Part shown: positions 1-64,000 of the stretch, piece by piece
How the letters are laid out: each line of letters opens with the position of its first letter
How positions within the stretch are numbered: position 1 is the stretch's first letter
NCBI RefSeq assembly: GCF_013141825.1
Contig: NZ_RZNH01000002.1
Coordinates: 1-64,000 of the forward strand
Origin: Marinifilum caeruleilacunae
Lineage (GTDB): Bacteria; Bacteroidota; Bacteroidia; Bacteroidales; Marinifilaceae
Reading direction: 5' to 3'
DNA length: 64,000 nucleotides
Position numbers and translations under genes: made by a program
Notes under the pieces: generated by a model
Database searches by the model: none
The model's input: only the letters and a program-made list of their open reading frames with translations
Told to the model about the DNA's origin: nothing

Positions 1-238
1 GAACTGAAGCCATGACCGTGGCTAATTCTCTATAATCAATAGTTATGCATGGCATTTTAGCTAAGTATCATGCACCTATTGTTAGATAAAAAAGTATCTC
101 TTAATTTTAGGTATCGATTTGTCCAATTAGCTTTGACGTTATACAGTGGGTAAATTACCTTCAAATAAGAATCATGCTAGCATTCTTAACTTTTAAATCT
201 AATTACATAAAACAGCCAAAACTCCTTCACACTTCTCA

Positions 239-1666
239 ATGACAACCAGAAATGTTATTCTAAAAGTTAAATTCCCAAAAGTATCAGGCATTCGATTAAC
301 AGTGGGCATAGTAATGGGATTGCTGTATTCTTTTGCCTTCTATTCCTTCATGTACATGGTGAGAGAAGGCTTTCGTTTACTTTCTGTTACCGAGGAGTAC
401 GATTTGTGGATTTTAAGTGATGAAGAGGTAAACTTCTACAATCTGTTCTTTGCTTTTGTAGCTGTTATTCTCTCACAATCGCTTTGCCTTAGCTTTTGGT
501 TCGATCGACCACAAAAATTAGCCGGCAGTAAAAAATACAGACTCAATGCAATTGTAAATGACCAAAGAGTACTTAATTGGTATTTCCTGAACTGGTTTGC
601 AAAATTGACTCTCTTATTTGCCCTCATGTTTGGAAGTGTTTACCAGGGAGGTTTTTATGTGTTCAGCTTTTATCCCGACTACAAGTTCATTTTCATGCTG
701 ATTGTACCAGTTCTTTTTCTACACACATGGCTTACCATCCGATTAAAATTCAAAGGCAATGGCTGGAAGTGGATGTTGGTTTCCATGTGTATTGTTACTG
801 GTCTTTCCATTGGTCTGTCAAAAATTAACCTGATTGATTACAAAGTCATGAATCAATCCTATCTACAGAAGAATATTCGTTACAATTATCAATTTGAATT
901 GGCAGAATCAGACTATAGTGAAACCTTCTATCCTACCTATTTTACAAAGAAGATCTATATGGTGAAATCGAGAAGTAAAAAGGAAACTGCACCACTGCTA
1001 ATCGTAGATCAAGAGGAAATCGAAATGGTTCAGTTACATGAAAAAATTCTGGATTGGCAATCTACCCAAGAATATTATGACATAGAACGCATCATTTTTC
1101 AATTGCATATCCATAAGAATATAAAGGTAGGTGATCTCCAGCAATTGAAACAGGCATTGGCAAAATTGGGGGCAAGAAAAATTGCCTATGCATATCTTCC
1201 AAAGACACGGGAATACGATTCAAGATATTATAGAAATTTTGCACTCCAATCGCGCATTACAGATTGGGAAACAAGCTGGTTTCCTCCAAAAGAGGTTTAC
1301 AAACACATGAATCGTCATGAAAATATCATAAAGGTCACGCAAAACTCAGAGGGCCAATGTTTCATTAATGGGAACAGGGTAAAGCTATCAATGCTTAAAC
1401 AAAACTTAAAGCTACTCATTCTTAGCAATACAGATTATGTGATTCGATACGAGGTGAATGATAATATCGATTTTGCAGATTACTTTAGCGTGATTTCCGA
1501 ATCAAGAGCTGTTATTAATGAATTGAGAAATGAATATTCAAAGGCCTTATACTCCAAGCCATTCATCGATTTGTATTATGAATATCAAAATGATGTAAAA
1601 AAGAAATACCCATTTTCATTTTTCGAACTGACCAGCGATTTTCAAAAAAGGCTTCACCAGGAGTAA
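239..1666 (+). CDS. Multispan membrane protein with ExbD-like C-terminal domain
   Basis: 475 residues, ATG start. The first ~200 residues hold about five hydrophobic segments (roughly 20-42, 67-87, 114-140, 149-165, 178-195). The rest is soluble. From about residue 360 the sequence resembles the periplasmic part of Bacteroidetes ExbD/TolR proteins: a short strand followed by FINGNRVKLSMLKQNLK, then a VINELRNEYSKAL helix and a KKYPFSF ending, which parallels the AYNELRNEYA...YPM ending of those proteins. ExbD normally has a single N-terminal membrane helix and works with ExbB in energising outer-membrane transport. Here the domain is joined to a multispan region and no exbB or tonB is nearby. 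The gene stands alone, convergent with the LRR gene. The similarity is recognised by eye, so the role is uncertain. Confidence 0.7.
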   Translation: MTTRNVILKVKFPKVSGIRLTVGIVMGLLYSFAFYSFMYMVREGFRLLSVTEEYDLWILSDEEVNFYNLFFAFVAVILSQSLCLSFWFDRPQKLAGSKKYRLNAIVNDQRVLNWYFLNWFAKLTLLFALMFGSVYQGGFYVFSFYPDYKFIFMLIVPVLFLHTWLTIRLKFKGNGWKWMLVSMCIVTGLSIGLSKINLIDYKVMNQSYLQKNIRYNYQFELAESDYSETFYPTYFTKKIYMVKSRSKKETAPLLIVDQEEIEMVQLHEKILDWQSTQEYYDIERIIFQLHIHKNIKVGDLQQLKQALAKLGARKIAYAYLPKTREYDSRYYRNFALQSRITDWETSWFPPKEVYKHMNRHENIIKVTQNSEGQCFINGNRVKLSMLKQNLKLLILSNTDYVIRYEVNDNIDFADYFSVISESRAVINELRNEYSKALYSKPFIDLYYEYQNDVKKKYPFSFFELTSDFQKRLHQE

Positions 1667-1682
1667 ATGATTCTTGTGAAAT

Positions 1683-2294
1683 CTAGATCCATAACTTCTC
1701 TACTGCGGCCATATCATCAGGAATGCTTTCGATGGCATTTTCCATGATATTCAGTTCCTTCAATTGATGATCTTGAATCAAATGAAAAGGAAGCTCTTTC
1801 AATTGGTTATTTCTTAAATAGACATTGGTAATAGAATTGGAATTCAGGATATGCTCAAGCCCACCAGTAAGCATATTGTCGGTAAAATCGATAAGCTCAA
1901 GTCTTTTGCACTCCCCAATAATTTCCGGTACAACAGTAAATGCATTGTTCCCAAGATACAGTTTAATCAGGTGAGGTAATTCTGCCATTTGCCCAGGTAG
2001 TTCTTTCAACTCATTGTTTCGAATATCAAGACATGTTACAGTCTCCAGGCCAGAAATGCTCTCAGGAATGGATTCCAACCTGTTTTCCTGGATATCCAAA
2101 AACTCAAGATGTTTTAATTTGAACAAAGCAGGAGGCCAATGGCCTTTTAAATTGCACTTTGCGATATTCAGATGTGTTACCTGCCCTAAGTCATTCAGCT
2201 GGTAACCTTTAATTAACCAGTTTACCTTCCTAACTTGCTTTAGCTTTCTGTTAATCTGGTTGGATAAATCCTCAATTATCTGTATATCTTCCAT
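1683..2294 (-). CDS. Leucine-rich repeat protein
   Basis: 203 residues with no signal peptide or membrane segment, so probably cytosolic. From about residue 35 to the end it is made of 22-23-residue leucine-rich repeats of the form LxxLxLxxNxLxxLPxxI, for example LEFLDIQENRLESIPESI and LIKLYLGNNAFTVVPEII. About seven repeats are visible. Such repeats form a curved protein-binding solenoid; the partner is unknown. It ends 16 nt from the convergent membrane gene and lies back to back with yjjI, about 140 nt away. The lack of a secretion signal sets it apart from bacterial surface LRR adhesins. Confidence 0.85.
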   Translation of the reverse strand: MEDIQIIEDLSNQINRKLKQVRKVNWLIKGYQLNDLGQVTHLNIAKCNLKGHWPPALFKLKHLEFLDIQENRLESIPESISGLETVTCLDIRNNELKELPGQMAELPHLIKLYLGNNAFTVVPEIIGECKRLELIDFTDNMLTGGLEHILNSNSITNVYLRNNQLKELPFHLIQDHQLKELNIMENAIESIPDDMAAVEKLWI

Positions 2295-2437
2295 TTAAAG
2301 TGTGTCTGCTGTGTTTTTTCAATTGCAAATTAGCAAAAAGTTTAAGATATCTACCAAACAAAATAATCATTCAGAATAAATTTTTGGGGATGTACATTCC
2401 TCTACTGCCTTCTTTTTGCCTATTTTTGAGGCATAAA

Positions 2438-3997
2438 ATGAGAAAGAACATATCAATGGAAGATTTTAACAAAAGGGCATTTCAGGTCATTACAGATGGC
2501 AATTTGGATTACCGTCAGAAGAAACACCACCTTGCTTATATTGCAGAAAGTTCACAAGCTTATCCAGAAGTTTCGGCAGAAGCGAAAGAAGCTTTGGAGA
2601 AGAAGATTATTTGCGATTTATTTGAAGGTAATGCCCCTTACCGTCCTAGATATGTACTTCCAGATTATGCTCTAGCCATGAAAAATGGGATCGATTATCT
2701 TGAACTGGAAGCTCCAAAAGATTTCGATGAAGCCATCAACTTTTTATCGATTTTATATGTTCAGGTTCCTTCAATTACAGGATATTCGGTTTATCTTGGC
2801 AATATCGATCAACTCTTACTGGATTATGTAGGTGATTTATCGGAAGAGGAAATCTATAAAAAGATGAAGTTATTCTGGAGATTTATTGATCGTACTTTGC
2901 CTGATGCATTTGTACATATTAATATTGGTCCTGAGGACAATATCATCGCAAGAGTAATTCTGAGAATTGAAAGAGAATTGAAGCAGGTTGTTCCTAACCT
3001 TACGCTTAAATACGATCCTGAAATCAGCTCGGACGAACTTCTTTTGGAAGCCACAAAAACGGTATTCGAAGTGGCCAAGCCTCATATTGCCAATCATCCG
3101 ATGACAGCAGCAGATTTTAAAGGCAATTATGGTGTGGTAAGCTGCTATAACTCTCTGCCCGAAGGTGGAGGCTCGCATACCCTGGTTCGTTTAAATTTGA
3201 AAAAGATATGTGATCTGCATCAAGGAGATTTGCAGGATTTCCTATCCAATACATTGAAGAAATACTGTATAATGACACTGGATATTATCGAAGCAAGATC
3301 GAAATACCTGGTGGAAACCGTAAATTATTATGAAACAGATTTCCTGGCCAAAGAAGGAATTATTTCGCTTGAGAATTTCTCGGCCATGTTTGGTTTTTAC
3401 GGCTTGGCAGAATGCGTAAACCAGTTGATGAAAAAGAGCGGAAGTCAATCGGAATATGGGAAAGATGAAGATGCCAACCAATTGGGTCACCTGATTCTGG
3501 AGGAAATGAAAAAAATAGTTGATGCCCGTGAATTGCCTTACTGTGAAGCGAACGAAGGAAAAGCTTTCTTTCATTCACAATCGGGAATTGATATCGATAT
3601 AGAAGAAACTGCAGGGGCAAGAGTTCCCATTGGCAGTGAACCTGATATCTATTCACACATTCAGGCCGTTGCTCCACATCACCATTTGTTTACAGGTGGA
3701 ATTAGCGATATTTTCCATTTTGATGATACCATAAAAAGAAACCCTGAAGCGGTTCTTGATATTGTAAAAGGAGCATTTAAAAAAGGGATGAGAATGTTCA
3801 CCTTTAATTTATCGGACAGCGAATTTATCAGAATCACTGGATATTTGGTAAGAAGAAGCGACCTGAAAGAATTCCGCGAGGAAGGTTCACGCTATGGCAG
3901 TGCCTTATTTGCAGCCAATTCTATGGACAATGCAAATGTTGATTGTAGAGTATCGAAAAGAGTACTTTCTCATGAGCAAGTTGCAGGCAAATATTAG
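2438..3997 (+). CDS. yjjI: YjjI-family glycyl radical enzyme
   Basis: Oxygen-sensitive radical enzyme of the YjjI (DUF3029) family; its physiological substrate is not known to me. The glycyl-radical motif RITGY lies about 50 residues from the C terminus (Gly ~468 of 519), and the motif around VVSCYNSLPEGGG (Cys ~236) is a candidate thiyl-radical site. The frame is open further upstream, but the ATG at 2438 (alternative 2456) fits the family start and excludes a hydrophobic, non-family N-terminal extension. The last 26 nt overlap the gene for its activase, so the two are translationally coupled. The catalytic-cysteine assignment is inference; the radical motif and the paired activase are visible. 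Confidence 0.9.
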   Translation: MRKNISMEDFNKRAFQVITDGNLDYRQKKHHLAYIAESSQAYPEVSAEAKEALEKKIICDLFEGNAPYRPRYVLPDYALAMKNGIDYLELEAPKDFDEAINFLSILYVQVPSITGYSVYLGNIDQLLLDYVGDLSEEEIYKKMKLFWRFIDRTLPDAFVHINIGPEDNIIARVILRIERELKQVVPNLTLKYDPEISSDELLLEATKTVFEVAKPHIANHPMTAADFKGNYGVVSCYNSLPEGGGSHTLVRLNLKKICDLHQGDLQDFLSNTLKKYCIMTLDIIEARSKYLVETVNYYETDFLAKEGIISLENFSAMFGFYGLAECVNQLMKKSGSQSEYGKDEDANQLGHLILEEMKKIVDARELPYCEANEGKAFFHSQSGIDIDIEETAGARVPIGSEPDIYSHIQAVAPHHHLFTGGISDIFHFDDTIKRNPEAVLDIVKGAFKKGMRMFTFNLSDSEFIRITGYLVRRSDLKEFREEGSRYGSALFAANSMDNANVDCRVSKRVLSHEQVAGKY

Positions 3998-4829
3998 TGG
4001 AATCATTAAGTCGAGTGTAATCGACGGACCGGGAAACCGAATGGTGATTTTTTTCCAGGCTTGCAATTTAAACTGCTTGTACTGTCACAATTCACACACC
4101 ATCGGCTTGTGCAATTTGTGTGGCATTTGTGTAGATGCCTGCCCTACAAACAGCTTGCAAATCGACACCGAGAATAAACGAATCTTACACCAGGAAAACA
4201 CTTGTATGCGTTGCGATAGCTGCATCAAATCCTGTCCCGAAAACAGCAGTCCGTTCTACAAAAAGATGTCAGTAGAGGAAATCGTTTCTGAAATTCATAA
4301 AGTAAGAGATTTTATATCTGGCATTACTGTATCGGGTGGTGAAGTTATGCTGCAGGTCGATTTTTTACGGCTTCTTTTTCAAACGATCAAGTCGGATAAG
4401 GAACTAAGTCACTTATCCATCCTGATTGATTCCAATGGCAATATTGCACAGGATAAATGGGATTCTATCTTGCCTTTTACCGATGGAGTAATGCTTGATT
4501 TAAAGGCTTTTTCTCAGGAAAATCACAAAAAGATTACGGGTTATTCCAACGAAACGATTTTAGAGTCAATTCAATACCTGGATAAGAGAAAGAAACTTAA
4601 AGAGCTTCGCTTTGTTTTGGTCAAAGGCATGAACAATCATGAAGATGAGCTCAGAAAAGTATCCCAATTCATGAGCTCTGTGTCTGCTTCGGTTGGCAAA
4701 AGCATTATCAAAATGCGGAAACATGGTATCAGAGATGAGTATGCTTTTGTAGAGGAGCCCAATGCGGATGATATGGAAATGGCTCGGAACATATTTGAAG
4801 AATCAGGATTGAATGTGCTGATGATTTAA
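3972..4829 (+). CDS. yjjW: YjjW-family glycyl radical enzyme activase
   Basis: Radical SAM activase (285 residues) expected to place the glycyl radical on the adjacent YjjI. The N-terminal motif CNLNCLYC is the CX3CX2C that binds the SAM-cleaving 4Fe-4S cluster. It is followed by two ferredoxin-type clusters, CNLCGICVDACP and CMRCDSCIKSCP, as in other glycyl-radical activases that carry an inserted 2x4Fe-4S domain. SGGEVML matches the SAM-binding GGE motif. The ATG at 3972, inside the end of yjjI, is chosen because upstream in-frame residues are out-of-frame yjjI sequence. Activase and enzyme form a complete two-gene operon. Substrate remains unknown. Confidence 0.92.
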   Translation: MSKLQANISGIIKSSVIDGPGNRMVIFFQACNLNCLYCHNSHTIGLCNLCGICVDACPTNSLQIDTENKRILHQENTCMRCDSCIKSCPENSSPFYKKMSVEEIVSEIHKVRDFISGITVSGGEVMLQVDFLRLLFQTIKSDKELSHLSILIDSNGNIAQDKWDSILPFTDGVMLDLKAFSQENHKKITGYSNETILESIQYLDKRKKLKELRFVLVKGMNNHEDELRKVSQFMSSVSASVGKSIIKMRKHGIRDEYAFVEEPNADDMEMARNIFEESGLNVLMI

Positions 4830-4842
4830 AAAATCACGGAAC

Positions 4843-5028
4843 TTACCAGTGATAAATCAATAAATACAAAAGCAGAAGTGGAACAATTAGTAGAAAGCCA
4901 AACCAGGCATTCGATTTGTTCTGACAAACCATCATGTATTTTGGTCTCTCTTTTCCAGTAATTATCGACTGAATGTACAGAATCACAAATCGGATTCCTC
5001 CACCGATAAAACAAAAGATTGGATGCAT
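4843..5028 (-). CDS. Small two-helix membrane protein (hypothetical)
   Basis: Possible 61-residue membrane protein. Two hydrophobic stretches, near residues 3-22 (FCFIGGGIRFVILYIQSII) and 44-60 (FLLIVPLLLLYLLIYHW), flank a charged loop. This layout is what argues that it is real. It lies alone between yjjW and the FKBP gene, convergent with yjjW. An overlapping reading frame on the same strand (4826-5014) has no such pattern and is taken as a shadow. No family recognised. Confidence 0.5.
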   Translation of the reverse strand: MHPIFCFIGGGIRFVILYIQSIITGKERPKYMMVCQNKSNAWFGFLLIVPLLLLYLLIYHW

Positions 5029-5136
5029 AATTTGAATTCTTAAATCGTAAAAGTGATTAAAAGTACAAAATAAATGAAGGCAGCATAAATTTGAATATTT
5101 AAATCTCTACTTTTAAAGTATCAAGTCAAAGGTATT

Positions 5137-5526
5137 ATGAAGAAAAACAAGTTCAGACAATTGAACGATGATGAGATTCAATCATACATCAAAAAAAATA
5201 AACTGGAAGCAATTCAAACTCCTTCTGGATTGTATTACCTCATCGTAAACCAGGGAGATGGCAAAAATCCTACTCCTGATTCGAATGTATCCATTGCCTA
5301 CATTGGTTACCTTACCAATGGCAATATTTTCGATAAAAGTGAAGAGCTGGAAATTAACTTGTCGGTTGTGATTGAAGGCTGGAAAGAAGGCTTGTCTTTT
5401 TTCAAAGAAGGAGGCGAAGGCATTCTGTTAATCCCCTCTCATTTGGCTTACGGAAGTACCGACTATGGGGCAATTCCCGGAGGATCAGTATTAATATTCG
5501 ACATTTTTTTGAATAAGGTTTTCTAA
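5137..5526 (+). CDS. FKBP-type peptidyl-prolyl cis-trans isomerase
   Basis: 129-residue single-domain FKBP. Conserved elements visible: VSIAYIGYLTNGNIFDKS (the strand and loop with the V-Y-G-x-F-D pattern), VIEGWKEGL (the V-x-G-W core of the active site), ILLIPSHLAYG and the final FDIFL strand. No signal peptide or lipobox is seen from the ATG at 5137, unlike most Bacteroidetes FKBPs, so it is probably cytoplasmic. It would speed prolyl isomerisation during protein folding. It stands alone and ends at a hairpin terminator shared with the convergent gene. Confidence 0.9.
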   Translation: MKKNKFRQLNDDEIQSYIKKNKLEAIQTPSGLYYLIVNQGDGKNPTPDSNVSIAYIGYLTNGNIFDKSEELEINLSVVIEGWKEGLSFFKEGGEGILLIPSHLAYGSTDYGAIPGGSVLIFDIFLNKVF

Positions 5527-5574
5527 AAGCGATGCGGAGGATTGTGCCCTCCCACTTCCAAAATCCCAATTAAC

Positions 5575-5628
5575 AAAAAAAGCTGTCTAAGAAGTAGTTG
5601 TGATCAACAACTTTTCAGACAGCCTTTT
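5575..5628. terminator. Bidirectional hairpin terminator
   Basis: Inverted repeat AAAAGCTGTCT / AGACAGCCTTTT with an inner AGTTGT / ACAACT stem, flanked by A-rich and T-rich runs. It lies between the convergent FKBP and TPR-like genes and can serve both. Confidence 0.85.
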
Positions 5629-5648
5629 AAATATCTTCTCAAAGCGTA

Positions 5649-6164
5649 TTAGATTCTCTTCATCATATGTTCTACTTCTTTAATTTGAGCAGATAACATT
5701 TTTTGTTTGTCTAAACTTTTTGCTTCCTGCAAATAGTATTTAGACAATTTTTTGTTTCTTCTGGATAGATAAATTCCTGAAAGGTTAAGGTTTGCCACCG
5801 CTTTATCAGTTTTCATTCTAAGTCCGGTGTTCAAAGCTTTTTTGAATTGCTTTTCAGCTTGCGAATTGTTGTGTTCCTGCGAACTGATTAATCCTGACAG
5901 GTAATAATAATATGCTTCCTGGCCTTTAATCATTCTCTCAGGGCGTTTTACACCGTTCAATACTTTTCCGGCCGATTGAAACTTATTTTTTCTCAAAAAA
6001 TAGAAAGCAAGCAAGTTTTTCTCGTTCTTAAAATGAAACAGAACAAACAATCCTGATAGCAGCACGGCCACTATTCCCAATCCAACAAAACTTTTAATAA
6101 ACAGGAAGATTGAACCCAACAGTAAAATTCCAGCAATAATCAATCTTATAATGTTAGTCAACAT
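5649..6164 (-). CDS. Membrane-anchored TPR-like protein
   Basis: 171 residues. The start at 6164 (MLTNIIRL) is preferred over an in-frame ATG 11 codons upstream because it puts two hydrophobic segments (about 3-21 and 24-41) at the N terminus. The rest is helical and basic, with tetratricopeptide-like helix pairs (for example AEKQFKKALNTGL and KLSKYYLQEAKSL), so it probably exposes a small TPR domain for protein contacts. No partner is encoded nearby. Function unknown. Confidence 0.75.
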   Translation of the reverse strand: MLTNIIRLIIAGILLLGSIFLFIKSFVGLGIVAVLLSGLFVLFHFKNEKNLLAFYFLRKNKFQSAGKVLNGVKRPERMIKGQEAYYYYLSGLISSQEHNNSQAEKQFKKALNTGLRMKTDKAVANLNLSGIYLSRRNKKLSKYYLQEAKSLDKQKMLSAQIKEVEHMMKRI

Positions 6165-6439
6165 GATATGTATTTTTAAATTAGCACTACAAAACAAAGA
6201 AATTTTTGTTAAAAAGCAAGAGGGAAAAGCAGGTGTTTTACATTTTAATTATTCCTTATATTTAGCACTGTTCATATATATGATTACAAGTATTTGAAAG
6301 CTAGCCAAACACAATTTTTGATTCTAAATTTTGGGTAATTTTACCAAGATGAATAATTGTTTCCGACAAATAAGTTTTACTATATTTACCTGTATACAAT
6401 TGGTAGCTTATACCTACACTGCCTCAAACTTCTAAATAC

Positions 6440-8893
6440 ATGAAAAAAGCCAATAATAAGTTCATTTACAGCATTGTAATTCCAACCATTCTTGCAATCA
6501 CGATGTTTGTAATCACTTTCTATGTTATCCTTATTCCTCTATTTGAACGAAGCATGATGGATCGCAAGAAAGAGATGATACTGGAACTCACCAATGCTGC
6601 CTGGAGTGTTTTATCGGAATACCAGGAAGCCTATCACAATGGCGAAATCAGTTTGGAAGAGGCCAAAGAGAAAGCCTCGGAACATGTTGGCAAAATGAGG
6701 TATGGCAACGAACAAAAGGATTACTTCTGGATCATTACCAACAGTCCTAAAATGGTGATGCATCCCTACCGTCCTGATTTGAATGGCAGCGATCTTTCCA
6801 ATTTCTCGGACAATCATGAAAACAAGCTTTTTGTGGATGCAGCCGAACTGGTAAAGAACGAAGGAGAAGGATTTATTCAGTACTACTGGCAATGGAAGGA
6901 CGATGCCTCTAAAATATCACCAAAGCTTTCGTATGTAAAAGGGTTTTCGGAATGGAACTGGGTTATTGGAACAGGGATTTACCTGGATGATGTGAGGATG
7001 GAAATCAAGGAATTGAAAAAGACTTTGCTAAAAATTTCCTTTACCATTATCTTATTTGTTGCCTTTATTCTCTTGTATGTATTGCGTCAATCGCGAATTA
7101 TCGAAGAAAAAAGGTTAAAAGCTGAAAAGCAATTGCTTTCCTCTATACAGAAATACAAAAGCCTTGTAAATGCATCTACCGAAGGCACACTAATGGTAGT
7201 CAATAAAAAGGTAGTTTTTTCAAATACCAAATTCACACAACTTTTTGAGCACGATGAAATTATTGGATCAAAATTCTCGGAGCTTTTTCAAATGAGCTGG
7301 AATGATTTGGCTGATATGATCGAAAATCCGAAGAAAACATCCACTTTCGAAACTGAATTGGTGAATGCTCGAGCTGGATTGGAAAATGTGATCATATCGG
7401 TAACCCAGATTCAATTGTCTGGAGAAATTGGTTACATCATTGTGGCCAAGAATGTAACCGAAAAGAAGCGCATAAGACTGGATGCCAACAAAATGTCTGA
7501 AGACATTCAGCTTTCGCTACAATTGATGAATCAGCCTATTGATAACCTGATTCGAAAGAATGTTTGCTGCAATCTAAGCACTCCAATTCACGAGGCGGCC
7601 AAATTAATGACTGAACAAGAGTGCAGGTTGATCTGCATCAAAGAGAATGGACAGGTAATTGGTATTGTTACCGATACCGATTTAAGAAGCCGTGTTCTTG
7701 CTCAGGAGAAAAGTACAAATAAAGTAGTGGCAAGCATCATGTCGGCTCCTGTGGTTAGCATCAAGAAGGATGCGCTTTTATACGAAGCCATATTAAGATT
7801 CAAGCAAAGCAATGTTTCCCACCTATTAATTGAAGACAATCATGGGGAAATTATTGGGAATATCAGTAGCAGGCAGTGTCATGAAATGCAGCAAAATTCA
7901 TTGACCCACCTGATCAACCAGATTAATGAATGCAGCACGGTGGAAAGCATCAAACGCATTCACAATAAGGTTCCGATTCTAATTCAGGCTGTATTTACCA
8001 GTTCTGAGAATATCAATAGTGTTTCGCGAATTATTACCGCCATTGCCGATGCCATTACATCAAGGATTATTGAATTGGCCATTCGCGAAGTAGGTCAGGC
8101 TCCATGCGAATTTGCCTTTATTACCATGGGTAGCGAAGGACGTTCGGAACAAACTTTAAAAGCCGATCAGGACAATGCCATCATATTTGCAGAAGAGAGC
8201 GAGGACAACAAAGCCTACTTTTTAAGATTATCCGAAATTATTAATGAAAACCTACATGCAATTGGCTATTCTCGTTGTAAGGGAGATTTAATGGCTGGAA
8301 ATCCTGAATGGTGTAACTCTCTGTCGATCTGGAAAGATTACTTTTCACACTGGATCAATAATCCGGATATCCCAAATGTTTTGGATAGCTCTATTTTCCT
8401 GGATTTAAGAACTATTTATGGAGAAAATCACCTGGTGGATCAATTGTTTGAGCATGTGTATACCGAATTGGAACACAACCAGGAGTTTTACAACCAAATG
8501 GCCAAAACCGTGATTGGTGTTAAGCCTGCCATGGATAAAAAATCGGTAAACATTAAGAAATTTCTTCAACCTATTATCGGGTATTTAAGAATACATGCCT
8601 TGTACCATTCGGTGCGGGAAACCAATAGTTTGTTGCGCATGAACGAACTTATGGCATTGGGCGTACTGAGCGAGAAAAATGCCGACGAAATTGAAGCCAT
8701 GTATAATTTCCTGATGCACCTTAGATTAAAGTGGCAGGTAAATTTGATTCTCGACAACGATTGGCCCGAGAATGATGTACTTCTAAAGCATCTTACTGAG
8801 ATTGACAAGAGTACTTTTAAACGAATCGAAAAGGAAATTGCATCCCTTCAGGACGAATTGAAATCGGCATTTAAAATTTCTGAATACCAATAA
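6440..8893 (+). CDS. Cache-PAS-CBS-DUF294 sensor nucleotidyltransferase
   Basis: 817-residue membrane sensor. Order: TM helix ~9-30; periplasmic single Cache domain ~35-190 (DYFWIITNSPKMVMHPYRPD, WNWVIGTGIYLDDV); second TM ~197-217; PAS domain ~235-350; two CBS domains ~375-490 (VTDTDLR in the first); then a GlnD-like DUF294 nucleotidyltransferase with GSEGRSEQTLKADQDNAII near residue 563, followed by the DUF294 C-terminal helical domain. The G-S-E-G-R...D-x-D pattern is that of an active nucleotidyltransferase. CBS-DUF294 proteins are usually soluble; Cache and PAS modules suggest that an external small molecule, perhaps a carboxylate, controls transfer of a nucleotide to an unknown protein. 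It stands alone with no response regulator. Domain calls are firm, the target is not known. Confidence 0.9.
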   Translation: MKKANNKFIYSIVIPTILAITMFVITFYVILIPLFERSMMDRKKEMILELTNAAWSVLSEYQEAYHNGEISLEEAKEKASEHVGKMRYGNEQKDYFWIITNSPKMVMHPYRPDLNGSDLSNFSDNHENKLFVDAAELVKNEGEGFIQYYWQWKDDASKISPKLSYVKGFSEWNWVIGTGIYLDDVRMEIKELKKTLLKISFTIILFVAFILLYVLRQSRIIEEKRLKAEKQLLSSIQKYKSLVNASTEGTLMVVNKKVVFSNTKFTQLFEHDEIIGSKFSELFQMSWNDLADMIENPKKTSTFETELVNARAGLENVIISVTQIQLSGEIGYIIVAKNVTEKKRIRLDANKMSEDIQLSLQLMNQPIDNLIRKNVCCNLSTPIHEAAKLMTEQECRLICIKENGQVIGIVTDTDLRSRVLAQEKSTNKVVASIMSAPVVSIKKDALLYEAILRFKQSNVSHLLIEDNHGEIIGNISSRQCHEMQQNSLTHLINQINECSTVESIKRIHNKVPILIQAVFTSSENINSVSRIITAIADAITSRIIELAIREVGQAPCEFAFITMGSEGRSEQTLKADQDNAIIFAEESEDNKAYFLRLSEIINENLHAIGYSRCKGDLMAGNPEWCNSLSIWKDYFSHWINNPDIPNVLDSSIFLDLRTIYGENHLVDQLFEHVYTELEHNQEFYNQMAKTVIGVKPAMDKKSVNIKKFLQPIIGYLRIHALYHSVRETNSLLRMNELMALGVLSEKNADEIEAMYNFLMHLRLKWQVNLILDNDWPENDVLLKHLTEIDKSTFKRIEKEIASLQDELKSAFKISEYQ

Positions 8894-8896
8894 AAT

Positions 8897-9577
8897 TCAG
8901 TCGATCTGAATGTTCCAAATGTCATTCTTTCGGATCACCTTACAAGGATTTCCGAAAGCAATGCTGTTTGGTGGTATATCTTTGGTAACCACACTACCCA
9001 TGCCAACAAAAGTGTTGTCGCCAACAATTACATTGTTCTTGAAAATAGCGCCTGAACCAATTTCACATGCATTTCCGATTTGTACATTCCCAGAGGTGAT
9101 TACACCTGGATTGATATCGCTGAAAGCACCTATTTTATTGTGATGACCAATTTTTGCACCTCTCTTTATACTTACACCAAACCCAATAGAAGTTTGGGCA
9201 CTGATCACGCATTGATGATCGATCAAAACAGCCTGTTCGAGAATGCTGCTATAACTAAGAATAGATGAATCGGCAATTAAATTATTATAATCCTCCTGCT
9301 TAACAAAGTGTAAAAAATCACGATAAATCGGATATTTGTTCTTTGGACTGGCCACACCAAAATAAATGCTTACATCAGTTTTAATTTTTTCGATTTCTCT
9401 GATATCAAATTTTACTTCCTGTGTTGGTGTAGATGCATTTGCCTGCATCTCCATATTCAGAAAGACATCTAAATTGAAATCATGATCGCCATTGAAATGA
9501 ATGAGGTCGTGCAGCACACAAATCCAATTTTGATCGAAACCAAGAAGTTGATACGTACTTTGATTAGTTTGCTTCAT
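8897..9577 (-). CDS. NeuD-like sugar O-acyltransferase (left-handed beta-helix)
   Basis: 226-residue acyltransferase. Residues ~1-95 form an N-terminal PglD/NeuD-type binding domain, here atypical with only weak Rossmann features. From ~100 the hexapeptide-repeat pattern [LIV]GxxxxI runs to ~215 (IGFGVSIKRGAKIGHHNKIG, GDNTFVGMGSVVTKDIPPN, AFGNPCKVIR), the trimeric beta-helix that binds acyl-CoA. The gene starts 14 nt inside the end of the upstream BKACE gene, so they are co-translated. That partner, which makes and uses CoA esters, suggests transfer of an unusual acyl group rather than sialic-acid acetylation. No capsule or sialic-acid genes are nearby. Confidence 0.85.
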   Translation of the reverse strand: MKQTNQSTYQLLGFDQNWICVLHDLIHFNGDHDFNLDVFLNMEMQANASTPTQEVKFDIREIEKIKTDVSIYFGVASPKNKYPIYRDFLHFVKQEDYNNLIADSSILSYSSILEQAVLIDHQCVISAQTSIGFGVSIKRGAKIGHHNKIGAFSDINPGVITSGNVQIGNACEIGSGAIFKNNVIVGDNTFVGMGSVVTKDIPPNSIAFGNPCKVIRKNDIWNIQID

Positions 9578-10397
9578 TTCTAAAACCTAGTTTGCCAAAT
9601 TCTTTGGGTGAATAACATTTTTTACCATGAATTTCAATTAAAGAATGAACGCGTTTAACCAGCTCAATATTGGTACTGTGGCGCGATCGATTCTCATCCC
9701 ACCAAATATTGTCTTCCAAACCAACACGTACACCATATCCCATGCCAATGGCAGCGGAATTTACGGTAAGCTGATCGGCTGCCAATCCGGCCAGGCCAAT
9801 ATAATGCGTTTCGGGTATTTCAGCCAATGCGGTTCCAATCTGTTGGAAACTGGCCTGGAAACCAGCAATATTCCCAAAAAGTAAGTTCCAGTAAAATGGT
9901 CCTTCAATCAAACCTTTTTTAATCAGGTATTTTCCATAATTGATCATGCCCAGATCGAAGCACTCTAATTCCGTGGTGACACCATAGTCTTTCATTTTTT
10001 CGGCCAGGCGCTGAACCATATCCGGGGCATTCACCGAAGCCTGCTTCACAAAGTTCAAACTACTCAATGTTAGCGAACACATATCAGGCTTTAATTCAAT
10101 AACTTCTGATCGTTTTTCGAATTCGGGAAAATTTCGACCTGATGTACTTCCGCAAATAATAAGATCGGGACAATGCTTGCGAACGCCTTCAAAAATATCG
10201 CGGTATATATTCTTCTTATAGGTGGGAATGCCATCGTCTTGCCTGGCATGCAAGTGGGCAATGGTAATTCCTATTTCGTAAGCCTCGTGGGTTTGTTCGA
10301 TAATTTCCTGGGGAGATACTGGAACAAAGGGAGTCATGTCCTTGGTTGGAACCATTCCGGTTGGACAAAAATTGATTATGATTTTGCCGTTTCTCAT
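9564..10397 (-). CDS. Beta-keto acid cleavage enzyme (BKACE, DUF849)
   Basis: 277-residue zinc enzyme of the BKACE family, whose founding member Kce cleaves 3-keto-5-aminohexanoate in lysine fermentation. Members condense a beta-keto acid with acetyl-CoA to give acetoacetate and a new CoA ester. Visible family motifs: AHLHARQDDG with the zinc ligands His48 and His50, CGSTSGRNFPEFEKRSEV, and the C-terminal VRVGLEDNIWWDENR with the conserved Glu. No other lysine-fermentation genes (kdd, kal, aminomutases) are present, so the substrate is probably different. It overlaps the acyltransferase gene by 14 nt and is first in a two-gene operon. Confidence 0.92.
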   Translation of the reverse strand: MRNGKIIINFCPTGMVPTKDMTPFVPVSPQEIIEQTHEAYEIGITIAHLHARQDDGIPTYKKNIYRDIFEGVRKHCPDLIICGSTSGRNFPEFEKRSEVIELKPDMCSLTLSSLNFVKQASVNAPDMVQRLAEKMKDYGVTTELECFDLGMINYGKYLIKKGLIEGPFYWNLLFGNIAGFQASFQQIGTALAEIPETHYIGLAGLAADQLTVNSAAIGMGYGVRVGLEDNIWWDENRSRHSTNIELVKRVHSLIEIHGKKCYSPKEFGKLGFRNEAN

Positions 10398-10530
10398 GTG
10401 TTATATAGTTATAAGGTACACAAATAAATATACAACATTTTTCCTTTTTATAGTAATTATAAATAAGACTTAACACACATTCTATCTGACATTTAACTAT
10501 TCTTAAACAAGAAAAGTTGCGGCCTAAAAA

Positions 10531-10556
10531 ACCTCCTTTTTTAATGAAAAGGAGGT
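10531..10556 (-). terminator. Rho-independent terminator
   Basis: Perfect inverted repeat ACCTCCTTTT / AAAAGGAGGT with a six-base loop, followed on the minus strand by a run of T. It lies 25 nt beyond the stop of the CxxC gene. Confidence 0.9.
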
Positions 10557-10580
10557 CAATCTCATATCGGATAAAAATTA

Positions 10581-10880
10581 CTATTCTGCACCAATTGATT
10601 TTCTGAAACGAAGTGCTTTTTCTCTGAAATCGTCAAACTCTCCGTATTCAATAAATCGGCTCACTCTCCCATTGCATTTTTTGCAAGTTCCTTTAATCAG
10701 AATGTCATTCATATCATTCAGGAAATTCTCCTTTACGTCTACGCCTTTCACGCACATTTCCTTACAGTGTACACAATAAGTTCCTTCCTGCACGATGTAA
10801 TCGTAAGCAGCCTTTTCTTCTTCGTCTAAAAGAACATGTAATTGGAATTGATTGAGCTTAATCTCACTGAACTTACTCAT
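10581..10880 (-). CDS. Small zinc-ribbon-like protein (hypothetical)
   Basis: 99 residues. Two cysteine clusters, CVHCKEMC (residues ~36-43) and CKKC (~66-69), are spaced to bind one zinc ion in a ribbon fold; the rest is acidic and helical. No signal peptide is seen, so it is probably cytosolic. It is transcribed alone and ends at a strong terminator. No function is evident; a nucleic-acid or protein-binding adaptor is possible. Confidence 0.75.
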   Translation of the reverse strand: MSKFSEIKLNQFQLHVLLDEEEKAAYDYIVQEGTYCVHCKEMCVKGVDVKENFLNDMNDILIKGTCKKCNGRVSRFIEYGEFDDFREKALRFRKSIGAE

Positions 10881-11033
10881 TTTTTGATATTTAGTCTTTA
10901 GGTAGTAGTATTTAATTGTAAGGCAAATTACTTTAACGAAGGTAGGAATATTCTAATTTATGACAAATTATTTTTCTGATTTTTATGAAGATGTGAATAA
11001 AATCACCTCTTAGAGGCATTATTTCGGACCAGC

Positions 11034-11067
11034 GAGTCTTTTTCTAAAGAATTTCATTATATCTTTG
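11034..11067 (+). promoter_or_regulatory. Candidate Bacteroidetes promoter for pyrD
   Basis: TATCTTTG at 11060-11067 matches the Bacteroidetes -7 element TAnnTTTG. A T-rich stretch (GTCTTTTT) lies about 19 nt upstream, where the -33 element is expected, but it lacks a clean TTTG. The pyrD ATG follows 19 nt downstream of the -7 element. Confidence 0.45.
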
Positions 11068-11086
11068 TTTTAAACAATAAGCAAAA

Positions 11087-12136
11087 ATGAGTTTATACAA
11101 AAAAATAATCCGCCCAATATTAATTCAATTCGATGCTGAAAGCATTCACAAATTCACCTTCTCCTGCTTTAGGATCTTTCAAAAAATTGAGCCTGTCCGT
11201 AGCTTGTTTTCAGCCCTATTCAATACAAAGCATCCGAATTTAGAGCGAAGGTTGTTCGGCCTTACATTTCCCAACCCAGTAGGATTGGCCGCTGGACTTG
11301 ATAAAAATGCCGAAGCTTTCGACATATTGGGAAGTATGGGCTTTGGGTTCATCGAAATTGGAACCTTAACGCCAAAAGGCCAGGAAGGAAATCCAAAACC
11401 TCGCCTATTTCGCTTTGTAAACGATAAGGCCATTGTAAACCGAATGGGCTTTAATAATGATGGGGTGTTAGAAGCCGTTGAGCGATTAAAGAAAAAGAAA
11501 ACCAAAGTAATTATTGGTGGAAACATTGGAAAGAATAAGGTAACGCCTAATGAATTGGCCAGCGATGATTACATCAATTGTTTTGAAGCCTTGTATCCAT
11601 ATGTAGACTATTTTGTGGTGAATGTTAGCTCGCCAAATACGCCAAACCTTAGAGCACTTCAGGATAAAGAACCACTTAAAAATATCCTGAACAAATTAAT
11701 GAGCCTAAATAAAATTAAAAGCAAAAAGAAACCTATTCTTTTAAAAATTGCCCCGGATTTAAATGAAGCTCAACTCGATGACATTGTAGAAATTGTTACC
11801 GATACCAAAATTGCAGGCATTGTAGCCACCAACACTACCATTTCGCGTGAAGGACTTCATTATCCGCAAGAGGAAATTGATGCCGTCGGTGCTGGTGGAC
11901 TGAGTGGAAGACCATTGAAAGAAAAATCCACGGAAGTGATCCGATACATTCACCAAAAATCAAATGGAAGTATTCCAATTATTGGAGTAGGTGGAATTAT
12001 GACAGCTCAAGATGCTTTGGATAAAATTGATGCTGGAGCTTCCCTGGTTCAAATATATACAGGATTTATTTACAGCGGTCCGAGCTTGATTAAAGACATC
12101 AACAAGGCCTTAATTGCCCGATCTGTCAATCAATAA
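11087..12136 (+). CDS. pyrD: Quinone-dependent dihydroorotate dehydrogenase
   Basis: 349-residue class 2 enzyme that oxidises dihydroorotate to orotate with electrons passed to membrane quinone, the fourth step of pyrimidine synthesis. The N-terminal ~40 residues form the amphipathic membrane-binding helices typical of class 2. FMN-barrel motifs are clear: [35 protein letters not shown], the catalytic-Ser strand [23 protein letters not shown] and the phosphate-binding [12 protein letters not shown]. Full length. It is monocistronic and not near other pyr genes. Confidence 0.97.
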
Positions 12137-12278
12137 GTATTTTTTAAAAAGCGTACAGATTTTCATAAAAAAGTTAGCCTTTCCAGTCTTGCTCTTTTCT
12201 ATAGATTATTCGTAAGCAAATTGAGATATTTCCCAATATTTTTTATTTAGATTTAGATTCCTAAGTAAAACGAATATT

Positions 12279-14306
12279 GTGAGAGAGAATCCGGCTTTTA
12301 AATTATTAATCCTTTTTGTCATTGTATTTTATTCTTTCGATGCGAATTGCCAGCAATCGGAACAGGATGTTATCGATTCTTTAAGGATTGTGAATCAAGA
12401 AATTAGCAAGCAAAGAGAACTAGTAGACAATTACAACAGAATTGCCATGGCTTTTGGAGCCATAAATATAGATAGCTCATTGCACTACAGCAATAAAAGC
12501 AGAATACTTGCAATAGAAATAAACTACCCTAAAGGTTTGGCAGTGTCCCATTCCTATACAGCAAGGGCATCGATACAAACTTCCAATTTAAAAGCAGCCA
12601 TCGAGAATTTTCATTTGGCACTAGACATTTTTAAGCAAGAGAATGACTCCATTAATATATTGGACACCTACAGTGGATTAAGCTATGTAAGTTCATACGG
12701 CAGCAGTCAGTTAAAAACTTTAAACTATAATTTAGAGGCGCTTGCCTATGCCGAAGCTCTAAAAGATACGCTGAAACTTTCAATCATTTACAACAATATT
12801 GGCGCTGTATACAAAAGACTTAAAAATTACGATCCTGCCTTAAAGTACTTTCAAAAGTCGCTGAATTTGGATCTGCCCAAAGGGAATCCTACTGCACTTG
12901 CAACAGGTTATTCCAATATTGGAGTTTTAAAAGTGGAACACGGCAAATTTCAGGAGGCTGATCACGATTATAAAATGGTGAGAAGGTTCCTTCCAAAAGT
13001 CAATAGTGAATATCTAAAAGCCTATTTACATGTTTCCCTATCGGGATATTATAACGGAATCGACGAATTAGATTCTTGTCAATATCATATCAACAAAGCC
13101 TACGAGTATAGCATTGATAATAAATACCCTCACATCCGGGCAAGGGTAGATAAACGCCATGGAGAATTGCTCTTAAAGAAGAAGCAATACCAAAAAAGCA
13201 TAAAACTATTCCAGGAAAGTCTGGATAGATACACCCAGCTTGGATTGCAAGAGGAGTTTCCAACCATTTACAAACTGCAAGCCGAAGCTTACTCCAAACT
13301 AGGTTTATATCCTGAGGCGTTTGAGGCATCACGAAAGGAAAATCTCTTTATCGACTCTCTTCAAAGAACGAAGGTTACCAGCATTATGGATGAATTCGAG
13401 GAGCAGAACAGAAAAGATGAATTCGCTCGCTTGAATTTGGAACAGGCCCTAAAGGATCAGCAAATTGAGAACACAAAAATACAAATGGACAACAGAACCA
13501 ATTTGGGTTTGATTAGTATCAGCCTGCTTGTGATCATTATCGGAATTATCGTGTATTTCTATATAAAAACCAAGGAGAGTAACCTGAAGTTACAAGAGAG
13601 CGAAGACAGCCTGAAAAGCATGAATGCTTCAAAAGACAAATTCTTCTCCATCATTTCTCACGATTTAAAAAGTCCTTTTAACGCCATTGTTGGTTTTAGT
13701 AATGAACTGTCTAACAGCTATGACGATTACAGCAACGATCAACGTAAAATGATGATTGGCATCATCAAGGAAACTTCGGATTCAGCACTTAGCCTGCTCG
13801 ATAATCTATTGACATGGGCAAGATCGCAGAGTGGGTTTATTCAATTTAATCCCGAAAAAATTCAACTTCACTCCTTGGTAGAAACAAGTATCTCACCATA
13901 CATGGGTGCTGCCAAAATGAAAAATCTACGCATTCAGAACCTTGTTGCAGAGGATTGCGAAATTTATGCCGATAAGGAAACCACACAAATTGTAATTTCA
14001 AATCTTTTCAACAATGCCATAAAATACAATAACACCAATGGTGAAATCATCATTTCATCCATTTCTTCGAAAAATCATATTGAAATATGTATTGCCGATA
14101 CCGGAATCGGTATGAGTGAAAAAATAAAAGTTGGCTTGTTTAAAATAGAGGAAAATGTACAGCGTCCAGGTACTTCTGAAGAAGAAGGAACCGGACTTGG
14201 ACTCATTCTTTGCAAAGAGTTTGTGGGCAAAAATGGTGGTGATATTCGTGTTGAAAGCGAAGTAAATTCGGGAAGTTCATTCTATTTTACCCTTCCGACA
14301 GCCTAA
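12279..14306 (+). CDS. TPR-containing membrane histidine kinase (orphan)
   Basis: 675 residues beginning at GTG. An N-terminal hydrophobic segment (~8-25, ending NCQQ) is a signal peptide. Periplasmic tetratricopeptide repeats fill ~60-390, then a coiled coil, one TM helix (~408-430) and a cytoplasmic kinase. The H-box FFSIISHDLKSPFNAIVGF (His ~460), N-box NLFNNAIKYNN, G1 DTGIGMS and G2 GTGLGLILCKEF are all intact. Such TPR kinases sense signals through the periplasmic repeats. No response regulator is adjacent and no receiver domain is fused, so the partner lies elsewhere. It ends 4 nt from the convergent Gre-like gene. Confidence 0.92.
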   Translation: MRENPAFKLLILFVIVFYSFDANCQQSEQDVIDSLRIVNQEISKQRELVDNYNRIAMAFGAINIDSSLHYSNKSRILAIEINYPKGLAVSHSYTARASIQTSNLKAAIENFHLALDIFKQENDSINILDTYSGLSYVSSYGSSQLKTLNYNLEALAYAEALKDTLKLSIIYNNIGAVYKRLKNYDPALKYFQKSLNLDLPKGNPTALATGYSNIGVLKVEHGKFQEADHDYKMVRRFLPKVNSEYLKAYLHVSLSGYYNGIDELDSCQYHINKAYEYSIDNKYPHIRARVDKRHGELLLKKKQYQKSIKLFQESLDRYTQLGLQEEFPTIYKLQAEAYSKLGLYPEAFEASRKENLFIDSLQRTKVTSIMDEFEEQNRKDEFARLNLEQALKDQQIENTKIQMDNRTNLGLISISLLVIIIGIIVYFYIKTKESNLKLQESEDSLKSMNASKDKFFSIISHDLKSPFNAIVGFSNELSNSYDDYSNDQRKMMIGIIKETSDSALSLLDNLLTWARSQSGFIQFNPEKIQLHSLVETSISPYMGAAKMKNLRIQNLVAEDCEIYADKETTQIVISNLFNNAIKYNNTNGEIIISSISSKNHIEICIADTGIGMSEKIKVGLFKIEENVQRPGTSEEEGTGLGLILCKEFVGKNGGDIRVESEVNSGSSFYFTLPTA

Positions 14307-14310
14307 TTGA

Positions 14311-14766
14311 CTAAAGCAATTGTTCTATTGCATAGCTTTTATCTTTAAACTGGACCAGATCACCTTCTTTTTTTCCTTTAAAGGCCTGAACCAAATCCGA
14401 TTGAAAAGAAACCAATAAATAATTTTTCCCATGAAGTTCGAGTTGGCCCAATCCGCCAATAATATAGAAACGAATATCATTGGTAATCACCAGTGTACCC
14501 AATTGTATGTTTTTATTTACCAATTCCGGGTCAACACGATCCAGTAAAGCCATCAACTTTTGGTTGTTTGCCAACTGTCGCATGACTTTTTCCTGTTCGA
14601 TATGCATCATGGCACGGCCGGTTTCATGCTTGTCTCCTGCTGTACTTTTACTTTCGCTTCCCACCGATTCTTTTAATGAAGCAATGGCTAGTTTGTTTTC
14701 ATTTATCTTCGATTCGATAAGCGTTTTGGCCAGTTTGTACAAATCAAGTTTGATATTTTTTTCCAT
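14311..14766 (-). CDS. GreA/GreB-like protein
   Basis: 151 residues. The N-terminal half is helical and contains GDKHETGRAMMHIEQEK, which resembles the acidic hairpin and following helix of Gre transcript-cleavage factors. The C-terminal half is a small beta domain ending in GKKEGDLVQFKDKSYAI, like the FKBP-like Gre C-terminal domain. Proteins of this Bacteroidetes group are often mislabelled 3-oxoacyl-ACP synthase in databases, but nothing here resembles a ketosynthase. It probably binds RNA polymerase. True GreA function is not shown. Confidence 0.7.
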   Translation of the reverse strand: MEKNIKLDLYKLAKTLIESKINENKLAIASLKESVGSESKSTAGDKHETGRAMMHIEQEKVMRQLANNQKLMALLDRVDPELVNKNIQLGTLVITNDIRFYIIGGLGQLELHGKNYLLVSFQSDLVQAFKGKKEGDLVQFKDKSYAIEQLL

Positions 14767-14912
14767 GATGATATTGATTTAGGAAGAACAAATTTACAAA
14801 GAATTCCACAAGTAAGAAGTCTTCGTTAATAATTCCCTAAATCGATAACAAATACTGGGAATCATCATAAATTATTGTAAATTGGATTTGTTACACTTTA
14901 AACATTTAAGAA

Positions 14913-15515
14913 ATGAGAAAATTGTTTGTTCTGATATTGGCAATTGCTCCTATGCTTCTTTCTGCACAGGATTTTAATGTAGGCTTTAGAGGAGGTTTTA
15001 ATTTAGGAAATTACCAGGGAGAAGATAATGGTGGCAATTACAAATTTGCAGGTTATGCCGGGGCAATGCTCACCTATAATATAAGCGATATCGCAAGTTT
15101 ACAAACCGAGATTAACTACTCCATGCAAGGTTTTCGCGATCATGTAGATGGAGAATCGGTAAGTGTAGCATTAGATTATATTACAGTTCCTCTTCTAATT
15201 CAATTTACGCTACGCAACTTCGAACAGTTTAAATTTTCGCTTGGCCCGCAAATTGGTTATTTGGTTCGCAAGCATGAAGATCCTGAAGATTTGTACAGAA
15301 TGTCGCCAGAAATGGAATTTTCGATGGGGGCACATGGTGATACCTACGAAGATTTTGACTACGGGGCTACACTTGGAATGGAATATGAAATTAACGATCA
15401 GTTTTATATACAGGCGAGGTACTATCATGGAATCAGCAAATTATTTAACGAAGATGCCATTGATTCTGATGCCAAAAACCGAGCCTTTTCACTGGGAATC
15501 GCTTATCGTTTATGA
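14913..15515 (+). CDS. Small outer-membrane beta-barrel protein
   Basis: 200 residues. The signal peptide ends at LLSAQ (about residue 19). The mature part is an eight-strand-type barrel of the porin-family/OMP_b-brl_2 kind: alternating aromatic strands such as FNVGFRGGFNLGNYQG, LQTEINYSMQGFRD and FYIQARYYHGISKL, ending in the hydrophobic AFSLGIAYRL typical of outer-membrane insertion signals. Role unknown; such proteins are often structural or stress-related. It sits ahead of the AraC gene with a 99-nt gap and no obvious terminator between them. Confidence 0.88.
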   Translation: MRKLFVLILAIAPMLLSAQDFNVGFRGGFNLGNYQGEDNGGNYKFAGYAGAMLTYNISDIASLQTEINYSMQGFRDHVDGESVSVALDYITVPLLIQFTLRNFEQFKFSLGPQIGYLVRKHEDPEDLYRMSPEMEFSMGAHGDTYEDFDYGATLGMEYEINDQFYIQARYYHGISKLFNEDAIDSDAKNRAFSLGIAYRL

Positions 15516-15614
15516 TGAAATGTAGGTCATAATCCAAGCGCTTTCAACCTGTATTTTGCGATTATTTAAAAAATATTCTACTTTTCGAAAAATCTAAACC
15601 ATCGCATCGCACGT

Positions 15615-16703
15615 ATGAACATTCCCTACTTGATCATTTTTTGCTCAGCCCAAATCATTGGTTTGATCCTGATTTTGCTGCGTAAAAAGTTCAGAACTCT
15701 TCCCAATTTTATCCTGAAGTTGATTTTTATCAATATCATCTCTCACTACTTATACTATTATTTCTTTTACAAAGGATTTATCAGCGAAGACTCCAACTGG
15801 CCTTTTGTTGTGGTTCCCATTGCTATTACCGCACCACTGGTTGTTTATTATTATGTGATGTCGGTTCTGTACGGAAAACTCAAATTCACCAAAGTGAGTT
15901 TACTACACCTCCTTCCCTATTTGCTAAATGCATTCATATTTGTACTGTACTTTAACAGCACTGAGCTGAAAAGCACTTATTTGCTTTTGGCAAAAAACAT
16001 TTTGGTTTCCCTTTACATCATCTATCCTGTTTTAATCTTAAAGATGATTGGCAATTTCTATCAACTAAAAGGATTGTCCCTAAACCTCTTCAACTACAAT
16101 AAGAAAAGAACATTGCTTGTCAAATTACTTTGCGGAATGATGAGCATTCATTTTGTGATTCTCGAAGTGAAAACCAACCTGCCTCTTTTCATTTCTGGTG
16201 TGAGTCCAACAATGGATATCATTAACCTGTTCTTTTTAATGCTTTTGGGATATGCCATTAGCTATGTGATTATTAGTGAACCCCGATCGCTGCACTTAAG
16301 TACCGAAAAAGTAGGCCTGGGTGGCTTTAAAAAGTACAGCAAATCGAAATTAACAAGAGCTGCTGCAGAACAAAATGTACTTGTTATGAACCAAGTGATG
16401 GAAACAGAAAAACCCTACCTGGATTCGGAACTCAACCTTGCCGGATTTTCTCAGCAATGCAAAATCTCTTCACACGAAATATCGGAAACAATTAATGGTT
16501 TGATGAACCAGACTTTTAATGATTACATCAACAATTACCGGGTAGAAGAATTCAAAAAATTAGCCGTAGAAGAGAAATATAAAAACTACACCATTCTGGC
16601 TTTGGCATTCGAAGCAGGCTTTAAATCGAAGGCCACCTTTAATGCAGCCTTTAAAAAGTTCACCAACAAAACTCCTTCGCAATTTTTAAAAGAATTGGAC
16701 TAA
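15615..16703 (+). CDS. AraC-family regulator with membrane-embedded N-terminal domain
   Basis: 362 residues. The first ~225 contain about six hydrophobic segments (for example YLIIFCSAQIIGLILILL, FVVVPIAITAPLVVYYYV, LFFLMLLGYAISYVII). The last ~110 are a two-helix-turn-helix AraC/XylS domain, with LAGFSQQCKISSHEISE and ILALAFEAGFKSKATFNAAF...PSQFL. Membrane-tethered AraC regulators in Bacteroidetes sense envelope or exogenous signals. Its position directly upstream of the rdh operon on the same strand makes it a plausible controller of that operon, but no binding site is recognised. Confidence 0.9.
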   Translation: MNIPYLIIFCSAQIIGLILILLRKKFRTLPNFILKLIFINIISHYLYYYFFYKGFISEDSNWPFVVVPIAITAPLVVYYYVMSVLYGKLKFTKVSLLHLLPYLLNAFIFVLYFNSTELKSTYLLLAKNILVSLYIIYPVLILKMIGNFYQLKGLSLNLFNYNKKRTLLVKLLCGMMSIHFVILEVKTNLPLFISGVSPTMDIINLFFLMLLGYAISYVIISEPRSLHLSTEKVGLGGFKKYSKSKLTRAAAEQNVLVMNQVMETEKPYLDSELNLAGFSQQCKISSHEISETINGLMNQTFNDYINNYRVEEFKKLAVEEKYKNYTILALAFEAGFKSKATFNAAFKKFTNKTPSQFLKELD

Positions 16704-16831
16704 TCCAATATCCAATTTAGGCACAGGATTTTGCGGGTACGATAAAATTAGCAGACGTCCGAAATTATTGGCTTTGTCGCTATATCAGTGTTTTAGCTGC
16801 AGTTTTGAACTGTAACAAAAACATTGACACA

Positions 16832-18325
16832 ATGAGTAAAAACGAAAAGCCATCGAAATTAAATCGTAGAGATTTCTTTAAAATTGGAGGAGTTACGGCC
16901 GCAGTTGGAGCAACTGCATTAAGCTCCTTACCTGGTAAGACTGCAGCCAAAGAACTCGACAAGCGAATTGTTGATAAAATTGTCACCACTCACGACGATT
17001 TTCCTGCTGAAGTAAGATCTGACTATGTGCCACCGCGAAATTGGGACCATGTACAGGCACGTTCCTTTTTTGTAAAGGAAATTAAAGCCATTGGCGAGAC
17101 GGTAGAAGATGATATTGTTGCAGATGGACAAGCCTTTGTAGAGAAAATGAACTTTGCCTACGACAATGAAAAAGTAGGATACAACCAGGCCGATAAAGCC
17201 TTACTGGCTGGAGCCTGGGCTATGAATAACTACTCGGCAGGTCCAAGTCCGGCAGCCATTCCCAATTTTGGTGTTAACTCCTGGGAACAACGCCAGGAGA
17301 AAGCTCATTTTGCTCTTTTCGATAATGACTATGTCGTAAAAGAGAAATATCAGTTTACAAACAAACAAGAAGCGTCCAATCAAATTAAAAGAGCAGCCAA
17401 ACTTTTTGGTGCCGATTTGGTCGGGATTACCAAACGTGATAAACGATGGGATTACAGCAAATTCTTGAATCCTATTCCACCTTTATTCAGAAAGCCATTA
17501 TTGGCTCCACCCAGCAAGGAGCAAATGGAAGAGCTTCACAATTGGGGACCAGACAAGTTCGTTACCGATTGGAGCGACTTTCCTTTCGAACCCAAAACAG
17601 TAATTGTAATGGCCTTTAATATGGACTATGAAGGGATTGCCACCTCTCCGTCTTTCGTGGGAAGTGCTGCTGCAGGAGCAGGTTATTCCGAAATGGCGAA
17701 AGTTCCTTACCAGTTGGCAGTATATCTTAAAAACCTGGGATACAACGCTGTTTCGTCGGGGAACGACATGGGCTTAAGTGTTCCATACGCCATTGCTGCC
17801 GGTTTGGGCGAAGCATCACGTTTGGGACAGGCAGTGACCTATAAATTTGGTCCAAGAGTTCGATTGGCCAAAGTATACACCGATTTCGAATTTGTGGAAT
17901 ATGACAAACCTAAGTCGTTCGGTGTTATGGATTTCTGTAAAAACTGCATGCGTTGCGCCGATGCTTGTCCGACCAAAGCAATATCCTATGAAAAGGAACC
18001 TACTTTTGAACCAACTCATGATAATAAAGAGAATGCCTGGTACAATGTAAAGGGTGTGAAAAAATATCATGTAGATGCGAAAAAGTGTTTCAAACTGTGG
18101 GGCGAATTGGGCGACGATTGCGGAATGTGTATGGCCTCATGTCCATACAACAAACCTGATTTTTGGCATCACAGATTGGTGGATAGCATTACGGCTGCTA
18201 TGCCTGGGCCCGTACACGACCTGATGCGCGAAATGGACGAACTATTTGGCTATGGGAATGTAGAAGACAAGGAATCAATTAAAAAATTCTACAGCCCTGA
18301 AGGCAAAAGCTATGACGGACATTAA
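16832..18325 (+). CDS. rdhA: Reductive dehalogenase catalytic subunit
   Basis: 497 residues, the usual length for RdhA. The start at 16832 gives a Tat signal with Arg12-Arg13 (NRRDFFKIGG) and a hydrophobic stretch ending TAAK, so the folded holoenzyme is exported. The central region is the corrinoid-binding reductase domain. The C-terminal third has two 4Fe-4S motifs: CKNCMRCADACP near residue 369 and a long-spaced C(x10)CGMCMASCP near 418-438. These features define reductive dehalogenases such as PceA, which remove halide from organic substrates as terminal electron acceptors. Fe-S-only Tat proteins such as epoxyqueuosine reductase lack the long-spaced second motif and the RdhB partner. The adjacent RdhB and RdhC genes support the call. 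Substrate cannot be told from sequence. Confidence 0.93.
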   Translation: MSKNEKPSKLNRRDFFKIGGVTAAVGATALSSLPGKTAAKELDKRIVDKIVTTHDDFPAEVRSDYVPPRNWDHVQARSFFVKEIKAIGETVEDDIVADGQAFVEKMNFAYDNEKVGYNQADKALLAGAWAMNNYSAGPSPAAIPNFGVNSWEQRQEKAHFALFDNDYVVKEKYQFTNKQEASNQIKRAAKLFGADLVGITKRDKRWDYSKFLNPIPPLFRKPLLAPPSKEQMEELHNWGPDKFVTDWSDFPFEPKTVIVMAFNMDYEGIATSPSFVGSAAAGAGYSEMAKVPYQLAVYLKNLGYNAVSSGNDMGLSVPYAIAAGLGEASRLGQAVTYKFGPRVRLAKVYTDFEFVEYDKPKSFGVMDFCKNCMRCADACPTKAISYEKEPTFEPTHDNKENAWYNVKGVKKYHVDAKKCFKLWGELGDDCGMCMASCPYNKPDFWHHRLVDSITAAMPGPVHDLMREMDELFGYGNVEDKESIKKFYSPEGKSYDGH

Positions 18326-18353
18326 TGAATGATCACAATAAAAATCTAACATC

Positions 18354-18644
18354 ATGATATTTACAGGAATTGAGATACTGTTTTTCTCCTTGGGAGTGCT
18401 GAGTACACTTGCCATTGGATTGATCTATTATTACAATCAAAAATTAAAATTTTCTGTCCCTGCCTGGACAACAAGTATTCTGGGTGCTTTTCTCTTTATT
18501 TTCGGAATTGCATGGGCTTTTAGCTCTGTTCTCGAAGGAGAGCCAAGGGCTGCCAGTATGGGACTCATTGTTTTTGTGATTCCCTCTTTAATTTTGCTGC
18601 TTTTCTCAAGAAAACTGGCAATTAGAAAATCGACAGGCAAATAG
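18354..18644 (+). CDS. rdhB: Reductive dehalogenase membrane anchor
   Basis: 96 residues, three hydrophobic helices (~5-25, 36-55, 68-88). The loop between helices two and three carries AWAFSSVLEGEPRAASMGL; the W-(x)-S-x-x-E-G-E-P-x-A-A pattern is the hallmark of RdhB/PceB anchors and probably contacts the dehalogenase on the outer face of the membrane. It starts 28 nt after rdhA. Length and topology are as in known anchors. Confidence 0.93.
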   Translation: MIFTGIEILFFSLGVLSTLAIGLIYYYNQKLKFSVPAWTTSILGAFLFIFGIAWAFSSVLEGEPRAASMGLIVFVIPSLILLLFSRKLAIRKSTGK

Positions 18645-18716
18645 TTTTTGTTCATCGAGTAGCGGATTTGGGCACAGTCCAGGTCCCTACTCTTTTCATT
18701 TGGTTTACACATTTTC

Positions 18717-19844
18717 ATGAAAAAATATATCAATTGGTTGGCCTACCTGAGCCTCGCATTGGCCTACTTTTATGGTGTTATCTACAAGGAGGATTCTCAG
18801 CAAATCCAATCCGTTCATGCCATACAGGATGAGAATATCCGCTTAGGGAAAGAGCATAACGATATTTATCCTGTATACCGGAAAGATAGTCTTATGGGAT
18901 ATCTTGCTTTTGGTACATCGCAGGGATATGGTGGCCCATTGCAGGTTGCTGTTCTGACAAACACCACGGGCGAAATATTAAGTACAGAACTGATTGGCAA
19001 TTACGAAACGCCGTCCTTTGTGGCCAAGCTTTCGAACAAAAAGTATTACCAACAGTACGCAAACAAAAAATTGTTAGATCGCTTTCAGCTAAAGCAGGAT
19101 GTTGAAGCAGTATCTGGCGCGACCGTAAGTTCCTTAGCCATTGCCCATGCAGCCCGCGACGCTTCCTACAAAATTGCAAAAGATGTATTTCAGCTTCATC
19201 CTCCTGATATTGAGAAAAAATGGAGATTGACAGCAAAAGAAGGCATCATTGCCTTGATCATACTGCTGGCTTTTGTGGGCATCTACATCAAGAGCAAAAA
19301 GTTGATCTATTTGAACCTCTTTCTTGGCCTGGTATTCATTGGCTTTCTGTTTAATGCATCGCTTTCTTTAACACATTTTGGTCGCCTTACTTTAGGTTAT
19401 TTTCCTGATATCCACACCCATGTAGGCTGGTGGTTGTTACTGGCAGCCACGCTCAGTATTATTATTGTTTGGGGAAAGAATGTTTATTGCACGGCAATCT
19501 GTCCGTTCAGGGCCAGTCAAATGCTATTGCAGCAGGTATCGGGTATCAATATCAAAATGGATCAAAAAACGGCTAAAATCATGGGCTACACACCAGTTGT
19601 TTTAATCTGGCTTTCGCTGATATTGATTTTCATTTCCAAAAATCCCAGTATATCATCCTACGAACCATTTGCCATGTTGTTTTCCCTAAAAGGTGCAGGA
19701 ATTCAATGGTATATTTTACCAACAGCTTTAATTGGAGCCTTGTTCTTTTCCAATTTCTTTTGCCGATTCTTCTGTCCTGTGGGAGGAATTTTAAATTGGT
19801 TGATTGCCCGCAGGAATCAAATTAAAAAACTACTAATTAACTAG
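18717..19844 (+). CDS. rdhC: RdhC/PceC-like FMN-binding polyferredoxin membrane protein
   Basis: 375 residues. One N-terminal TM helix (~5-22), then a periplasmic FMN-binding domain whose SGAT motif (EAVSGATVSS, near residue 131) is where the FMN is covalently attached to Thr. About five further TM helices follow, with two cytoplasmic-side CX3CP motifs, CTAICP (~257) and CRFFCP (~351), as in NosR/NirI/PceC. Members are thought to pass electrons from quinol to the exported dehalogenase or to act in its maturation or regulation. It starts 72 nt after rdhB in the same operon. The full ten-residue FMN attachment context supports an active flavoprotein. Confidence 0.92.
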   Translation: MKKYINWLAYLSLALAYFYGVIYKEDSQQIQSVHAIQDENIRLGKEHNDIYPVYRKDSLMGYLAFGTSQGYGGPLQVAVLTNTTGEILSTELIGNYETPSFVAKLSNKKYYQQYANKKLLDRFQLKQDVEAVSGATVSSLAIAHAARDASYKIAKDVFQLHPPDIEKKWRLTAKEGIIALIILLAFVGIYIKSKKLIYLNLFLGLVFIGFLFNASLSLTHFGRLTLGYFPDIHTHVGWWLLLAATLSIIIVWGKNVYCTAICPFRASQMLLQQVSGINIKMDQKTAKIMGYTPVVLIWLSLILIFISKNPSISSYEPFAMLFSLKGAGIQWYILPTALIGALFFSNFFCRFFCPVGGILNWLIARRNQIKKLLIN

Positions 19845-19851
19845 ATATAAA

Positions 19852-19956
19852 ATGCTTAAACAGATAAAAGTAAGCAAGTCCACACTTGCCGGATTGGCTC
19901 TTTATGCCATGTGCTTATTGTCAATCCTGCTCTACCTGGCCGACAATTTTAAATGA
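19852..19956 (+). CDS. 34-residue membrane microprotein of the rdh operon
   Basis: A short frame beginning ATG 7 nt after the rdhC stop and coding for 34 residues: a basic N terminus (MLKQIKVSKST), one hydrophobic helix (LAGLALYAMCLLSILLYLA) and a short polar end. The tight spacing, clear single-helix layout and position before the operon terminator argue that it is real. I know no family for it. A small subunit stabilising the RdhB/RdhC membrane complex is the obvious guess. Confidence 0.65.
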   Translation: MLKQIKVSKSTLAGLALYAMCLLSILLYLADNFK

Positions 19957-20123
19957 GATAAACTTGTAGTTGGCGCTAGGGTTTATAAAATTTCACATGT
20001 TGATGCAACAGCAGAAAAATGGATTTGTGACTCAAATCCTATAACTGCGGCGATGCGTGTGGGATTATCATCGCTATTTTCTCTCAGCTTTAAAAAACTG
20101 TGAGAAATGTTTATAGATTATCA

Positions 20124-20163
20124 CAAAAAAAGGTTTTACCATCATAATTGGTAAAACCTTTTT
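20124..20163 (+). terminator. Strong hairpin terminator after the rdh operon
   Basis: Perfect 15-bp inverted repeat AAAAAGGTTTTACCA / TGGTAAAACCTTTTT with a seven-base loop. The A and T runs make it work on both strands, so it also serves the convergent SEC-C gene. Confidence 0.92.
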
Positions 20164-20183
20164 GCTTTATTTTTCTGAATGGC

Positions 20184-21014
20184 TTAAGCCATATTTTTCA
20201 AACAACAGTTCTTGTATTTTTTCCCTGAACCACAAGGACATGCATCGTTCCTGTTTATTTTCACATCCTGCTGTATTGGCGATTGTGCCGAAGCAAACAT
20301 CTGCTCCATATGCTGGTAGTGATTCTTCCATTCAGGATCTCTCATCTCGCAAAAGGCGACACCTTGTTCGTAATCGCTAACTCTTCCTTCCATCACATCG
20401 ATATAATACTGTAACTCAATGGCCGTATGCTTTCCTTCGAACTTTGGCAGGATCTCTTTGAATTTCTTCAATGTATCTTCTCTTTGCAAATCCCCCAATA
20501 CACGAATGTAATGATCTACCCAATGAAAGTTTGCCTCATCTAGCATGGAATGAATTCTCTCGAACTGATGATCCTTTGCATAATACAAAGCTTCAAAAGA
20601 GAAAATATATGGTGTTTTGTTTTCCTTTTTAATGTTCTCCTCAATAAAGAACAGAACCTTTTCAATGAATGATTCAGGAAACTTCTTTGCCAACAATCCA
20701 ACCAAATAGACAGCTTGCTCATTCATCAAATCCCAATCTTCTTCGGTCGTAAACATCTCCAGCAATGGTTCAAATAAATCTTCGCTCAGATGCTTTTCGG
20801 CCACAACAGCATACCACAAAGGTGCCGGCAACATGATTCTGTGTTTCTCGGAATAATAGACCTCACCCTTATAAGCATTTGTTAAGGCATATACTAGTTT
20901 CTTGCTCAATTCTTCACTGCTCTCCTGCTCTCTCAAAAAATCGATTGCCTCGTAAGGTATTCCTGTTGCTTTTGTATCTAAAATTTCAAAAGCTTGTTGT
21001 ATTGTACGGATCAT
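20184..21014 (-). CDS. SEC-C metal-binding motif protein
   Basis: 276 residues from the ATG at 21014. The first ~245 are all-helical, HEAT/ARM-like, resembling the DUF1186-type region found with SEC-C motifs. The last ~20 hold the zinc-binding SEC-C motif CPCGSGKKYKNCC, also found at the end of SecA, where it binds SecB and ribosomes. No SecA motor domain is present. Probably a cytosolic adaptor; function unknown. Confidence 0.85.
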   Translation of the reverse strand: MIRTIQQAFEILDTKATGIPYEAIDFLREQESSEELSKKLVYALTNAYKGEVYYSEKHRIMLPAPLWYAVVAEKHLSEDLFEPLLEMFTTEEDWDLMNEQAVYLVGLLAKKFPESFIEKVLFFIEENIKKENKTPYIFSFEALYYAKDHQFERIHSMLDEANFHWVDHYIRVLGDLQREDTLKKFKEILPKFEGKHTAIELQYYIDVMEGRVSDYEQGVAFCEMRDPEWKNHYQHMEQMFASAQSPIQQDVKINRNDACPCGSGKKYKNCCLKNMA

Positions 21015-21045
21015 ATTATCATGTTTAGGCCGCAAAGATAAGGAA

Positions 21046-21066
21046 GAATTAATAATTAGTAATGAT
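21046..21066 (+). repeat. Dispersed 21-nt repeat, copy 1
   Basis: Contains AATTAATAATTAGTAATGAT preceded by G; the same 21 bases recur at 46658-46678. It lies just upstream of the SEC-C gene start. It is very AT-rich, so some similarity by chance is possible, but 21 identical bases is more than expected. Confidence 0.55.
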
Positions 21067-21301
21067 TAATGATCAATTATTGGCATGCTTATTATTGGTG
21101 CATGGTTATAGAATAAATACGATTAAATAGTGCCTGAAAGGCTTGAATTAAATTAGCCCTTGCAAGGAGATGGAACGACGTCGCACTGATAATAATCCGA
21201 GTCTTTAATCTTCGCAACTGCTCCCTTTCCGATCCAGAAATTAGATTGTGATGATATCAAGCTAGTATAATAAGTAATTGATTAATGCGCATAATTCCTT
21301 T

Positions 21302-22213
21302 CTATTTTAAAAAGAACCACTGGCCATTCTCTCCTTGTTCAAAGTGAGAAATAATTGTTTCTTCGTAATGATCGAATGTCACTTTCACTTTCTTTCTAAA
21401 CTTTCCCTTTTTCCGATAAGCTTTTATAATATTAATCGTACCAGATTTGCTAATTTTCCCACTGCTCCATTTGTAAACAGTATCTGCCGAGTTTCTGCTT
21501 AGAAAATGTACGACTTGTTCTTCAGCAACTATTGCATCAGTATGGCTTAATTTGCTTTTTTTGCCAAATACAAAATTTCCTAGTCCTTGTACTGCATATA
21601 AAGGTGAAGATACAATGCCTCCCACAAATCCTTTTGAAGCATTTTTACCGATATTGTTTGCAGTTTTATCGGCATTTGCCACTAAAATTTCGGCTTGTTT
21701 CATGTAACTTGAAACAGAATCGTTGGTTGTATTTACAGTACTAATCACTTCTGGAATGATTTGCCTAATTGAATCCACTCGAAGCAGAGTTTGGCTCATC
21801 GTGATATTGGTGCTATTGATGGTTTCCAAGATTTTTGGAAGTTGTTTGTGAACGGAATCAATACGCTCTAATACAGATGGAATCATATTACCAATAAAAT
21901 GTGTTTCTGCAATAATTTTAGGGATAGTGCTGTTTTGTAGTTTTTCCGTTTCACTTATGAGCATGGGAATTTTAGATTGTATGTTATCAACTTGAATCGT
22001 AACTTCGGGAATGACTTCTAATATTTGCGGAATTCTTTTATTGGTAATACTGTCTATTTGTTCATTAATTAGAGAAGTTTCAGTTATAATAGCAGGAATA
22101 TTTCCATTTACCTTCAATAATGTGCTTGAGAAATGGAAAATGGAATAGGCCAATGCCAATATTGAAAATCCGATCCAAACTTTTAATACAATTTTAATTT
22201 TCTCCACACTCAT
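21302..22213 (-). CDS. Membrane-anchored protein with short amphipathic repeats
   Basis: 303 residues. One TM helix (~8-30), then residues ~35-170 made of recurring ~18-22-residue units with an IP-x-[IL] start followed by ETxxIxxxI (IPAIITETSLINEQI, IPMLISETEKLQ, IPKIIAETHFIGNMI, LPKILETINSTN, IPEVISTVNTTN). The spacing suggests a long helical stalk broken at the prolines. A glycine-rich patch (GFVGGIVSSPLYAVQGLGNFVFGKK) follows, then a ~75-residue mixed C-terminal domain. No enzyme motif. The layout recalls coiled-coil stalks of envelope proteins. No family recognised. Confidence 0.8.
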   Translation of the reverse strand: MSVEKIKIVLKVWIGFSILALAYSIFHFSSTLLKVNGNIPAIITETSLINEQIDSITNKRIPQILEVIPEVTIQVDNIQSKIPMLISETEKLQNSTIPKIIAETHFIGNMIPSVLERIDSVHKQLPKILETINSTNITMSQTLLRVDSIRQIIPEVISTVNTTNDSVSSYMKQAEILVANADKTANNIGKNASKGFVGGIVSSPLYAVQGLGNFVFGKKSKLSHTDAIVAEEQVVHFLSRNSADTVYKWSSGKISKSGTINIIKAYRKKGKFRKKVKVTFDHYEETIISHFEQGENGQWFFLK

Positions 22214-22567
22214 GCTTTCAAATTTTTTATAAGATTAGCAAACAAAGGCAGACAGGAGCTATCATAATACACAATAAACCAATCTTCTACCCCAAATAAT
22301 ACTTAGCAATACATTCTATTTTTGGAATAAAACCTGCCAAGCCATACACTGTTTTGACGCATTTAATTTTCAGGAGTATAAGTTTATGTATTTCATCATT
22401 CTAAACAAGCATTATCGATATACAGTATTTCAGCATCGACATTCGCTACATATTTATCGATTTAAGTTTTATTTCATCTCAATTATTAATTACAAAAATA
22501 GGTTTGGCTAATTTTCCAATAAAAAAAGGCGCTAATCAGCGCCTTCCCTTATCTATTTCAAAAAATA
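22214..22567. other. Intergenic stretch without a recognisable gene
   Basis: About 350 nt between two minus-strand genes. Apart from the purT terminator at 22521-22545, I see no reading frame, repeat or RNA gene. The half nearer the repeat-protein gene probably holds that gene's promoter. Confidence 0.6.
22521..22545 (-). terminator. purT terminator
   Basis: Inverted repeat AAGGCGCT / AGCGCCTT with a four-base loop, followed on the minus strand by a run of seven T. It lies 23 nt past the purT stop. Confidence 0.9.
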
Positions 22568-23737
22568 CTATTTGTTTCTTACGGATACCTTCGCGGCCAT
22601 TTCTTTGGCTTTTTCTACTGTAGACATCACATCGCTGTCGATAGAATCGTAAGCCAGGGTCACGCCCATTCGGCGATATTCGCGTGTTGTTGGTTTACCG
22701 AACAATCTGAAATCTGATTTTGGATAAACCGCAATTTGATCCAAACCTTCGAAAAATGGATTTTCACCTTCCTCTTTGGCAAGGATTACTGAACTTGCTC
22801 CTACTCTTTCCAGTGTAATTTCAGAAATTGGCAATCCTAAAACAGAACGACAGTGCAATTCGAATTCTGAGAAATTCTGGGTCCCGGCAAGAGTCACCAT
22901 TCCGGTATCGTGCGGACGAGGAGACAGTTCTGAAAATACCACACCATCTTCACAAATGAAGAATTCTACGCCCCAGATTCCTGCACCACCCAGTGCTGCC
23001 GTAACCTTATCGGCCATTTCCTGCGCTGCTTTCACATCGGCATCGGATATAATGGCTGGTTGCCAGCTTTGCTGATAATCACCTCTCTCCTGCACATGAC
23101 CAATTGGCGGGCAGAATAAAGTTGGACCATGCTGCTGTGTAACGGTAAGCAAAGTAATTTCGGAGGTAAATTTTACGAAGGCTTCCACAATTACCTCTCC
23201 CGAATCGCCTCTACCCTTTGCCCCAGCAATTTCCCAGGCTTTCTGGATATCATCCTTACATTTAACTACCGATTGTCCTTTTCCTGAAGAGGACATCAGA
23301 GGTTTTACAACGCATGGCATGCCTACTTCTTCAACTGCAGTATACATCTCTTCCAATGAAGTTGCATACAGGTATTTTGCTGTTCTCAGGCCAAGATCTT
23401 TGGCAGCCAAATCGCGAATGGCCCTGCGATCCATGGTAAAATTAGCTGCTTTAGCACTCGGCACTACCTGGATTCCCTGCTTTTCGTAATCGTAAAATCG
23501 TTCGGTACGAATGGCTTCAATTTCCGGTACAATCAGGTCTGGTTGGTGTTTGGCTACCACTGCATCAAGTGCTTCTCCGTCGAGCATGTTGATCACCTCA
23601 AAGTCGTCGGCCACTTGCATTGCTGGTGCATTTTCGTAGCTATCCACAGCAATTACATTTTGTCCCAATCGTTGAGCAGCTATCACAAACTCTTTTCCCA
23701 GTTCTCCCGAGCCTAGTAATAAAATCTTTTTAAGCAT
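22568..23737 (-). CDS. purT: Formate-dependent phosphoribosylglycinamide formyltransferase
   Basis: 389-residue ATP-grasp enzyme that makes formylglycinamide ribonucleotide from GAR, formate and ATP, an alternative to folate-dependent PurN in purine synthesis. Visible: N-terminal nucleotide-fold [48 protein letters not shown] (ATP-grasp lid), [28 protein letters not shown] (metal and substrate site) and the C-terminal [13 protein letters not shown]. Full length and intact. Formate made or used anaerobically would suit this enzyme. Monocistronic, with its own terminator. Confidence 0.97.
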
Positions 23738-23967
23738 AAAATGTCTTTCTAATTAGATAATGGATTTATATCTCTTGTGTTTGGTTGTTCGAGCTGCAAA
23801 AATAATAGTTTCTGGTTATGGATTGATAATTCTGAGTAATGAATTGATGGATTTTTTGGGAATAGACAAATATTGTATTCTCTATTAATATCAAGCTCCA
23901 TTTGTTGGTATTTAATAATTATATTTATTGAAATTGTATTCTATTGTTTCTTCATTCCCATGAAAAC

Positions 23968-24780
23968 ATGAAAATTGAATTAAGATATTTTACAGGAACA
24001 GGTAATTCATTAAAGGTTTTGCGAAGCTGTGAGACTATTTTTTCTGACTTAGGCCATGCTTGTAATTTGTCTAGAATATCAGTTCCAGAAACTAATTTGC
24101 ATCAATCAGATTTGATCGGTTTTTGTTTTCCTGTTTATGCTTTCGACATTCCCCGAATCTGTAGGAACTACCTCAAAAGTCTTCGAAAATGCAGTAAGCA
24201 ACAAGAAGTATTTATTCTTCTAACAGCAGGCGATAAAAATGAAGCTGGATTTGCCATTAAACAGTGTACTAAAATCCTGAAGAAAAGAAATTATAAAATC
24301 ATCTATTCTGAGGTAATCCAAATGCCTATCAATTGGACCACCTCTCCAAAACCTCCTTTCCCACCTTCAGATGAAGAAGCTGAAAAAATAATCAGTCAGG
24401 CTGAAGCCATCAGTCATAAAATTGCCAATGACATAATTAATGGTGTTAAGCATCATCACAAGTTTAACTATCCTAAAAGATATTCAAAACTAAAATTCTA
24501 TTCCGATTATTTACTATTCAAATATTTGGGGATCCAAAACATGTGGAGATCTTTTGCCATTTATAATACTTGTGATGGTTGTGGACTCTGTGCCAATATT
24601 TGTCCGACAAAGAGTATAAAAATGCTTCATAAAAAACCTGAATGGACTAAAACTTGCGAACAGTGCATGAGGTGTGTAAATTTTTGTCCGAAAGAGGCGA
24701 TTTATCAATCGCATGGTGGAGATACCATAGGGAAGAACAAATACAGGGCACCTGGTTTCAAACCAAAATCTAATAACTGA
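23968..24780 (+). CDS. EFR1-type flavodoxin-ferredoxin fusion protein
   Basis: 270 residues. The N-terminal ~150 are a flavodoxin-like domain starting with the FMN phosphate loop YFTGTGNSLKV. The C-terminal part has two 4Fe-4S motifs, CDGCGLCANICP and CEQCMRCVNFCP. This matches EFR1-family ferrodoxins, common in anaerobes, thought to link low-potential electron pools. The ATG at 23968 is used; an earlier in-frame ATG adds eight residues without family match. No partner enzyme is adjacent. Confidence 0.88.
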   Translation: MKIELRYFTGTGNSLKVLRSCETIFSDLGHACNLSRISVPETNLHQSDLIGFCFPVYAFDIPRICRNYLKSLRKCSKQQEVFILLTAGDKNEAGFAIKQCTKILKKRNYKIIYSEVIQMPINWTTSPKPPFPPSDEEAEKIISQAEAISHKIANDIINGVKHHHKFNYPKRYSKLKFYSDYLLFKYLGIQNMWRSFAIYNTCDGCGLCANICPTKSIKMLHKKPEWTKTCEQCMRCVNFCPKEAIYQSHGGDTIGKNKYRAPGFKPKSNN

Positions 24781-24885
24781 ACTGCCTGTGCATGAAATCT
24801 TTCTCGTAACAGACATCGACCCAACTTTTAAACAAATCAAATTAGACTTTAAAACAAAGTCGTCCTTTTCATTTCTACAGACCTT

Positions 24886-24939
24886 TACATCAAATTAAAC
24901 AAGTTCGTCTGTTTTAAACTTTCTGATACATCAAATTAA
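24886..24939 (+). promoter_or_regulatory. Pair of 13-bp direct repeats upstream of the SDR gene
   Basis: TACATCAAATTAA occurs at 24886-24898 and again at 24927-24939, 41 nt apart start to start, ending 44 nt before the SDR start codon. AraC regulators commonly bind direct repeats on one helix face, and an AraC gene closes this cluster. Binding is inference. Confidence 0.45.
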
Positions 24940-24983
24940 TATCAGGAAAACCAATCTAGAGACGAGATATAAATTCTACAGAA

Positions 24984-25931
24984 ATGAATACAAACAAATT
25001 TGGTGAACAAGGATGGACTCCTGAAAGATTAGGAAACCTACAAGCTAAAACCTACCTCATAACGGGAGCAAGTGCAGGAACAGGATTGGAAGCATGCAGA
25101 ATTTTATTGGACAAAGGTGCAGAGGTGGTAATGCTGAACAGGAATGAAGAAAAATCGAATCAAGTAATTGACATGCTTAAGGAACAGTTTGGTGCCGATG
25201 CAAAAGTGTCTTTTATAAAAATGGATTTATCCGACCTTACTTCGGTTCGTAATGCAGCCAATGAGGTTCTAAAGAGTGTGAGCAAAATTGAAGCATTGAT
25301 TTGTAATGCCGCGGTTGCGCAAATCGCCAGGCAACAGGTTACACCAGACGGTTATGAGAGTCATTTGGTAACCAATCATTATGGGCACTTTTTATTGGTG
25401 AACCTACTATTTGACAAAGTGGAACAAGGCGGAAAAAGAATTGTGATTGTTTCGAGCAATGGCTATAAAATGGGCCTGAAAACCATTCAGTTTGATGACA
25501 TGAACTTTGACAAAAATTATCATCCCAATACCACATACTGTCATAGCAAACTGGCACAAATGATGTTTGGCTATGAACTGCAAAATCGAATTATCGAAGC
25601 AAACAGGAAAGTAGAAGTTTTTGTTTGCCACCCGGGAGCATCCAAAACATCACTTATTAATAAAAATGCCAGTAGAATGTCGAGAATTCTATTTTCATTA
25701 ATGGCCATATCGCCAATGGTTCAATCGGCAGAGAAAGGTTCATATCCGGAAGTAATGTGTGCCACAGAAAATCAACTTAAGCAGCTGGCTTACTATGGCC
25801 CTACAGGAAAATGGGAATGGGTTGGTCCGGTAGGCGAATGTGTGCTGGAACCTTTTGTTTTGGACAGAGAAGTTGCTACAAGATTATGGGCAGTTTCGGA
25901 GAACGAAACAGGTTTAAAATTTGAATTGTAG
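24984..25931 (+). CDS. Short-chain dehydrogenase/reductase (retinol/protochlorophyllide reductase type)
   Basis: 315-residue NAD(P)H-dependent oxidoreductase. The cofactor loop TGASAGTG sits at residues ~27-34, the NAA motif (CNAAVAQ) near 109 and the catalytic pair Tyr185-x3-Lys189 (TYCHSK) is present with the upstream Ser (VIVSSNGYK). The R after the second strand (MLNRNEEK) favours NADP. The C-terminal extension resembles the WW-domain oxidoreductase/protochlorophyllide reductase branch. It is followed after 6 nt by a START-domain gene, which suggests a hydrophobic or lipid-like substrate. Confidence 0.9.
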   Translation: MNTNKFGEQGWTPERLGNLQAKTYLITGASAGTGLEACRILLDKGAEVVMLNRNEEKSNQVIDMLKEQFGADAKVSFIKMDLSDLTSVRNAANEVLKSVSKIEALICNAAVAQIARQQVTPDGYESHLVTNHYGHFLLVNLLFDKVEQGGKRIVIVSSNGYKMGLKTIQFDDMNFDKNYHPNTTYCHSKLAQMMFGYELQNRIIEANRKVEVFVCHPGASKTSLINKNASRMSRILFSLMAISPMVQSAEKGSYPEVMCATENQLKQLAYYGPTGKWEWVGPVGECVLEPFVLDREVATRLWAVSENETGLKFEL

Positions 25932-25937
25932 AGTAAA

Positions 25938-26585
25938 ATGAATGCCATGATTGAAAAAATGAAAACATTAAAAATGACTGGAATGAAGATCGCAAGCACA
26001 ATCTTATTACTATTGATTGCCTTCAATAGCTTCGCGCAAAGCCGAAATCTGAAAACGAAAACCAGCAAAGACGGGGAAAGTATAGTGAAGTATGAAGTTA
26101 AAAAAGTAGATGGTGGAACCCATATTTATTATGTGGTAGAACGCAGCATGAATGTTAGTTTGGAAGAATTAGATAATTATTTTTTGAACCCGGCCAATCA
26201 TAAATACTTTTTGGAAAACACTCCTCAAAGCGAGGAAGTTCAAAAACTCTCGGATCAGGAATGGATTAACTATTACTATTTTGATGCTCCCTGGCCAATG
26301 CCCGATAGCGATGTTGTTGTAAAAATTAATCGCGCGAAGCAAGAGAATCAACTTGTATTTACTGCCAGTGCCATAAAAAATGATTACAAGCAAAGTGATG
26401 TTGAACGATTGACAAGCTACCAATTCAAATATGAATTCGAAAACATGCCTAATGGAACAACAAAAATTCGCATCACTGCCGATTTTATTTCGCCTGGTTC
26501 TGCACCTAAATTTCTGGTAAACACATGGTTTCCCGAAGGTCCTGCCAAAATTGCATTAAAATTAGGATCGAAAGTGCAATCTTAA
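25938..26585 (+). CDS. Secreted START-like lipid-binding protein
   Basis: 215 residues as read from the first ATG; starts at 25959 or 25986 would give a more normal signal peptide (KIASTILLLLIAFNSFAQ). The mature part looks like a START/SRPBCC hydrophobic-ligand cavity: HIYYVVERSMNVSLEELDNYFLN, EWINYYYFDAPWPMPDSDVVVKINR and the ending helix region APKFLVNTWFPEGPAKIALKLG. It probably carries a lipid or polyketide-like ligand in the periplasm. It lies 6 nt after the SDR gene and is very likely co-transcribed. Confidence 0.8.
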   Translation: MNAMIEKMKTLKMTGMKIASTILLLLIAFNSFAQSRNLKTKTSKDGESIVKYEVKKVDGGTHIYYVVERSMNVSLEELDNYFLNPANHKYFLENTPQSEEVQKLSDQEWINYYYFDAPWPMPDSDVVVKINRAKQENQLVFTASAIKNDYKQSDVERLTSYQFKYEFENMPNGTTKIRITADFISPGSAPKFLVNTWFPEGPAKIALKLGSKVQS

Positions 26586-26669
26586 TTGATTAAATTGAAG
26601 CAGACATTCTATATTGGAAAAGGAATTCAGGCTAAAGCAATGCCTAACAAATATTCATATCTTAGTTAG

Positions 26670-27479
26670 ATGAAACTTCCAAATACAAGTGAAAAGGGTC
26701 AGGTTTTTATGACCTGCACAATCAACAAAGTACACACCTGGGAAAATATATCGCCCCAACACATTGTTAGCTATATATACTCGGGTGAACTGATCTTGAC
26801 CTATGGCAATAAAACACTTACTTTCAGAGCTGGAGACAGTATTTTAGTGCATAAAAATCAATTATCGAGAAGCATTAAAATCCCTGTTGATGGACAGCCT
26901 TTTCAATGCGTTTCCGTGCTTCTGACGGAAGAACAATTGCGCAGATTCTACCTGAATCGCCCTGTACTTGAAAGTTGGTCTGAGAATATCACCAAACAAA
27001 GACCCATTAAAGCACATCCTTTGTTGGAAAGTTTTTTCGGATCATTGCTTCCCTATTTTGAGATGCAAGATGAACTACCGGAAGAACTGGTAAATGTAAA
27101 GAGTGAGGAAATCCTAACCATTATTGATACTGTAGATAAAAGAGCGAGTGCAATTTTGGGAACATTTGGCGATATTGGCAAAATTGATCTTGAAAAATAC
27201 ATGGAAGAGCATTATATGTATAAACTTCCCCTGGAGAAGTTTGCTTTCCTAACCGGTAGAAGTCTGACTACATTCAAATCTGATTTTAAAAAAATATTTA
27301 AGAAAACACCCGGAAGATGGCTTACCGAGAAAAGGCTGAAGCTGGCACACCATAAATTAGAGACTGAAAAACAAAAACCCACCGAGGTATACCTTTCGGT
27401 AGGTTTTGAGAATCTTTCTCACTTTACTTTTGCCTTTAAAAAAGCCTTTGGGTATAGTCCTGGCAGCTTGAATAATTAG
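26670..27479 (+). CDS. AraC-family transcriptional regulator
   Basis: 269 residues. N-terminal cupin-like sensor domain (YIYSGELILTYGNKTLTFRAGDSILVHKNQ) and C-terminal double helix-turn-helix (LEKFAFLTGRSLTTFKSDFKKIFKKTPGRWL, EVYLSVGFENLSHFTFAFKKAFGYSPGS). It follows the SDR-START pair after 84 nt and probably controls it, perhaps via the direct repeats at 24886-24939. The effector would be a small hydrophobic molecule by context. Confidence 0.9.
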   Translation: MKLPNTSEKGQVFMTCTINKVHTWENISPQHIVSYIYSGELILTYGNKTLTFRAGDSILVHKNQLSRSIKIPVDGQPFQCVSVLLTEEQLRRFYLNRPVLESWSENITKQRPIKAHPLLESFFGSLLPYFEMQDELPEELVNVKSEEILTIIDTVDKRASAILGTFGDIGKIDLEKYMEEHYMYKLPLEKFAFLTGRSLTTFKSDFKKIFKKTPGRWLTEKRLKLAHHKLETEKQKPTEVYLSVGFENLSHFTFAFKKAFGYSPGSLNN

Positions 27480-27520
27480 CTGCATTTACCGGGTAATTCA
27501 ACTCGTTAAACGATTAATCA

Positions 27521-28036
27521 ATGGATATCTTAAAAACAGCCAATATTTGGGCAAAAGATGAAATTTTTTCATCCACTTTTTTTATCCTTTTCGGGATATT
27601 ATTTGTGCTGGCCACCATAGGCTTCTGGCAATTGGGGAAAAGTGAAATGGCCAGGGCCTTTATATTCCCGAGCCTCGTGGCAGGAATATTACTTCTAATC
27701 ATAGGCTTAGGATTGGTTTATACCAACAAATCCAGAATAAAGCAATTTACGAATGCATATCATCAAGATGCAGCAGCTTTTGTACAAGAAGAATTCGAAC
27801 GTGCCGAAAAAACCATATCAGAATATCAAACTGTCGTATTCAAAATCATACCAATCATTATTATCCTGGCAGCCTTGCTCATTCTATTTATCGACAAGGC
27901 CAACTGGCGAGCCATATGCATTACCACCCTTGCCATGATGTCTGTCATTTTAATAATAGACAGTAATGCACATGCCAGAATGGTAGTTTATAAAAAACAA
28001 TTGGAATTGGTGAAAGAAACAGATTTAAAAAATTAG
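27521..28036 (+). CDS. Four-helix membrane protein (hypothetical)
   Basis: 171 residues with four hydrophobic segments (~19-38, 49-67, 105-123, 129-146). The loop between the second and third pairs (~70-103) is charged and helical (FVQEEFERAEKTISEYQ). No known motif seen. It follows the AraC gene by 41 nt and may share its transcript. Its stop is followed 26 nt later by a GC-rich hairpin and then a 72-nt upstream element, so a transcript boundary lies there. Confidence 0.75.
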   Translation: MDILKTANIWAKDEIFSSTFFILFGILFVLATIGFWQLGKSEMARAFIFPSLVAGILLLIIGLGLVYTNKSRIKQFTNAYHQDAAAFVQEEFERAEKTISEYQTVVFKIIPIIIILAALLILFIDKANWRAICITTLAMMSVILIIDSNAHARMVVYKKQLELVKETDLKN

Positions 28037-28062
28037 TCATACACTCCTTTCCCAATCTCTTA

Positions 28063-28084
28063 CCGCGCGAATCCTTTCGCGTGG
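28063..28084 (+). repeat. GC-rich post-stop hairpin, copy 1
   Basis: CCGCGCGA / TCGCGTGG stem (one G-T pair) with a six-base loop, 26 nt after a stop codon. Related hairpins follow stops at 46286, 50084, 50782 and 56271. It could end transcription or protect the 3' end. Confidence 0.7.
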
Positions 28085-28123
28085 TACAATTATTCTTCAT
28101 GATGATTTCATTTACCCACTAGA

Positions 28124-28195
28124 AAGAATCATTTTACATTAATCATTTTTATTGTTATAGCAATGGTATTGTGTTGAGCTTTTGGTAGATTTGGT
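28124..28195 (+). promoter_or_regulatory. 72-nt upstream element family A, copy 1
   Basis: Begins AAGAATCATTTTACATTAA and ends GCTTTTGGTAGATTTGGT. Three further copies (50826, 56315, 57635) align with it over 72 nt without gaps. TAGATTTG (28186-28193) matches the Bacteroidetes -7 consensus TAnnTTTG; no TTTG is found 19 nt upstream, so an activator or alternative sigma factor may be needed. The start codon of the secreted TPR protein is 105 nt past the core. Confidence 0.75.
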
Positions 28196-28297
28196 TGACA
28201 CAGAATTGATTTGTGTTTATCCGAACAACATGAAAACACAAATTCGGTTTTCTGTAAGGATAATTTAATGCCATTAGATACTAAAACACCTCACCCT

Positions 28298-29197
28298 ATG
28301 AAAAAATCTATTTCAGTAATCATTGTAAGCATTTTCGCTTTATCTCTTCATGCTCAAGACAAGCTTAGCATCTTTTCAAAATACATACAAGAAGGAGATA
28401 CCCTTAAACAAAAGGAACACCTGGAAACCTGGTCGAAAGAAGAACCCAGGAATGCTGAACTTCAAACTGCCTATTTCAATTACTATTTTAACAAAAGCAG
28501 GAATGAAATCATAACCCTAAATAGTGGTAATCCACCAAAAGATCAAAAGGTTTTGGTGCTTACAGACAGTACTGATCAGATTGCCGGTTTTATTGGAAGC
28601 CAGATCAATTACGACAAATCCAATTTGAAAAAGGCATTTGAAAGTATCGATAAAGGAATTCAACTTTATCCGAACAGACTAGACATGAGATTCGGAAAAA
28701 TATTTGCCTTAGGACAAATTAAAGATTGGCGAAGTTTCACCGATGAAATCATTAAAGCCATAAACCATTCGGCAATAAACAAAAACAACTGGACCTGGAC
28801 CTATAACGAAAAACAGGAAGGTGGAAAAGAAATGTTCTTAGGCTCTTTACAGGATTACCAGGGTCAACTGTACAACACAATGAATGATAAACTATTGGTG
28901 AATATGCAAGAAATATCACAGGCTGTTTTGGTTCATTATCCGAATCATATCGAAAGCTTATCCAATTTATCAATTGCCTACCTGGTTTCTAAAAAGTATG
29001 ACAAAGCTTTGGTACCTCTTTTAAAGGCTGAACAAATTAATCCGACAGATTTTATCGTACTTAATAACATTGCCTATGCTTATAAGGAAAGTGGGAAAAG
29101 CAAAGAGGCCATTTCCTACTATAAAAAAGTAATCAAATATGGCGATCAACGAGCTAAAGCCCAGGCAGAAAAGGAAATACAACATTTACAAGAATAA
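28298..29197 (+). CDS. Secreted TPR protein
   Basis: 299 residues from the ATG at 28298, which places a signal peptide (KKSISVIIVSIFALSLHAQ) at the N terminus; an upstream in-frame start adds 29 residues without that pattern. The mature protein has tetratricopeptide repeats, clearest near the end: YDKALVPLLKAEQINPTDFIVLNNIAYAYKESGKSKEAISYYKKVIKY. Probably a periplasmic scaffold. It is the first gene of the 72-nt family A element. Confidence 0.85.
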   Translation: MKKSISVIIVSIFALSLHAQDKLSIFSKYIQEGDTLKQKEHLETWSKEEPRNAELQTAYFNYYFNKSRNEIITLNSGNPPKDQKVLVLTDSTDQIAGFIGSQINYDKSNLKKAFESIDKGIQLYPNRLDMRFGKIFALGQIKDWRSFTDEIIKAINHSAINKNNWTWTYNEKQEGGKEMFLGSLQDYQGQLYNTMNDKLLVNMQEISQAVLVHYPNHIESLSNLSIAYLVSKKYDKALVPLLKAEQINPTDFIVLNNIAYAYKESGKSKEAISYYKKVIKYGDQRAKAQAEKEIQHLQE

Positions 29198-29252
29198 GGA
29201 GAACCATTAAAGAAATCATCTTAGGATAAAACAATTCTTAAATCAAGCCAAT

Positions 29253-29459
29253 ATGAACCCAAAAACAAGTAATACAGAAGAGAAGAATGTGAAAACAGGC
29301 ATTCCTAACAGACGTTTGGCCACTGGCGTTTCCATAGGAATGATTTTCGGTGTAGCCATTGGTGTAGCCATGGACAATATAGCTGCCGGAATAGGAATCG
29401 GTATGGCTGTGGGCGCTACTTGTGGAGCACTTTCCGAACACTTCGGCAGGAAAAAATAA
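29253..29459 (+). CDS. Glycine-zipper small membrane protein
   Basis: 68 residues. After a polar 25-residue N terminus come two short hydrophobic, glycine-rich stretches (GVSIGMIFGVAIGVAMD and GIGIGMAVGATCGALSEHFG) with GxxxG spacing, a glycine-zipper pattern that packs helices in membranes. Possibly a small inner-membrane protein. It is 55 nt downstream of the TPR gene and ends before a hairpin terminator. Function unknown. Confidence 0.75.
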   Translation: MNPKTSNTEEKNVKTGIPNRRLATGVSIGMIFGVAIGVAMDNIAAGIGIGMAVGATCGALSEHFGRKK

Positions 29460-29497
29460 TTTTAAATTAAAGCAATCGCAAACCTGCTTTCATGAAA

Positions 29498-29534
29498 AAA
29501 GGTCCTTAGTTTCATAAAAAACATAAGGACCTTT
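29498..29534 (+). terminator. Hairpin terminator
   Basis: Inverted repeat AAAGGTCCTTA / TAAGGACCTTT with a 15-base loop, 38 nt past the small membrane gene. No long T-run follows, so efficiency is uncertain. Confidence 0.7.
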
Positions 29535-29602
29535 GGCGAAAGACGTCCGGATCTTCTTGCAAACATCCAGACTATTTATAAAAATGAAAAAAATAGACAG
29601 TA

Positions 29603-30949
29603 TTATTCCTGCACCTTAGCATTCCAAACCAGGAGAACCAATAGCATGGATAACAATGCGGCTCCTAACCACAGGAACTTAACGGTGGAGAAATCGTAAA
29701 TTTCAACACCACTGGCAGAGGTATAATGACTCGATTCGATTAAGATACCACTGGCCATGTCCTGTATACCTGCACCAATATAGCTGGCAATGCCCACAAG
29801 TCCCAAAGCTGCACCCGAGGCTTTTTTCGAGGCAATGTCTACAGCCATCAGTCCGCCAATAAATGTTATCAGAATCCCAATAGCAAAACCAAAGAGCAGC
29901 ATGCTAAAAGTATCCATCCAGGGGTGTCCATCGGGATAAAACAAGAAGAGCGAAATAGAACAGACATTTAAAATTCCTGCTACCAATACCGGGATATTCC
30001 TGCTCCCTTTAAAAAGTTTGTCGGAAATAAAGCCGGCAATCATGGTACCCACAATGCCACTAACAGCACTTACCGAAACAATGGAACTCGCCTTTAAGGT
30101 TGTGTAACCCTTTTGTACTTCGAGATAGTAAATACCCCAGCTTTCGATTCCATAACGACTCACATACATCAATGCACTGGAAATAGCCAATATCCAGATG
30201 GCAGGATTTTTCAGAACATCCTTTTGCAGACTTCCCACGGACTTGTCTTTTGCTCCAGTAGCCGCATGATCGTTCTTGTAATCGGCAATAGATGGCAAAC
30301 CTTTGCTTTCAGGAGAATCGTGCAGAAAAAGAGCAAGCATAATTGCTCCTGCCAGGCCAATCAAACCCGCTCCCCAGAAACCCCATTGCCAACCAGAAAA
30401 GCTTACAATAAATGCTACTCCTATATAAGTAATTGCCTTTCCCAATCCGTGACTGGCACTCCAAATTCCGTAGTAAGTTCCCCTTTCGCGATTGCTGAAC
30501 CAGCGCGATAGCGATACCACACTAGGAGCAGCACCCATACTTTGAAACCAACCACTCATTCCCCATAAAAGGGTGAACAGAAAAAAGGAAGTTTTAAATC
30601 CCAATATTAAATTAATAAGGGCCGTGAACAGCAATCCTGCAGCCATAAATCGACGAATATTGCTTCTGTCGGCCAAAAAGCCATTAACCAGTTTACCAAT
30701 AGCATAAGTAAAAAAAAGGGCCGAACCAACCATTCCCAATTCCGATTCGTTAAGGACACCGGCGTCAACCAATGGTTTCTTCACCACATTTAAACTCAAA
30801 CGACAAACATAGAACAAGCTGTAACCAATGGTTGCCGAAATAAAAACAGACCAACGCAAGCGGGTATAAACACCCTTAACCTCCTCTCCTTCTCTTATCG
30901 TTTCGGCAGGTGGAAGCGCTTTAAAATAATTGGTAATCCCGTTTAGCAT
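29603..30949 (-). CDS. MFS transporter, organophosphate:phosphate antiporter family
   Basis: 448 residues from the ATG at 30949, twelve predicted TM helices. It resembles GlpT/UhpT: SLFYVCRLSLNVVKKPLVDAG in the first helix region, GMSGWFQSMGAAPSVVSLSRWFSNRERGTYYGIWSASHGLG, and the cytosolic half-linker around residue 200. Such carriers exchange glycerol-3-phosphate, hexose phosphate or similar for phosphate. No uhpABC, glpK or glpD gene is next to it, so the substrate is open. It reads away from the DUF2200 operon. Confidence 0.9.
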   Translation of the reverse strand: MLNGITNYFKALPPAETIREGEEVKGVYTRLRWSVFISATIGYSLFYVCRLSLNVVKKPLVDAGVLNESELGMVGSALFFTYAIGKLVNGFLADRSNIRRFMAAGLLFTALINLILGFKTSFFLFTLLWGMSGWFQSMGAAPSVVSLSRWFSNRERGTYYGIWSASHGLGKAITYIGVAFIVSFSGWQWGFWGAGLIGLAGAIMLALFLHDSPESKGLPSIADYKNDHAATGAKDKSVGSLQKDVLKNPAIWILAISSALMYVSRYGIESWGIYYLEVQKGYTTLKASSIVSVSAVSGIVGTMIAGFISDKLFKGSRNIPVLVAGILNVCSISLFLFYPDGHPWMDTFSMLLFGFAIGILITFIGGLMAVDIASKKASGAALGLVGIASYIGAGIQDMASGILIESSHYTSASGVEIYDFSTVKFLWLGAALLSMLLVLLVWNAKVQE

Positions 30950-31056
30950 CTTTTTAAAATTTAGGTAAAGCACTAGTCCAAAATCCCAGCCGAGGACGAA
31001 TTACAGATGGAATTTTTTCGTAGTGCTTTAATAAAACAAATAATGAAACTTAAATT

Positions 31057-31191
31057 GGCTTAACAATTTGTCGAGCAACACCAACACAGCGCATATTGAT
31101 CTTAAGCTATTGTTAAGCCAGCTCAATGATCGCTAAATAGAAAGATCTGTACAAGCGATATCGACAAACGACAATTGAGCATCGACAAACC
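31057..31191. promoter_or_regulatory. Operator-like repeats between divergent genes
   Basis: Within the 274-nt divergent region, GGCTTAACAAT (31057-31067) pairs with ATTGTTAAGCC (31109-31119), a perfect 11-bp inverted repeat. Nearer the small-protein operon, ATCGACAAAC occurs at 31160 and 31181, 21 nt apart (two helical turns). Either could be a regulator site for the transporter or the DUF2200 operon. Confidence 0.4.
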
Positions 31192-31223
31192 GATACTGGT
31201 AATCGATTTAATAAAGTGTGGGT

Positions 31224-31457
31224 ATGGAAGAGTTGGATTTGAAATCATTAAAGAAAAGTGCAATGAAGTTATTTGCCTTGTTTAAAACTCATCCTAAGTT
31301 AAACTCCACACTCTTTCAACTTAAGCATGCAAATGGCAAAGATTTTAGTATGTTTAAGAAACTTATTAAATTAGTTAAACATGGCCCAGTAGGCCTTATC
31401 AAAGCAAAAGTTTACTTTGATAAATTACTGAACACCGATCCATTTAAAATCAATTAA
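31224..31457 (+). CDS. Small basic protein (hypothetical)
   Basis: 77 residues. The ATG at 31224 is preferred to a GTG two codons earlier. Rich in Lys, with helical FKTHPKLNSTLFQLKHANGKDF and a hydrophobic-basic middle; no signal peptide, no known motif. It ends 2 nt before the DUF2200 gene, so the two form an operon. The residues K-L-x-x-L repeats suggest a helical bundle. Confidence 0.7.
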   Translation: MEELDLKSLKKSAMKLFALFKTHPKLNSTLFQLKHANGKDFSMFKKLIKLVKHGPVGLIKAKVYFDKLLNTDPFKIN

Positions 31458-31459
31458 AT

Positions 31460-31837
31460 ATGAAAGTTACAGCCAAAAAAAATGAACAAGTTGCCAATTT
31501 GATATTCGGAGAAATTTATCCACATTATTTGAATAGAATTGAAAAAAATGGCAGAACCAGGGAAGAACTCAACCAGGTAATCGAATGGTTAACCGGTATT
31601 AATGAAGAGAAACTGCAAGAGTTGATTGATGAGAAAGTAACATTTGAAATCTTTTTCCAGCATGCAAACATGCACCCTAATGCTCACCTGATTAAAGGTG
31701 TGGTTTGCGGTTATCGAATTGAAGAGATAGAGGATGAATTCGAAGTCTATAAAAAATGTCGAAGAATGGAGAAATTAATTGATGAATTGGCGAAAGGGCG
31801 CAAAATGGAGAAAATATTGCGGGAAGAGAAGAAATAG
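31460..31837 (+). CDS. DUF2200 family protein
   Basis: 125 residues with the full DUF2200 pattern: IFGEIYPHYLNRIEKNGRTREELNQVIEWLTG, FEIFFQHANMHPNAHLIKGVVCGYRIEEIED and KLIDELAKGRKMEKILR. The fold is thought to be helical and resembles YdhG/DUF1801-like small proteins; biochemical role is unknown. Second gene of a two-gene operon. It is followed 14 nt later by a short hairpin (AAGCGGT / ACCGCTT at 31852-31873). Confidence 0.9.
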   Translation: MKVTAKKNEQVANLIFGEIYPHYLNRIEKNGRTREELNQVIEWLTGINEEKLQELIDEKVTFEIFFQHANMHPNAHLIKGVVCGYRIEEIEDEFEVYKKCRRMEKLIDELAKGRKMEKILREEKK

Positions 31838-31851
31838 TTCCGCATGTACAT

Positions 31852-31873
31852 AAGCGGTTTGCATGGACCGCTT
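31852..31873 (+). terminator. Weak hairpin after DUF2200 gene
   Basis: AAGCGGT / ACCGCTT stem with an eight-base loop, 14 nt past the stop. No T-run follows, so a terminator role is uncertain. Confidence 0.4.
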
Positions 31874-31958
31874 GTGCTCAAAATTTACATCCAATTAGAT
31901 AAGTTCGATGTCAATCATGCACAAGCTTTTAGCTATCAAAATTAATTTAAATGCCTAT

Positions 31959-32555
31959 TTATAAGAGCAAAATTGTAATGGCGATATATACTAATAGCAA
32001 AGCCAATATCGAATTAAAAACATAGTAGAAAGTTTTGTTTTCGAAATAGTTGAATAGAGTTGTACCCAGTATTGCCCAAATAGAGGTACAAACAAAGGCC
32101 AGACTTGAAAGGAAAACAGAAGAGATTACAACACTTATCATTGAACTTCCAATTAGATGATTAAAGGAGGAATAAATTGTTACTCCATACAGAATTACTT
32201 TAGGATTAATCATTTGCAAGCCCAAACCTGTTACAAAGGAGTAATTGTTATTAAAACTTCGGCTTTTCTTTTTTACAGGCAAAAAGGGGATCAGTGCCAG
32301 GTATAAAATATAAGCAGCCCCAAACCATTTTATAATATCGAATAATTGATTGTTTTTCGATGTAAAATAGGAGGTAAACGAACCTGCTATCAGCATCACA
32401 ATAAAGAAACCCAATGCGATTCCCAAAAGATAAGGAACAGATCCTTTATAGTTCAATTTCATTCCTGCGGAAGTTGCAGTAATATTATTTGGTCCTGGTG
32501 TAATTGTGGTAACAATTGCATAGCTTAAAAAGGATATGAGTAATGCCTGGTTCAT
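31959..32555 (-). CDS. LysE-family amino-acid exporter
   Basis: 198 residues from the ATG at 32555, which starts the family-typical MNQALLISFLSYAIVTTITPGPNN; the TPGPNN turn after the first helix is the LysE/RhtB signature. About six TM helices follow. Family members export amino acids or small metabolites by proton antiport. It is divergent from the HxlR regulator with an 82-nt shared promoter region, so HxlR probably controls it. Confidence 0.92.
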   Translation of the reverse strand: MNQALLISFLSYAIVTTITPGPNNITATSAGMKLNYKGSVPYLLGIALGFFIVMLIAGSFTSYFTSKNNQLFDIIKWFGAAYILYLALIPFLPVKKKSRSFNNNYSFVTGLGLQMINPKVILYGVTIYSSFNHLIGSSMISVVISSVFLSSLAFVCTSIWAILGTTLFNYFENKTFYYVFNSILALLLVYIAITILLL

Positions 32556-32637
32556 CTTTGATTCATTTTTTAAATCATAACTTTGCAAAAATAAATTGAA
32601 TCAATGCACAATACAATAAGTTACAAAATTGTTACCT

Positions 32638-33009
32638 ATGAATAGCGGTCGGAAAATAAATTCAACAGACAATATCAACCGAAAGGAGCTTCTTGTTACT
32701 TGTCCTTTTATGAGGGCATTAATCATGATAGAAGGACGTTGGAAACTGGTAATTATTTGCCGATTGAGAGATGAAGGAAACCAAAGCTTCTCAGGTTTAC
32801 AGAAATTAATTCCCAATGCCTCGAAAAGAATGATTGCAAAGGCCTTGAATGAACTGGTAGCAGATAATATTGTTTTGAAGCAAAAAACGAATACTTATCC
32901 ACTCTCAAGTGAATATTCCCTGTCGGAACATGGAATCAATTTGTTACCGATAATTGAACAATTAAAGGATTGGGGACAGCAAGTAAAGCCGCAAACGGAA
33001 GAAAATTGA
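32638..33009 (+). CDS. HxlR-family transcriptional regulator
   Basis: 123 residues from the ATG at 32638. Winged-helix HxlR domain: CPFMRALIMIEGRWKLVIICRLRDEG carries the near-N-terminal Cys and the GxWxxxI core; FSGLQKLIPNASKRMIAKALNELVADNIV is the recognition helix and wing. In HypR and QsrR-type members that Cys senses electrophiles or oxidants. Divergent from the LysE gene. Confidence 0.92.
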   Translation: MNSGRKINSTDNINRKELLVTCPFMRALIMIEGRWKLVIICRLRDEGNQSFSGLQKLIPNASKRMIAKALNELVADNIVLKQKTNTYPLSSEYSLSEHGINLLPIIEQLKDWGQQVKPQTEEN

Positions 33010-33054
33010 TAAGTTCGTATTAAATAAGTAAAGGTCTTCATAATTCATTTTTTT

Positions 33055-33104
33055 AAGGGTGATTTATCTTACAGGTACAGAATTTCTGTACATTTCTCAC
33101 CCTA
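33055..33104 (+). promoter_or_regulatory. Nested dyad in the HxlR-lipoprotein interval
   Basis: Outer arms AGGGTGA (33056-33062) and TCACCCT (33097-33103) enclose GTACAGAATTTCTGTAC (33075-33091), a near-perfect 17-nt palindrome around a single central base. No T-run follows. It could be a terminator-like RNA structure for hxlR or an operator for the gene downstream. Confidence 0.45.
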
Positions 33105-33299
33105 AGCTCATCATTCATTTTTTGGAATTTACTAACAAACAAAAATACTGACCATTATACATTCAAGATGGTTGATGGGATGAATCATAATTCCTTTACA
33201 ATAGCTCGAAGCATTAAACCTTTTTATAGAATTGTTATCAAAGCATTAGACTTTAAGAGAGTTGACACGATAATAATTCAAACTAAAAAGATTGATGCA

Positions 33300-34595
33300 A
33301 TGAGGATAATGAGCAGTCTAATTATTGGAAGCCTAAGCCTGTTGATGGTAGGAATTGGCTTTTCATCTTGCGCAGAAGATGATGTAACAACAAGTGAAGA
33401 AAATACAAGTGAAAATACAGAAAACTTACCTTCCATTACGGGTTATCCCATTGTTGGAACCAAGCAGACACTTTCGTACAACAATAACATTGAAATTTCC
33501 AAACCATCGGTAGGAGAAGATTTCTATGGGCAGAATTCAAATTATCCGGGTAAGCAGCCATCTTATATCGACAATGGGGATGGCACAATTACTGATCAGG
33601 TAACTGGTTTAATGTGGTCGCAAACAACCGACCTAAATGGCGATGGAAGAATTGATAATGACGACCGAATGACATTGGCTGAAGCCAGAAATGGAGCCAG
33701 CAGTTTCGCTTTAGCAGGATACACAGATTGGAGGTTACCCACCATAAAAGAAGCCTACTCTTTAATTCTCTTTAAAGGTGAAGACCCAAGCAATTATACC
33801 GGAACATCAACCAACGACTTAGTGGCATTTATCGATACAGATTATTTCCATTTTAATTGGGGAGATGTGGATAATGGTTCTAGAATTATTGATGCTCAAT
33901 ACCTGACAACAACTGAATATATTGACTATACAATGCATGGGGATGAAACTGTTTTTGGTGTCAATTTTGCCGATGGCAGAATCAAAGGTTATCCTATTAG
34001 CATACAAGGAAGCGAGAGAGAATACTATGTAGCCTATGTTCGTGGCAACACTAGCTACGGAGAAAACAATTTCGTAGACAATGGTAATGGAACCATAAGC
34101 GATGAAGCAACAGGTTTAATGTGGATGCAGGATGATAACGGAGATGAAGGATTGAGCTGGAAAGAAGCCCTTGAGTATGCTGAAAACAAAGATTTTGCAG
34201 GCTACACCGATTGGCGCTTGCCCGATGCCAAGGAGCTTCAAAGTATTGTTGACTACACACGATCGCCAGAGACAACGAATTCGGCAGCAATAGATGCACT
34301 TTTTAATTGTAGCGAAATCGCAAACGAAAATGGCGAAACAGATTTTGCCTACTACTGGACCAGTACCACACATGCCACAATGGCAACAAGTTCCAATTCC
34401 GGGAGTTCTGCGGTTTACATTAGTTTCGGGCGTGCAATGGGTTATATGAACGGCAGCTGGTTGGATGTGCATGGTGCTGGCTGTCAACGCAGTGATCCTA
34501 AAATGGGAAATCCTGATGATTATCCTGAGGGTCATGGTCCACAAGGCGATGCAAGAAGAATCTATAACAAAGTTCGTTTGGTACGCACGAAATAA
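33300..34595 (+). CDS. Lipoprotein with two DUF1566 (Lcl C-terminal) domains
   Basis: 431 residues. The ATG at 33300 gives a signal peptide ending at a lipobox-like GFSSC (Cys ~23). Two DUF1566 domains share the pattern DNGDGTITDQVTGLMW...GYTDWRLPTIKE (~90-180) and DNGNGTISDEATGLMW...GYTDWRLPDAKE (~265-330), with a calcium-loop-like DLNGDGRIDNDD in the first. In Legionella Lcl and similar proteins this domain binds collagen or glycans, so a surface adhesin is likely. Followed by a large hairpin terminator. Confidence 0.88.
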   Translation: MRIMSSLIIGSLSLLMVGIGFSSCAEDDVTTSEENTSENTENLPSITGYPIVGTKQTLSYNNNIEISKPSVGEDFYGQNSNYPGKQPSYIDNGDGTITDQVTGLMWSQTTDLNGDGRIDNDDRMTLAEARNGASSFALAGYTDWRLPTIKEAYSLILFKGEDPSNYTGTSTNDLVAFIDTDYFHFNWGDVDNGSRIIDAQYLTTTEYIDYTMHGDETVFGVNFADGRIKGYPISIQGSEREYYVAYVRGNTSYGENNFVDNGNGTISDEATGLMWMQDDNGDEGLSWKEALEYAENKDFAGYTDWRLPDAKELQSIVDYTRSPETTNSAAIDALFNCSEIANENGETDFAYYWTSTTHATMATSSNSGSSAVYISFGRAMGYMNGSWLDVHGAGCQRSDPKMGNPDDYPEGHGPQGDARRIYNKVRLVRTK

Positions 34596-34620
34596 TGTAA
34601 GCAATATGTAATCATCATTT

Positions 34621-34685
34621 GGCAGTATTACACAGAACCTCTTACATCACCTAAATGTAGAAGGTTCTTTGCGTACTGCCTTTTT
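34621..34685 (+). terminator. Long hairpin terminator
   Basis: Arms GGCAGTA / TACTGCC enclose an inner AGAACCT...ATGTA / TACAT...AGGTTCT stem, followed by TTTTT at 34681-34685. A 60-nt structure 26 nt past the DUF1566 gene. Confidence 0.88.
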
Positions 34686-34735
34686 ACTTCACATCTCACT
34701 TCTTATCGTTAAACATTTTTCAATTTCTACTTATT

Positions 34736-34761
34736 AATAAAAAAGATTTTAGTAAGTTTAA
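34736..34761 (+). promoter_or_regulatory. 26-nt upstream element family C, copy 1
   Basis: AT-rich 26-mer with core AAAGATTTTAGTAAGTTTAA, identical to 40126-40151. TAAGTTTA fits the -7 element TAnnTTTr. The start codon follows 47 nt later; the second copy has 46 nt, an almost identical spacing that supports a promoter role. Confidence 0.6.
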
Positions 34762-34808
34762 GATTCCATTAACTATTACCTATTTGTTAACTCTTTAATG
34801 TAATCTTT

Positions 34809-35324
34809 ATGAAAACTAAATTCTTAACCCTTCTAGCTTTTCTTTTATTATCAGGTGCATTTATTGCCAATGCCCAAAAGTGCAATTACACTCACGAAAA
34901 AATAGATGAATTTTCAGGAAAAGTGGAAAGAAGAATTCTGAAGTCACATAACTTCTATTTTAAATTTGCCTTTTACAGGTTGGGAGATGATTTTAGACTG
35001 GAATCATATGTGAATATTCCTGGCGATCAGGCCTTTTTAATTCCTGAAGGAAGTAAATTGCATTTGAAACTGGGCGACAAGTCTGTAATGGAACTTACTT
35101 CGATTAAAAATGCAACGCCTCAATCCTTTGTAGCAGCGAACCAAATTTTTTCTGGTTTTGCCATGACCTACCCAATTACCAAAGAGCAATTGAAGAAAAT
35201 TGAGGAAGTGGGCATTAAGTTTGTTCGTACTTACCTGAAAGATGAATCCTATTACGACATGGATTTTAAAAAGAAAAAGATTGAAAAAACCAAGAATTAT
35301 GCGCAATGTATTCTTGCTGATTAA
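34809..35324 (+). CDS. Secreted protein of unknown function
   Basis: 171 residues with a clear signal peptide (KTKFLTLLAFLLLSGAFIANAQ). The mature part is a beta-rich domain with HEKIDEFSGKVERRIL at its start and a C-terminal helix that includes YPITKEQLKKIEEVGIKFVRTYLK. No enzyme motif. It is preceded by the 26-nt family C element and followed by a strong hairpin terminator, so it is a single-gene transcript. Confidence 0.8.
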   Translation: MKTKFLTLLAFLLLSGAFIANAQKCNYTHEKIDEFSGKVERRILKSHNFYFKFAFYRLGDDFRLESYVNIPGDQAFLIPEGSKLHLKLGDKSVMELTSIKNATPQSFVAANQIFSGFAMTYPITKEQLKKIEEVGIKFVRTYLKDESYYDMDFKKKKIEKTKNYAQCILAD

Positions 35325-35368
35325 GATGCAGGAACATTTGAGATTGTAGCAAAAAGCTTAAAAATATA

Positions 35369-35410
35369 AAACCCTAACAGCTGAAACCTAACGATTCTCT
35401 GTTAGGGTTT
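35369..35410 (+). terminator. Hairpin terminator
   Basis: Perfect 12-bp inverted repeat AAACCCTAACAG / CTGTTAGGGTTT with an 18-base loop, 45 nt past the secreted-protein gene. Confidence 0.88.
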
Positions 35411-35548
35411 ATTACATAATAAAAACGATAAAGAAAAACACTACATAAGTAAAGACATTATTTTCCCAATTGCCCTTTAAAGCCATAAAGCTTTATCAAT
35501 CTTATAATTAAGCGTGTCGCAATTCACATATTTCAATTCATTATTATC

Positions 35549-36178
35549 ATGCTTATTCGAATATTTATATTCATTGTTTTACTTTCTCTCTACAGTTGCA
35601 GAGACTTCAACAGCCGTAAGTATATCAATCGTGAAAATGAAGCCATTTCTGATCTGATTCATGAAATGATAGATTATCATGACCGGATTACAATGAATGG
35701 TATAGACACCGCGAAGGCCAGGCTATATCTACAAACAACAATGGATACCATGATTTGTAAAATTGATCCACCAGGAGGCTATGTTATCAGTGTAGATAAT
35801 GTTAGATTGCCTACAGAAGAAATCGAAGAAAACAAAAAAAAATATGAGAATGAGTATAAGAAGTATCGAAGAGAATTCAAGCTTTTTGCACCTTTAAGAG
35901 ATGGACAATTGAAGAGAAGAAAAATTGATTTCAATTTTAACTACTCCAACTTACAAATAGAATTCACTTCAAAGAACAATGATGAGCTGACTTTTCAAAA
36001 AAACGATTTGGGTTACCTGTATGTCTCCAGGATTATTTTTAAGCATAGTTTCAGCAAAGGATACTTAACTTTTGCCTATTACTGTGGTGAAGGATGTGCA
36101 TGGATCTATAATATTGAAATTGAAAAAATTGACGGAAAATGGAAGATATCAAAGCGATTATCAGGCTGGATTGCTTAA
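35549..36178 (+). CDS. Lipoprotein of unknown function
   Basis: 209 residues. Short signal peptide with lipobox LYSC (Cys17), a helical stretch (NREN...IHEMIDYHDRI), a charged coiled-coil-like KKYENEYKKYRREF segment, then a beta-rich C-terminal domain with one nearby Cys pair (YYCGEGCAW). No family recognised. It lies between a terminator and a family B upstream element, so it is probably transcribed alone. Confidence 0.75.
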   Translation: MLIRIFIFIVLLSLYSCRDFNSRKYINRENEAISDLIHEMIDYHDRITMNGIDTAKARLYLQTTMDTMICKIDPPGGYVISVDNVRLPTEEIEENKKKYENEYKKYRREFKLFAPLRDGQLKRRKIDFNFNYSNLQIEFTSKNNDELTFQKNDLGYLYVSRIIFKHSFSKGYLTFAYYCGEGCAWIYNIEIEKIDGKWKISKRLSGWIA

Positions 36179-36208
36179 GTAATATCCCATCAGCCATTGC
36201 AGTCCTCA

Positions 36209-36277
36209 CCTATTTAAACCAGTTCTTAATTTCCAGTACATTAGCTTCCATTATTAAATAATATGTAAATTTATTTA
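36209..36277 (+). promoter_or_regulatory. 69-nt upstream element family B, copy 1
   Basis: Starts CCTATTTAAACCAGTTCTTA and ends ATATGTAAATTTATTT plus one base. It aligns without gaps over 69 nt with copies at 42846-42914 and 46754-46822. TAAATTTA near the end resembles a degenerate -7 element. The serine hydrolase start is 80 nt downstream. Confidence 0.7.
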
Positions 36278-36356
36278 TGGATATCCTCATTGATTTATGC
36301 CGGCATTTGTCATTTCTAAATCAACAGGGAGTCATTACACTTTTGCAATTTAAACA

Positions 36357-37868
36357 ATGTGCCAAATGAAACATGTTTCGCTGATAATAATGACTCTTTT
36401 GGGCTTGATTTGCACCAATCAGGATGGCAAGACCCAATCAGTTAGCGAAAAGGAAAATCGAATTGTTCGCGAGCATTGCGAGTCTTTTCCTGATGGCACA
36501 CAATTGTCAATGGCTTTTATCCATAAGAATGAAATTTCCTATATCGGATTTATAAAACGAAACAACAATCTGCTTGAAGTTAACAATAGAGATTCAGTTT
36601 TTGGCATAGGTTCCATCTCCAAAGTATTCACAGCCACATTACTATCTCATCTCCTGCTCGACAGAAAAATAAACTTGAATGACCCCATTGAAAACCATTT
36701 GGCATTTAAACTTCCTTCATCTGATTTTGATCCTACTCAAATCACTTTTAAAACTTTAGCAAACCACACATCCGGATTACAGGGAATGCACTCTGATTAT
36801 AGAAGTTTTATGGAAAATACGAAAAATGGTATTCTGTTTGATTCCACCGCATTAAAAAACCATCTGCAAAACAAACTCATTCTTGTCAGCAAAGCCGGAG
36901 AAAAACGCCTCTATTCCAACCTTGGATATGCTAGTCTTGGCTGCCTGATTGAATACATTCAAAAAAGCTCACATGAAGACTTGTTGCAAGAACAAATTTG
37001 TTCTGTTTATGGCATGAATAACACCACTACGGATTACAATAAAATCAAAAAATTCCTTGTAAACGGCAGAGACTCGATTGGGCAATTACTGTCCTTTGAG
37101 GATGTAGGGATTTATAAGTTTTCAGGAGGCATCTTATCAAGTGTTTCCGACTTGTCGAAATTTGTACAAGCCAACTTTAGTGCAGATGAAATTTTAAATT
37201 TCCAGAGGCAGGAAACCTACCGATGGGGCAATTCCGGCATGGCATTAGGCTGGCAAATCTCCAACTTTGGAAGTGATAATTGCAAATGGTATTTCCACGA
37301 CGGTGGACTGGATGGATATCGATCGGCTTGCTTTATGGATGTTTCTTCCAAATCTGCTGTAATTATTCTTTCCAATGTATCTGCCTATCATCCCGAAAGT
37401 GATAAAATTGTTGATTTGGCAACTGAATTTATGAAGTTGGGATACCTGGAATCTGAAATAGACAACCCTTGTATAAATTCATTTTTAGAAGTAGCCCTTA
37501 AAAATGGTTGGGGTGCAGGCAGAAGAGATGATCTTTTACAATCGGATGTAGACCCAAATTCGATTGTAGGCGTTTGGCAATACAACAATGGAAACAGATG
37601 GATTACACGCACTTTTTTCGCCGATCAGAAAATGCAAACAGATTTTTACAAAGACAGTGAAATAGATGTTTGGGGCTATTATGAATTAAGTGGAAAAGAA
37701 ATCAACATTTCAGACATTGGAGGTGAAGCATGTACGTCCGATGGCAAATATGAATATCAGATTAAAGGTGACACATTACGATTTAAACTGATTACCGACG
37801 AATGCGATGGACGCAAAAACGGAATGTGTAAAGATTGGATCAGAACAAAAAAACAAAATAAGAAATGA
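36357..37868 (+). CDS. Class C beta-lactamase-like serine hydrolase
   Basis: 503 residues. Signal peptide at the N terminus (start at 36357 or 36366). Class C/DD-peptidase motifs: Ser86-x-x-Lys89 (GSISKVFTATL), YSNLGYASLG (YxN) and HDGGLDG (the HxG triad). After the ~360-residue catalytic domain come ~100 residues that look lipocalin-like (VGVWQYNNGNRWITRTFF...YYELSGKEI). Family members hydrolyse esters, peptides or lactams; a true beta-lactamase role is not implied. Its stop overlaps the next start (ATGA), so it is coupled to the alpha/beta hydrolase. Confidence 0.9.
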   Translation: MCQMKHVSLIIMTLLGLICTNQDGKTQSVSEKENRIVREHCESFPDGTQLSMAFIHKNEISYIGFIKRNNNLLEVNNRDSVFGIGSISKVFTATLLSHLLLDRKINLNDPIENHLAFKLPSSDFDPTQITFKTLANHTSGLQGMHSDYRSFMENTKNGILFDSTALKNHLQNKLILVSKAGEKRLYSNLGYASLGCLIEYIQKSSHEDLLQEQICSVYGMNNTTTDYNKIKKFLVNGRDSIGQLLSFEDVGIYKFSGGILSSVSDLSKFVQANFSADEILNFQRQETYRWGNSGMALGWQISNFGSDNCKWYFHDGGLDGYRSACFMDVSSKSAVIILSNVSAYHPESDKIVDLATEFMKLGYLESEIDNPCINSFLEVALKNGWGAGRRDDLLQSDVDPNSIVGVWQYNNGNRWITRTFFADQKMQTDFYKDSEIDVWGYYELSGKEINISDIGGEACTSDGKYEYQIKGDTLRFKLITDECDGRKNGMCKDWIRTKKQNKK

Positions 37869-38797
37869 GAAAAATTGGATTACTATTCATTTTAATCAGT
37901 TTTTCAACCGGGATATCTGCACAGCTAATTCGGGAGATTAAGCTCAACTATTCATCATCAAATGATCATTATTTCGTGGTCGAACCCAAAGGTAACATTC
38001 AGGGAGCGTTGGTATTGCTGCCAGGTAGTTACCAGGAAGCCGAAAGTATTTTCCCGGAAACGAAATTGCATAATGTTGCCTACCTGCACAATTTATTGGT
38101 GGTTGCTTTTACATGTGGTAAAACCAAAGCATATATCGATGATCAAACACTCGAAAATATCGATACAGTTCTAGATCATGTGATCAAAACTTTTCATGTT
38201 CCTAAAGACAAATTTGCCATTGGCGGATATTCGGCCGGAGGTGTAATTGCATTGACTTATGCGGAACATTGCAAACAATATCCCCATAAGGCAGTAATTA
38301 ACCCACAAGCTGTTTTTACAGCCGACTCGCCAGTAGACCTGGTTGATGTATGGTATACCTTTAATAGAGAAGTGGAGAAAAACTTTTCGGAAGCTGCCAT
38401 GAACGAAGCCAAAGCATTTTTAAAAACGATGAAAGAAGATTTGAATGGCACACCACATACAAATCTTGAAAATTATATCAAACATTCGCCATTCTACTCC
38501 AAAGCTGATGATGGAGGCAATGCAAAATATTTATTGCAAACAGCTGTACGGCTCTATCATGATCCGGATATTCTTTGGCAACTAAAAAACAGAAGGAGAA
38601 GTTTATTTGATATGAATATACTTTGTGCTTCTGCAATGGTTAATTATTTGCTATTACAGGGCAACGAAAAAGCCGAATTGATGATTGCAGATAGACCTGG
38701 CACCAGAAGTGATGGATTCAGGCATCCCCATTCGTGGTCGATTATTGAGGAAGTGGATTGCATCTTATGGATCAAAAAATCCCTGGGGATTGAATAG
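37865..38797 (+). CDS. Secreted alpha/beta hydrolase
   Basis: 310 residues with a signal peptide (KIGLLFILISFSTGISAQ). Alpha/beta-hydrolase signs: GALVLLPGSYQE (oxyanion region), nucleophile elbow GGYSAGG with Ser123 and a late His (FRHPHSWSI) as the base. Probably an esterase or peptidase-like enzyme in the periplasm. Coupled by a 4-nt overlap to the serine hydrolase upstream, so the pair probably acts on related substrates. Followed after 72 nt by a secreted lectin-like protein. Confidence 0.88.
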   Translation: MRKIGLLFILISFSTGISAQLIREIKLNYSSSNDHYFVVEPKGNIQGALVLLPGSYQEAESIFPETKLHNVAYLHNLLVVAFTCGKTKAYIDDQTLENIDTVLDHVIKTFHVPKDKFAIGGYSAGGVIALTYAEHCKQYPHKAVINPQAVFTADSPVDLVDVWYTFNREVEKNFSEAAMNEAKAFLKTMKEDLNGTPHTNLENYIKHSPFYSKADDGGNAKYLLQTAVRLYHDPDILWQLKNRRRSLFDMNILCASAMVNYLLLQGNEKAELMIADRPGTRSDGFRHPHSWSIIEEVDCILWIKKSLGIE

Positions 38798-38869
38798 AAA
38801 AGATCACAAAGCACTATCAATAACATGTAAAATGATTTGGAGAGATTTCCCACTAAAAAAAGAGAAAAA

Positions 38870-39994
38870 ATGACATACCAATCAATTGCACTACTATTTC
38901 TCATGATCAGTACAAACATTTGCTTCGCACAGGAAGCTACCACGAAGGTTGACTTTTCATCTGATAAGTGGAAAACATTTGGCGCTGTAGAGGTAAAAGA
39001 ATTTGATTCGAAACTATCCACCTGTATTTTGGATGGAACAGGAATCGCCTACCTGGATGGAATAGATTTTCAGAATGGAATAATTGAATGCGATTTGTAT
39101 TCACCTTCGCCTAAAGCCTATTTGGGAATTGTTTTTCGAGTGGGTTCACTATACAACTTTGAATACATCTATTTTCAGCCTCATACAAGTGGAAAATGGG
39201 ATGCAGTACAATACGACCCAATTTTTAACAGGTCGGCCACCTGGCAACTGTACAATGGAAAAGAACACCAGGCAGCTGCAAATATCCCAACAAAAAAGTG
39301 GTTTCATGTAAAAATTGAAGTTGCAGACGATCTCGCAAAAGTATATCTCGATTACAATCCCAAGCCTGTACTATCGGTAAAATTGAAACATGAATACATT
39401 ACTGGTGCTGTTGGTGTATGCAGCTACCACCCAGCGATTTTTGCAAATCTTAAAATAACAAAACACGCCCCTGTAAGTATTCTGCAAACAAGGCCTCTGC
39501 CCACTTTGGATGATAAAACCTACATTTCGAACTGGCTGGTATCAGAACCATACGATAATTTCGATTTTGCCATTGAAAAAGCATTTTTAAAAGAAGCCTT
39601 CATCACAAAATGGCATCAGATTGGAGCTGAAGAAAATTACTTAATCAACCTAAACAGGTATTTTACAAAATCGGCAAGTAAAAATACGGTTCTTGCAAAA
39701 ACGATGTTGATTTCAGAAAAAGCACAAACTAAAACATTACACTTTGGATACAGCGATAAAATAAAGATTTACCTAAATTCAAAAGAATTGTTTAAGGGAG
39801 ATAATCGCTTCAACGACACCGGAAAATATGATGACAGAGGTTATGTTTTGGATCAACACAAAAGCATAGAATTGCCTTTGCTTAAAGGGAAAAATGACTT
39901 AATAATTGAAGTGGCCGAAGATAAATTCGGTTGGGGCTTTATTGCAAAACTTGAGGATTTGGAAGGAATTGAAATTAGAAATTTAAAACAATAA
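38870..39994 (+). CDS. Secreted lectin-like (concanavalin-fold) protein
   Basis: 374 residues from the ATG at 38870, giving a signal peptide (QSIALLFLMISTNICFAQ). The region ~20-210 looks like a DUF1080/LamG-type jelly roll: ECDLYSPSPKAYLGIVFRV, WDAVQYDPIF, WFHVKIEVADDLAKVYLDY. The C-terminal ~150 residues resemble a galactose-binding-like fold (KTLHFGYSDKIKIYLNSKELFKGD...). Probably binds a carbohydrate; no catalytic residues recognised. Third gene after the two hydrolases, likely one operon. Confidence 0.75.
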   Translation: MTYQSIALLFLMISTNICFAQEATTKVDFSSDKWKTFGAVEVKEFDSKLSTCILDGTGIAYLDGIDFQNGIIECDLYSPSPKAYLGIVFRVGSLYNFEYIYFQPHTSGKWDAVQYDPIFNRSATWQLYNGKEHQAAANIPTKKWFHVKIEVADDLAKVYLDYNPKPVLSVKLKHEYITGAVGVCSYHPAIFANLKITKHAPVSILQTRPLPTLDDKTYISNWLVSEPYDNFDFAIEKAFLKEAFITKWHQIGAEENYLINLNRYFTKSASKNTVLAKTMLISEKAQTKTLHFGYSDKIKIYLNSKELFKGDNRFNDTGKYDDRGYVLDQHKSIELPLLKGKNDLIIEVAEDKFGWGFIAKLEDLEGIEIRNLKQ

Positions 39995-39998
39995 TAGC

Positions 39999-40130
39999 AT
40001 TGAGAATTTAGGAACACTATATCTATTTATATTCATTACATGCAGTATAATATTCATCATCGTTTGGAAGGCTTTTGTGAAAAAAGAACCTAAACCAGAC
40101 TATCATCTCCCATCTCAAATTCGTAAATAA
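39999..40130 (+). other. 43-codon membrane-helix reading frame without a normal start
   Basis: Immediately after the lectin-like gene a 43-codon frame reads IENLGTLYLFIFITCSIIFI and on into a KKEPKPDYHLPSQIRK-like tail, ending at 40130. It looks like a small single-helix protein (hydrophobic helix, then a basic polar end), but the first codon at the sensible position is ATT, with an in-frame stop 13 nt upstream. Either a rare ATT start or a decayed gene. Confidence 0.4.
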
Positions 40131-40151
40131 AAAAGATTTTAGTAAGTTTAA
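40126..40151 (+). promoter_or_regulatory. 26-nt upstream element family C, copy 2
   Basis: Identical to 34736-34761 across 26 nt. It ends 46 nt before the serine-hydrolase start codon. It overlaps the stop codon of the preceding 43-codon frame. Confidence 0.6.
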
Positions 40152-40197
40152 AAAGCTTAGCCATGAACACCTATCTATGCATTTTAAATCTTACTGG

Positions 40198-41331
40198 ATG
40201 AAAATAAAACTCTTTGCACTAGCCATTCTGTTCGTGGCCATTTTTCAAGCTTGTACTAGCTCCTCATTTAAGCAGAATATTGAGCTTAAGGCATCAGAAC
40301 CTGGGCTCATAAAAGAGGTCGATTCCATCGTGATACACAAAATGAATCAATACAATATTCCCGGACTATCCATTGGAATCATCAAAAATGATTCTATCAT
40401 TTACAGTAAAGGCTATGGTATTAGAAGCATTAAAAACAGAGGTTTGGTAACAGAAAATACTGTATTCCACACGGCCTCAATCAGTAAGTTGTTTACAGCA
40501 GTTGCAATCATGAAACTTGCAGAGCAAAACGCTTTACGCATTGATGATAAATTGGTTGATATCCTTCCCGATTTGCTTTACAACGATAAAAGAGTGAAAG
40601 AAATCAGCATCAAAAACCTATTAAACCACACTTCTGGTTTACCCGATATCGGTAATTATCACTGGGAGAATTACAATCAATCAGACAACAGTTTGAAAGA
40701 ATATGTTTTGGGACTTTCTCTTCAACTTGAATCTGAACCGAATACCGAGTACCATTACAGCAACCTGGGCTATGATATCTTAGGCCATGTAATCGAAAAA
40801 GCATCTGGCACCAGCTTCGATGATTTTATGAAAAAACACATTCTGAATCCAAGTGGAATGCATCAGAGCGATTTCAGGCATTTTAAAATAGCCGATTCAT
40901 TGCAAACAGCCCCACATTCCAAACATTGGCTAAGCGGCAATGTCTACACAAGAAAAACCTATCCATACACAAGAGAACATGCAGCAAGCAGCACCTTAAA
41001 CTCATCGTCGAAAGAGTTAAGCAAATGGATGATCTCCTTTCTTCAATTGCTGGAAAATCCTAAAAACGGTAAAAACTATGCTGCAATGCTTGCCCCCTCT
41101 TTTGAATCATATCCATACATGGGTTTGGGATTTCAATTGGGCAAAATCAATGCTAAAAACACAATTGGTCATTATGGTGGTGATAAAGGTTTTAGAAGCT
41201 ATTTACTGATGATTCCCGAAGAAAAAATCGGATTGGTGGTTTTGGCGAATTGTGATTATCATGAAGATTTCAGACAAGAAATATTACATCCGATAGCAAA
41301 ACGAATGCTAAGCAAGTACAAGGAGCATTAA
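40198..41331 (+). CDS. Class C beta-lactamase-like lipoprotein hydrolase
   Basis: 377 residues from the ATG at 40198, which yields a lipoprotein signal with lipobox FQAC (Cys19). Active-site motifs: Ser94-x-x-Lys97 (HTASISKLFTAV), YHYSNLGYDILG (YxN) and GHYGGDKGF (HxG). The serine hydrolase is anchored in the periplasmic or outer leaflet. It is the second of three related hydrolases in 6 kb, but differs in the anchor and lacks the lipocalin-like tail of the first. 47 nt separate its stop from the third. Confidence 0.9.
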   Translation: MKIKLFALAILFVAIFQACTSSSFKQNIELKASEPGLIKEVDSIVIHKMNQYNIPGLSIGIIKNDSIIYSKGYGIRSIKNRGLVTENTVFHTASISKLFTAVAIMKLAEQNALRIDDKLVDILPDLLYNDKRVKEISIKNLLNHTSGLPDIGNYHWENYNQSDNSLKEYVLGLSLQLESEPNTEYHYSNLGYDILGHVIEKASGTSFDDFMKKHILNPSGMHQSDFRHFKIADSLQTAPHSKHWLSGNVYTRKTYPYTREHAASSTLNSSSKELSKWMISFLQLLENPKNGKNYAAMLAPSFESYPYMGLGFQLGKINAKNTIGHYGGDKGFRSYLLMIPEEKIGLVVLANCDYHEDFRQEILHPIAKRMLSKYKEH

Positions 41332-41378
41332 GAGGCTTTTGTTACAAGAAACTTATGAATAATTAAGAAATTTGAATC

Positions 41379-42416
41379 ATGACAAAAAAGAATAAAACAC
41401 GAATCTTTAGAATTGTATTGTTTGTTGGAACAGCAGTATCGCTGTTTTTCGTTCCATGGCTATTGGTTAAAGCCTGGATTCTTCCCCTACCCGATACGGT
41501 TCAGGAACAGTTGGATGAAGCCATCGGTCATGGATTTGAAGGTATGATTGTTTACGTAGACCAGGCAGGAAAAGAACCCCAGTATTATGCTGCAGGTTGG
41601 CACAATAGAGAATCTGAGATACCCGCCAATCCACACGCGCTGTTTAAGATTGCCAGCATTAGCAAGCTGTACGATGCCGTAGCTGTTGCCAAATTGGTAG
41701 GCGCTGAACGACTTTCCCTGGATAAAAGCATTGCTGATTATTTGCCGGAACTTGTAGGAAGAATCGAAAATGCCGAGAAAATTACTTTGCGATTGATGAT
41801 ACAGCATAGAAGTGGAATCCCCAATTTTACGGATGCTCCCAATTTTTGGGCAGCTCCCACCGGCTCATACGAAGAGAGCCTTGCGCTAATTATTGACAAG
41901 CCAGCCAATTTTGAACCTGGCGAAGACTATGAATATTGCAATACGAATTATCTTTTAATCAACAAGATTATGGATGATGAGCTTGGCTATGGAAACTTTC
42001 AATTCATACAGGAAGAAATTCTAAATCCATTAAAGCTGGAAAAGACCTTCAGTTCGCTAAGTGCAGTGAAAGTAGAGGATGTGATGAGTGGCTATCATGT
42101 TGGATATCCACACGATTTAAAAACAAACGATTATGGCATGCACGCCACGGCAGAAGATGTGGGCGTTTTCCTAAGGGCATTGAACGATGGATCGGTATTT
42201 GAAGCAGGAGAACAGGAAATATATGCTTCCATTTATGAGTACGAACATTCTGGTTGGGTTCCTGGATATCAAAGTTTTGCCAACTACAACAAAGAGCTTG
42301 ATGCTGTTCTTGTTCAGTTTTACAGCACAACCGATCCGAAACTGTACAATTGGAACTTGTCGGAAATCATCAATAATAGAATCGTGAAAATTCTGAAAAG
42401 GCAAAAGGATTCGTGA
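41379..42416 (+). CDS. Membrane-anchored class C beta-lactamase-like hydrolase
   Basis: 345 residues. An N-terminal TM helix (~10-33) anchors it. Ser93-x-x-Lys96 (KIASISKLYDAV), YEYCNTNYLL (YxN equivalent) and HSGWVPGY near the end are present; the HxG motif is altered to H-S-G. DD-peptidase-like family; substrate unknown. Third hydrolase in the cluster, probably co-transcribed with the second. Confidence 0.88.
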   Translation: MTKKNKTRIFRIVLFVGTAVSLFFVPWLLVKAWILPLPDTVQEQLDEAIGHGFEGMIVYVDQAGKEPQYYAAGWHNRESEIPANPHALFKIASISKLYDAVAVAKLVGAERLSLDKSIADYLPELVGRIENAEKITLRLMIQHRSGIPNFTDAPNFWAAPTGSYEESLALIIDKPANFEPGEDYEYCNTNYLLINKIMDDELGYGNFQFIQEEILNPLKLEKTFSSLSAVKVEDVMSGYHVGYPHDLKTNDYGMHATAEDVGVFLRALNDGSVFEAGEQEIYASIYEYEHSGWVPGYQSFANYNKELDAVLVQFYSTTDPKLYNWNLSEIINNRIVKILKRQKDS

Positions 42417-42524
42417 GAATTACAAAAGCATTAAAACGTTTAATAAGAAGTTTTTACTTTATTCGACTAAGGAAATAATTATGTTTGAAAAAGTATATTC
42501 TTTCTGCTAAGAAATAAAACCAAA

Positions 42525-42803
42525 ATGCGCAACAAACGATTCATTACACTAAAAGGAATTTTATCAATCTTTATTGCTTTCATTCTTTCCATGATGATTG
42601 GATCAATTTCCTGCGACATGCATGGTGTAATAACTGCATCATACTTTTATTTGCTTTATCCAGGTCTAATATTTCTGTTCTCATTGATTGTTTACCTTTT
42701 TACCTGGCTTCTCAATAGACATAACAGTTTAAAAGTGGCTATAGTATTGTCAATTCTTAATATTGTGGTAAACATGATTCTATTCTTGGATATTGTAAGA
42801 TAA
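42525..42803 (+). CDS. Small membrane protein (hypothetical)
   Basis: 92 residues with three hydrophobic segments (~12-24, 37-57, 69-89). No known motif seen. It follows the hydrolase cluster by 108 nt and precedes a family B upstream element, so it probably ends the transcript. Confidence 0.65.
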   Translation: MRNKRFITLKGILSIFIAFILSMMIGSISCDMHGVITASYFYLLYPGLIFLFSLIVYLFTWLLNRHNSLKVAIVLSILNIVVNMILFLDIVR

Positions 42804-42845
42804 TTCTGGTGGCTGAAAGCTGAACGCTAAATAATAGACAGCTAG

Positions 42846-42914
42846 CCTATTTAAACCAGTTCTTAATTTTTAACACATTAGCTAACACAATCAAATAATA
42901 TGTAAATTTATTTG
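42846..42914 (+). promoter_or_regulatory. 69-nt upstream element family B, copy 2
   Basis: Aligns over 69 nt without gaps with 36209-36277 and 46754-46822; the first 22 nt and the end ATATGTAAATTTATTT are the most conserved. The next gene start is 167 nt downstream. Confidence 0.7.
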
Positions 42915-43081
42915 ACTTGATTGGTCGAAAACTTGTGTGGGATAAAAAGTATGTAGGAACTAGAAGATCATTAAGCAATACATTTCTATTGCTTATTTCC
43001 AGCAAATCTAATTAATAGCATTTGCATACAAGTTAGATCTCATAAAAGCATTTACATCTTATAGAATAAACATAAACAAAC

Positions 43082-43663
43082 ATGAAAGATTTCAAACTAA
43101 TTGTCATATTCTTTTTTATCAGTTTAGGCTATGCCAAAGCTCAACAAAATGATATCAATGTTATTTATGGCGACCATCATTTATTTACAGTTGCTACGCC
43201 TACCAACTGGGTAAATGATAAAAAGGCGGCTGGTACAATTGGCCTAACAAATTTCTTTTACTGTATTGATGACCAAAGCAAATCTGTAAAGAGCTATATG
43301 TTTGCAAATGGAATCGATAAAGGAAATCCACAGGATTCATTACGCACTTTTGTTGATGGGGATATCGTAGCTTTTAAGGAAAAATATCCGAATGCTAAAA
43401 TTACCAAGTTCGAAATTGGACATACCCCACCAATTATTGGAGCAATTGCACTGTCTTACACCAACTTGCATGACCGATTCAAAGAAGAGGTAGTCTATCT
43501 GGAAACAGAAATGACATTCATTGTTCTTACTTTCTCAGCAAACAATGAAAACGACTATCAAAAGTATTCCACTGTTTTTGATTCAGAGTTTATAGGAAGC
43601 TTCCAGTTTCTAGGTAATGATCCAAGTCCATTTCTTGAATGGCAAAAGAAGAATCAGAAGTGA
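43082..43663 (+). CDS. Secreted protein of unknown function
   Basis: 193 residues with a signal peptide (DFKLIVIFFFISLGYAKA). The mature domain resembles the PsbP/DUF1795-like fold: FTVATPTNWVNDKKAAGTIGL at its start and TFIVLTFSANNENDYQKYSTVFDSEFIGSF at its end, with the FxxSxF pattern of such proteins. Such proteins often help assembly of envelope complexes. Recognition is by pattern, so uncertain. Preceded by a family B element. Confidence 0.7.
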   Translation: MKDFKLIVIFFFISLGYAKAQQNDINVIYGDHHLFTVATPTNWVNDKKAAGTIGLTNFFYCIDDQSKSVKSYMFANGIDKGNPQDSLRTFVDGDIVAFKEKYPNAKITKFEIGHTPPIIGAIALSYTNLHDRFKEEVVYLETEMTFIVLTFSANNENDYQKYSTVFDSEFIGSFQFLGNDPSPFLEWQKKNQK

Positions 43664-43700
43664 GATATAAAATCACTTAATCAATAAAAGAATAAACAAC

Positions 43701-44132
43701 ATGACAATTACAACATTTCTAACATTCGTAGGAGAGCAATGCGGAAAGGCCGGGGAAGCGATGAATTTTTATACTTCCATTTTCCCGAATTCAGAAATTA
43801 AAAGCATTGTAAAATATGCTGAAGGAGAAGCTGGAGGAACACCCGAGCTGATTAAGTATGGCGAGTTTTCATTAAATGGAACCGATTACATGCTTTCCGA
43901 AAGCAATTTCAATCATGCCTGGTCGTTTTCACCTGGGGTTTCGCTCTTAATAAGCGATTCTTCTGATGAGTTGATACAATCTCTTTTCGAAAAGCTCTCC
44001 TCCAATGGCGGTCAGGTAATGGTTCCTTTAGACGACTATAAAGGTGAAGGCGATTACGGATTTGGCAAGAAATTCGGATGGTGCGAAGACAAATATGGTG
44101 TATCCTGGCAATTTATACTTTCTGAATCATGA
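43701..44132 (+). CDS. VOC-family (PhnB-like) protein
   Basis: 143 residues of the vicinal-oxygen-chelate/glyoxalase fold, PhnB-like branch: ITTFLTFVGEQCGKAGEAMNFYTSIFPNSEI at the N terminus and DKYGVSWQFIL at the end, with the conserved W-C-x-D-x-Y-G-x-x-W-Q. PhnB-like proteins bind an unknown small ligand; the metal ligands are only partly conserved here. No signal peptide, so cytosolic. 37 nt after the previous gene. Confidence 0.92.
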   Translation: MTITTFLTFVGEQCGKAGEAMNFYTSIFPNSEIKSIVKYAEGEAGGTPELIKYGEFSLNGTDYMLSESNFNHAWSFSPGVSLLISDSSDELIQSLFEKLSSNGGQVMVPLDDYKGEGDYGFGKKFGWCEDKYGVSWQFILSES

Positions 44133-44226
44133 AAAGTAGCCGCCTACTTGTGGCTTGACACTTAATACTGTAGGATGTTATGCTTTTTCGGCAAATTGGC
44201 TTCCATCATTAAAAAAATATCTAAAT

Positions 44227-44562
44227 ATGAATTATATAAGCGCATTACTTGTTTGTAAACTGAGTAAAACTCCTGTAAGGTTTCGGGAGTTGAGAAATAT
44301 CCGGAAAAAAGAAAAAGAACTCGCACCCTTCCTACATGCAATTGTTCTTCTAAACAAAGGAGAAATAGCTTATGACAGGGAAAAATTAACCAACTATTAT
44401 TTGAAAGATGGGAACATTCAAAATATTGCCTATGGACTTGTTATTGCCAAAAAATTGAAGAAAGATTTACCTCTTTCACAAGCCATAGAAATGGACATGA
44501 ATGGTATTGATTTCATGAAGCATTATGAAGACAAATTAAATAGTGGAGATGACAAAAGCTAA
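44227..44562 (+). CDS. FloA (UPF0365)-like fragment
   Basis: 111 residues from the ATG at 44227; an in-frame start 24 codons upstream adds residues without family match. The part YDREKLTNYYLKDGNIQNIAYGLVIAKKLKKDLPLSQAIEMDMNGIDFMKHYE parallels the EAHYLAGGN...ALIAAxxAN...AAAIDLAGRDV region of bacterial flotillin FloA, but the long coiled coil and SPFH core are absent and no TM helix is clear. It may be a shortened relative, or a member of another family with the same motif. By-eye assignment, moderate confidence. Confidence 0.6.
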   Translation: MNYISALLVCKLSKTPVRFRELRNIRKKEKELAPFLHAIVLLNKGEIAYDREKLTNYYLKDGNIQNIAYGLVIAKKLKKDLPLSQAIEMDMNGIDFMKHYEDKLNSGDDKS

Positions 44563-44620
44563 ATTCCATGGGCGATGATCGTGAAGACTTAAGAAGCCTA
44601 AAAAATTACTAAACCCAACA

Positions 44621-45274
44621 ATGAAAAACCTAATACTACTGACAATATTGATTTCTCTTTTTTCATGCAAAATGGATAAAGAGGATTATATAATAAAAAA
44701 GTTTGAAAATTTGTTAGGTGAACAAGAAACAAAATTCCTGAATGAGCTTGTGACCGATTTAGATCTCTTTTTAGATAGCGAATACCCAGGAAAGAAATTG
44801 AAATTCAAAGAATATTTAAAGGATATATCAAAATCATCAGTAAAAACTGATTGGACAATTGATGATGTAAAACTGCAGTCTTATAAGGAAAGTAATTTGT
44901 TTGGAAAATATGATACAATATATCCAGATTCGGTTTGGCATGAAGGTATTTCCTTCAAAATAAACCATCCAAACCATGGTATCTCAGAAGAACTGATTCC
45001 CATTGATGGCCAGAATAAGCAGATCCTTATTGATTCAATTCTCAATCTGTTAAAAAACAAGCCTCTGTCAGTTTTAACTGAAGCAAGTTGTTTTTATTCG
45101 GCCCTTGACTCTGTAAAGCAATCGGATGCCTTAATTATAGAATATTTAGATGCTAAGCAAGCAGTAGGCCGGATATCTCAACAGAATTTGGCAGATGGTC
45201 TATTGTCCAATTATGACGACAGTAAAGAATATTTTGCAAAACGCATATATATCATTAACAGGTATGACTTATAG
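44621..45274 (+). CDS. Lipoprotein of unknown function
   Basis: 217 residues. Signal peptide ends at lipobox LFSC (Cys16). A helical N-terminal half (residues ~20-75) and mixed C-terminal half; no catalytic motif is apparent. Possibly a small envelope protein. It follows the FloA-like gene by 58 nt and may be in the same transcript. Confidence 0.7.
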   Translation: MKNLILLTILISLFSCKMDKEDYIIKKFENLLGEQETKFLNELVTDLDLFLDSEYPGKKLKFKEYLKDISKSSVKTDWTIDDVKLQSYKESNLFGKYDTIYPDSVWHEGISFKINHPNHGISEELIPIDGQNKQILIDSILNLLKNKPLSVLTEASCFYSALDSVKQSDALIIEYLDAKQAVGRISQQNLADGLLSNYDDSKEYFAKRIYIINRYDL

Positions 45275-45358
45275 AAGTCTACCAATGCTAACAAAAGCAA
45301 ATTACTGTGATACCGAAGGCGTAAAATCCCTTAAAGCCTAGTAAAACCGAAAGCTCCT

Positions 45359-45727
45359 ATGGAAATATATATACTAATTGGAACAATTATAATTGCGCTA
45401 GGCCTATTACAAATAAGAAACTGGAAACCTACTAAAAATTTACAGCAAATTGCCTCAACACGTCCCTCTTTAGACCGTGAGGATTATATCACAAGTTTAA
45501 ATAATAAAGGATATGAGAGGGAATATATAGAACTTGTATATGACGAGATCTATCAGTTTATTGATTTGCCCAATTTTCCAATCTACCCCGAGGATGATTG
45601 GCATCTTCTTTATGGAATTAATGATCTTGATGATGTAGAATTAATCGATTTGATTTGCAATAAATTAAACCTTCAAAAACCAGAACAAGAAGATTTTGAT
45701 TTTATTGAAAAAAATATCCCGCTTTGA
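45359..45727 (+). CDS. Membrane-anchored hypothetical protein
   Basis: 122 residues. One N-terminal TM helix (EIYILIGTIIIALGLLQI), then an acidic cytosolic or periplasmic domain, SLDREDYITSLNNKGYEREYIELVYDEIYQFIDLPNFPIYPEDDWHLLYGIND in character (acidic, with a PEDDW turn, as in DUF1493-like small proteins). No confident family. Confidence 0.65.
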   Translation: MEIYILIGTIIIALGLLQIRNWKPTKNLQQIASTRPSLDREDYITSLNNKGYEREYIELVYDEIYQFIDLPNFPIYPEDDWHLLYGINDLDDVELIDLICNKLNLQKPEQEDFDFIEKNIPL

Positions 45728-45841
45728 ATGCTGAATCTGTTTTGGCCTTGTTAAAACATGTAAAACAAAAAACTGCAGATGACGAAAGCTTGTAGCATGT
45801 CAATACGGAAAGATTATTAATCCATTACGTCCAATTTAAAA

Positions 45842-46264
45842 ATGAAAAAAACAGTTCTCCTATTACTAACAATAAAAATCTTATCAAGTTGTACTTCTTT
45901 TATAAAACAGGATAGCTTAAGCAAGTCCGATCTGGAATACATTGCAGAGTTAGGACTACTTGATACAAATGAAAAAATACTGATTTTTTCCTCTTCGCTC
46001 ACTACCCAAAAGAGTGGCAATTTTCTGACCGATAAAAGGATTGCTAGCTACTGGTTCGATCAAGATACAAGCAAGTCTTACATAGAAAGTGCCCTTTATT
46101 CGGATATTATAAAATTGGACTCAGTAAATTTAAGCGACGCATGGACATACAATTCTTACCTGCTTGTAACAAGAAAGGACAAGGTAAAATTTAAAGTTTA
46201 CATTGCTAAAGATCAATATCACAAATTTGCAAAAACAGCATTCGATTATTGGCAGAAACAGTAA
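45842..46264 (+). CDS. Lipoprotein of unknown function
   Basis: 140 residues; signal peptide ends at lipobox LSSC (Cys16). The mature domain is mixed alpha-beta (KILIFSSSLTTQKSGNFLTD, then IASYWFDQDTSKS). No family recognised. Its stop is followed 21 nt later by a partial GC-rich hairpin and a long non-coding block, so it ends its transcript. Confidence 0.7.
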   Translation: MKKTVLLLLTIKILSSCTSFIKQDSLSKSDLEYIAELGLLDTNEKILIFSSSLTTQKSGNFLTDKRIASYWFDQDTSKSYIESALYSDIIKLDSVNLSDAWTYNSYLLVTRKDKVKFKVYIAKDQYHKFAKTAFDYWQKQ

Positions 46265-46496
46265 AACAAGTTATTACCTCCGCTACCGCGCGAGCAATGT
46301 CATTAAGTTAAGGTTATTTCACAAAGCATCACGCTGATTTTTAGTAACCTTTGGTTTGACTCTATTTATGTATTTATCTTTATGCCGATTAAAATTACGA
46401 TTCGGTCTTATCTGAATTTTATCTCATCTCCTCCAGCCGGAGGGGCTCTCACTTTTTGGCTTAAGCCCAAAAAGTAAGCAAAAAACCCAAGGCGGA

Positions 46497-46627
46497 CTGA
46501 CAATTGCAATTTGATTCTTAAAATGCTTAAGTGCGGCTGGGTGATCTTCTAACAAGTTCTCAGCTTCCCATCCCGAAAGCTTTCGGGATTACTAAAGCCT
46601 TTCTTCGAATAAAATCACAATTGTCAG
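46497..46627. repeat. 131-nt palindromic element
   Basis: Terminal inverted arms of 10 nt enclose a central 20-bp perfect palindrome, TCCCGAAAGCTTTCGGGA with flanking A and T. MITE-like in layout, or a structured RNA; no target-site duplication was recognised. Confidence 0.65.
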
Positions 46628-46657
46628 AATGCCGGACAGCGACTTTTGAAGACAGCA

Positions 46658-46678
46658 GAATTAATAATTAGTAATGAT
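46658..46678 (+). repeat. Dispersed 21-nt repeat, copy 2
   Basis: Identical to the 21 bases at 21046-21066 upstream of the SEC-C gene. In both places AATTA or TGATCAATTA-like bases follow, which suggests a longer common ancestor. Confidence 0.55.
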
Positions 46679-46753
46679 CAATTAACAATTGCAGGTGCCA
46701 GATACTTGAATCTTAAAGCTTGCAGCTTGAGGCTGATCACTCTAAGCTTCTCT

Positions 46754-46822
46754 CCTATTTAAACCAGTTCTTAATTTTCACCAAATTAGCTTCTATAATT
46801 AAATAATATGTAAATTTATTTT
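46754..46822 (+). promoter_or_regulatory. 69-nt upstream element family B, copy 3
   Basis: Ungapped alignment with the copies at 36209 and 42846. It begins CCTATTTAAACCAGTTCTTA. The start of the next gene is 105 nt downstream. Confidence 0.7.
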
Positions 46823-46927
46823 TCTGGTTTTGCGAGAGGTTGCTACTGGATTGGCTTAATTCCAGTAGTTATCAGAAGGTCTTAAGTTTGAGCAATAACC
46901 ATAGGCATAATGTAACAAATATAAATA

Positions 46928-47383
46928 ATGGAAAAACCCGATTTAAGAATCAAAAATATCATGATCAATGGCCTGGTAGCATTGCATTGGGCATTTGTAT
47001 TTTTTGCTTCCTTCATTTGGGGATTTAAATTAGTATCGATTGCCCCTCCTTATTCTTTTATAATTCAAACCCTTGTGTTTGTATTGTTTGCTTGGCCAAT
47101 CAAAATGTATTGGATCAACATTTATATGGATGCCCTTGTCTTTAAAAAACAAGGCTTTCATCCCAAATTAAAATCAGATTTTGGTGTTCTGCTCGATAAT
47201 ATATCTGACTATAAAATTGAAAAAATAATATTCAACTTTTACTGGCTCGTATTTAAACGGGAAAATGGCAAAACAATTCGAAGAATTAGCTCAATGTCTG
47301 CAAAACAATTTAATTTTTTATCGAATAAACTGGCTGAAAAAGTGAAACCTAAAAAGAATGTAAATCATCGATATTTAAAATAA
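46928..47383 (+). CDS. Membrane protein of unknown function
   Basis: 151 residues, two or three TM helices (~14-38, 45-65), then a soluble tail (~75-151) with a YcxB-like feel: KIEKIIFNFYWLVFKRENGKTIRRISSMSAKQFNFLSNKL. No firm family. Preceded by family B element; 21 nt separate it from the thioredoxin-domain gene, so they are probably one operon. Confidence 0.65.
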   Translation: MEKPDLRIKNIMINGLVALHWAFVFFASFIWGFKLVSIAPPYSFIIQTLVFVLFAWPIKMYWINIYMDALVFKKQGFHPKLKSDFGVLLDNISDYKIEKIIFNFYWLVFKRENGKTIRRISSMSAKQFNFLSNKLAEKVKPKKNVNHRYLK

Positions 47384-47404
47384 CTACTCAAATTAATATA
47401 CTTA

Positions 47405-48502
47405 ATGAAATATTTCATAATCACTCTTTTGGCAGCAATTGCTTTTACTGGCTGTAAAACTAAAAATGATGGATTCAGTATCATCGGTCATATCGAAGGA
47501 ATAAAAGACAGTACCTTAATTACATTATACGATTTAGACCAGCAGATCAACTTAGATTCTGCTTATTCTTCAAATGGGAACTTTACATTGAGTGGCAAGG
47601 TGGAACACCCTTCGTCTTGCTGGATTCAATGCGAAAATGAATATGCAAATATTCAAGTCGAAAATCTTGAAATGTCTTTCCACTCGCCATTAAAGAACAT
47701 GCATCTGAATTGTAGCATTTCGGGTGGAAAAGAGCAAGATTTACAAAATGAGCTAAAAAATCTTCAACAAGTGTATGACCAGGCATATATAGATGCTCTG
47801 GATCATTTTATGAAGAAAAAGTATTCAAGCGATGAAGAAAAGCTTAGTCTGATCATGAAAATCAACAACTCTCAAACAGCCTCGCATGATGTATATGTTG
47901 ATTTTGGGAAAAAACATGCTGATTCATACATGGGATTAAATATTGTTTATAAGAATAGAAATAGCATTGAAAGAGACACATTGACAGCCATATATGAAAA
48001 TCTGCCTCCTGCAATGAAAAACACATCAACAGCAAAAGCCCTGAATGTCTATCTGTTTGAGGAGGTAGCAAAAGTGGGAAATCCTTTCATCGATTTTGAA
48101 GTGAGCACCATAGATGGAGATGATTTTAGATTGTCATCCCTAAAAGGTGAATACATCTACCTGTGTTTTTGGAGTGCTGGTTGTGGACCTTGTCGTATGG
48201 AGAATAAGTATTTGAGCGAACATTTTACCGAAATTCCCGAAAACTTGTCAATCGTGAGCTTTTCGGTAGATAAGAATGCAAACACCTGGAAAAGTGCTTC
48301 CGAAAGAGATCATATCTCCTGGCATAATATTTCTGATATGGAAGGCTCTAAAGGGAGAATTAAAACCCAATATCAAGTTCAGGCCATTCCTACGTCCTAT
48401 TTAATAGACAAAAATGGAAGGATTATTAAAAAGTTTAAAGGATATGATCCAAAAGGAAATATCATTGAGAAATTGAAAAACATTATTGATGAGTTAGAGT
48501 AG
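47405..48502 (+). CDS. TlpA-like thioredoxin lipoprotein with DUF4369
   Basis: 365 residues. Lipoprotein signal with lipobox FTGC (Cys17). The N-terminal DUF4369 domain (GHIEGIKDSTLITLYDLD...GNFTLSGKVEHPSSCWIQC) is followed by a helical linker, then a TlpA/ResA-type thioredoxin domain with the redox pair Cys260-Gly-Pro-Cys263 (WSAGCGPCRME) and the cis-Pro strand QAIPTSYLIDKNG. Such proteins reduce or oxidise disulfides in the periplasm, including cytochrome c maturation. Common and intact in Bacteroidetes. Confidence 0.93.
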   Translation: MKYFIITLLAAIAFTGCKTKNDGFSIIGHIEGIKDSTLITLYDLDQQINLDSAYSSNGNFTLSGKVEHPSSCWIQCENEYANIQVENLEMSFHSPLKNMHLNCSISGGKEQDLQNELKNLQQVYDQAYIDALDHFMKKKYSSDEEKLSLIMKINNSQTASHDVYVDFGKKHADSYMGLNIVYKNRNSIERDTLTAIYENLPPAMKNTSTAKALNVYLFEEVAKVGNPFIDFEVSTIDGDDFRLSSLKGEYIYLCFWSAGCGPCRMENKYLSEHFTEIPENLSIVSFSVDKNANTWKSASERDHISWHNISDMEGSKGRIKTQYQVQAIPTSYLIDKNGRIIKKFKGYDPKGNIIEKLKNIIDELE

Positions 48503-48601
48503 GTTTTTGCTAATGCACGAGTCGTATCGCACAGAAAACAGCAACTACCAATAGTATTAAAGATAGCATAGAAAATGACAGTATATAATTGGCCTAAAAT
48601 C

Positions 48602-49666
48602 ATGGAAATGAAATCGAACGAAGAACTCGTTGAAATCACAGAAACTAATCTTGAAGGATTAGACCACGATGGATTATTAATGGCAGAGGCAGAACTAAAG
48701 AAAAGATTTGAAAATGGTCAATTCGAACTCAATAAGGAGCCCAAATTTCCAGAAAAACCAATTCTTGACCACAAAAATCAATCCTATCACAAATCGATTC
48801 TTAGTGCAATCATTTTTATTGCTGCCTTTTATTTTATTTTCAACTGGGAACTAAGTTCTATTTTGATATTAACCGGTGTATTACTGATTCATGAATTGGG
48901 TCATTTGTTAGCAATGAAGGCTTTTAACTACAAAGACCTAAACATGTTTTTTATTCCTTTGCTTGGTGCTGCAGCCTTTGGAACCAAAAAAGATATCAGT
49001 CAAAAGCAAAAATTATTCATCTCATTAGCCGGACCTTTGCCTGGTATCATCATTGGCTCTTTTATTTATGCACATGGCTATGCAGCAGACAATGATCTAT
49101 ATATAAGAATTGGAAATATGTTTATCTATCTAAATCTTTTTAATCTAATTCCGGTAATGCCATTAGACGGCGGTAGAATGATTAAGGATTTGTTCTTCTA
49201 CAAAAAAGAAAAAATAAGTATCATCTTCTTATGGATTTCCATTGCTTGCCTCATTATCTTATCCATAAAAATGGAAGCTTTTCTCATGCTTATAATTCCT
49301 GTATTTCTTTTTACACAGATCAGCGTTCAGACTGAATACATAAAGATTAGACAAGTGTTAATTGATAAGGGATTTGATATAAACAAAGCCTACGAAGATC
49401 TAAGCAATGAAGAGTATTGGTTATTAAGAGATGAACTTGCATTGAACATGAAAACAATATCAAGAATTGTTGATCCTAAAAGATATATACAGGTAGCCAA
49501 TGAAAAAATAGTGGTTAATTCTTTAAAACAAATACTACAAAACCCCTCAGTCAAAAAATTAAGCACAGGGGGAAAGGTCTTTTTTATCTTATTATGGATA
49601 AGTGCATTTCTGATCCCATTCCTGGTTTTAGCTGCTTATTATATTTTAGGACTAATCGAGAGGTAG
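48602..49666 (+). CDS. M50-family (site-2) membrane metalloprotease
   Basis: 354 residues. A ~45-residue soluble N terminus (SNEELVEITETNLEGLDHDG...AEAELKKRF) is a zinc-peptidase accessory helix, followed by about six TM helices. HELGH (~97-101) in the second TM helix and LDGGR (~187) near a later helix are the metal ligands and active site, as in SREBP site-2 proteases; AGPLPG is also present. Several starts are possible; 48602 or 48608 fit the family N terminus better than 48575. It cleaves membrane proteins, possibly to release an anti-sigma factor. No signal-transduction genes are adjacent. Confidence 0.88.
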   Translation: MEMKSNEELVEITETNLEGLDHDGLLMAEAELKKRFENGQFELNKEPKFPEKPILDHKNQSYHKSILSAIIFIAAFYFIFNWELSSILILTGVLLIHELGHLLAMKAFNYKDLNMFFIPLLGAAAFGTKKDISQKQKLFISLAGPLPGIIIGSFIYAHGYAADNDLYIRIGNMFIYLNLFNLIPVMPLDGGRMIKDLFFYKKEKISIIFLWISIACLIILSIKMEAFLMLIIPVFLFTQISVQTEYIKIRQVLIDKGFDINKAYEDLSNEEYWLLRDELALNMKTISRIVDPKRYIQVANEKIVVNSLKQILQNPSVKKLSTGGKVFFILLWISAFLIPFLVLAAYYILGLIER

Positions 49667-49736
49667 AGAATTAACTGGACCAACAAAAGTTAAAATCAAA
49701 GTATGACAAGTAAAAACAATTAATTAAAGGAAAAAT

Positions 49737-50069
49737 ATGGGACACAAAGTAGTTTGTTTAGAATGTAAGATTTCCTTTAATCAGGATATCGATTGTAATA
49801 ATAGAAAAGAAACACCTTGTCCCGATTGTGGTAAAATCATGATTTTCTTACCTCATAGATTCAGGCCTCCTCTGAAAAGAAACGATAAAGAATGGGCAGT
49901 TGTAAAGTTTTTGGTGAATCATGGATTTTATTATCAGCACATATACGAAACGGCAGAAACATCAAACCATGTAAATCGGATCGACAAATATGTATCCTAC
50001 CCTAACAATATGAGAGAAGCCAAAGAGTTTGTCGAAAAATATAAGCAGCAGGCAATCAAGAAAAAGTAA
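49737..50069 (+). CDS. Small zinc-ribbon protein (hypothetical)
   Basis: 110 residues. CLEC (~8-11) and CPDC (~28-31) are spaced as two halves of a zinc ribbon, with a further Cys (~20). A helical lysine-rich C-terminal half follows (NMREAKEFVEKYKQQ). No signal peptide. Probably a nucleic-acid or protein-binding cytosolic protein; no family recognised. A GC-rich hairpin follows its stop. Confidence 0.7.
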   Translation: MGHKVVCLECKISFNQDIDCNNRKETPCPDCGKIMIFLPHRFRPPLKRNDKEWAVVKFLVNHGFYYQHIYETAETSNHVNRIDKYVSYPNNMREAKEFVEKYKQQAIKKK

Positions 50070-50083
50070 ACGGAAACTCATTA

Positions 50084-50105
50084 CCGCACGAGTCCTTTCG
50101 ATGGC
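50084..50105 (+). repeat. GC-rich post-stop hairpin, degenerate copy
   Basis: CCGCACGAGTCCTTTCGATGG is the same element as at 28063 and 50782 with several substitutions, 14 nt past a stop codon. Weaker pairing than the other copies. Confidence 0.55.
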
Positions 50106-50155
50106 ATGTTTGACAGCTATTGATAACATTAGAAGTAATAAAAGTTTTACACAAA

Positions 50156-50764
50156 ATGAATAGAGACATTTTTGATACAATACATGATTTGTTTTTTAAT
50201 TCAACGAATGGGATATTTTTTGATATATTGATTCCTGTTCTTGTAGTAATTGGAATGATTCTTTGGGTTTACTGTTTTTGGTTTCATTCAAAATATGATA
50301 AGGATACCAACAAACTCATTCTTCTCCTTGTTTTTAATCTCTATTACCTTCCATTTTATTTGTACAGGATAAAGCAATTGAAAAGAGAGCTCCAGATAAA
50401 AGCTCTTAGCGAAGAAATATTTGATTCCGAATTTATCGAGCAATCCAGGCTAAGTATTCTTGATGTTCTCCGGTTATGGGCTTCATCAAAAAGCGAATTA
50501 GAGCTTTTGCTAAACGAAAATGACATCAATATTGTTGAAGAAATGTTTTCTCAGTGGAACGATTTTTATCGAATTGACACTAAGATCATTAAAGAAGCTT
50601 TTCAGGAGTCGGAAATGAGGATATTGGAAGCTTTTGATCAATCACTTCTTCTTGCTCAGGAAAAATATAGTGGAACATATCCTGATTTGGCTGCCTTTCA
50701 TGAAACAAATGATTGGCAGGTGTTAAATCAAATGGCTAATGAAATTGTAAACGAAATAGAATAG
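50156..50764 (+). CDS. Membrane protein of unknown function
   Basis: 202 residues from the ATG at 50156 (a TTG further upstream is less likely). Two TM helices (~20-40, ~55-75), then a ~120-residue helical, acidic soluble domain (EEMFSQWNDFYRIDTKIIKEAF). No family recognised. Followed 17 nt later by a GC-rich hairpin and a family A element, which mark the transcript end. Confidence 0.7.
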   Translation: MNRDIFDTIHDLFFNSTNGIFFDILIPVLVVIGMILWVYCFWFHSKYDKDTNKLILLLVFNLYYLPFYLYRIKQLKRELQIKALSEEIFDSEFIEQSRLSILDVLRLWASSKSELELLLNENDINIVEEMFSQWNDFYRIDTKIIKEAFQESEMRILEAFDQSLLLAQEKYSGTYPDLAAFHETNDWQVLNQMANEIVNEIE

Positions 50765-50781
50765 AAAAATACTTACTACCG

Positions 50782-50805
50782 CCACGGCGCGAGTCTCTCG
50801 CGTGG
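50782..50805 (+). repeat. GC-rich post-stop hairpin, copy 3
   Basis: CCACG / CGTGG outer stem and CGAG / CTCG inner stem around a three-base loop, with a GCG bulge, 17 nt past a stop codon. Near-identical to 56271-56294. Confidence 0.7.
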
Positions 50806-50825
50806 TAAACCACAAACAAACTACT

Positions 50826-50897
50826 AAGAATCATTTTACATTAATAAATTTTATTATCTCAGCAATGGAATTCTAAGGGGCTTTTGGTAGATTTGGT
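50826..50897 (+). promoter_or_regulatory. 72-nt upstream element family A, copy 2
   Basis: TAGATTTG core at 50888-50895. From the hairpin loop to the end of the element it is almost the same as 56280-56388 (a recent duplication). The lipoprotein start codon is 52 nt downstream of the core. Confidence 0.75.
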
Positions 50898-50946
50898 AGA
50901 GAGCAACATACGGTTGATCTAACAAAAACATTAAGCCCCTAATAAA

Positions 50947-51606
50947 ATGATGAAATTGCCATTCCTTTTTCTTTGTTTAAGCATAATTCTTTTGTCGTGC
51001 AATTCAGAGACAAAAAAGAATCTCTCTAAAGAAAGTCAAATTCAACCCCCTCCGGCACCCATTGTCAATTCTGACTTAATAGAGGATTTCCACTCTTCCT
51101 TATATCTTGATAGCTTACTAACGAATCGTAAAAGAAAGAAGCTTGCTGAAATTAGGGTTCATGAAAATTCTGATTCATGTAAAATCATTTTGAATACTTT
51201 GGTAGAATGGAACGATCCGGGTGATTTCCTAAATGTTCAGATCTTAAATTCGAAGGGTAAGGAAACATTAAGTATAAACAATATTGACGGCTGGATGAAG
51301 TGCGTGGGTCCCTATAAACTACCTGAATCAGTCCATACATTGAATGTGGACAAATCAGGATACACACTAATTATTGACAACAAAACAGGGAAGCAATTGG
51401 TTCTCTTCGGCTATTCTTATGCGAGTCAACCTGGACTAATGACAATAATTGATCTTTTTCCTGAACCCAAAATAATTTTTAACAAGCAGTTTGATTTGCA
51501 TGCAATTTCAAAGGTCAGCACCAAAGGAATTAGAAATTATATTGGAGAAACCGAACTTTTAAAAGAAGTGGTTTTAAATATGGAATTGATGATAATCGAA
51601 GAATGA
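50947..51606 (+). CDS. Lipoprotein of unknown function
   Basis: 219 residues. Lipoprotein signal with LLSC (Cys19). Mature region beta-rich (AEIRVHENSDSCKIILNTLVEW, then GYTLIIDNKTGKQLVLFGY), perhaps an Ig-like or beta-sandwich domain. No recognised family. It begins the transcript downstream of a family A element and is followed by two close genes. Confidence 0.7.
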   Translation: MMKLPFLFLCLSIILLSCNSETKKNLSKESQIQPPPAPIVNSDLIEDFHSSLYLDSLLTNRKRKKLAEIRVHENSDSCKIILNTLVEWNDPGDFLNVQILNSKGKETLSINNIDGWMKCVGPYKLPESVHTLNVDKSGYTLIIDNKTGKQLVLFGYSYASQPGLMTIIDLFPEPKIIFNKQFDLHAISKVSTKGIRNYIGETELLKEVVLNMELMIIEE

Positions 51607-51634
51607 CAACAGTTTAATTAAAATAATACTACTC

Positions 51635-52081
51635 ATGTTCGGAATCTTTAAAAAGAAAGCCAAAGAGCTTCCAAACTTTGATCATTTAAAGTCTTACCCT
51701 AATAAAGACCTCTATTTTGTGCGGACTTTACAATGGGATTGGCTGAATGAGGAAATGATACACCTGTTCGACAATAAATCGCCACGTGTGATTACCATGG
51801 ACAAATGGCCTCAGCAAATATATTTGGATGCTGATGGGCAAAAAACCATTAAAGAATACATTATCTGGATGGCAAATCAATATGCAAGCGGACAAATTCC
51901 TCCTACTCTCGATAAAGAAATGATTTCTTTAATTGAAAATTTAGTGGCAGATGGAGAATTGATTAAAATGGTGAATGAAAAAAGCAAATTGCCATATTAC
52001 CTGGATGAACCAAAATCAAAACAGAATGTAGAAAAAGCTTACGAAATGATGATCAAGGATGAATATATAAAGGAAAAATAG
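51635..52081 (+). CDS. Hypothetical cytosolic protein
   Basis: 148 residues, no signal peptide or TM helix. FGIFKKKAKELPNFDHLKSY at the N terminus, aromatic strand region, and a helical C-terminal half (EKAYEMMIKDEYIKEK). No family recognised. It is 2 nt upstream of the next gene, so the two are co-translated. Confidence 0.7.
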   Translation: MFGIFKKKAKELPNFDHLKSYPNKDLYFVRTLQWDWLNEEMIHLFDNKSPRVITMDKWPQQIYLDADGQKTIKEYIIWMANQYASGQIPPTLDKEMISLIENLVADGELIKMVNEKSKLPYYLDEPKSKQNVEKAYEMMIKDEYIKEK

Positions 52082-52083
52082 GC

Positions 52084-52569
52084 ATGAAATTATTCCAGAA
52101 TAAAGAGAGCTTTTCCATTCAAAGCCAATTGCAATTCGATGAGCTGATTGAAAAGCTATCTACCTTTGTTGACTTTAAACACAAAGGAAAGATTTCTACC
52201 TTTCAGATTAGGGAAGATTATTACGGTACCATTGAAAATGAAGGCAGTGTAAAACTTTATAAAACACCATTCATTTCAGGCCTACTCGACAAAGGTTTGA
52301 GTACAAGTATTTATCTCACATGCAAAAAGGATGAGATCGAAGTCAGCATCGTGGATCATGGGCTTTATTTCATTTTGTTCATATTTGTAATCATTGCTTT
52401 TTCGGCAGGAATCATTTTTTATTTTGCCATTCTCTACCCCGAGGCTCGAAAATTACTATGGTTGGGATTCTCATTGATCGCTGTTCCATTAACTGCCTTT
52501 GTCTTAGACCGAACAGTCTTTTTTTCAACGCTTAAAGACATCAAAAAAAGGCTGAAAATGCTGGAATGA
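52084..52569 (+). CDS. Two-helix membrane protein (hypothetical)
   Basis: 161 residues. Soluble N-terminal ~95 residues, then two TM helices (~97-118 and ~124-144) and a short basic tail. Paired by 2-nt spacing with the cytosolic partner upstream. No family recognised. Directly after its stop codons the same frame continues with a coding-like 28-codon stretch that ends at 52656. Confidence 0.7.
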   Translation: MKLFQNKESFSIQSQLQFDELIEKLSTFVDFKHKGKISTFQIREDYYGTIENEGSVKLYKTPFISGLLDKGLSTSIYLTCKKDEIEVSIVDHGLYFILFIFVIIAFSAGIIFYFAILYPEARKLLWLGFSLIAVPLTAFVLDRTVFFSTLKDIKKRLKMLE

Positions 52570-52652
52570 TAAGCCACCAAAAATGAGGTCCATTCTGTGG
52601 AAAAACCAACAAAAAGAATTGCATTCGAAGAAGAACTCGATAAAAGGATGAA

Positions 52653-53207
52653 ATGAAAAAGAGCAAATTGATAATAACAATTGGAATTCTGTTGCTTCTC
52701 TCCTATATATTTAGAGATTATCTATTTAAGGAATTCTGGATATTTGGAATGCTGCCAATTGGTTTATTGGGGGTGATCTTTGCCATTGTATTGGGATTCT
52801 CCATCCTAAAGAAAAAAAGAGAATCTATTATTATTGGTCTTTTGGTCATCCTATCCATTATTACAATAGACAGTTTTAGCTGGGAAGTATTTAAAAGTAA
52901 AAAAGTACTGGAGGCTTATTTAGATGATGACCTAACAGGAATGCACTTAATTTTGAGAGAAAATAACGAATTTGAAATAAGGTCTTATTTCATGTTTGGA
53001 GATGAGTATTTTCATGGTAAATATAACATACGTGAGAATCAAATTATCTTTCACGACAGGCCATATATCAATGATTTTATACCCGATACTATTACGATCG
53101 TAGATGAAAAAATTATTTTAAAATTTGATCAGGATGGTGTTCCAAACACTCAGTTTGCAAACTATTTTGAAATCAGACTGAACAAGCTAAATGAACTGAA
53201 TCAATAA
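52653..53207 (+). CDS. Membrane protein of unknown function
   Basis: 184 residues. Two or three hydrophobic segments (~5-25, 28-47, 55-68), then a beta-rich soluble domain (~75-184) that may be a lipocalin-like small domain (LDDDLTGMHLILRENNEFEIRSYFMFGDEYFHGKYNIRENQIIF). The ATG overlaps the stop of an upstream 19-codon GTG frame. No named family. It precedes the clan CD-like gene by 11 nt. Confidence 0.7.
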   Translation: MKKSKLIITIGILLLLSYIFRDYLFKEFWIFGMLPIGLLGVIFAIVLGFSILKKKRESIIIGLLVILSIITIDSFSWEVFKSKKVLEAYLDDDLTGMHLILRENNEFEIRSYFMFGDEYFHGKYNIRENQIIFHDRPYINDFIPDTITIVDEKIILKFDQDGVPNTQFANYFEIRLNKLNELNQ

Positions 53208-53218
53208 ACCAGTAAAGA

Positions 53219-53977
53219 ATGAGACCAACAATCATTTTCATATTGCTTTTAATGGCTCTGCAAACATCTGCCAAGGCTAGGTTTATACATGTTTTTGTGG
53301 CCTTATGCGACAACGAGCATCAAGGAATAGTTCCTGTTCCCGAGGCATTAGGTAATGGAAAAGATCCGGCACGCAATTTATATTGGGGTGCAGCTTTTGG
53401 TGTAAAAAACTTTTTTCACAGAAAAACCAATCACTGGCAACTCGTAAAAACCATAGATTCCAATGATGTAAACATTTTGGAAAGACTATTGTTCAAACAT
53501 CATACAGAGGACATTTACTTGCTTGCCGATGCTTATGATGGTGAGCACATTCAAACTTGCATTGAACAATTCCTGGAATCGAGCAATGGTCAGCATCCCA
53601 TTCATATTAAGCATGAAGAAAAAAGCTTGCATTTTGGAGGAAATTCAGATTTAATTGCTTACGTCGGACACGATGGTTTAATGGATTTTGATGTAATGCT
53701 TGATTACGAGAAAAACGAAAACCCGATTGATGTAATGATTCTGGCCTGTTATAGCAAAAGCTATTTTAAGAAGGAAATAAAAGCAGCCCAGGCCAACCCT
53801 CTCCTATGGACCACCCACCTTATGGCACCTGAAGCTTATACTTTGCAATCAGCCATCGATGGATGGATTCTAAATGAATCTCCCGCAGAGATTGAAGAAC
53901 GAGCTGCCCAGAGCTATCACCAATACCAAAAGTGTGGAATCCGTGGTGCAAGAAACCTGTTTACTTCGGGGTATTAA
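53219..53977 (+). CDS. Secreted protein with clan CD peptidase-like His-Gly...Ala-Cys pattern
   Basis: 252 residues with a signal peptide (TIIFILLLMALQTSAKA). Two loops show the order expected of caspase/gingipain-fold (clan CD) peptidases: DLIAYVGHDGLMDF (His151-Asp-Gly) and DVMILACYSKSYF (Ala176-Cys177). The first begins like IHVFVALCDNEHQGIVPVP. Family identity beyond the fold pattern is not certain; the His-Gly spacing and downstream Cys may be fortuitous. It is followed 19 nt later by the YARHG-domain gene, and may process a partner in the envelope. Confidence 0.65.
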   Translation: MRPTIIFILLLMALQTSAKARFIHVFVALCDNEHQGIVPVPEALGNGKDPARNLYWGAAFGVKNFFHRKTNHWQLVKTIDSNDVNILERLLFKHHTEDIYLLADAYDGEHIQTCIEQFLESSNGQHPIHIKHEEKSLHFGGNSDLIAYVGHDGLMDFDVMLDYEKNENPIDVMILACYSKSYFKKEIKAAQANPLLWTTHLMAPEAYTLQSAIDGWILNESPAEIEERAAQSYHQYQKCGIRGARNLFTSGY

Positions 53978-53996
53978 GATTAAAAACATAATTGGA

Positions 53997-54713
53997 ATGA
54001 AAAACAAAATCTTAATAATCAGTCTGTTTCTAATATTTTTTTCACATTTGACAAAGGGACAAATCATCGGTTTTGAAAAAATTGATGATTTAAAAGTGGC
54101 TTCATGGATTCCCAAATGGACTATTGAATATCAATCAGTCTATCATTTCGGCGATTCAGAAATGGAATCAGAATTTATATTGATTTTTGGGCATGATAAG
54201 TATTACGGACAGATAAAAAGAGGAAGCTGGAACGATAATGGTACTTCATGGATTTGGAGCTATGAAAATTTGACAAATATTCGCATTGAGAAAAACAAAT
54301 TCTATTCTGATCAAACAGAGGGCGAGTTTGTGATTTATGATAATGGACAAAATAAGATTAAAGGCCTAAAGGTTGATAGCCCATGGAGTGGCTTAAGCGA
54401 AAATAGTGAATATGAAATTGGCACAAAAACATCTCCAATTGATGAGTATTTCAATGGTAAATATACACAAGCGTCAAAAAGAATCCTAAGCAAAGAGGAA
54501 TTGCAAAAAATGTCAAACTCAGATTTAAAAATGATGCGAAATGAAATTTTTGCCCGATATGGATACTGCTTCAGTCCAGGAGGTGAAATGGATCACTATT
54601 TCAAGAAACAAGAATGGTACTCAGCACAATATAAAAATGTAAATGAATTTCTGACTGAACTTGAAAAAGAAAATATTAAGCGGATTATTATTGTCGAAAA
54701 AGAGACAAAATGA
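53997..54713 (+). CDS. Secreted YARHG-domain protein
   Basis: 238 residues from the ATG at 53997, giving a signal peptide (KNKILIISLFLIFFSHLTKGQ). Middle ~130 residues are beta-rich. The C-terminal YARHG domain (LKMMRNEIFARYGYCFS...YFKKQEWYSAQYKNV) is found in extracellular bacterial proteins and thought to bind cell-wall or peptide ligands. Overlaps by 4 nt with the next gene (ATGA), so translational coupling is likely. Confidence 0.88.
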   Translation: MKNKILIISLFLIFFSHLTKGQIIGFEKIDDLKVASWIPKWTIEYQSVYHFGDSEMESEFILIFGHDKYYGQIKRGSWNDNGTSWIWSYENLTNIRIEKNKFYSDQTEGEFVIYDNGQNKIKGLKVDSPWSGLSENSEYEIGTKTSPIDEYFNGKYTQASKRILSKEELQKMSNSDLKMMRNEIFARYGYCFSPGGEMDHYFKKQEWYSAQYKNVNEFLTELEKENIKRIIIVEKETK

Positions 54714-55249
54714 AAAAGATAATTTCCATATTACTCATAATCGAAATGATACTCTTGATACAGCTATTACTTGTAATTGCCTATTATTTTAGAGAACATC
54801 CCAAGTTGGTTTTGGCCAATTTTGTAATCACTCTACTCTACAGTCTGATCATCATTGTAATATTAATTTTCAAAGGAAAGGCACTAAATAAAAGATACCT
54901 TTTCATTGGAATGATTGTGCTCTATTATACGTTATTCTTTTTAAATCTGGAAAGACTTGTATTTTCCAATTACTATGTAACACTCTTAAGCAATCAGAAC
55001 GCTTTTAATTCAGCACTAACAGATAGCGATCATACCACATTAATAAATTATACCAATGTAAAGGCTGTATTTAAAAACGACGATGTAATCTATTTCTATT
55101 TCGATATTGATCATCCTACATTCGAAGGAATTGCCTATACCAAAACGAATCATATTCCTAACCATACAGGGCAAGCTTTCCAACATGTTTACACATGGGG
55201 CAAGCTTTATGGGAACTGGTATTATTGGTCTGCATATGATGGGTATTAA
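54710..55249 (+). CDS. Membrane protein of unknown function
   Basis: 179 residues. Three TM helices (~5-27, 35-52, 63-82), then a soluble domain (~90-179) that ends WGKLYGNWYYWSAYDGY, rich in aromatics. Coupled by 4-nt overlap with the YARHG gene. No family recognised; a sensor or stabiliser of the secreted partner is possible. Confidence 0.75.
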   Translation: MKKIISILLIIEMILLIQLLLVIAYYFREHPKLVLANFVITLLYSLIIIVILIFKGKALNKRYLFIGMIVLYYTLFFLNLERLVFSNYYVTLLSNQNAFNSALTDSDHTTLINYTNVKAVFKNDDVIYFYFDIDHPTFEGIAYTKTNHIPNHTGQAFQHVYTWGKLYGNWYYWSAYDGY

Positions 55250-55328
55250 TTGAGCTTATCGTTCTACCATTATTTACCTCTAAGATTATTGCTTACACTC
55301 ACATCATAAATCAATAAACCTTTTTGCA

Positions 55329-56252
55329 ATGACAAAAAAGCTACTTCTCATCCTCATAATTTTATTTGCTTCTTCCATTGCCTTTGCCCAGGTAGAAATA
55401 AAAGGAAAGGTGATTCTTAAAGAAGAGAATGCAGAACTACCAGGTGTCAGCATCATTGAAAAAGGCACCGATAACAGCACAACAACAGATCTGGATGGAA
55501 ATTTTACCATCAGCGTATCGAAACCTGATGCAATTCTGATCTTTTCTTTCGTTGGCATTCGAACAAAAGAGGTGAAACTAAAAAATGAAACTGAACTTCT
55601 TGTATTTCTAAAATCCGATTGCTTAATGGATACTTTCGATCATCAATACATTGGCATTTTGGCAAGCAGCGGAGCTGTTCATACGCCTTTCGGTGGGCAA
55701 TTTGAGTTGTCCTTCCCTCCTTTTTTTTATTCAACTACCCTAAAAACGGCAATCAATTACCAGACCAACAAGAGAGACAACGAATTTTTAAATTCCCAAA
55801 TTGAGTTCGACCATGTGATTTTTGAGTGCGATTTTCAAATGGACCTGAAATGGTACTATCGGAAAGTGACTTTCGAAAATGAATTCAATGCAACGGCATA
55901 TTCACTGGAATCGCATTTCTTGTTAGATGTACTGAACTTCGATAGTTTCTACAATGTAGGTTTCATTACTGGATATGGCGAACTCTCCTTTCGACCCATA
56001 GAAGCTGATCGCAAGGAAGTTTTATCGGGGCCAGTTATTGGAGTGGTTGCAGACATTGGCAAACCATTATACTCCAATGTATTTGCAAAAGCAGCAATCT
56101 ACAAAGACATGGTAGAATACCAGGCACAAATTCGATTCGACTATAAAAAGCTTGCTGCATTTGTGAACTTTTACAGGCTTAACTCTTTTACAGAAGTAAG
56201 TTTGGGATTTGGAATTAATACAGGCTATCGTTCAAGTCGACATAGAAGATAA
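55329..56252 (+). CDS. CarboxypepD_reg-like outer-membrane protein
   Basis: 307 residues. Signal peptide ends FAQ (~20). Residues ~20-105 form a carboxypeptidase-regulatory-like (plug-associated) domain: EIKGKVILKEENAELPGVSIIEKGTDNSTTTDLDGNFTISV. The remainder looks like an outer-membrane beta barrel (alternating aromatic strands, ending SLGFGINTGYRSSRHRR). It lacks the TonB plug and is far shorter than SusC-type receptors. Possibly a small barrel attached to a surface domain. It ends before another GC-rich hairpin. Confidence 0.82.
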   Translation: MTKKLLLILIILFASSIAFAQVEIKGKVILKEENAELPGVSIIEKGTDNSTTTDLDGNFTISVSKPDAILIFSFVGIRTKEVKLKNETELLVFLKSDCLMDTFDHQYIGILASSGAVHTPFGGQFELSFPPFFYSTTLKTAINYQTNKRDNEFLNSQIEFDHVIFECDFQMDLKWYYRKVTFENEFNATAYSLESHFLLDVLNFDSFYNVGFITGYGELSFRPIEADRKEVLSGPVIGVVADIGKPLYSNVFAKAAIYKDMVEYQAQIRFDYKKLAAFVNFYRLNSFTEVSLGFGINTGYRSSRHRR

Positions 56253-56270
56253 TACTTGTAATTTCCAAAG

Positions 56271-56294
56271 CCATCGCGTGAGTCTCTCGCGTGG
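56271..56294 (+). repeat. GC-rich post-stop hairpin, copy 4
   Basis: GAG / CTC stem extended by GCG-type pairs around a TCT loop; the loop and 3' arm AGTCTCTCGCGTGG match 50792-50805 exactly. It is 18 nt past a stop codon. Confidence 0.65.
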
Positions 56295-56314
56295 TAAACC
56301 ACAAACAAACTACT

Positions 56315-56386
56315 AAGAATCATTTTACATTAATAAATTTCATTGTCGCAGCAATGGAATTCTAAGGTGCTTTTGTTAGATTTGGT
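56315..56386 (+). promoter_or_regulatory. 72-nt upstream element family A, copy 3
   Basis: TAGATTTG core at 56377-56384. Nearly identical to copy 2 (50826). The esterase start codon is 68 nt past the core. Confidence 0.75.
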
Positions 56387-56451
56387 AGTCGAATAGAATT
56401 CATTGATTTACAGCACCAATACAGGATCATTTAATTAAAAGAAGAAGAATT

Positions 56452-57519
56452 ATGGCAAAGCTAAGTTCACTATTAATCGTTCTTATCCTTTTATCGAGTA
56501 GCTTGTTTTCCCAATCGAAGCTTGAAAAATTAAACAGTGGTTCGATCATGGAGTTTAACTCGAAGATCCTAAAAGAACAAAAAGTCCTTTTCCTTCACCT
56601 TCCCAAAGATTATGAAACAAAATCATACCCCGTACTTTATGTGATCAGTTCTCTTGCTCATGATTTTAGGGCAGATATTTATCGTGACCAGTCTATTGTG
56701 ATAGGAATTGAAAATAAGTACCCCAGGAAATATTTTGTTGGTGATAACAATCGAAAAGACTATTTGCAATTTTTAAACGATGAATTAATTCCTTTTGTGG
56801 AAGCAGAATTCAATGCCAGCTCCACGAGATACATCTCGGGTCATTCCATATCCGGAGGATTTGTGATGGACGTTTTGATGCAATCGCCTGATACTTTTTC
56901 TTTCTATGCCGCAACGAGCCCATGCATTCACATGCTTAATGAAAGTACTGGAATCACTGCTCCAACAAATCCAACATTCTTGTATTTCAATATCGGGTCG
57001 AGAGAGAATTACGAACAATTGGAGCAAGCCAACAAGATTTTCAACAACACTTTGGATTCCTTAAACTTGCCAAAGCTAAAATGGAAGTTCGAGCTTCTGG
57101 CCGATGAAACACATGAAACCAACGAGTTTACAGGCTTTTGCAGAGCCAATAGTTTTCTTCATTCCTTTTCAAGCATTCCCGACCATTTGTTGTCTCAGAA
57201 TATCCATTCCATTCTGGAATATGCCGATGAGATGAATGATCGACTGGGGAATAAAATAATCATTGGCGAATCTGTTTTTATGCCCAATATTCTTATCAAT
57301 CTGAATACCGAAAACTATCAGAACGTTGTAGATGCAATGCAGTACATTGCCAAAGAAAAAACGGAATTCTTTGTAGCAGAAGCCAAAACAATGACTGACA
57401 TAGCGGATGAATTAAGAAAAAAAGGAAGCCATTCAAATGCCTTGAAAGCTTACCAGCTGATATACAATAAAACAAAGAAACAGGAAGTGCTCGAAAAAAT
57501 CAAAGAAATGGAGAAGTAA
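56452..57519 (+). CDS. Secreted esterase with C-terminal TPR region
   Basis: 355 residues with a signal peptide (KLSSLLIVLILLSSSLFSQ). The esterase-D/IroE-like alpha/beta-hydrolase core shows LPKDYETKSYPVLYV, the nucleophile elbow SGHSISGG with Ser132 and the late His in DETHETNEF. Residues ~270-355 are TPR-like helices (RKKGSHSNALKAYQLIYNKTKK). Such enzymes hydrolyse siderophore or acyl-sugar esters. First gene after a family A element. Confidence 0.88.
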   Translation: MAKLSSLLIVLILLSSSLFSQSKLEKLNSGSIMEFNSKILKEQKVLFLHLPKDYETKSYPVLYVISSLAHDFRADIYRDQSIVIGIENKYPRKYFVGDNNRKDYLQFLNDELIPFVEAEFNASSTRYISGHSISGGFVMDVLMQSPDTFSFYAATSPCIHMLNESTGITAPTNPTFLYFNIGSRENYEQLEQANKIFNNTLDSLNLPKLKWKFELLADETHETNEFTGFCRANSFLHSFSSIPDHLLSQNIHSILEYADEMNDRLGNKIIIGESVFMPNILINLNTENYQNVVDAMQYIAKEKTEFFVAEAKTMTDIADELRKKGSHSNALKAYQLIYNKTKKQEVLEKIKEMEK

Positions 57520-57871
57520 AAGCTCCACTACCATATAAGTGCTTTCACATAATAAAACCTTAACAACAGCTCCTTATATCAGCTACAAAACAGCCTTTAA
57601 ATCGCAATCATAAAATCACTTAGACTCTTTTACAAAGAATCATTTTATATTAAGCATTTTTACATCTAAGGCGGTGATAATATGAACAGCTTTTGCTAGA
57701 TTTGATATACAGTAAAAATTATATTGTATAGATAAAATCCTGTACCGGCTCTGGGAAGATATCAAACGATTGGAAGAAAATGGAATGAATGTGTGAGCTT
57801 TCGTTAAAAGTCAAACAGCCATTTAGCAGGTAAAAACAAACACTTTAACACCAAGACTAATAACGAATTCT
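57520..57871. other. Intergenic stretch carrying a family A element and a coding scrap
   Basis: The 352-nt gap holds the 72-nt family A element at 57635-57706 and, at 57716-57796, a 26-codon stop-bounded frame with a coding look (LYRLWEDIKRLEENGMNV) but no start codon. I see nothing else. Confidence 0.6.
57635..57706 (+). promoter_or_regulatory. 72-nt upstream element family A, copy 4
   Basis: The most diverged copy: AAGAATCATTTTATATTAA at the start and GCTAGATTTG near the end, again 72 nt with no gaps. Core TAGATTTG at 57697-57704. The giant adhesin-like gene starts 168 nt downstream. Confidence 0.65.
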
Positions 57872-60800
57872 ATGAAGAAATTTTACCTTCTGGGCCTACT
57901 CGCCATCTGTATTTCTACAACCGCTTTTTCCCAAAGAACAATTCATGTACCTACCGATTATTCAAGCATACAGGCCGCTTTAAGCAATGCCTCGAGTAAT
58001 GATACCGTTCTGGTGCAAACAGGTGTGTATGAAGAAAATATCATCTGGCCCGAAACAAATGGAATCAAACTCCTAAGTGCAGGCGATAGTACCAATACCA
58101 TAATCGATGGTACAGAATCAGACAGGGTGATCAACATCATTCATGCTGCTATCGACACCAATACAGTTATTAAAGGTTTCAGAATTCGAAACGGACTTAC
58201 ATCTCAAAAAGGTGGTGGAATTCAAATTACCAATGGAAGTGTGAAGTTGCATTCTGTGCTAATCGAAAATTGTGAAGCCCAGGAAATGGCCGGGGGTATT
58301 TATTCCGAAGGCAATCTTGTCCTTATTAACTCAGCCATTCTTTCCAATCAATCCGATTACATTGGTGGTATACGATGCCAGGCCGATGTTTGCAGGCTTC
58401 ACAATGTAATGGTGGCCAACAACAATTCAACGGGCGACAATCGAAACATTATCAATGCCGGGGGTGTTTCCATTACTTCTCCCGATTATAGCATCTCGAA
58501 TTGTACCTTCAAAAATAACCGCTCAGAATCATATGGTGGTGGTGCTTCGGTCGATGGAAACGGATCGGTAACAGGCAGTGAATTCACCGAAAATTCCGCC
58601 AAATACCATTATGGTGCCGCCCTTTCGGTAAAAGGAACAAGTGTAGTTGATGATGTGAACGTCCATAATAATGGAAACTCTATTAGTGGAACATTGTTTT
58701 TCATGCAGGGGAACATTATCCTGAAAAACTCAGTCGTAAAAGACAATGAATCCATTGGCGTAAGAGTGGAGTATTACGGAGAATTTACCATTAAAAACAC
58801 CGAGTTTTCGGGGCAAAAAACTGCCATCAAAACCGGTAGAGACAATAATACCGGAAAACTAATAGTGGACAGTTGTACCATCAGCAGAGATCAGGATGAA
58901 ATGCCTTCTGAAGGCAATTTTGGTGCATCTGAAGGAATTAGCCTAACAAAATATGCAGGAATTATTGAGTTAAGCAATTCCACCATTAAAGGTTTCACTC
59001 ATGGAATTTTTGGCAATCATGCCGATAACAGCATTAACATACATAAGTCCATTTTTACGGCCAACGAAAATGGAATCAATAACAAATCCATCAACACCAC
59101 AATTGATTCCACCATATTTTCGATTAACGATGTGGCCATATTAAACCAGGCGCAGGGAATGTTGCAGGTAAACGAATCGGATTTTCTCAATAATAATTTT
59201 GGAATCAACAGCTTGAACGATGGCAATGTGTTGAATGCCGAAAACAACTATTGGGGAGATGATTCTGGACCTTATAACGATATCAATCATCCATCCGGGA
59301 AAGGTGATTCGATTACCGTATATGTTGATGCTTCTCCTTTTAGAACCACAAAGGTATTTGGTGATTATCGTGCTCCTATCTTTCTAAAATCTCTCGAGAA
59401 TAATAAGGACCAAAGCATTACCCTAAAGTGGGAGGATGACAATAGAAGCGATATCGACCATATTGATATTTACTATAAATGTGTAGACTCCTTGCAATGG
59501 AGTAAAAAAACAGTTCCTAATGATGACCAAATTGATACACTTCAAAATTTAATCCCCTATGTGACTTATGAAGTAAAGGTAAAATCTGTTGATCTATCCG
59601 GCAACGAATCGGAGGATTCCAATACCTTACTTGCTTATACCGATGATGACAGAACCTCTTTCTTTGTTCCTGCCGATTTTGCCACCATTCAAAGAGCTCT
59701 AAATTGTTGTAGTCCTAACGATACGGTTTTTGTGAGTCCGGGTACTTATAAAGAATCTCTTACCTGGCCCAATGTAGCCGATGTCCATCTCATCGGAGAC
59801 AGCATTAAGCCTAATACTACCATTATAGATGGGGAGCAGAAAAACAGGTGTATCTCCATTGTGGGAAATAGTATTATCAGTGCAAGCATCAACGGTTTTA
59901 AACTGATTAACGGATATGATCCCGAAAAAGGAGGAGGTATTTTTATCGAAGCCTATTACATTGTGAACCTCTCCAATTGTATTTTAAGCAATAACAAATC
60001 CAAAATCGGTGCTGCCATTTGCAGCTACGACAACAGTTCTAACGGAATTATCAACATCAACAGGCTTTTGATTCACAGCAATGAATCAGAGCAATCGGGT
60101 GCAGCCATGTATTGTTTAAGAGATGATGTAAATATCAACAGCAGTACAATTGCCAATAACACAAGCCTGAACAGCGATGCCTCCAAATCGGGGAATGGTG
60201 GTGTATTTGCCAGTGGTACAGTTAAAATTAACAATTCGATTGTCTGGAATCACGGATCGCCAAATATGATCAATTATACGGGTTATAATATGTATGGTGC
60301 AACAATACAGGTGAACTATTCCTGCCTGAAATATGGCGATACCTTTAACAATGGAGCCGTTACCGGGAATACGAGCCACAACAATGGCATCATTATCGAT
60401 CCGCTTTTTGCCGATACCTTAAGTCACGATTATACCTTACAATCCAATTCACCTTGTATCGATTCAGGTAATCCTGATATGATATCCGATTTGTGTTCCA
60501 GAATTGATATGGGATATTGGGAAAGTCCAACAGGAAATCGAATCAATCATTCCGAAACTTCCATCTCTATCTGTAATGGAGACAGCCTACTATGGAAAGG
60601 CAAGTACTATTCAGAGGAAGGGCAGTATTTTTATGAAAAAGAATCGGACCTATCCTGCGATAGCATTTATGAATTGAACCTGAGCGTAAATCCGACCTAC
60701 CTGATCGAGGAAAAGAAATCCATTTGTGATGGGGATAGCCTTTTGTGGCAAAACACCTATTATTCTATAGCAGGAACCTACAGTGTAGAACTTACTACGG

Positions 60801-62539
60801 ACTTGGGTTGCGACAGTATCCGCCAGCTCGAGTTGGTGGTGAATCCAGTATTCGAACAGACCGAAGAGAGGCAAATTTGCCAGGGAGATAGCCTGCTGTG
60901 GAGAAACTCCTATTACAAACAAAGCGGTACTTATGCTGACCAACTTAGCAGTTCAACGGGTTGCGATAGTACTTATTACCTGAATTTGGTGGTAAAACCA
61001 ACATATCATGAAACAATTGAAGCCAGCATTTGCCAGGGTGAAAATTATATGCTTGGCAGTCAGACTTTAACAGAATCGGGAGAATACACCGAGGTATTTG
61101 AATCGGATTTACAGTGTGATTCCATTGTAACACTGCAGCTCAACGTTCATCCAATCTACCAGGAAAACATAGAAGCTACCATTTGCCAGGGTGATGAATA
61201 TCTATTTGGTTCCCAGATATTAAGCGAAGCAGGTGAATATACTGAGACATTCCTATCGCAGCACAATTGTGATTCGGTAGTGAACCTAAATCTGAAGGTA
61301 AACCCAACTTATCAAAGCCAATTGGAAGCCAGTATTTGCCAGGGCGAAAGTTATATTTTTGGCTCTCAAACACTCACCCAAGTCGGAGAATACACAGAAG
61401 TTCTGCAATCGATTAATGGATGTGATTCCATAGTGATCCTGAATCTTACCGTAAATGCAGAATACCACGAACAAGAAGATGTTAAAATCTGCCAGGGAGA
61501 AGCGTATGTATGGGGCACTCAAACTTTAACAGAATCAGGAGAATACACAGAAGTTTTCAAATCGGTTCACAATTGCGATTCTATTGTGACCTTAAGACTG
61601 GAAGTTGGGCATGCCCATAATACCGAAACGGAAGTGGAGATTTGCCAGGGTGACACATATGTTTTCGGCACTCAAAATCTTAGCGAGGCCGGCGTTTACA
61701 CAGAGGTTTTCAAATCGGCGCACAATTGTGATTCCACCGTTATCTTACATTTGGCTGTCAAGCCGATTTACCTGGAAGAACTGGAAGCCACCATTTGCCA
61801 GGGCGATGAATACATTTTGGGCACACAAACGCTCACCCAAACGGGTGTATACACTGAGGTGTTCCAATCGGTGCACGCTTGCGATTCTACTGTAATTTTG
61901 CGACTGAATGTAATTCCTGCCTATCATGAAGAGGCAGAAATTAACATTTGCCAGGGCGAAGAGTATATTTTGGGGTCGCAAACCCTTACCGAATCGGGAG
62001 AATATACAGAAGTGTTTCAAACTCATTCTGGATGCGACTCTACCAAAACTGTAATTTTAACTGTTCAATCGGTTGACACAAGAGTAGAACAAGATGGATC
62101 TACCCTAAAAGCTGTGGCTTCGGATGCTACTTACCAATGGGTAAAATGTGACGATGAATTTTCTGAAATCGAGTCGGAAACCAATGCTTCCTTCACGCCA
62201 GTGGAAGATGGTGATTATGCTGTAATTGTGAATCAAAATGAATGCAGCGACAGGTCCGATTGTTATTCAATCATCATTACCTCGGTATTCGATGAGTTCA
62301 AAAAAGATTGGAACATTTACCCTAATCCTGTAAAGCAAAATTTACACATAAATCTGGATAGAGCTTACGCTGATATACAAGTGAATGTTTACAATTCATC
62401 AGGGCAAGTTGTTATGTCAAAACAAAGCCATACTTCGAAACAATTGATGCTGGAAGTAAACGACTTAGCAAACGGTTTATATATTTTAAAAATTGATGCT
62501 GATAACAAGCATGCAACTTATAAGTTTATTAAGAAGTAA
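57872..62539 (+). CDS. Giant T9SS-secreted beta-helix protein with ten 51-residue repeats
   Basis: 1555 residues. Signal peptide (KKFYLLGLLAICISTTAFS). Two right-handed parallel beta-helix domains of the NosD/pectate-lyase-like kind (~25-500 and ~595-890, each starting VPxDyxtIQxAL...NDTV) flank a fibronectin-III-like domain (~506-591). From residue ~898 to ~1408 lie ten tandem repeats of exactly 51 residues, each with ICQG...YT...CDS and two Cys, which may form one disulfide per unit. An Ig-like domain (~1405-1475) and the T9SS sorting domain (NIYPNPVKQNLHI...GLYILKI) end the protein. It should be exported and anchored at the outer surface as an adhesin or carbohydrate-binding stalk. Confidence 0.93.
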   Translation: MKKFYLLGLLAICISTTAFSQRTIHVPTDYSSIQAALSNASSNDTVLVQTGVYEENIIWPETNGIKLLSAGDSTNTIIDGTESDRVINIIHAAIDTNTVIKGFRIRNGLTSQKGGGIQITNGSVKLHSVLIENCEAQEMAGGIYSEGNLVLINSAILSNQSDYIGGIRCQADVCRLHNVMVANNNSTGDNRNIINAGGVSITSPDYSISNCTFKNNRSESYGGGASVDGNGSVTGSEFTENSAKYHYGAALSVKGTSVVDDVNVHNNGNSISGTLFFMQGNIILKNSVVKDNESIGVRVEYYGEFTIKNTEFSGQKTAIKTGRDNNTGKLIVDSCTISRDQDEMPSEGNFGASEGISLTKYAGIIELSNSTIKGFTHGIFGNHADNSINIHKSIFTANENGINNKSINTTIDSTIFSINDVAILNQAQGMLQVNESDFLNNNFGINSLNDGNVLNAENNYWGDDSGPYNDINHPSGKGDSITVYVDASPFRTTKVFGDYRAPIFLKSLENNKDQSITLKWEDDNRSDIDHIDIYYKCVDSLQWSKKTVPNDDQIDTLQNLIPYVTYEVKVKSVDLSGNESEDSNTLLAYTDDDRTSFFVPADFATIQRALNCCSPNDTVFVSPGTYKESLTWPNVADVHLIGDSIKPNTTIIDGEQKNRCISIVGNSIISASINGFKLINGYDPEKGGGIFIEAYYIVNLSNCILSNNKSKIGAAICSYDNSSNGIININRLLIHSNESEQSGAAMYCLRDDVNINSSTIANNTSLNSDASKSGNGGVFASGTVKINNSIVWNHGSPNMINYTGYNMYGATIQVNYSCLKYGDTFNNGAVTGNTSHNNGIIIDPLFADTLSHDYTLQSNSPCIDSGNPDMISDLCSRIDMGYWESPTGNRINHSETSISICNGDSLLWKGKYYSEEGQYFYEKESDLSCDSIYELNLSVNPTYLIEEKKSICDGDSLLWQNTYYSIAGTYSVELTTDLGCDSIRQLELVVNPVFEQTEERQICQGDSLLWRNSYYKQSGTYADQLSSSTGCDSTYYLNLVVKPTYHETIEASICQGENYMLGSQTLTESGEYTEVFESDLQCDSIVTLQLNVHPIYQENIEATICQGDEYLFGSQILSEAGEYTETFLSQHNCDSVVNLNLKVNPTYQSQLEASICQGESYIFGSQTLTQVGEYTEVLQSINGCDSIVILNLTVNAEYHEQEDVKICQGEAYVWGTQTLTESGEYTEVFKSVHNCDSIVTLRLEVGHAHNTETEVEICQGDTYVFGTQNLSEAGVYTEVFKSAHNCDSTVILHLAVKPIYLEELEATICQGDEYILGTQTLTQTGVYTEVFQSVHACDSTVILRLNVIPAYHEEAEINICQGEEYILGSQTLTESGEYTEVFQTHSGCDSTKTVILTVQSVDTRVEQDGSTLKAVASDATYQWVKCDDEFSEIESETNASFTPVEDGDYAVIVNQNECSDRSDCYSIIITSVFDEFKKDWNIYPNPVKQNLHINLDRAYADIQVNVYNSSGQVVMSKQSHTSKQLMLEVNDLANGLYILKIDADNKHATYKFIKK
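60569..62098 (+). repeat. Ten tandem 153-bp coding repeats
   Basis: The I-C codon pair of each unit starts at 60569, 60722, 60875, 61028, 61181, 61334, 61487, 61640, 61793 and 61946, an exact 153-nt step with no indel. The first three units (DSLLW type) differ from the last seven (YTEVF type), which suggests two rounds of duplication. Confidence 0.92.
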
Positions 62540-62572
62540 ATTTTAGACGAAAAAGGAATAAATCAATCTAAA

Positions 62573-62890
62573 ATGATCCTAAAATCAAAAGATTCAAAGA
62601 AAAGAGAATTCAAGGGTGTCGACTTTGAGGTGCTGGCATCGGGCTATCAATCTATGGTCACTAAAATGAATTATAAAATAGGAGACAAAGTCCCGCCTCA
62701 TGCTCATCCAAACGAGCAAAGTGGCTACGTAATTTCGGGAGAATACATCATTCAGTACGGAGAATTTACCGAAAAACTATTGCCTGGCGACAGCTATTGC
62801 ATTCCAGAAAATGCCCCACACAGCTGGGAAGTGATTATAGGCGGAGAGGTAATTGATGTTTTTACTCCTCCCAGAAAAGATTATTTATAG
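62573..62890 (+). CDS. Small cupin-domain protein
   Basis: 105-residue single cupin. VPPHAHPNEQSGYVISGEYIIQYG carries metal-binding His-x-His...Glu motif 1 and PGDSYCIPENAPHSWEVI carries the motif 2 His. Probably binds a metal and a small ligand; functions from isomerase to regulator are possible. Cytosolic. It lies 33 nt after the giant gene and 2 nt before the hydrolase, so it is co-transcribed with the latter. Confidence 0.9.
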   Translation: MILKSKDSKKREFKGVDFEVLASGYQSMVTKMNYKIGDKVPPHAHPNEQSGYVISGEYIIQYGEFTEKLLPGDSYCIPENAPHSWEVIIGGEVIDVFTPPRKDYL

Positions 62891-62892
62891 AA

Positions 62893-63693
62893 ATGAAAAA
62901 AGTAGCAATCAATACATTAAAAATAGCACTTGTCCTGTACGTAGCTTTTTGTGCAGGACTCTATTTCTTGCAGGAAAATTTCATCTTCTTTCCGGAAAAA
63001 TTGGAGGCAGATCACTCCTTCCATTTTACACAGAAATTTGAAGAGTTGGAATTCAATACAGCCGACGGCATTAACTTACACGGCCTACTCTTTAAGGCCG
63101 ATAGTGCAAAAGGTGTAATTTTCTACCTTCACGGAAATGGAGGTTCGCTGCGTTCGTGGGGAAATGTGGCCCAAAACTATACCAGTCTGAATTACGATGT
63201 TCTGATGCTCGATTACAGAGGTTACGGAAAAAGTGAAGGTGAAATTTCAGGCCAGGAGCAACTTTATACCGACAACCAATTGGTTTACGATGAGCTGAAG
63301 AAAATCTACAAAGAGGAGGATATCGTTGTCTTAGGTTATTCCATTGGAACCGGACTGGCCGCAAAGCTGGCATCCGATAACCTGCCTGCCCGTTTAATTC
63401 TACAAGCTCCATATTACAGTTTAACTGATATGATGCGCCAAAGATTTTCTTTTGTGCCTACTTTTCTCCTGAAATACAAATTTGCTACCAACGAATACCT
63501 CAAGAATTGCTCCATGCCTGTTACTATCTTTCATGGAAAAGACGATCGGGTGATCTCTTACCAAGCAGCGGTACAACTTCGCATGGATTTTCCAGATAAG
63601 GTTGAACTGATCTCTCTGGAAAATCAAGGTCACAATCAAATGACGGATCATCCGAAATATCAGTCTGAGCTGAAACGAATACTTACCCAATAA
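62893..63693 (+). CDS. Membrane-anchored alpha/beta hydrolase
   Basis: 266 residues. An N-terminal TM helix (~8-25) anchors it. The BEM46/YfhR-like core has FYLHGNGGSLRSWG (oxyanion loop), MLDYRGYGKSEG, the nucleophile GYSIGTG with Ser150, DDRVIS (acid) and GHNQMTDHP (base His). Probably a periplasm-facing or cytosolic esterase; substrate unknown. 2 nt after the cupin gene. Confidence 0.92.
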   Translation: MKKVAINTLKIALVLYVAFCAGLYFLQENFIFFPEKLEADHSFHFTQKFEELEFNTADGINLHGLLFKADSAKGVIFYLHGNGGSLRSWGNVAQNYTSLNYDVLMLDYRGYGKSEGEISGQEQLYTDNQLVYDELKKIYKEEDIVVLGYSIGTGLAAKLASDNLPARLILQAPYYSLTDMMRQRFSFVPTFLLKYKFATNEYLKNCSMPVTIFHGKDDRVISYQAAVQLRMDFPDKVELISLENQGHNQMTDHPKYQSELKRILTQ

Positions 63694-63757
63694 AGGAAGA
63701 TGAATGCCCTGATAATGACATGGCATAGTAATAAAACAACTCTCAAGCAAACATTAG

Positions 63758-64000
63758 ATGAAACTTCGAATTAAGAACACAAAAATCACAATCTGGACAT
63801 TATCCATTTATCAAATTATTGGCGGATTACTGGGAATATATGTAACGGCTTATTTAATGACAAGGACACATAACCTAAATGGAACCATCCTGTTAATCTT
63901 TCTTCTTGCTGCAGGATTATACCTTTTCTCTATTAAGTCTGGAATCGCATTATTACAAAAAGATTACAGGAAAGGATTGATTTATTCCATGATCAATCAG
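63758..64000 (+). CDS. Membrane protein, partial (runs off the window)
   Basis: ATG at 63758, open to the window end (81 codons seen). Two hydrophobic helices (~12-35 and ~42-60) then a basic loop (QKDYRKGLIYSMINQ). No family recognised from this part. Confidence 0.7.
   Translation, partial: MKLRIKNTKITIWTLSIYQIIGGLLGIYVTAYLMTRTHNLNGTILLIFLLAAGLYLFSIKSGIALLQKDYRKGLIYSMINQ

Follow-up and report, generated by a model that had tools for sequence, protein, structure and literature searches.

An operon of Marinifilum caeruleilacunae most probably encodes an inducible menaquinol:organohalide oxidoreductase, a reading to which we give a probability of roughly 0.75. Its genes, located in the 64,000-nucleotide stretch analysed here (the window), would form a complete set for the use of halogenated organic molecules as electron acceptors (Table 1), and from them we infer halogen-dependent respiration by the host. 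An earlier note on this DNA had placed a respiratory rdhABC-type operon at 16832-19956 in a Bacteroidetes-like genome; the operon is genuine, all its elements lie at or beside that span, and the host is a Marinifilum-like member of the Bacteroidota. The end of the span is precisely the stop codon of a 34-aa ORF. The strong terminator that the note had described corresponds to an intrinsic-terminator-like hairpin with a T tail, positioned beyond the span. The 34-aa gene, the conserved upstream block, the hairpin between rdhB and rdhC and a second, hybrid reductive dehalogenase (RDase) did not figure in that note. No PceT-type Tat chaperone gene was recognised between 15615 and 21035, no Rfam family matched across the window at gathering thresholds, and a PHROGs search with the four flanking proteins gave no match relevant to the operon.

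Table 1. Features of the rdh operon and its borders, in window positions
Feature	Position	Strand	Basis or remarks
AraC-family regulator, 362 aa	15615..16703	+	7 predicted TM helices, then AraC-type HTH
Conserved upstream element, candidate AraC operator	16739..16779	+	core 16755-16779 ACGTCCGAAATTATTGGCTTTGTCG; cross-locus conservation
Candidate -7 element CAGTTTTG	16800..16807	+	exactly 20 bp 3' of operator core
rdhA, Tat-exported corrinoid/2x[4Fe-4S] reductive dehalogenase catalytic subunit	16832..18325	+	TIGR02486, PceA matches, residues, phylogeny
rdhB, three-TM membrane anchor, EGEPRAA loop	18354..18644	+	hydropathy, motif, position after rdhA
rdhB-rdhC intercistronic RNA stem-loop	18656..18693	+	folding z-score, covariation
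rdhC, PceC/NosR-like membrane flavoprotein	18717..19844	+	FMN_bind, Fer4_5, two CX3CP motifs
34-aa single-TM microprotein, proposed RdhC-associated subunit	19852..19956	+	conserved counterparts, low pN/pS
Intrinsic-terminator-like hairpin 3' of operon	20127..20163	+	15-pair stem with T tail
SEC-C gene	20184-21035		convergent with operon

The catalytic subunit RdhA

Sequence analysis confirmed the rdhA product as a Tat-type corrinoid/FeS RdhA of the respiratory type. The 497-aa protein starts at the ATG at 16832; the TTG at 16805, which is the mechanical ORF start, was rejected because it overlaps the predicted -7 element. The Tat signal and the two 4Fe-4S motifs claimed previously were located in the sequence: the twin-arginine motif RRDFFK spans residues 12-17, and FeS1 and FeS2 correspond, by hand-counted positions, to C369-X2-C372-X2-C375-X3-C379P and C430-X2-C433-X3-C437P, respectively. 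RdhA exceeded the curated threshold of TIGR02486 (214.1 bits, cut-off 160.35, E 4e-63), scored below the cut-off of Pfam PF13486 (14.0 vs 24.3 bits) and was slightly below that of TAT_signal PF10518 (22.5 vs 22.7 bits). Its closest solved structure is PceA (8q4h, E 1.1e-78), and its identity over the aligned parts is ~40% to DhPceA and 35% to SmPceA. Based on residue roles and numbering given in parts of PMC10624902, the catalytic Tyr/Arg pair of DhPceA (Y285 and R344 in RdhA) and four residues of its menaquinone pocket (K441, H447, D469 and Y474 in RdhA) are kept; the pocket residues S486, W487, A498, R499 and A511 differ, and three of these five positions carry the letter of SmPceA.

Cobamide binding and halide release are predicted for RdhA. 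The protein would take up a cobamide and two [4Fe-4S] clusters as it folds, before export by the Tat system, and the cobamide would strip a halogen from an organohalide, for which a natural aromatic of the bromophenol type is the likeliest candidate. Corrinoid genes, which the earlier note had left to be checked, were found in the host genome (corrin-ring and lower-loop cobamide synthesis genes and cobQ), as were genes for TatC, MenA and ApbE. The identities to DhPceA and SmPceA leave the substrate open, and two residues close to the DhPceA corrinoid, N454 and S479, are V and G in the window RdhA; the Rdh fold might thus have been recruited for another reductive cobamide reaction on a non-halogen substrate. 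We regard this as very improbable, since the catalytic Tyr/Arg pair is kept, 2,6-dibromophenol is an inducer of a related rdhA from Marinifilaceae (PMC12908670), and a gene for a Phenol_MetA_deg outer-membrane protein, which we counted for the organohalide reading, stands between araC and rdhA in three of the four sister-operon loci.

In a tree of 56 rows, whose references were three characterised PDB fragments, five named-plasmid RDases and one QueG, the window RdhA grouped neither with QueG nor with the catabolic or TM-hybrid enzymes, and had no settled branching relative to DhPceA, SmPceA and Dehalococcoides. A QueG-like identity, which had been raised as a concern, is excluded by the TIGR02486 score, the structural matches to PceA and this tree; the true QueG of the host is encoded at another locus (348.7 bits vs a cut-off of 200). 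A hybrid identity is likewise excluded by the Tat signal and the separate RdhB, and the true hybrid RDase of the host (457 aa, L002:811-2184) is 34% identical to the window RdhA over 195 aa.

The earlier note had also offered halide-removing catabolism, in which RdhA would yield halogen-free carbon sources as NpRdhA or BhbA does. Such a role would suit the marine setting, catabolic rdhA being reported mainly from marine environments (PMC6797604). Nevertheless, the tree and the residue comparison led us to reject a catabolic identity, to which we leave almost no probability: the catabolic clade stands apart with a support of 100/100, NpRdhA has a Gly where the quinol-pocket His stands (the compared fragment stops before the Asp and Tyr), and the Tat signal, RdhB, the quinol-site residues and the lack of a fused reductase all disfavour it. 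The branch that unites hybrid and catabolic RDases (33 rows, 85/94) also takes in five other Tat-type enzymes from Bacteroidota; therefore, the Tat-type RDases are not one clade. Relatives of RdhA with 92-93% identity belong to six Marinifilum genomes, with M. flexuosum DSM 21950, M. fragile JCM 15579 and M. breve JC075 among the carriers, and the Tat-type rdhA occurs as one gene per genome. No close relative was found on plasmids, where each of 14 RDase records showed <60% identity.

Membrane partners and RNA hairpins

As described in the earlier note, RdhB has an EGEPxAA loop (E61-G-E63-P-R-A-A), and it contains three hydrophobic segments. A homologue follows rdhA in 15/15 homologous loci, and no Pfam or NCBIfam model matched RdhB above its cut-off. 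In the sister clade, the second glutamate is replaced (EGV in 4/4 loci); thus, the EXE motif, a proposed proton path, is not kept group-wide. RdhB would tether RdhA to the outer side of the inner membrane, with a menaquinol site between it and the C-terminal helices of RdhA, from which electrons would reach the cobamide via the two clusters.

The same RdhABC might instead be a menaquinol-fed dehalogenase that serves as an electron sink or detoxifier in fermentation and conserves little, if any, energy. This alternative differs from our main reading in physiological role alone, so the confidences given to the two overlap. The genus is described as facultatively anaerobic, facilitated fermentation is listed among the roles of membrane RDases (PMC6797604), and a single Tat-type gene per genome suggests a side activity. 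We nevertheless consider it unlikely, although with an appreciable probability, because the quinol-pocket residues, the anchor and the P-side export match the layout of the respiratory PceA2B2 complex, and a dedicated regulator and promoter suggest an acceptor that is used.

In the organohalide-respiratory reading, RdhC, with covalent FMN and CX3CP motifs, would be a low-abundance electron-transfer or maturation partner. Its earlier description as a PceC-like protein agrees with the FMN_bind (1.3e-11) and Fer4_5 (1.9e-7) domains and with Thr136 and both CX3CP motifs, which are invariant among 12 aligned homologues. RdhC carries no C-terminal ferredoxin motifs, has five TM segments above the hydropathy threshold vs six expected, and gave a poor structure model (pLDDT 67).

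The microprotein (31-34 aa, one helix) is present in 11/11 family genomes with a Tat-type rdhA and in 0/46 others, its strong matches being confined to those 11 of the 57 genomes. Its counterpart lies 3' of rdhC in all 14 homologous loci whose sequence reaches that far, and its pN/pS is 0.11-0.36 (15 pairs from six Marinifilum copies). No family model matched it, and literature searches pairing reductive dehalogenase with 'microprotein', a term for which other wording is possible, returned nothing; its association with Tat-type rdhA is apparently new. This protein may be a small membrane subunit of RdhC, and it bears on the long-standing question of the role of RdhC.

The rdhB-rdhC hairpin has a folding z of -4.4 in the window. 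Both sides are changed in 8 of its 16 pairs, a value reached by 0/500 shuffles (five distinct rows), and RNAalifold reports covariation in 7 pairs. The sister clade has no space for the hairpin, which is absent there and in locus L011. This apparently new covarying element would keep rdhAB mRNA in excess over rdhC and, if so, its occurrence in two phyla would make it a recurrent device setting the RdhAB:RdhC ratio. Terminator-like sites in our scan were hardly above chance (7 vs 5.2 in shuffles); the hairpin 3' of the operon has the longest stem among them and is possibly common to the operon and the convergent SEC-C gene.

The AraC regulator and the conserved upstream element

The membrane-embedded AraC protein that the earlier note had placed directly upstream, instead of CprK or a two-component system, is indeed encoded there. 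Its HTH matched HTH_18 (1.6e-13; PF12833, 51.2 bits) and HTH_AraC (1e-7; PF00165, 32.3 bits), both above cut-off. The AlphaFold2 model (mean pLDDT 83, pTM 0.58) predicts seven TM helices (3-21, 29-52, 62-86, 93-114, 119-148, 163-191 and 197-221). With Foldseek, only the HTH domain gave a sensible match (best E 1.3e-3) and nothing was found at <=1e-3; a likeness to GPCRs (E >=0.15) was judged a bare seven-helix resemblance and rejected.

Bacteroidota promoters have the -7 consensus TAnnTTTG. The spacing of 20 bp between the operator core and a -7-like element is conserved, with <=2 mismatches, in 12/16 loci, including seven from closely related Marinifilum, and the core pattern was derived from the very sequences scored with it. 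The core is weak in L011, L012, L014 and L105; after re-alignment, it is present in 3/4 sister-clade loci.

We propose, from this arrangement, that the AraC protein is an organohalide-responsive activator of the rdh operon, with the upstream element as its candidate operator. It would sense the organohalide at the membrane and activate one promoter, where the operator abuts the -33 region; if true, this would be a new mode of halogenated-compound sensing. Alternatively, araC and the block could be unrelated to rdh, the block being a mere core promoter or the site of another regulator. Operator binding is a prediction, the direct-repeat appearance of 20 bp is not significant alone (28/500 shuffles were equally good), and the core pattern, as noted above, comes from the sequences that it scores. 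This alternative seems improbable to us, given that araC is found upstream of rdhA on the same strand in 15/15 homologous loci (with one intervening gene in three) despite differing outer flanks, that the block is conserved among loci with unrelated flanks and exceeds core-promoter length, and that the operator has a single exact match in the genome, located in the araC-rdhA intergenic region. The regulator and block are apparently new, the AraC-rdh literature having been screened mainly by titles and abstract openings. Tentatively, and with less than even confidence, we view the whole as a Bacteroidota-built organohalide-respiration module, with a one-component seven-TM AraC receptor, one promoter per genome and a fourth subunit accompanying RdhC.

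Genomic setting and comparison with known systems

In 5/7 Marinifilum loci, counting the window, the operon is flanked by a small GreA-like gene (our label; the gene has no Pfam match) and the SEC-C gene; L005 stops too early and L009 gave no GreA-like match. The same flank pair occurs at 3/4 sister-clade loci and was not seen in Labilibacter, Carboxylicivirga, two MAGs, L101 and L105, which makes transfer of the operon between genera likely. A recent foreign island in Marinifilum is unsupported, as the flanks are shared among Marinifilum and sister-clade loci.

A respiratory RDase in Marinifilum is not new, having been predicted in 6/6 Marinifilum genomes in a 2026 ISME J paper (PMC12908670). 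Our literature searches found no report of dehalogenation activity, organohalide growth or halide release for Marinifilum. According to parts of PMC12090745, 112 Bacteroidota genomes contain RDase genes, and no corresponding isolate has been characterised for organohalide respiration; the three named Marinifilum strains that carry rdhA make it possible to settle the matter in pure culture.

In an Aarhus Bay 2,6-dibromophenol consortium, a mixed culture in which other bins also have RDases, Marinifilaceae bin.4 carries an rdhAB preceded by a Btr-type regulator, and no more than 30 min of exposure to 2,6-dibromophenol raised rdhAB expression ~1650-fold (PMC12908670). That RDase and the window one belong to the same family and share an rdhAB pair, a 'Btr' regulator encoded upstream, the Tat and FeS motifs and the primer positions in the gene, but differ in sequence: the bin.4 RDase primers 734F/864R match the window rdhA at 734-753 and 845-864 with 2 and 5 mismatches in 20 (8 at best in the host hybrid RDase), which indicates homology with the bin.4 gene, not identity. 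The sections of that account compared here mention no seven-TM nature, operator, microprotein or hairpin.

The Marinilabiliales hybrid TM-RDases (Atashgahi 2019) share genus and RdhA core with the window, whereas in them N-terminal TM helices replace the Tat signal and separate RdhB, and they form their own clade (PMC6797604). The rdh regulators RdhK/CprK (CRP/FNR), two-component and MarR are, like ours, local transcription factors beside rdh, with a short conserved element in front of it (PMC12090745, PMC7062800); unlike them, the window regulator fuses an AraC-type HTH to a 7-TM membrane domain. Finally, pceABCT of Desulfitobacterium hafniense TCE1/Dehalobacter restrictus, which encodes the PceA2B2 menaquinol:organohalide oxidoreductase, shares with the window operon the A-B-C order, a Tat-signal RdhA with identical catalytic Tyr/Arg and four quinol-pocket residues (PMC10624902), a 3-TM RdhB with EXE, an RdhC with a covalent-FMN site and CX3CP, and a predicted B-C hairpin (PMC10624902, PMC5928378, PMC8905343). 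The window operon differs from it in the ~40% identity of RdhA, in having no pceT seen in the operon, and in its 7-TM AraC regulator, extra microprotein and Bacteroidota-type promoter.

Identity and phylogenetic position of RdhA

The complete, respiratory-type reductive dehalogenase (RDase) operon claimed in an earlier note is, as judged from its sequence, confirmed by the TIGR02486 score of RdhA together with the motifs of RdhB and RdhC. RdhA scored 214 bits against TIGR02486, above the curated cut-off of that model, and among solved proteins its closest matches were the PceA of Desulfitobacterium (DhPceA; 8q4h, 1.1e-78), followed by the PceA of Sulfurospirillum (SmPceA; 4uqu, 4.5e-48); thus, rdhA is not a chance ORF. 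Catabolic RdhA (1.2e-19) and QueG (about 1e-4) were much weaker matches, and the Pfam Dehalogenase model scored below its cut-off (14.0 vs 24.3 bits). The earlier note had called for a check of whether RdhA groups with QueG. It does not: the QueG model gave 32 of the 200 bits required, and in an IQ-TREE phylogeny of 56 rows QueG was a distant outlier with a very long branch, which rules out a QueG identity.

Features of the rdh locus in the window
Feature	Position	Strand	Remark
araC	15615-16703	+	first of the five-gene set
rdhA	16832-18325	+	TIGR02486 over cut-off
rdhB	18354-18644	+	EGEPRAA
rdhC	18717-19844	+	FMN_bind, Fer4_5
orf34 (34-aa ORF)	19852-19956	+	last of the five-gene set

In this tree, the window RdhA formed a 12-row clade (100/99) with six Marinifilum, Labilibacter, Carboxylicivirga, two MAGs and one family genome. 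Four Marinifilaceae sequences with 51-56% identity (the sister clade) joined next to it (16 rows, 100/99), and an RdhB-RdhA fusion of another family was the next branch outside (17 rows, 100/99). The 24 rows of the hybrid type, in which N-terminal TM helices replace the Tat signal and a separate RdhB, formed their own clade (100/99), as did four catabolic enzymes (100/100); these two clades and five other Tat-type RDases of Bacteroidota (99/100) made up a 33-row branch (85/94). An unresolved fork joined the 17-row clade, the 33-row branch, DhPceA, the SmPceA pair plus one Bacteroidota row, and a Dehalococcoides row. The natural fusion (L052:6157-7860, genome G131) has rdhC downstream, an RdhB-like domain with an EGV loop (41% to the window RdhB over 78 aa) and an RdhA part 43% identical to that of the window. 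Since it groups as sister to the window's Tat-type clade, apart from the other hybrids, RdhB and RdhA may have become fused on more than one occasion.

Aligned with DhPceA, the window RdhA retains the catalytic Tyr (Y285), the catalytic Arg (R344) and the pocket Lys (K441), as well as H447, D469 and Y474, whose DhPceA equivalents have been proposed to act in proton transfer from menaquinol (residue roles according to the available passages of PMC10624902). It differs from DhPceA at eight of 16 compared residues (H395, N454, S479, S486, W487, A498, R499 and A511), five of which carry the SmPceA letter. E61 and E63 of RdhB lie within its EGEPRAA loop. All four sister-clade RdhB (L102, L103, L104 and L105) have EGVPRAA instead, which makes these operons a natural experiment on the proton path proposed for EXE. 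RdhC has FMN_bind and Fer4_5 domains, and neither Thr136 nor either CX3CP motif varies among 12 sequences, in agreement with the published definition (PMC5928378, the available parts of which already list Bacteroidetes among the RdhC phyla). Two ApbE-type flavin transferases are encoded in the window's genome. Single in-frame stops in rdhA and in rdhC of a MAG labelled Lutibacter (L013:6001-9136) and a frameshift in rdhC of M. fragile (L010:8040-9162) represent either draft-assembly errors or decay.

The corrinoid genes sought elsewhere in the genome were found on three contigs. C83 carries CbiJ-CbiD, CbiG-CbiF, CbiE-CbiT, CbiH-CbiC, CbiL, CbiA, CbiK, a BtuC/BtuD-like transporter and a TonB receptor, while C1 carries CobD, CbiB, CobU, two CobT, CobS and CobC. 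CbiJ, CbiG, CbiC, CobD, CobU and the transporter scored below NCBIfam cut-offs and the other C83 and C1 proteins over a curated one; CobQ (C196), TatC and MenA were also over theirs. The host likely makes cobamide itself. The tandem cobT pair on C1 (L107:7040-9160; 424 and 447 bits, far above the NCBIfam cut-off of 319) may enable the host to use different lower-ligand bases.

The window also encodes a YjjI-like glycyl radical enzyme (PF11230, 681 bits), whose gene overlaps one for a radical SAM activase-like protein (2441-4829), and a Cache-sensor protein of unusual sensory make-up with CBS and DUF294 nucleotidyltransferase domains (6440-8893). A further 1555-aa protein (57872-62539) has a run of similar repeats, in which the letters ICQG and CDS occur, and a sorting tail for Por (type IX) secretion.

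Relatives of the operon and a bromophenol-induced RDase

A scan of GTDB genomes with short exact patterns, which detects close relatives only, gave ten related loci, six in named Marinifilum (92-93% identical) and four (70-83%) in Labilibacter, Carboxylicivirga, the Lutibacter-labelled MAG and a Bacteroidales MAG. The order araC-rdhA-rdhB-rdhC-orf34 is retained in all ten, one of which (L005) ends after rdhB, and their outer flanks vary outside Marinifilum. Within the host's GTDB family, 18 of 57 genomes matched the window RdhA at E 1e-20. Eleven, including the window's, have a Tat-type rdhA (54-100% identity); in the remaining seven, the best match was 34-39% identical with partial protein coverage, and six of these proteins show the hybrid pattern, lacking RRxF and starting with two or three TM segments; the seventh has neither such segments nor RRxF. 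The Tat type occurs in five of the six genomes of the window's genus bin, the sixth being 80% complete. At the order level, TIGR02486 matched 43 of 295 genomes at E 1e-20 and exceeded its cut-off in 22. The window's genome holds one Tat-type rdhA, one true QueG, one weak match and one hybrid RDase (L002:811-2184, contig C196). This 457-aa hybrid lacks a Tat signal but has three TM segments at its N-terminus, and is of the kind described by Atashgahi 2019 (PMC6797604).

Available passages of PMC12908670 describe, in an Aarhus Bay 2,6-dibromophenol consortium, a Marinifilaceae bin (bin.4) with one rdhAB and an upstream 'Btr' regulator, this rdhAB rising ~1650-fold in 30 min with 2,6-dibromophenol. 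They also report predicted RDases in 6/6 Marinifilum and 5/6 Ancylomarina genomes, calling these genera candidate OHRB. Btr is the second-best NCBIfam match of the window AraC, far below the cut-off (28 vs 900 bits). The bin.4 primers, whose names refer to gene positions 734 and 864, fit the window rdhA at 734-753 and 845-864 with two and five mismatches, and nine of the ten relatives at identical positions (1-6 and 4-6 mismatches; for L012, positions run from the start in the alignment instead of its own ATG). In L014, they are shifted by 9 nt. Mismatches numbered eight for these primers in the hybrid gene and at least seven for the bin.3 primers in the window rdhA. We take the bin.4 gene as a very close relative, so the main claim of the earlier note is already in print.

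The same gene order occurs in five further family loci, three of which, all of the sister clade, have a Phenol_MetA_deg outer-membrane protein between araC and rdhA. Both the nature of this protein and the induction by bromophenol suggest that the substrate is aromatic. While this kind of operon has already been predicted for the genus, three conserved features, namely, the microprotein, the promoter block with its AraC and the hairpin, were not found described in the literature covered, the passages of PMC12908670 included.

Regulator, promoter block and microprotein

A membrane-embedded AraC regulator directly upstream of rdhA, as the earlier note had it, is borne out by the predicted structure, in which seven membrane helices precede an HTH (pLDDT 83). 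A block upstream of rdhA, the candidate AraC operator, shows conservation among loci with flanks that cannot be aligned. The best matches to its 31 bp in five such loci were 24, 19, 25, 23 and 24, equalled by 0, 9, 0, 0 and 0 of 1000 shuffles. For the four loci of the sister clade they were 19, 19, 17 and 17, equalled by 45, 48, 323 and 292. The refined core, ACGTC..RAA.T..TTRG..TTGTCG, is followed exactly 20 bp on by a candidate -7-like element; of the 16 loci, 12 have this spacing with at most two mismatches in the element, and these include seven close Marinifilum relatives. When core mismatches were compared with those of 300 shuffles, no shuffle did as well in 12 of the 16 loci; in L011, L012, L014 and L105, 16, 147, 11 and 291 did. 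These figures are optimistic because the pattern was drawn from the sequences scored. The exact core occurs once in the 5.27 Mb genome, with three further hits at three mismatches vs eight for a reversed-pattern control, and a longer upstream pattern has a single match. The simplest reading is that of a dedicated one-promoter regulator.

Counterparts of orf34, a one-helix microprotein, follow rdhC in 14 of 14 homologous loci reaching it (31-33 aa; 48 in L012). Its pN/pS was 0.11-0.36 among the six Marinifilum copies (15 pairs), 0.25-0.47 in the sister clade (six pairs) and 0.26-0.60 among distant copies (ten pairs), which, with small counts per pair, fits selection on a protein. A profile of 12 copies gave 11 matches at E < 1e-12 in the 57 family genomes, exactly those with a Tat-type rdhA (next best, E 0.01), near rdhA in ten and on another contig in G333. 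The profile was built partly from members of these related, non-independent genomes, so presence is expected; what is informative is that the other 46, among them the seven that have an RDase but no Tat-type rdhA, lack such a match. The overlap of orf34 with the rdhC end (8 nt) in three of four sister-clade loci, and that of a 47-aa ORF containing a single hydrophobic stretch beside the RdhB-RdhA fusion, suggest that orf34 belongs to RdhC. No similar ORF was seen after rdhC of L054.

The rdhB-rdhC hairpin

Between rdhB and rdhC, six Marinifilum loci share a 16-pair stem with compensating changes: eight pairs are changed on both sides, and 96.3% of cells are paired, in an alignment of only five distinct rows with most changes from the window row. 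The stem measures were equalled by 0 of 500 shuffles (pair types, 6 of 500), and slid controls gave 0-1 pairs. Folding z-scores of the whole intergenic stretch against 100 simple shuffles were -3.5 to -5.2 in these loci, -2.8 to -4.1 in L012, L013 and L101, which have unlike hairpins, and -2.3 in L014. L011 has no room for the hairpin, and none was found in the sister clade. We propose that the hairpin would leave rdhAB transcript in excess over rdhC, as for pceABCT, where a hairpin predicted at the same B-C place has been proposed to explain why one of two strains has more pceAB than pceC transcript (available passages of PMC8905343).
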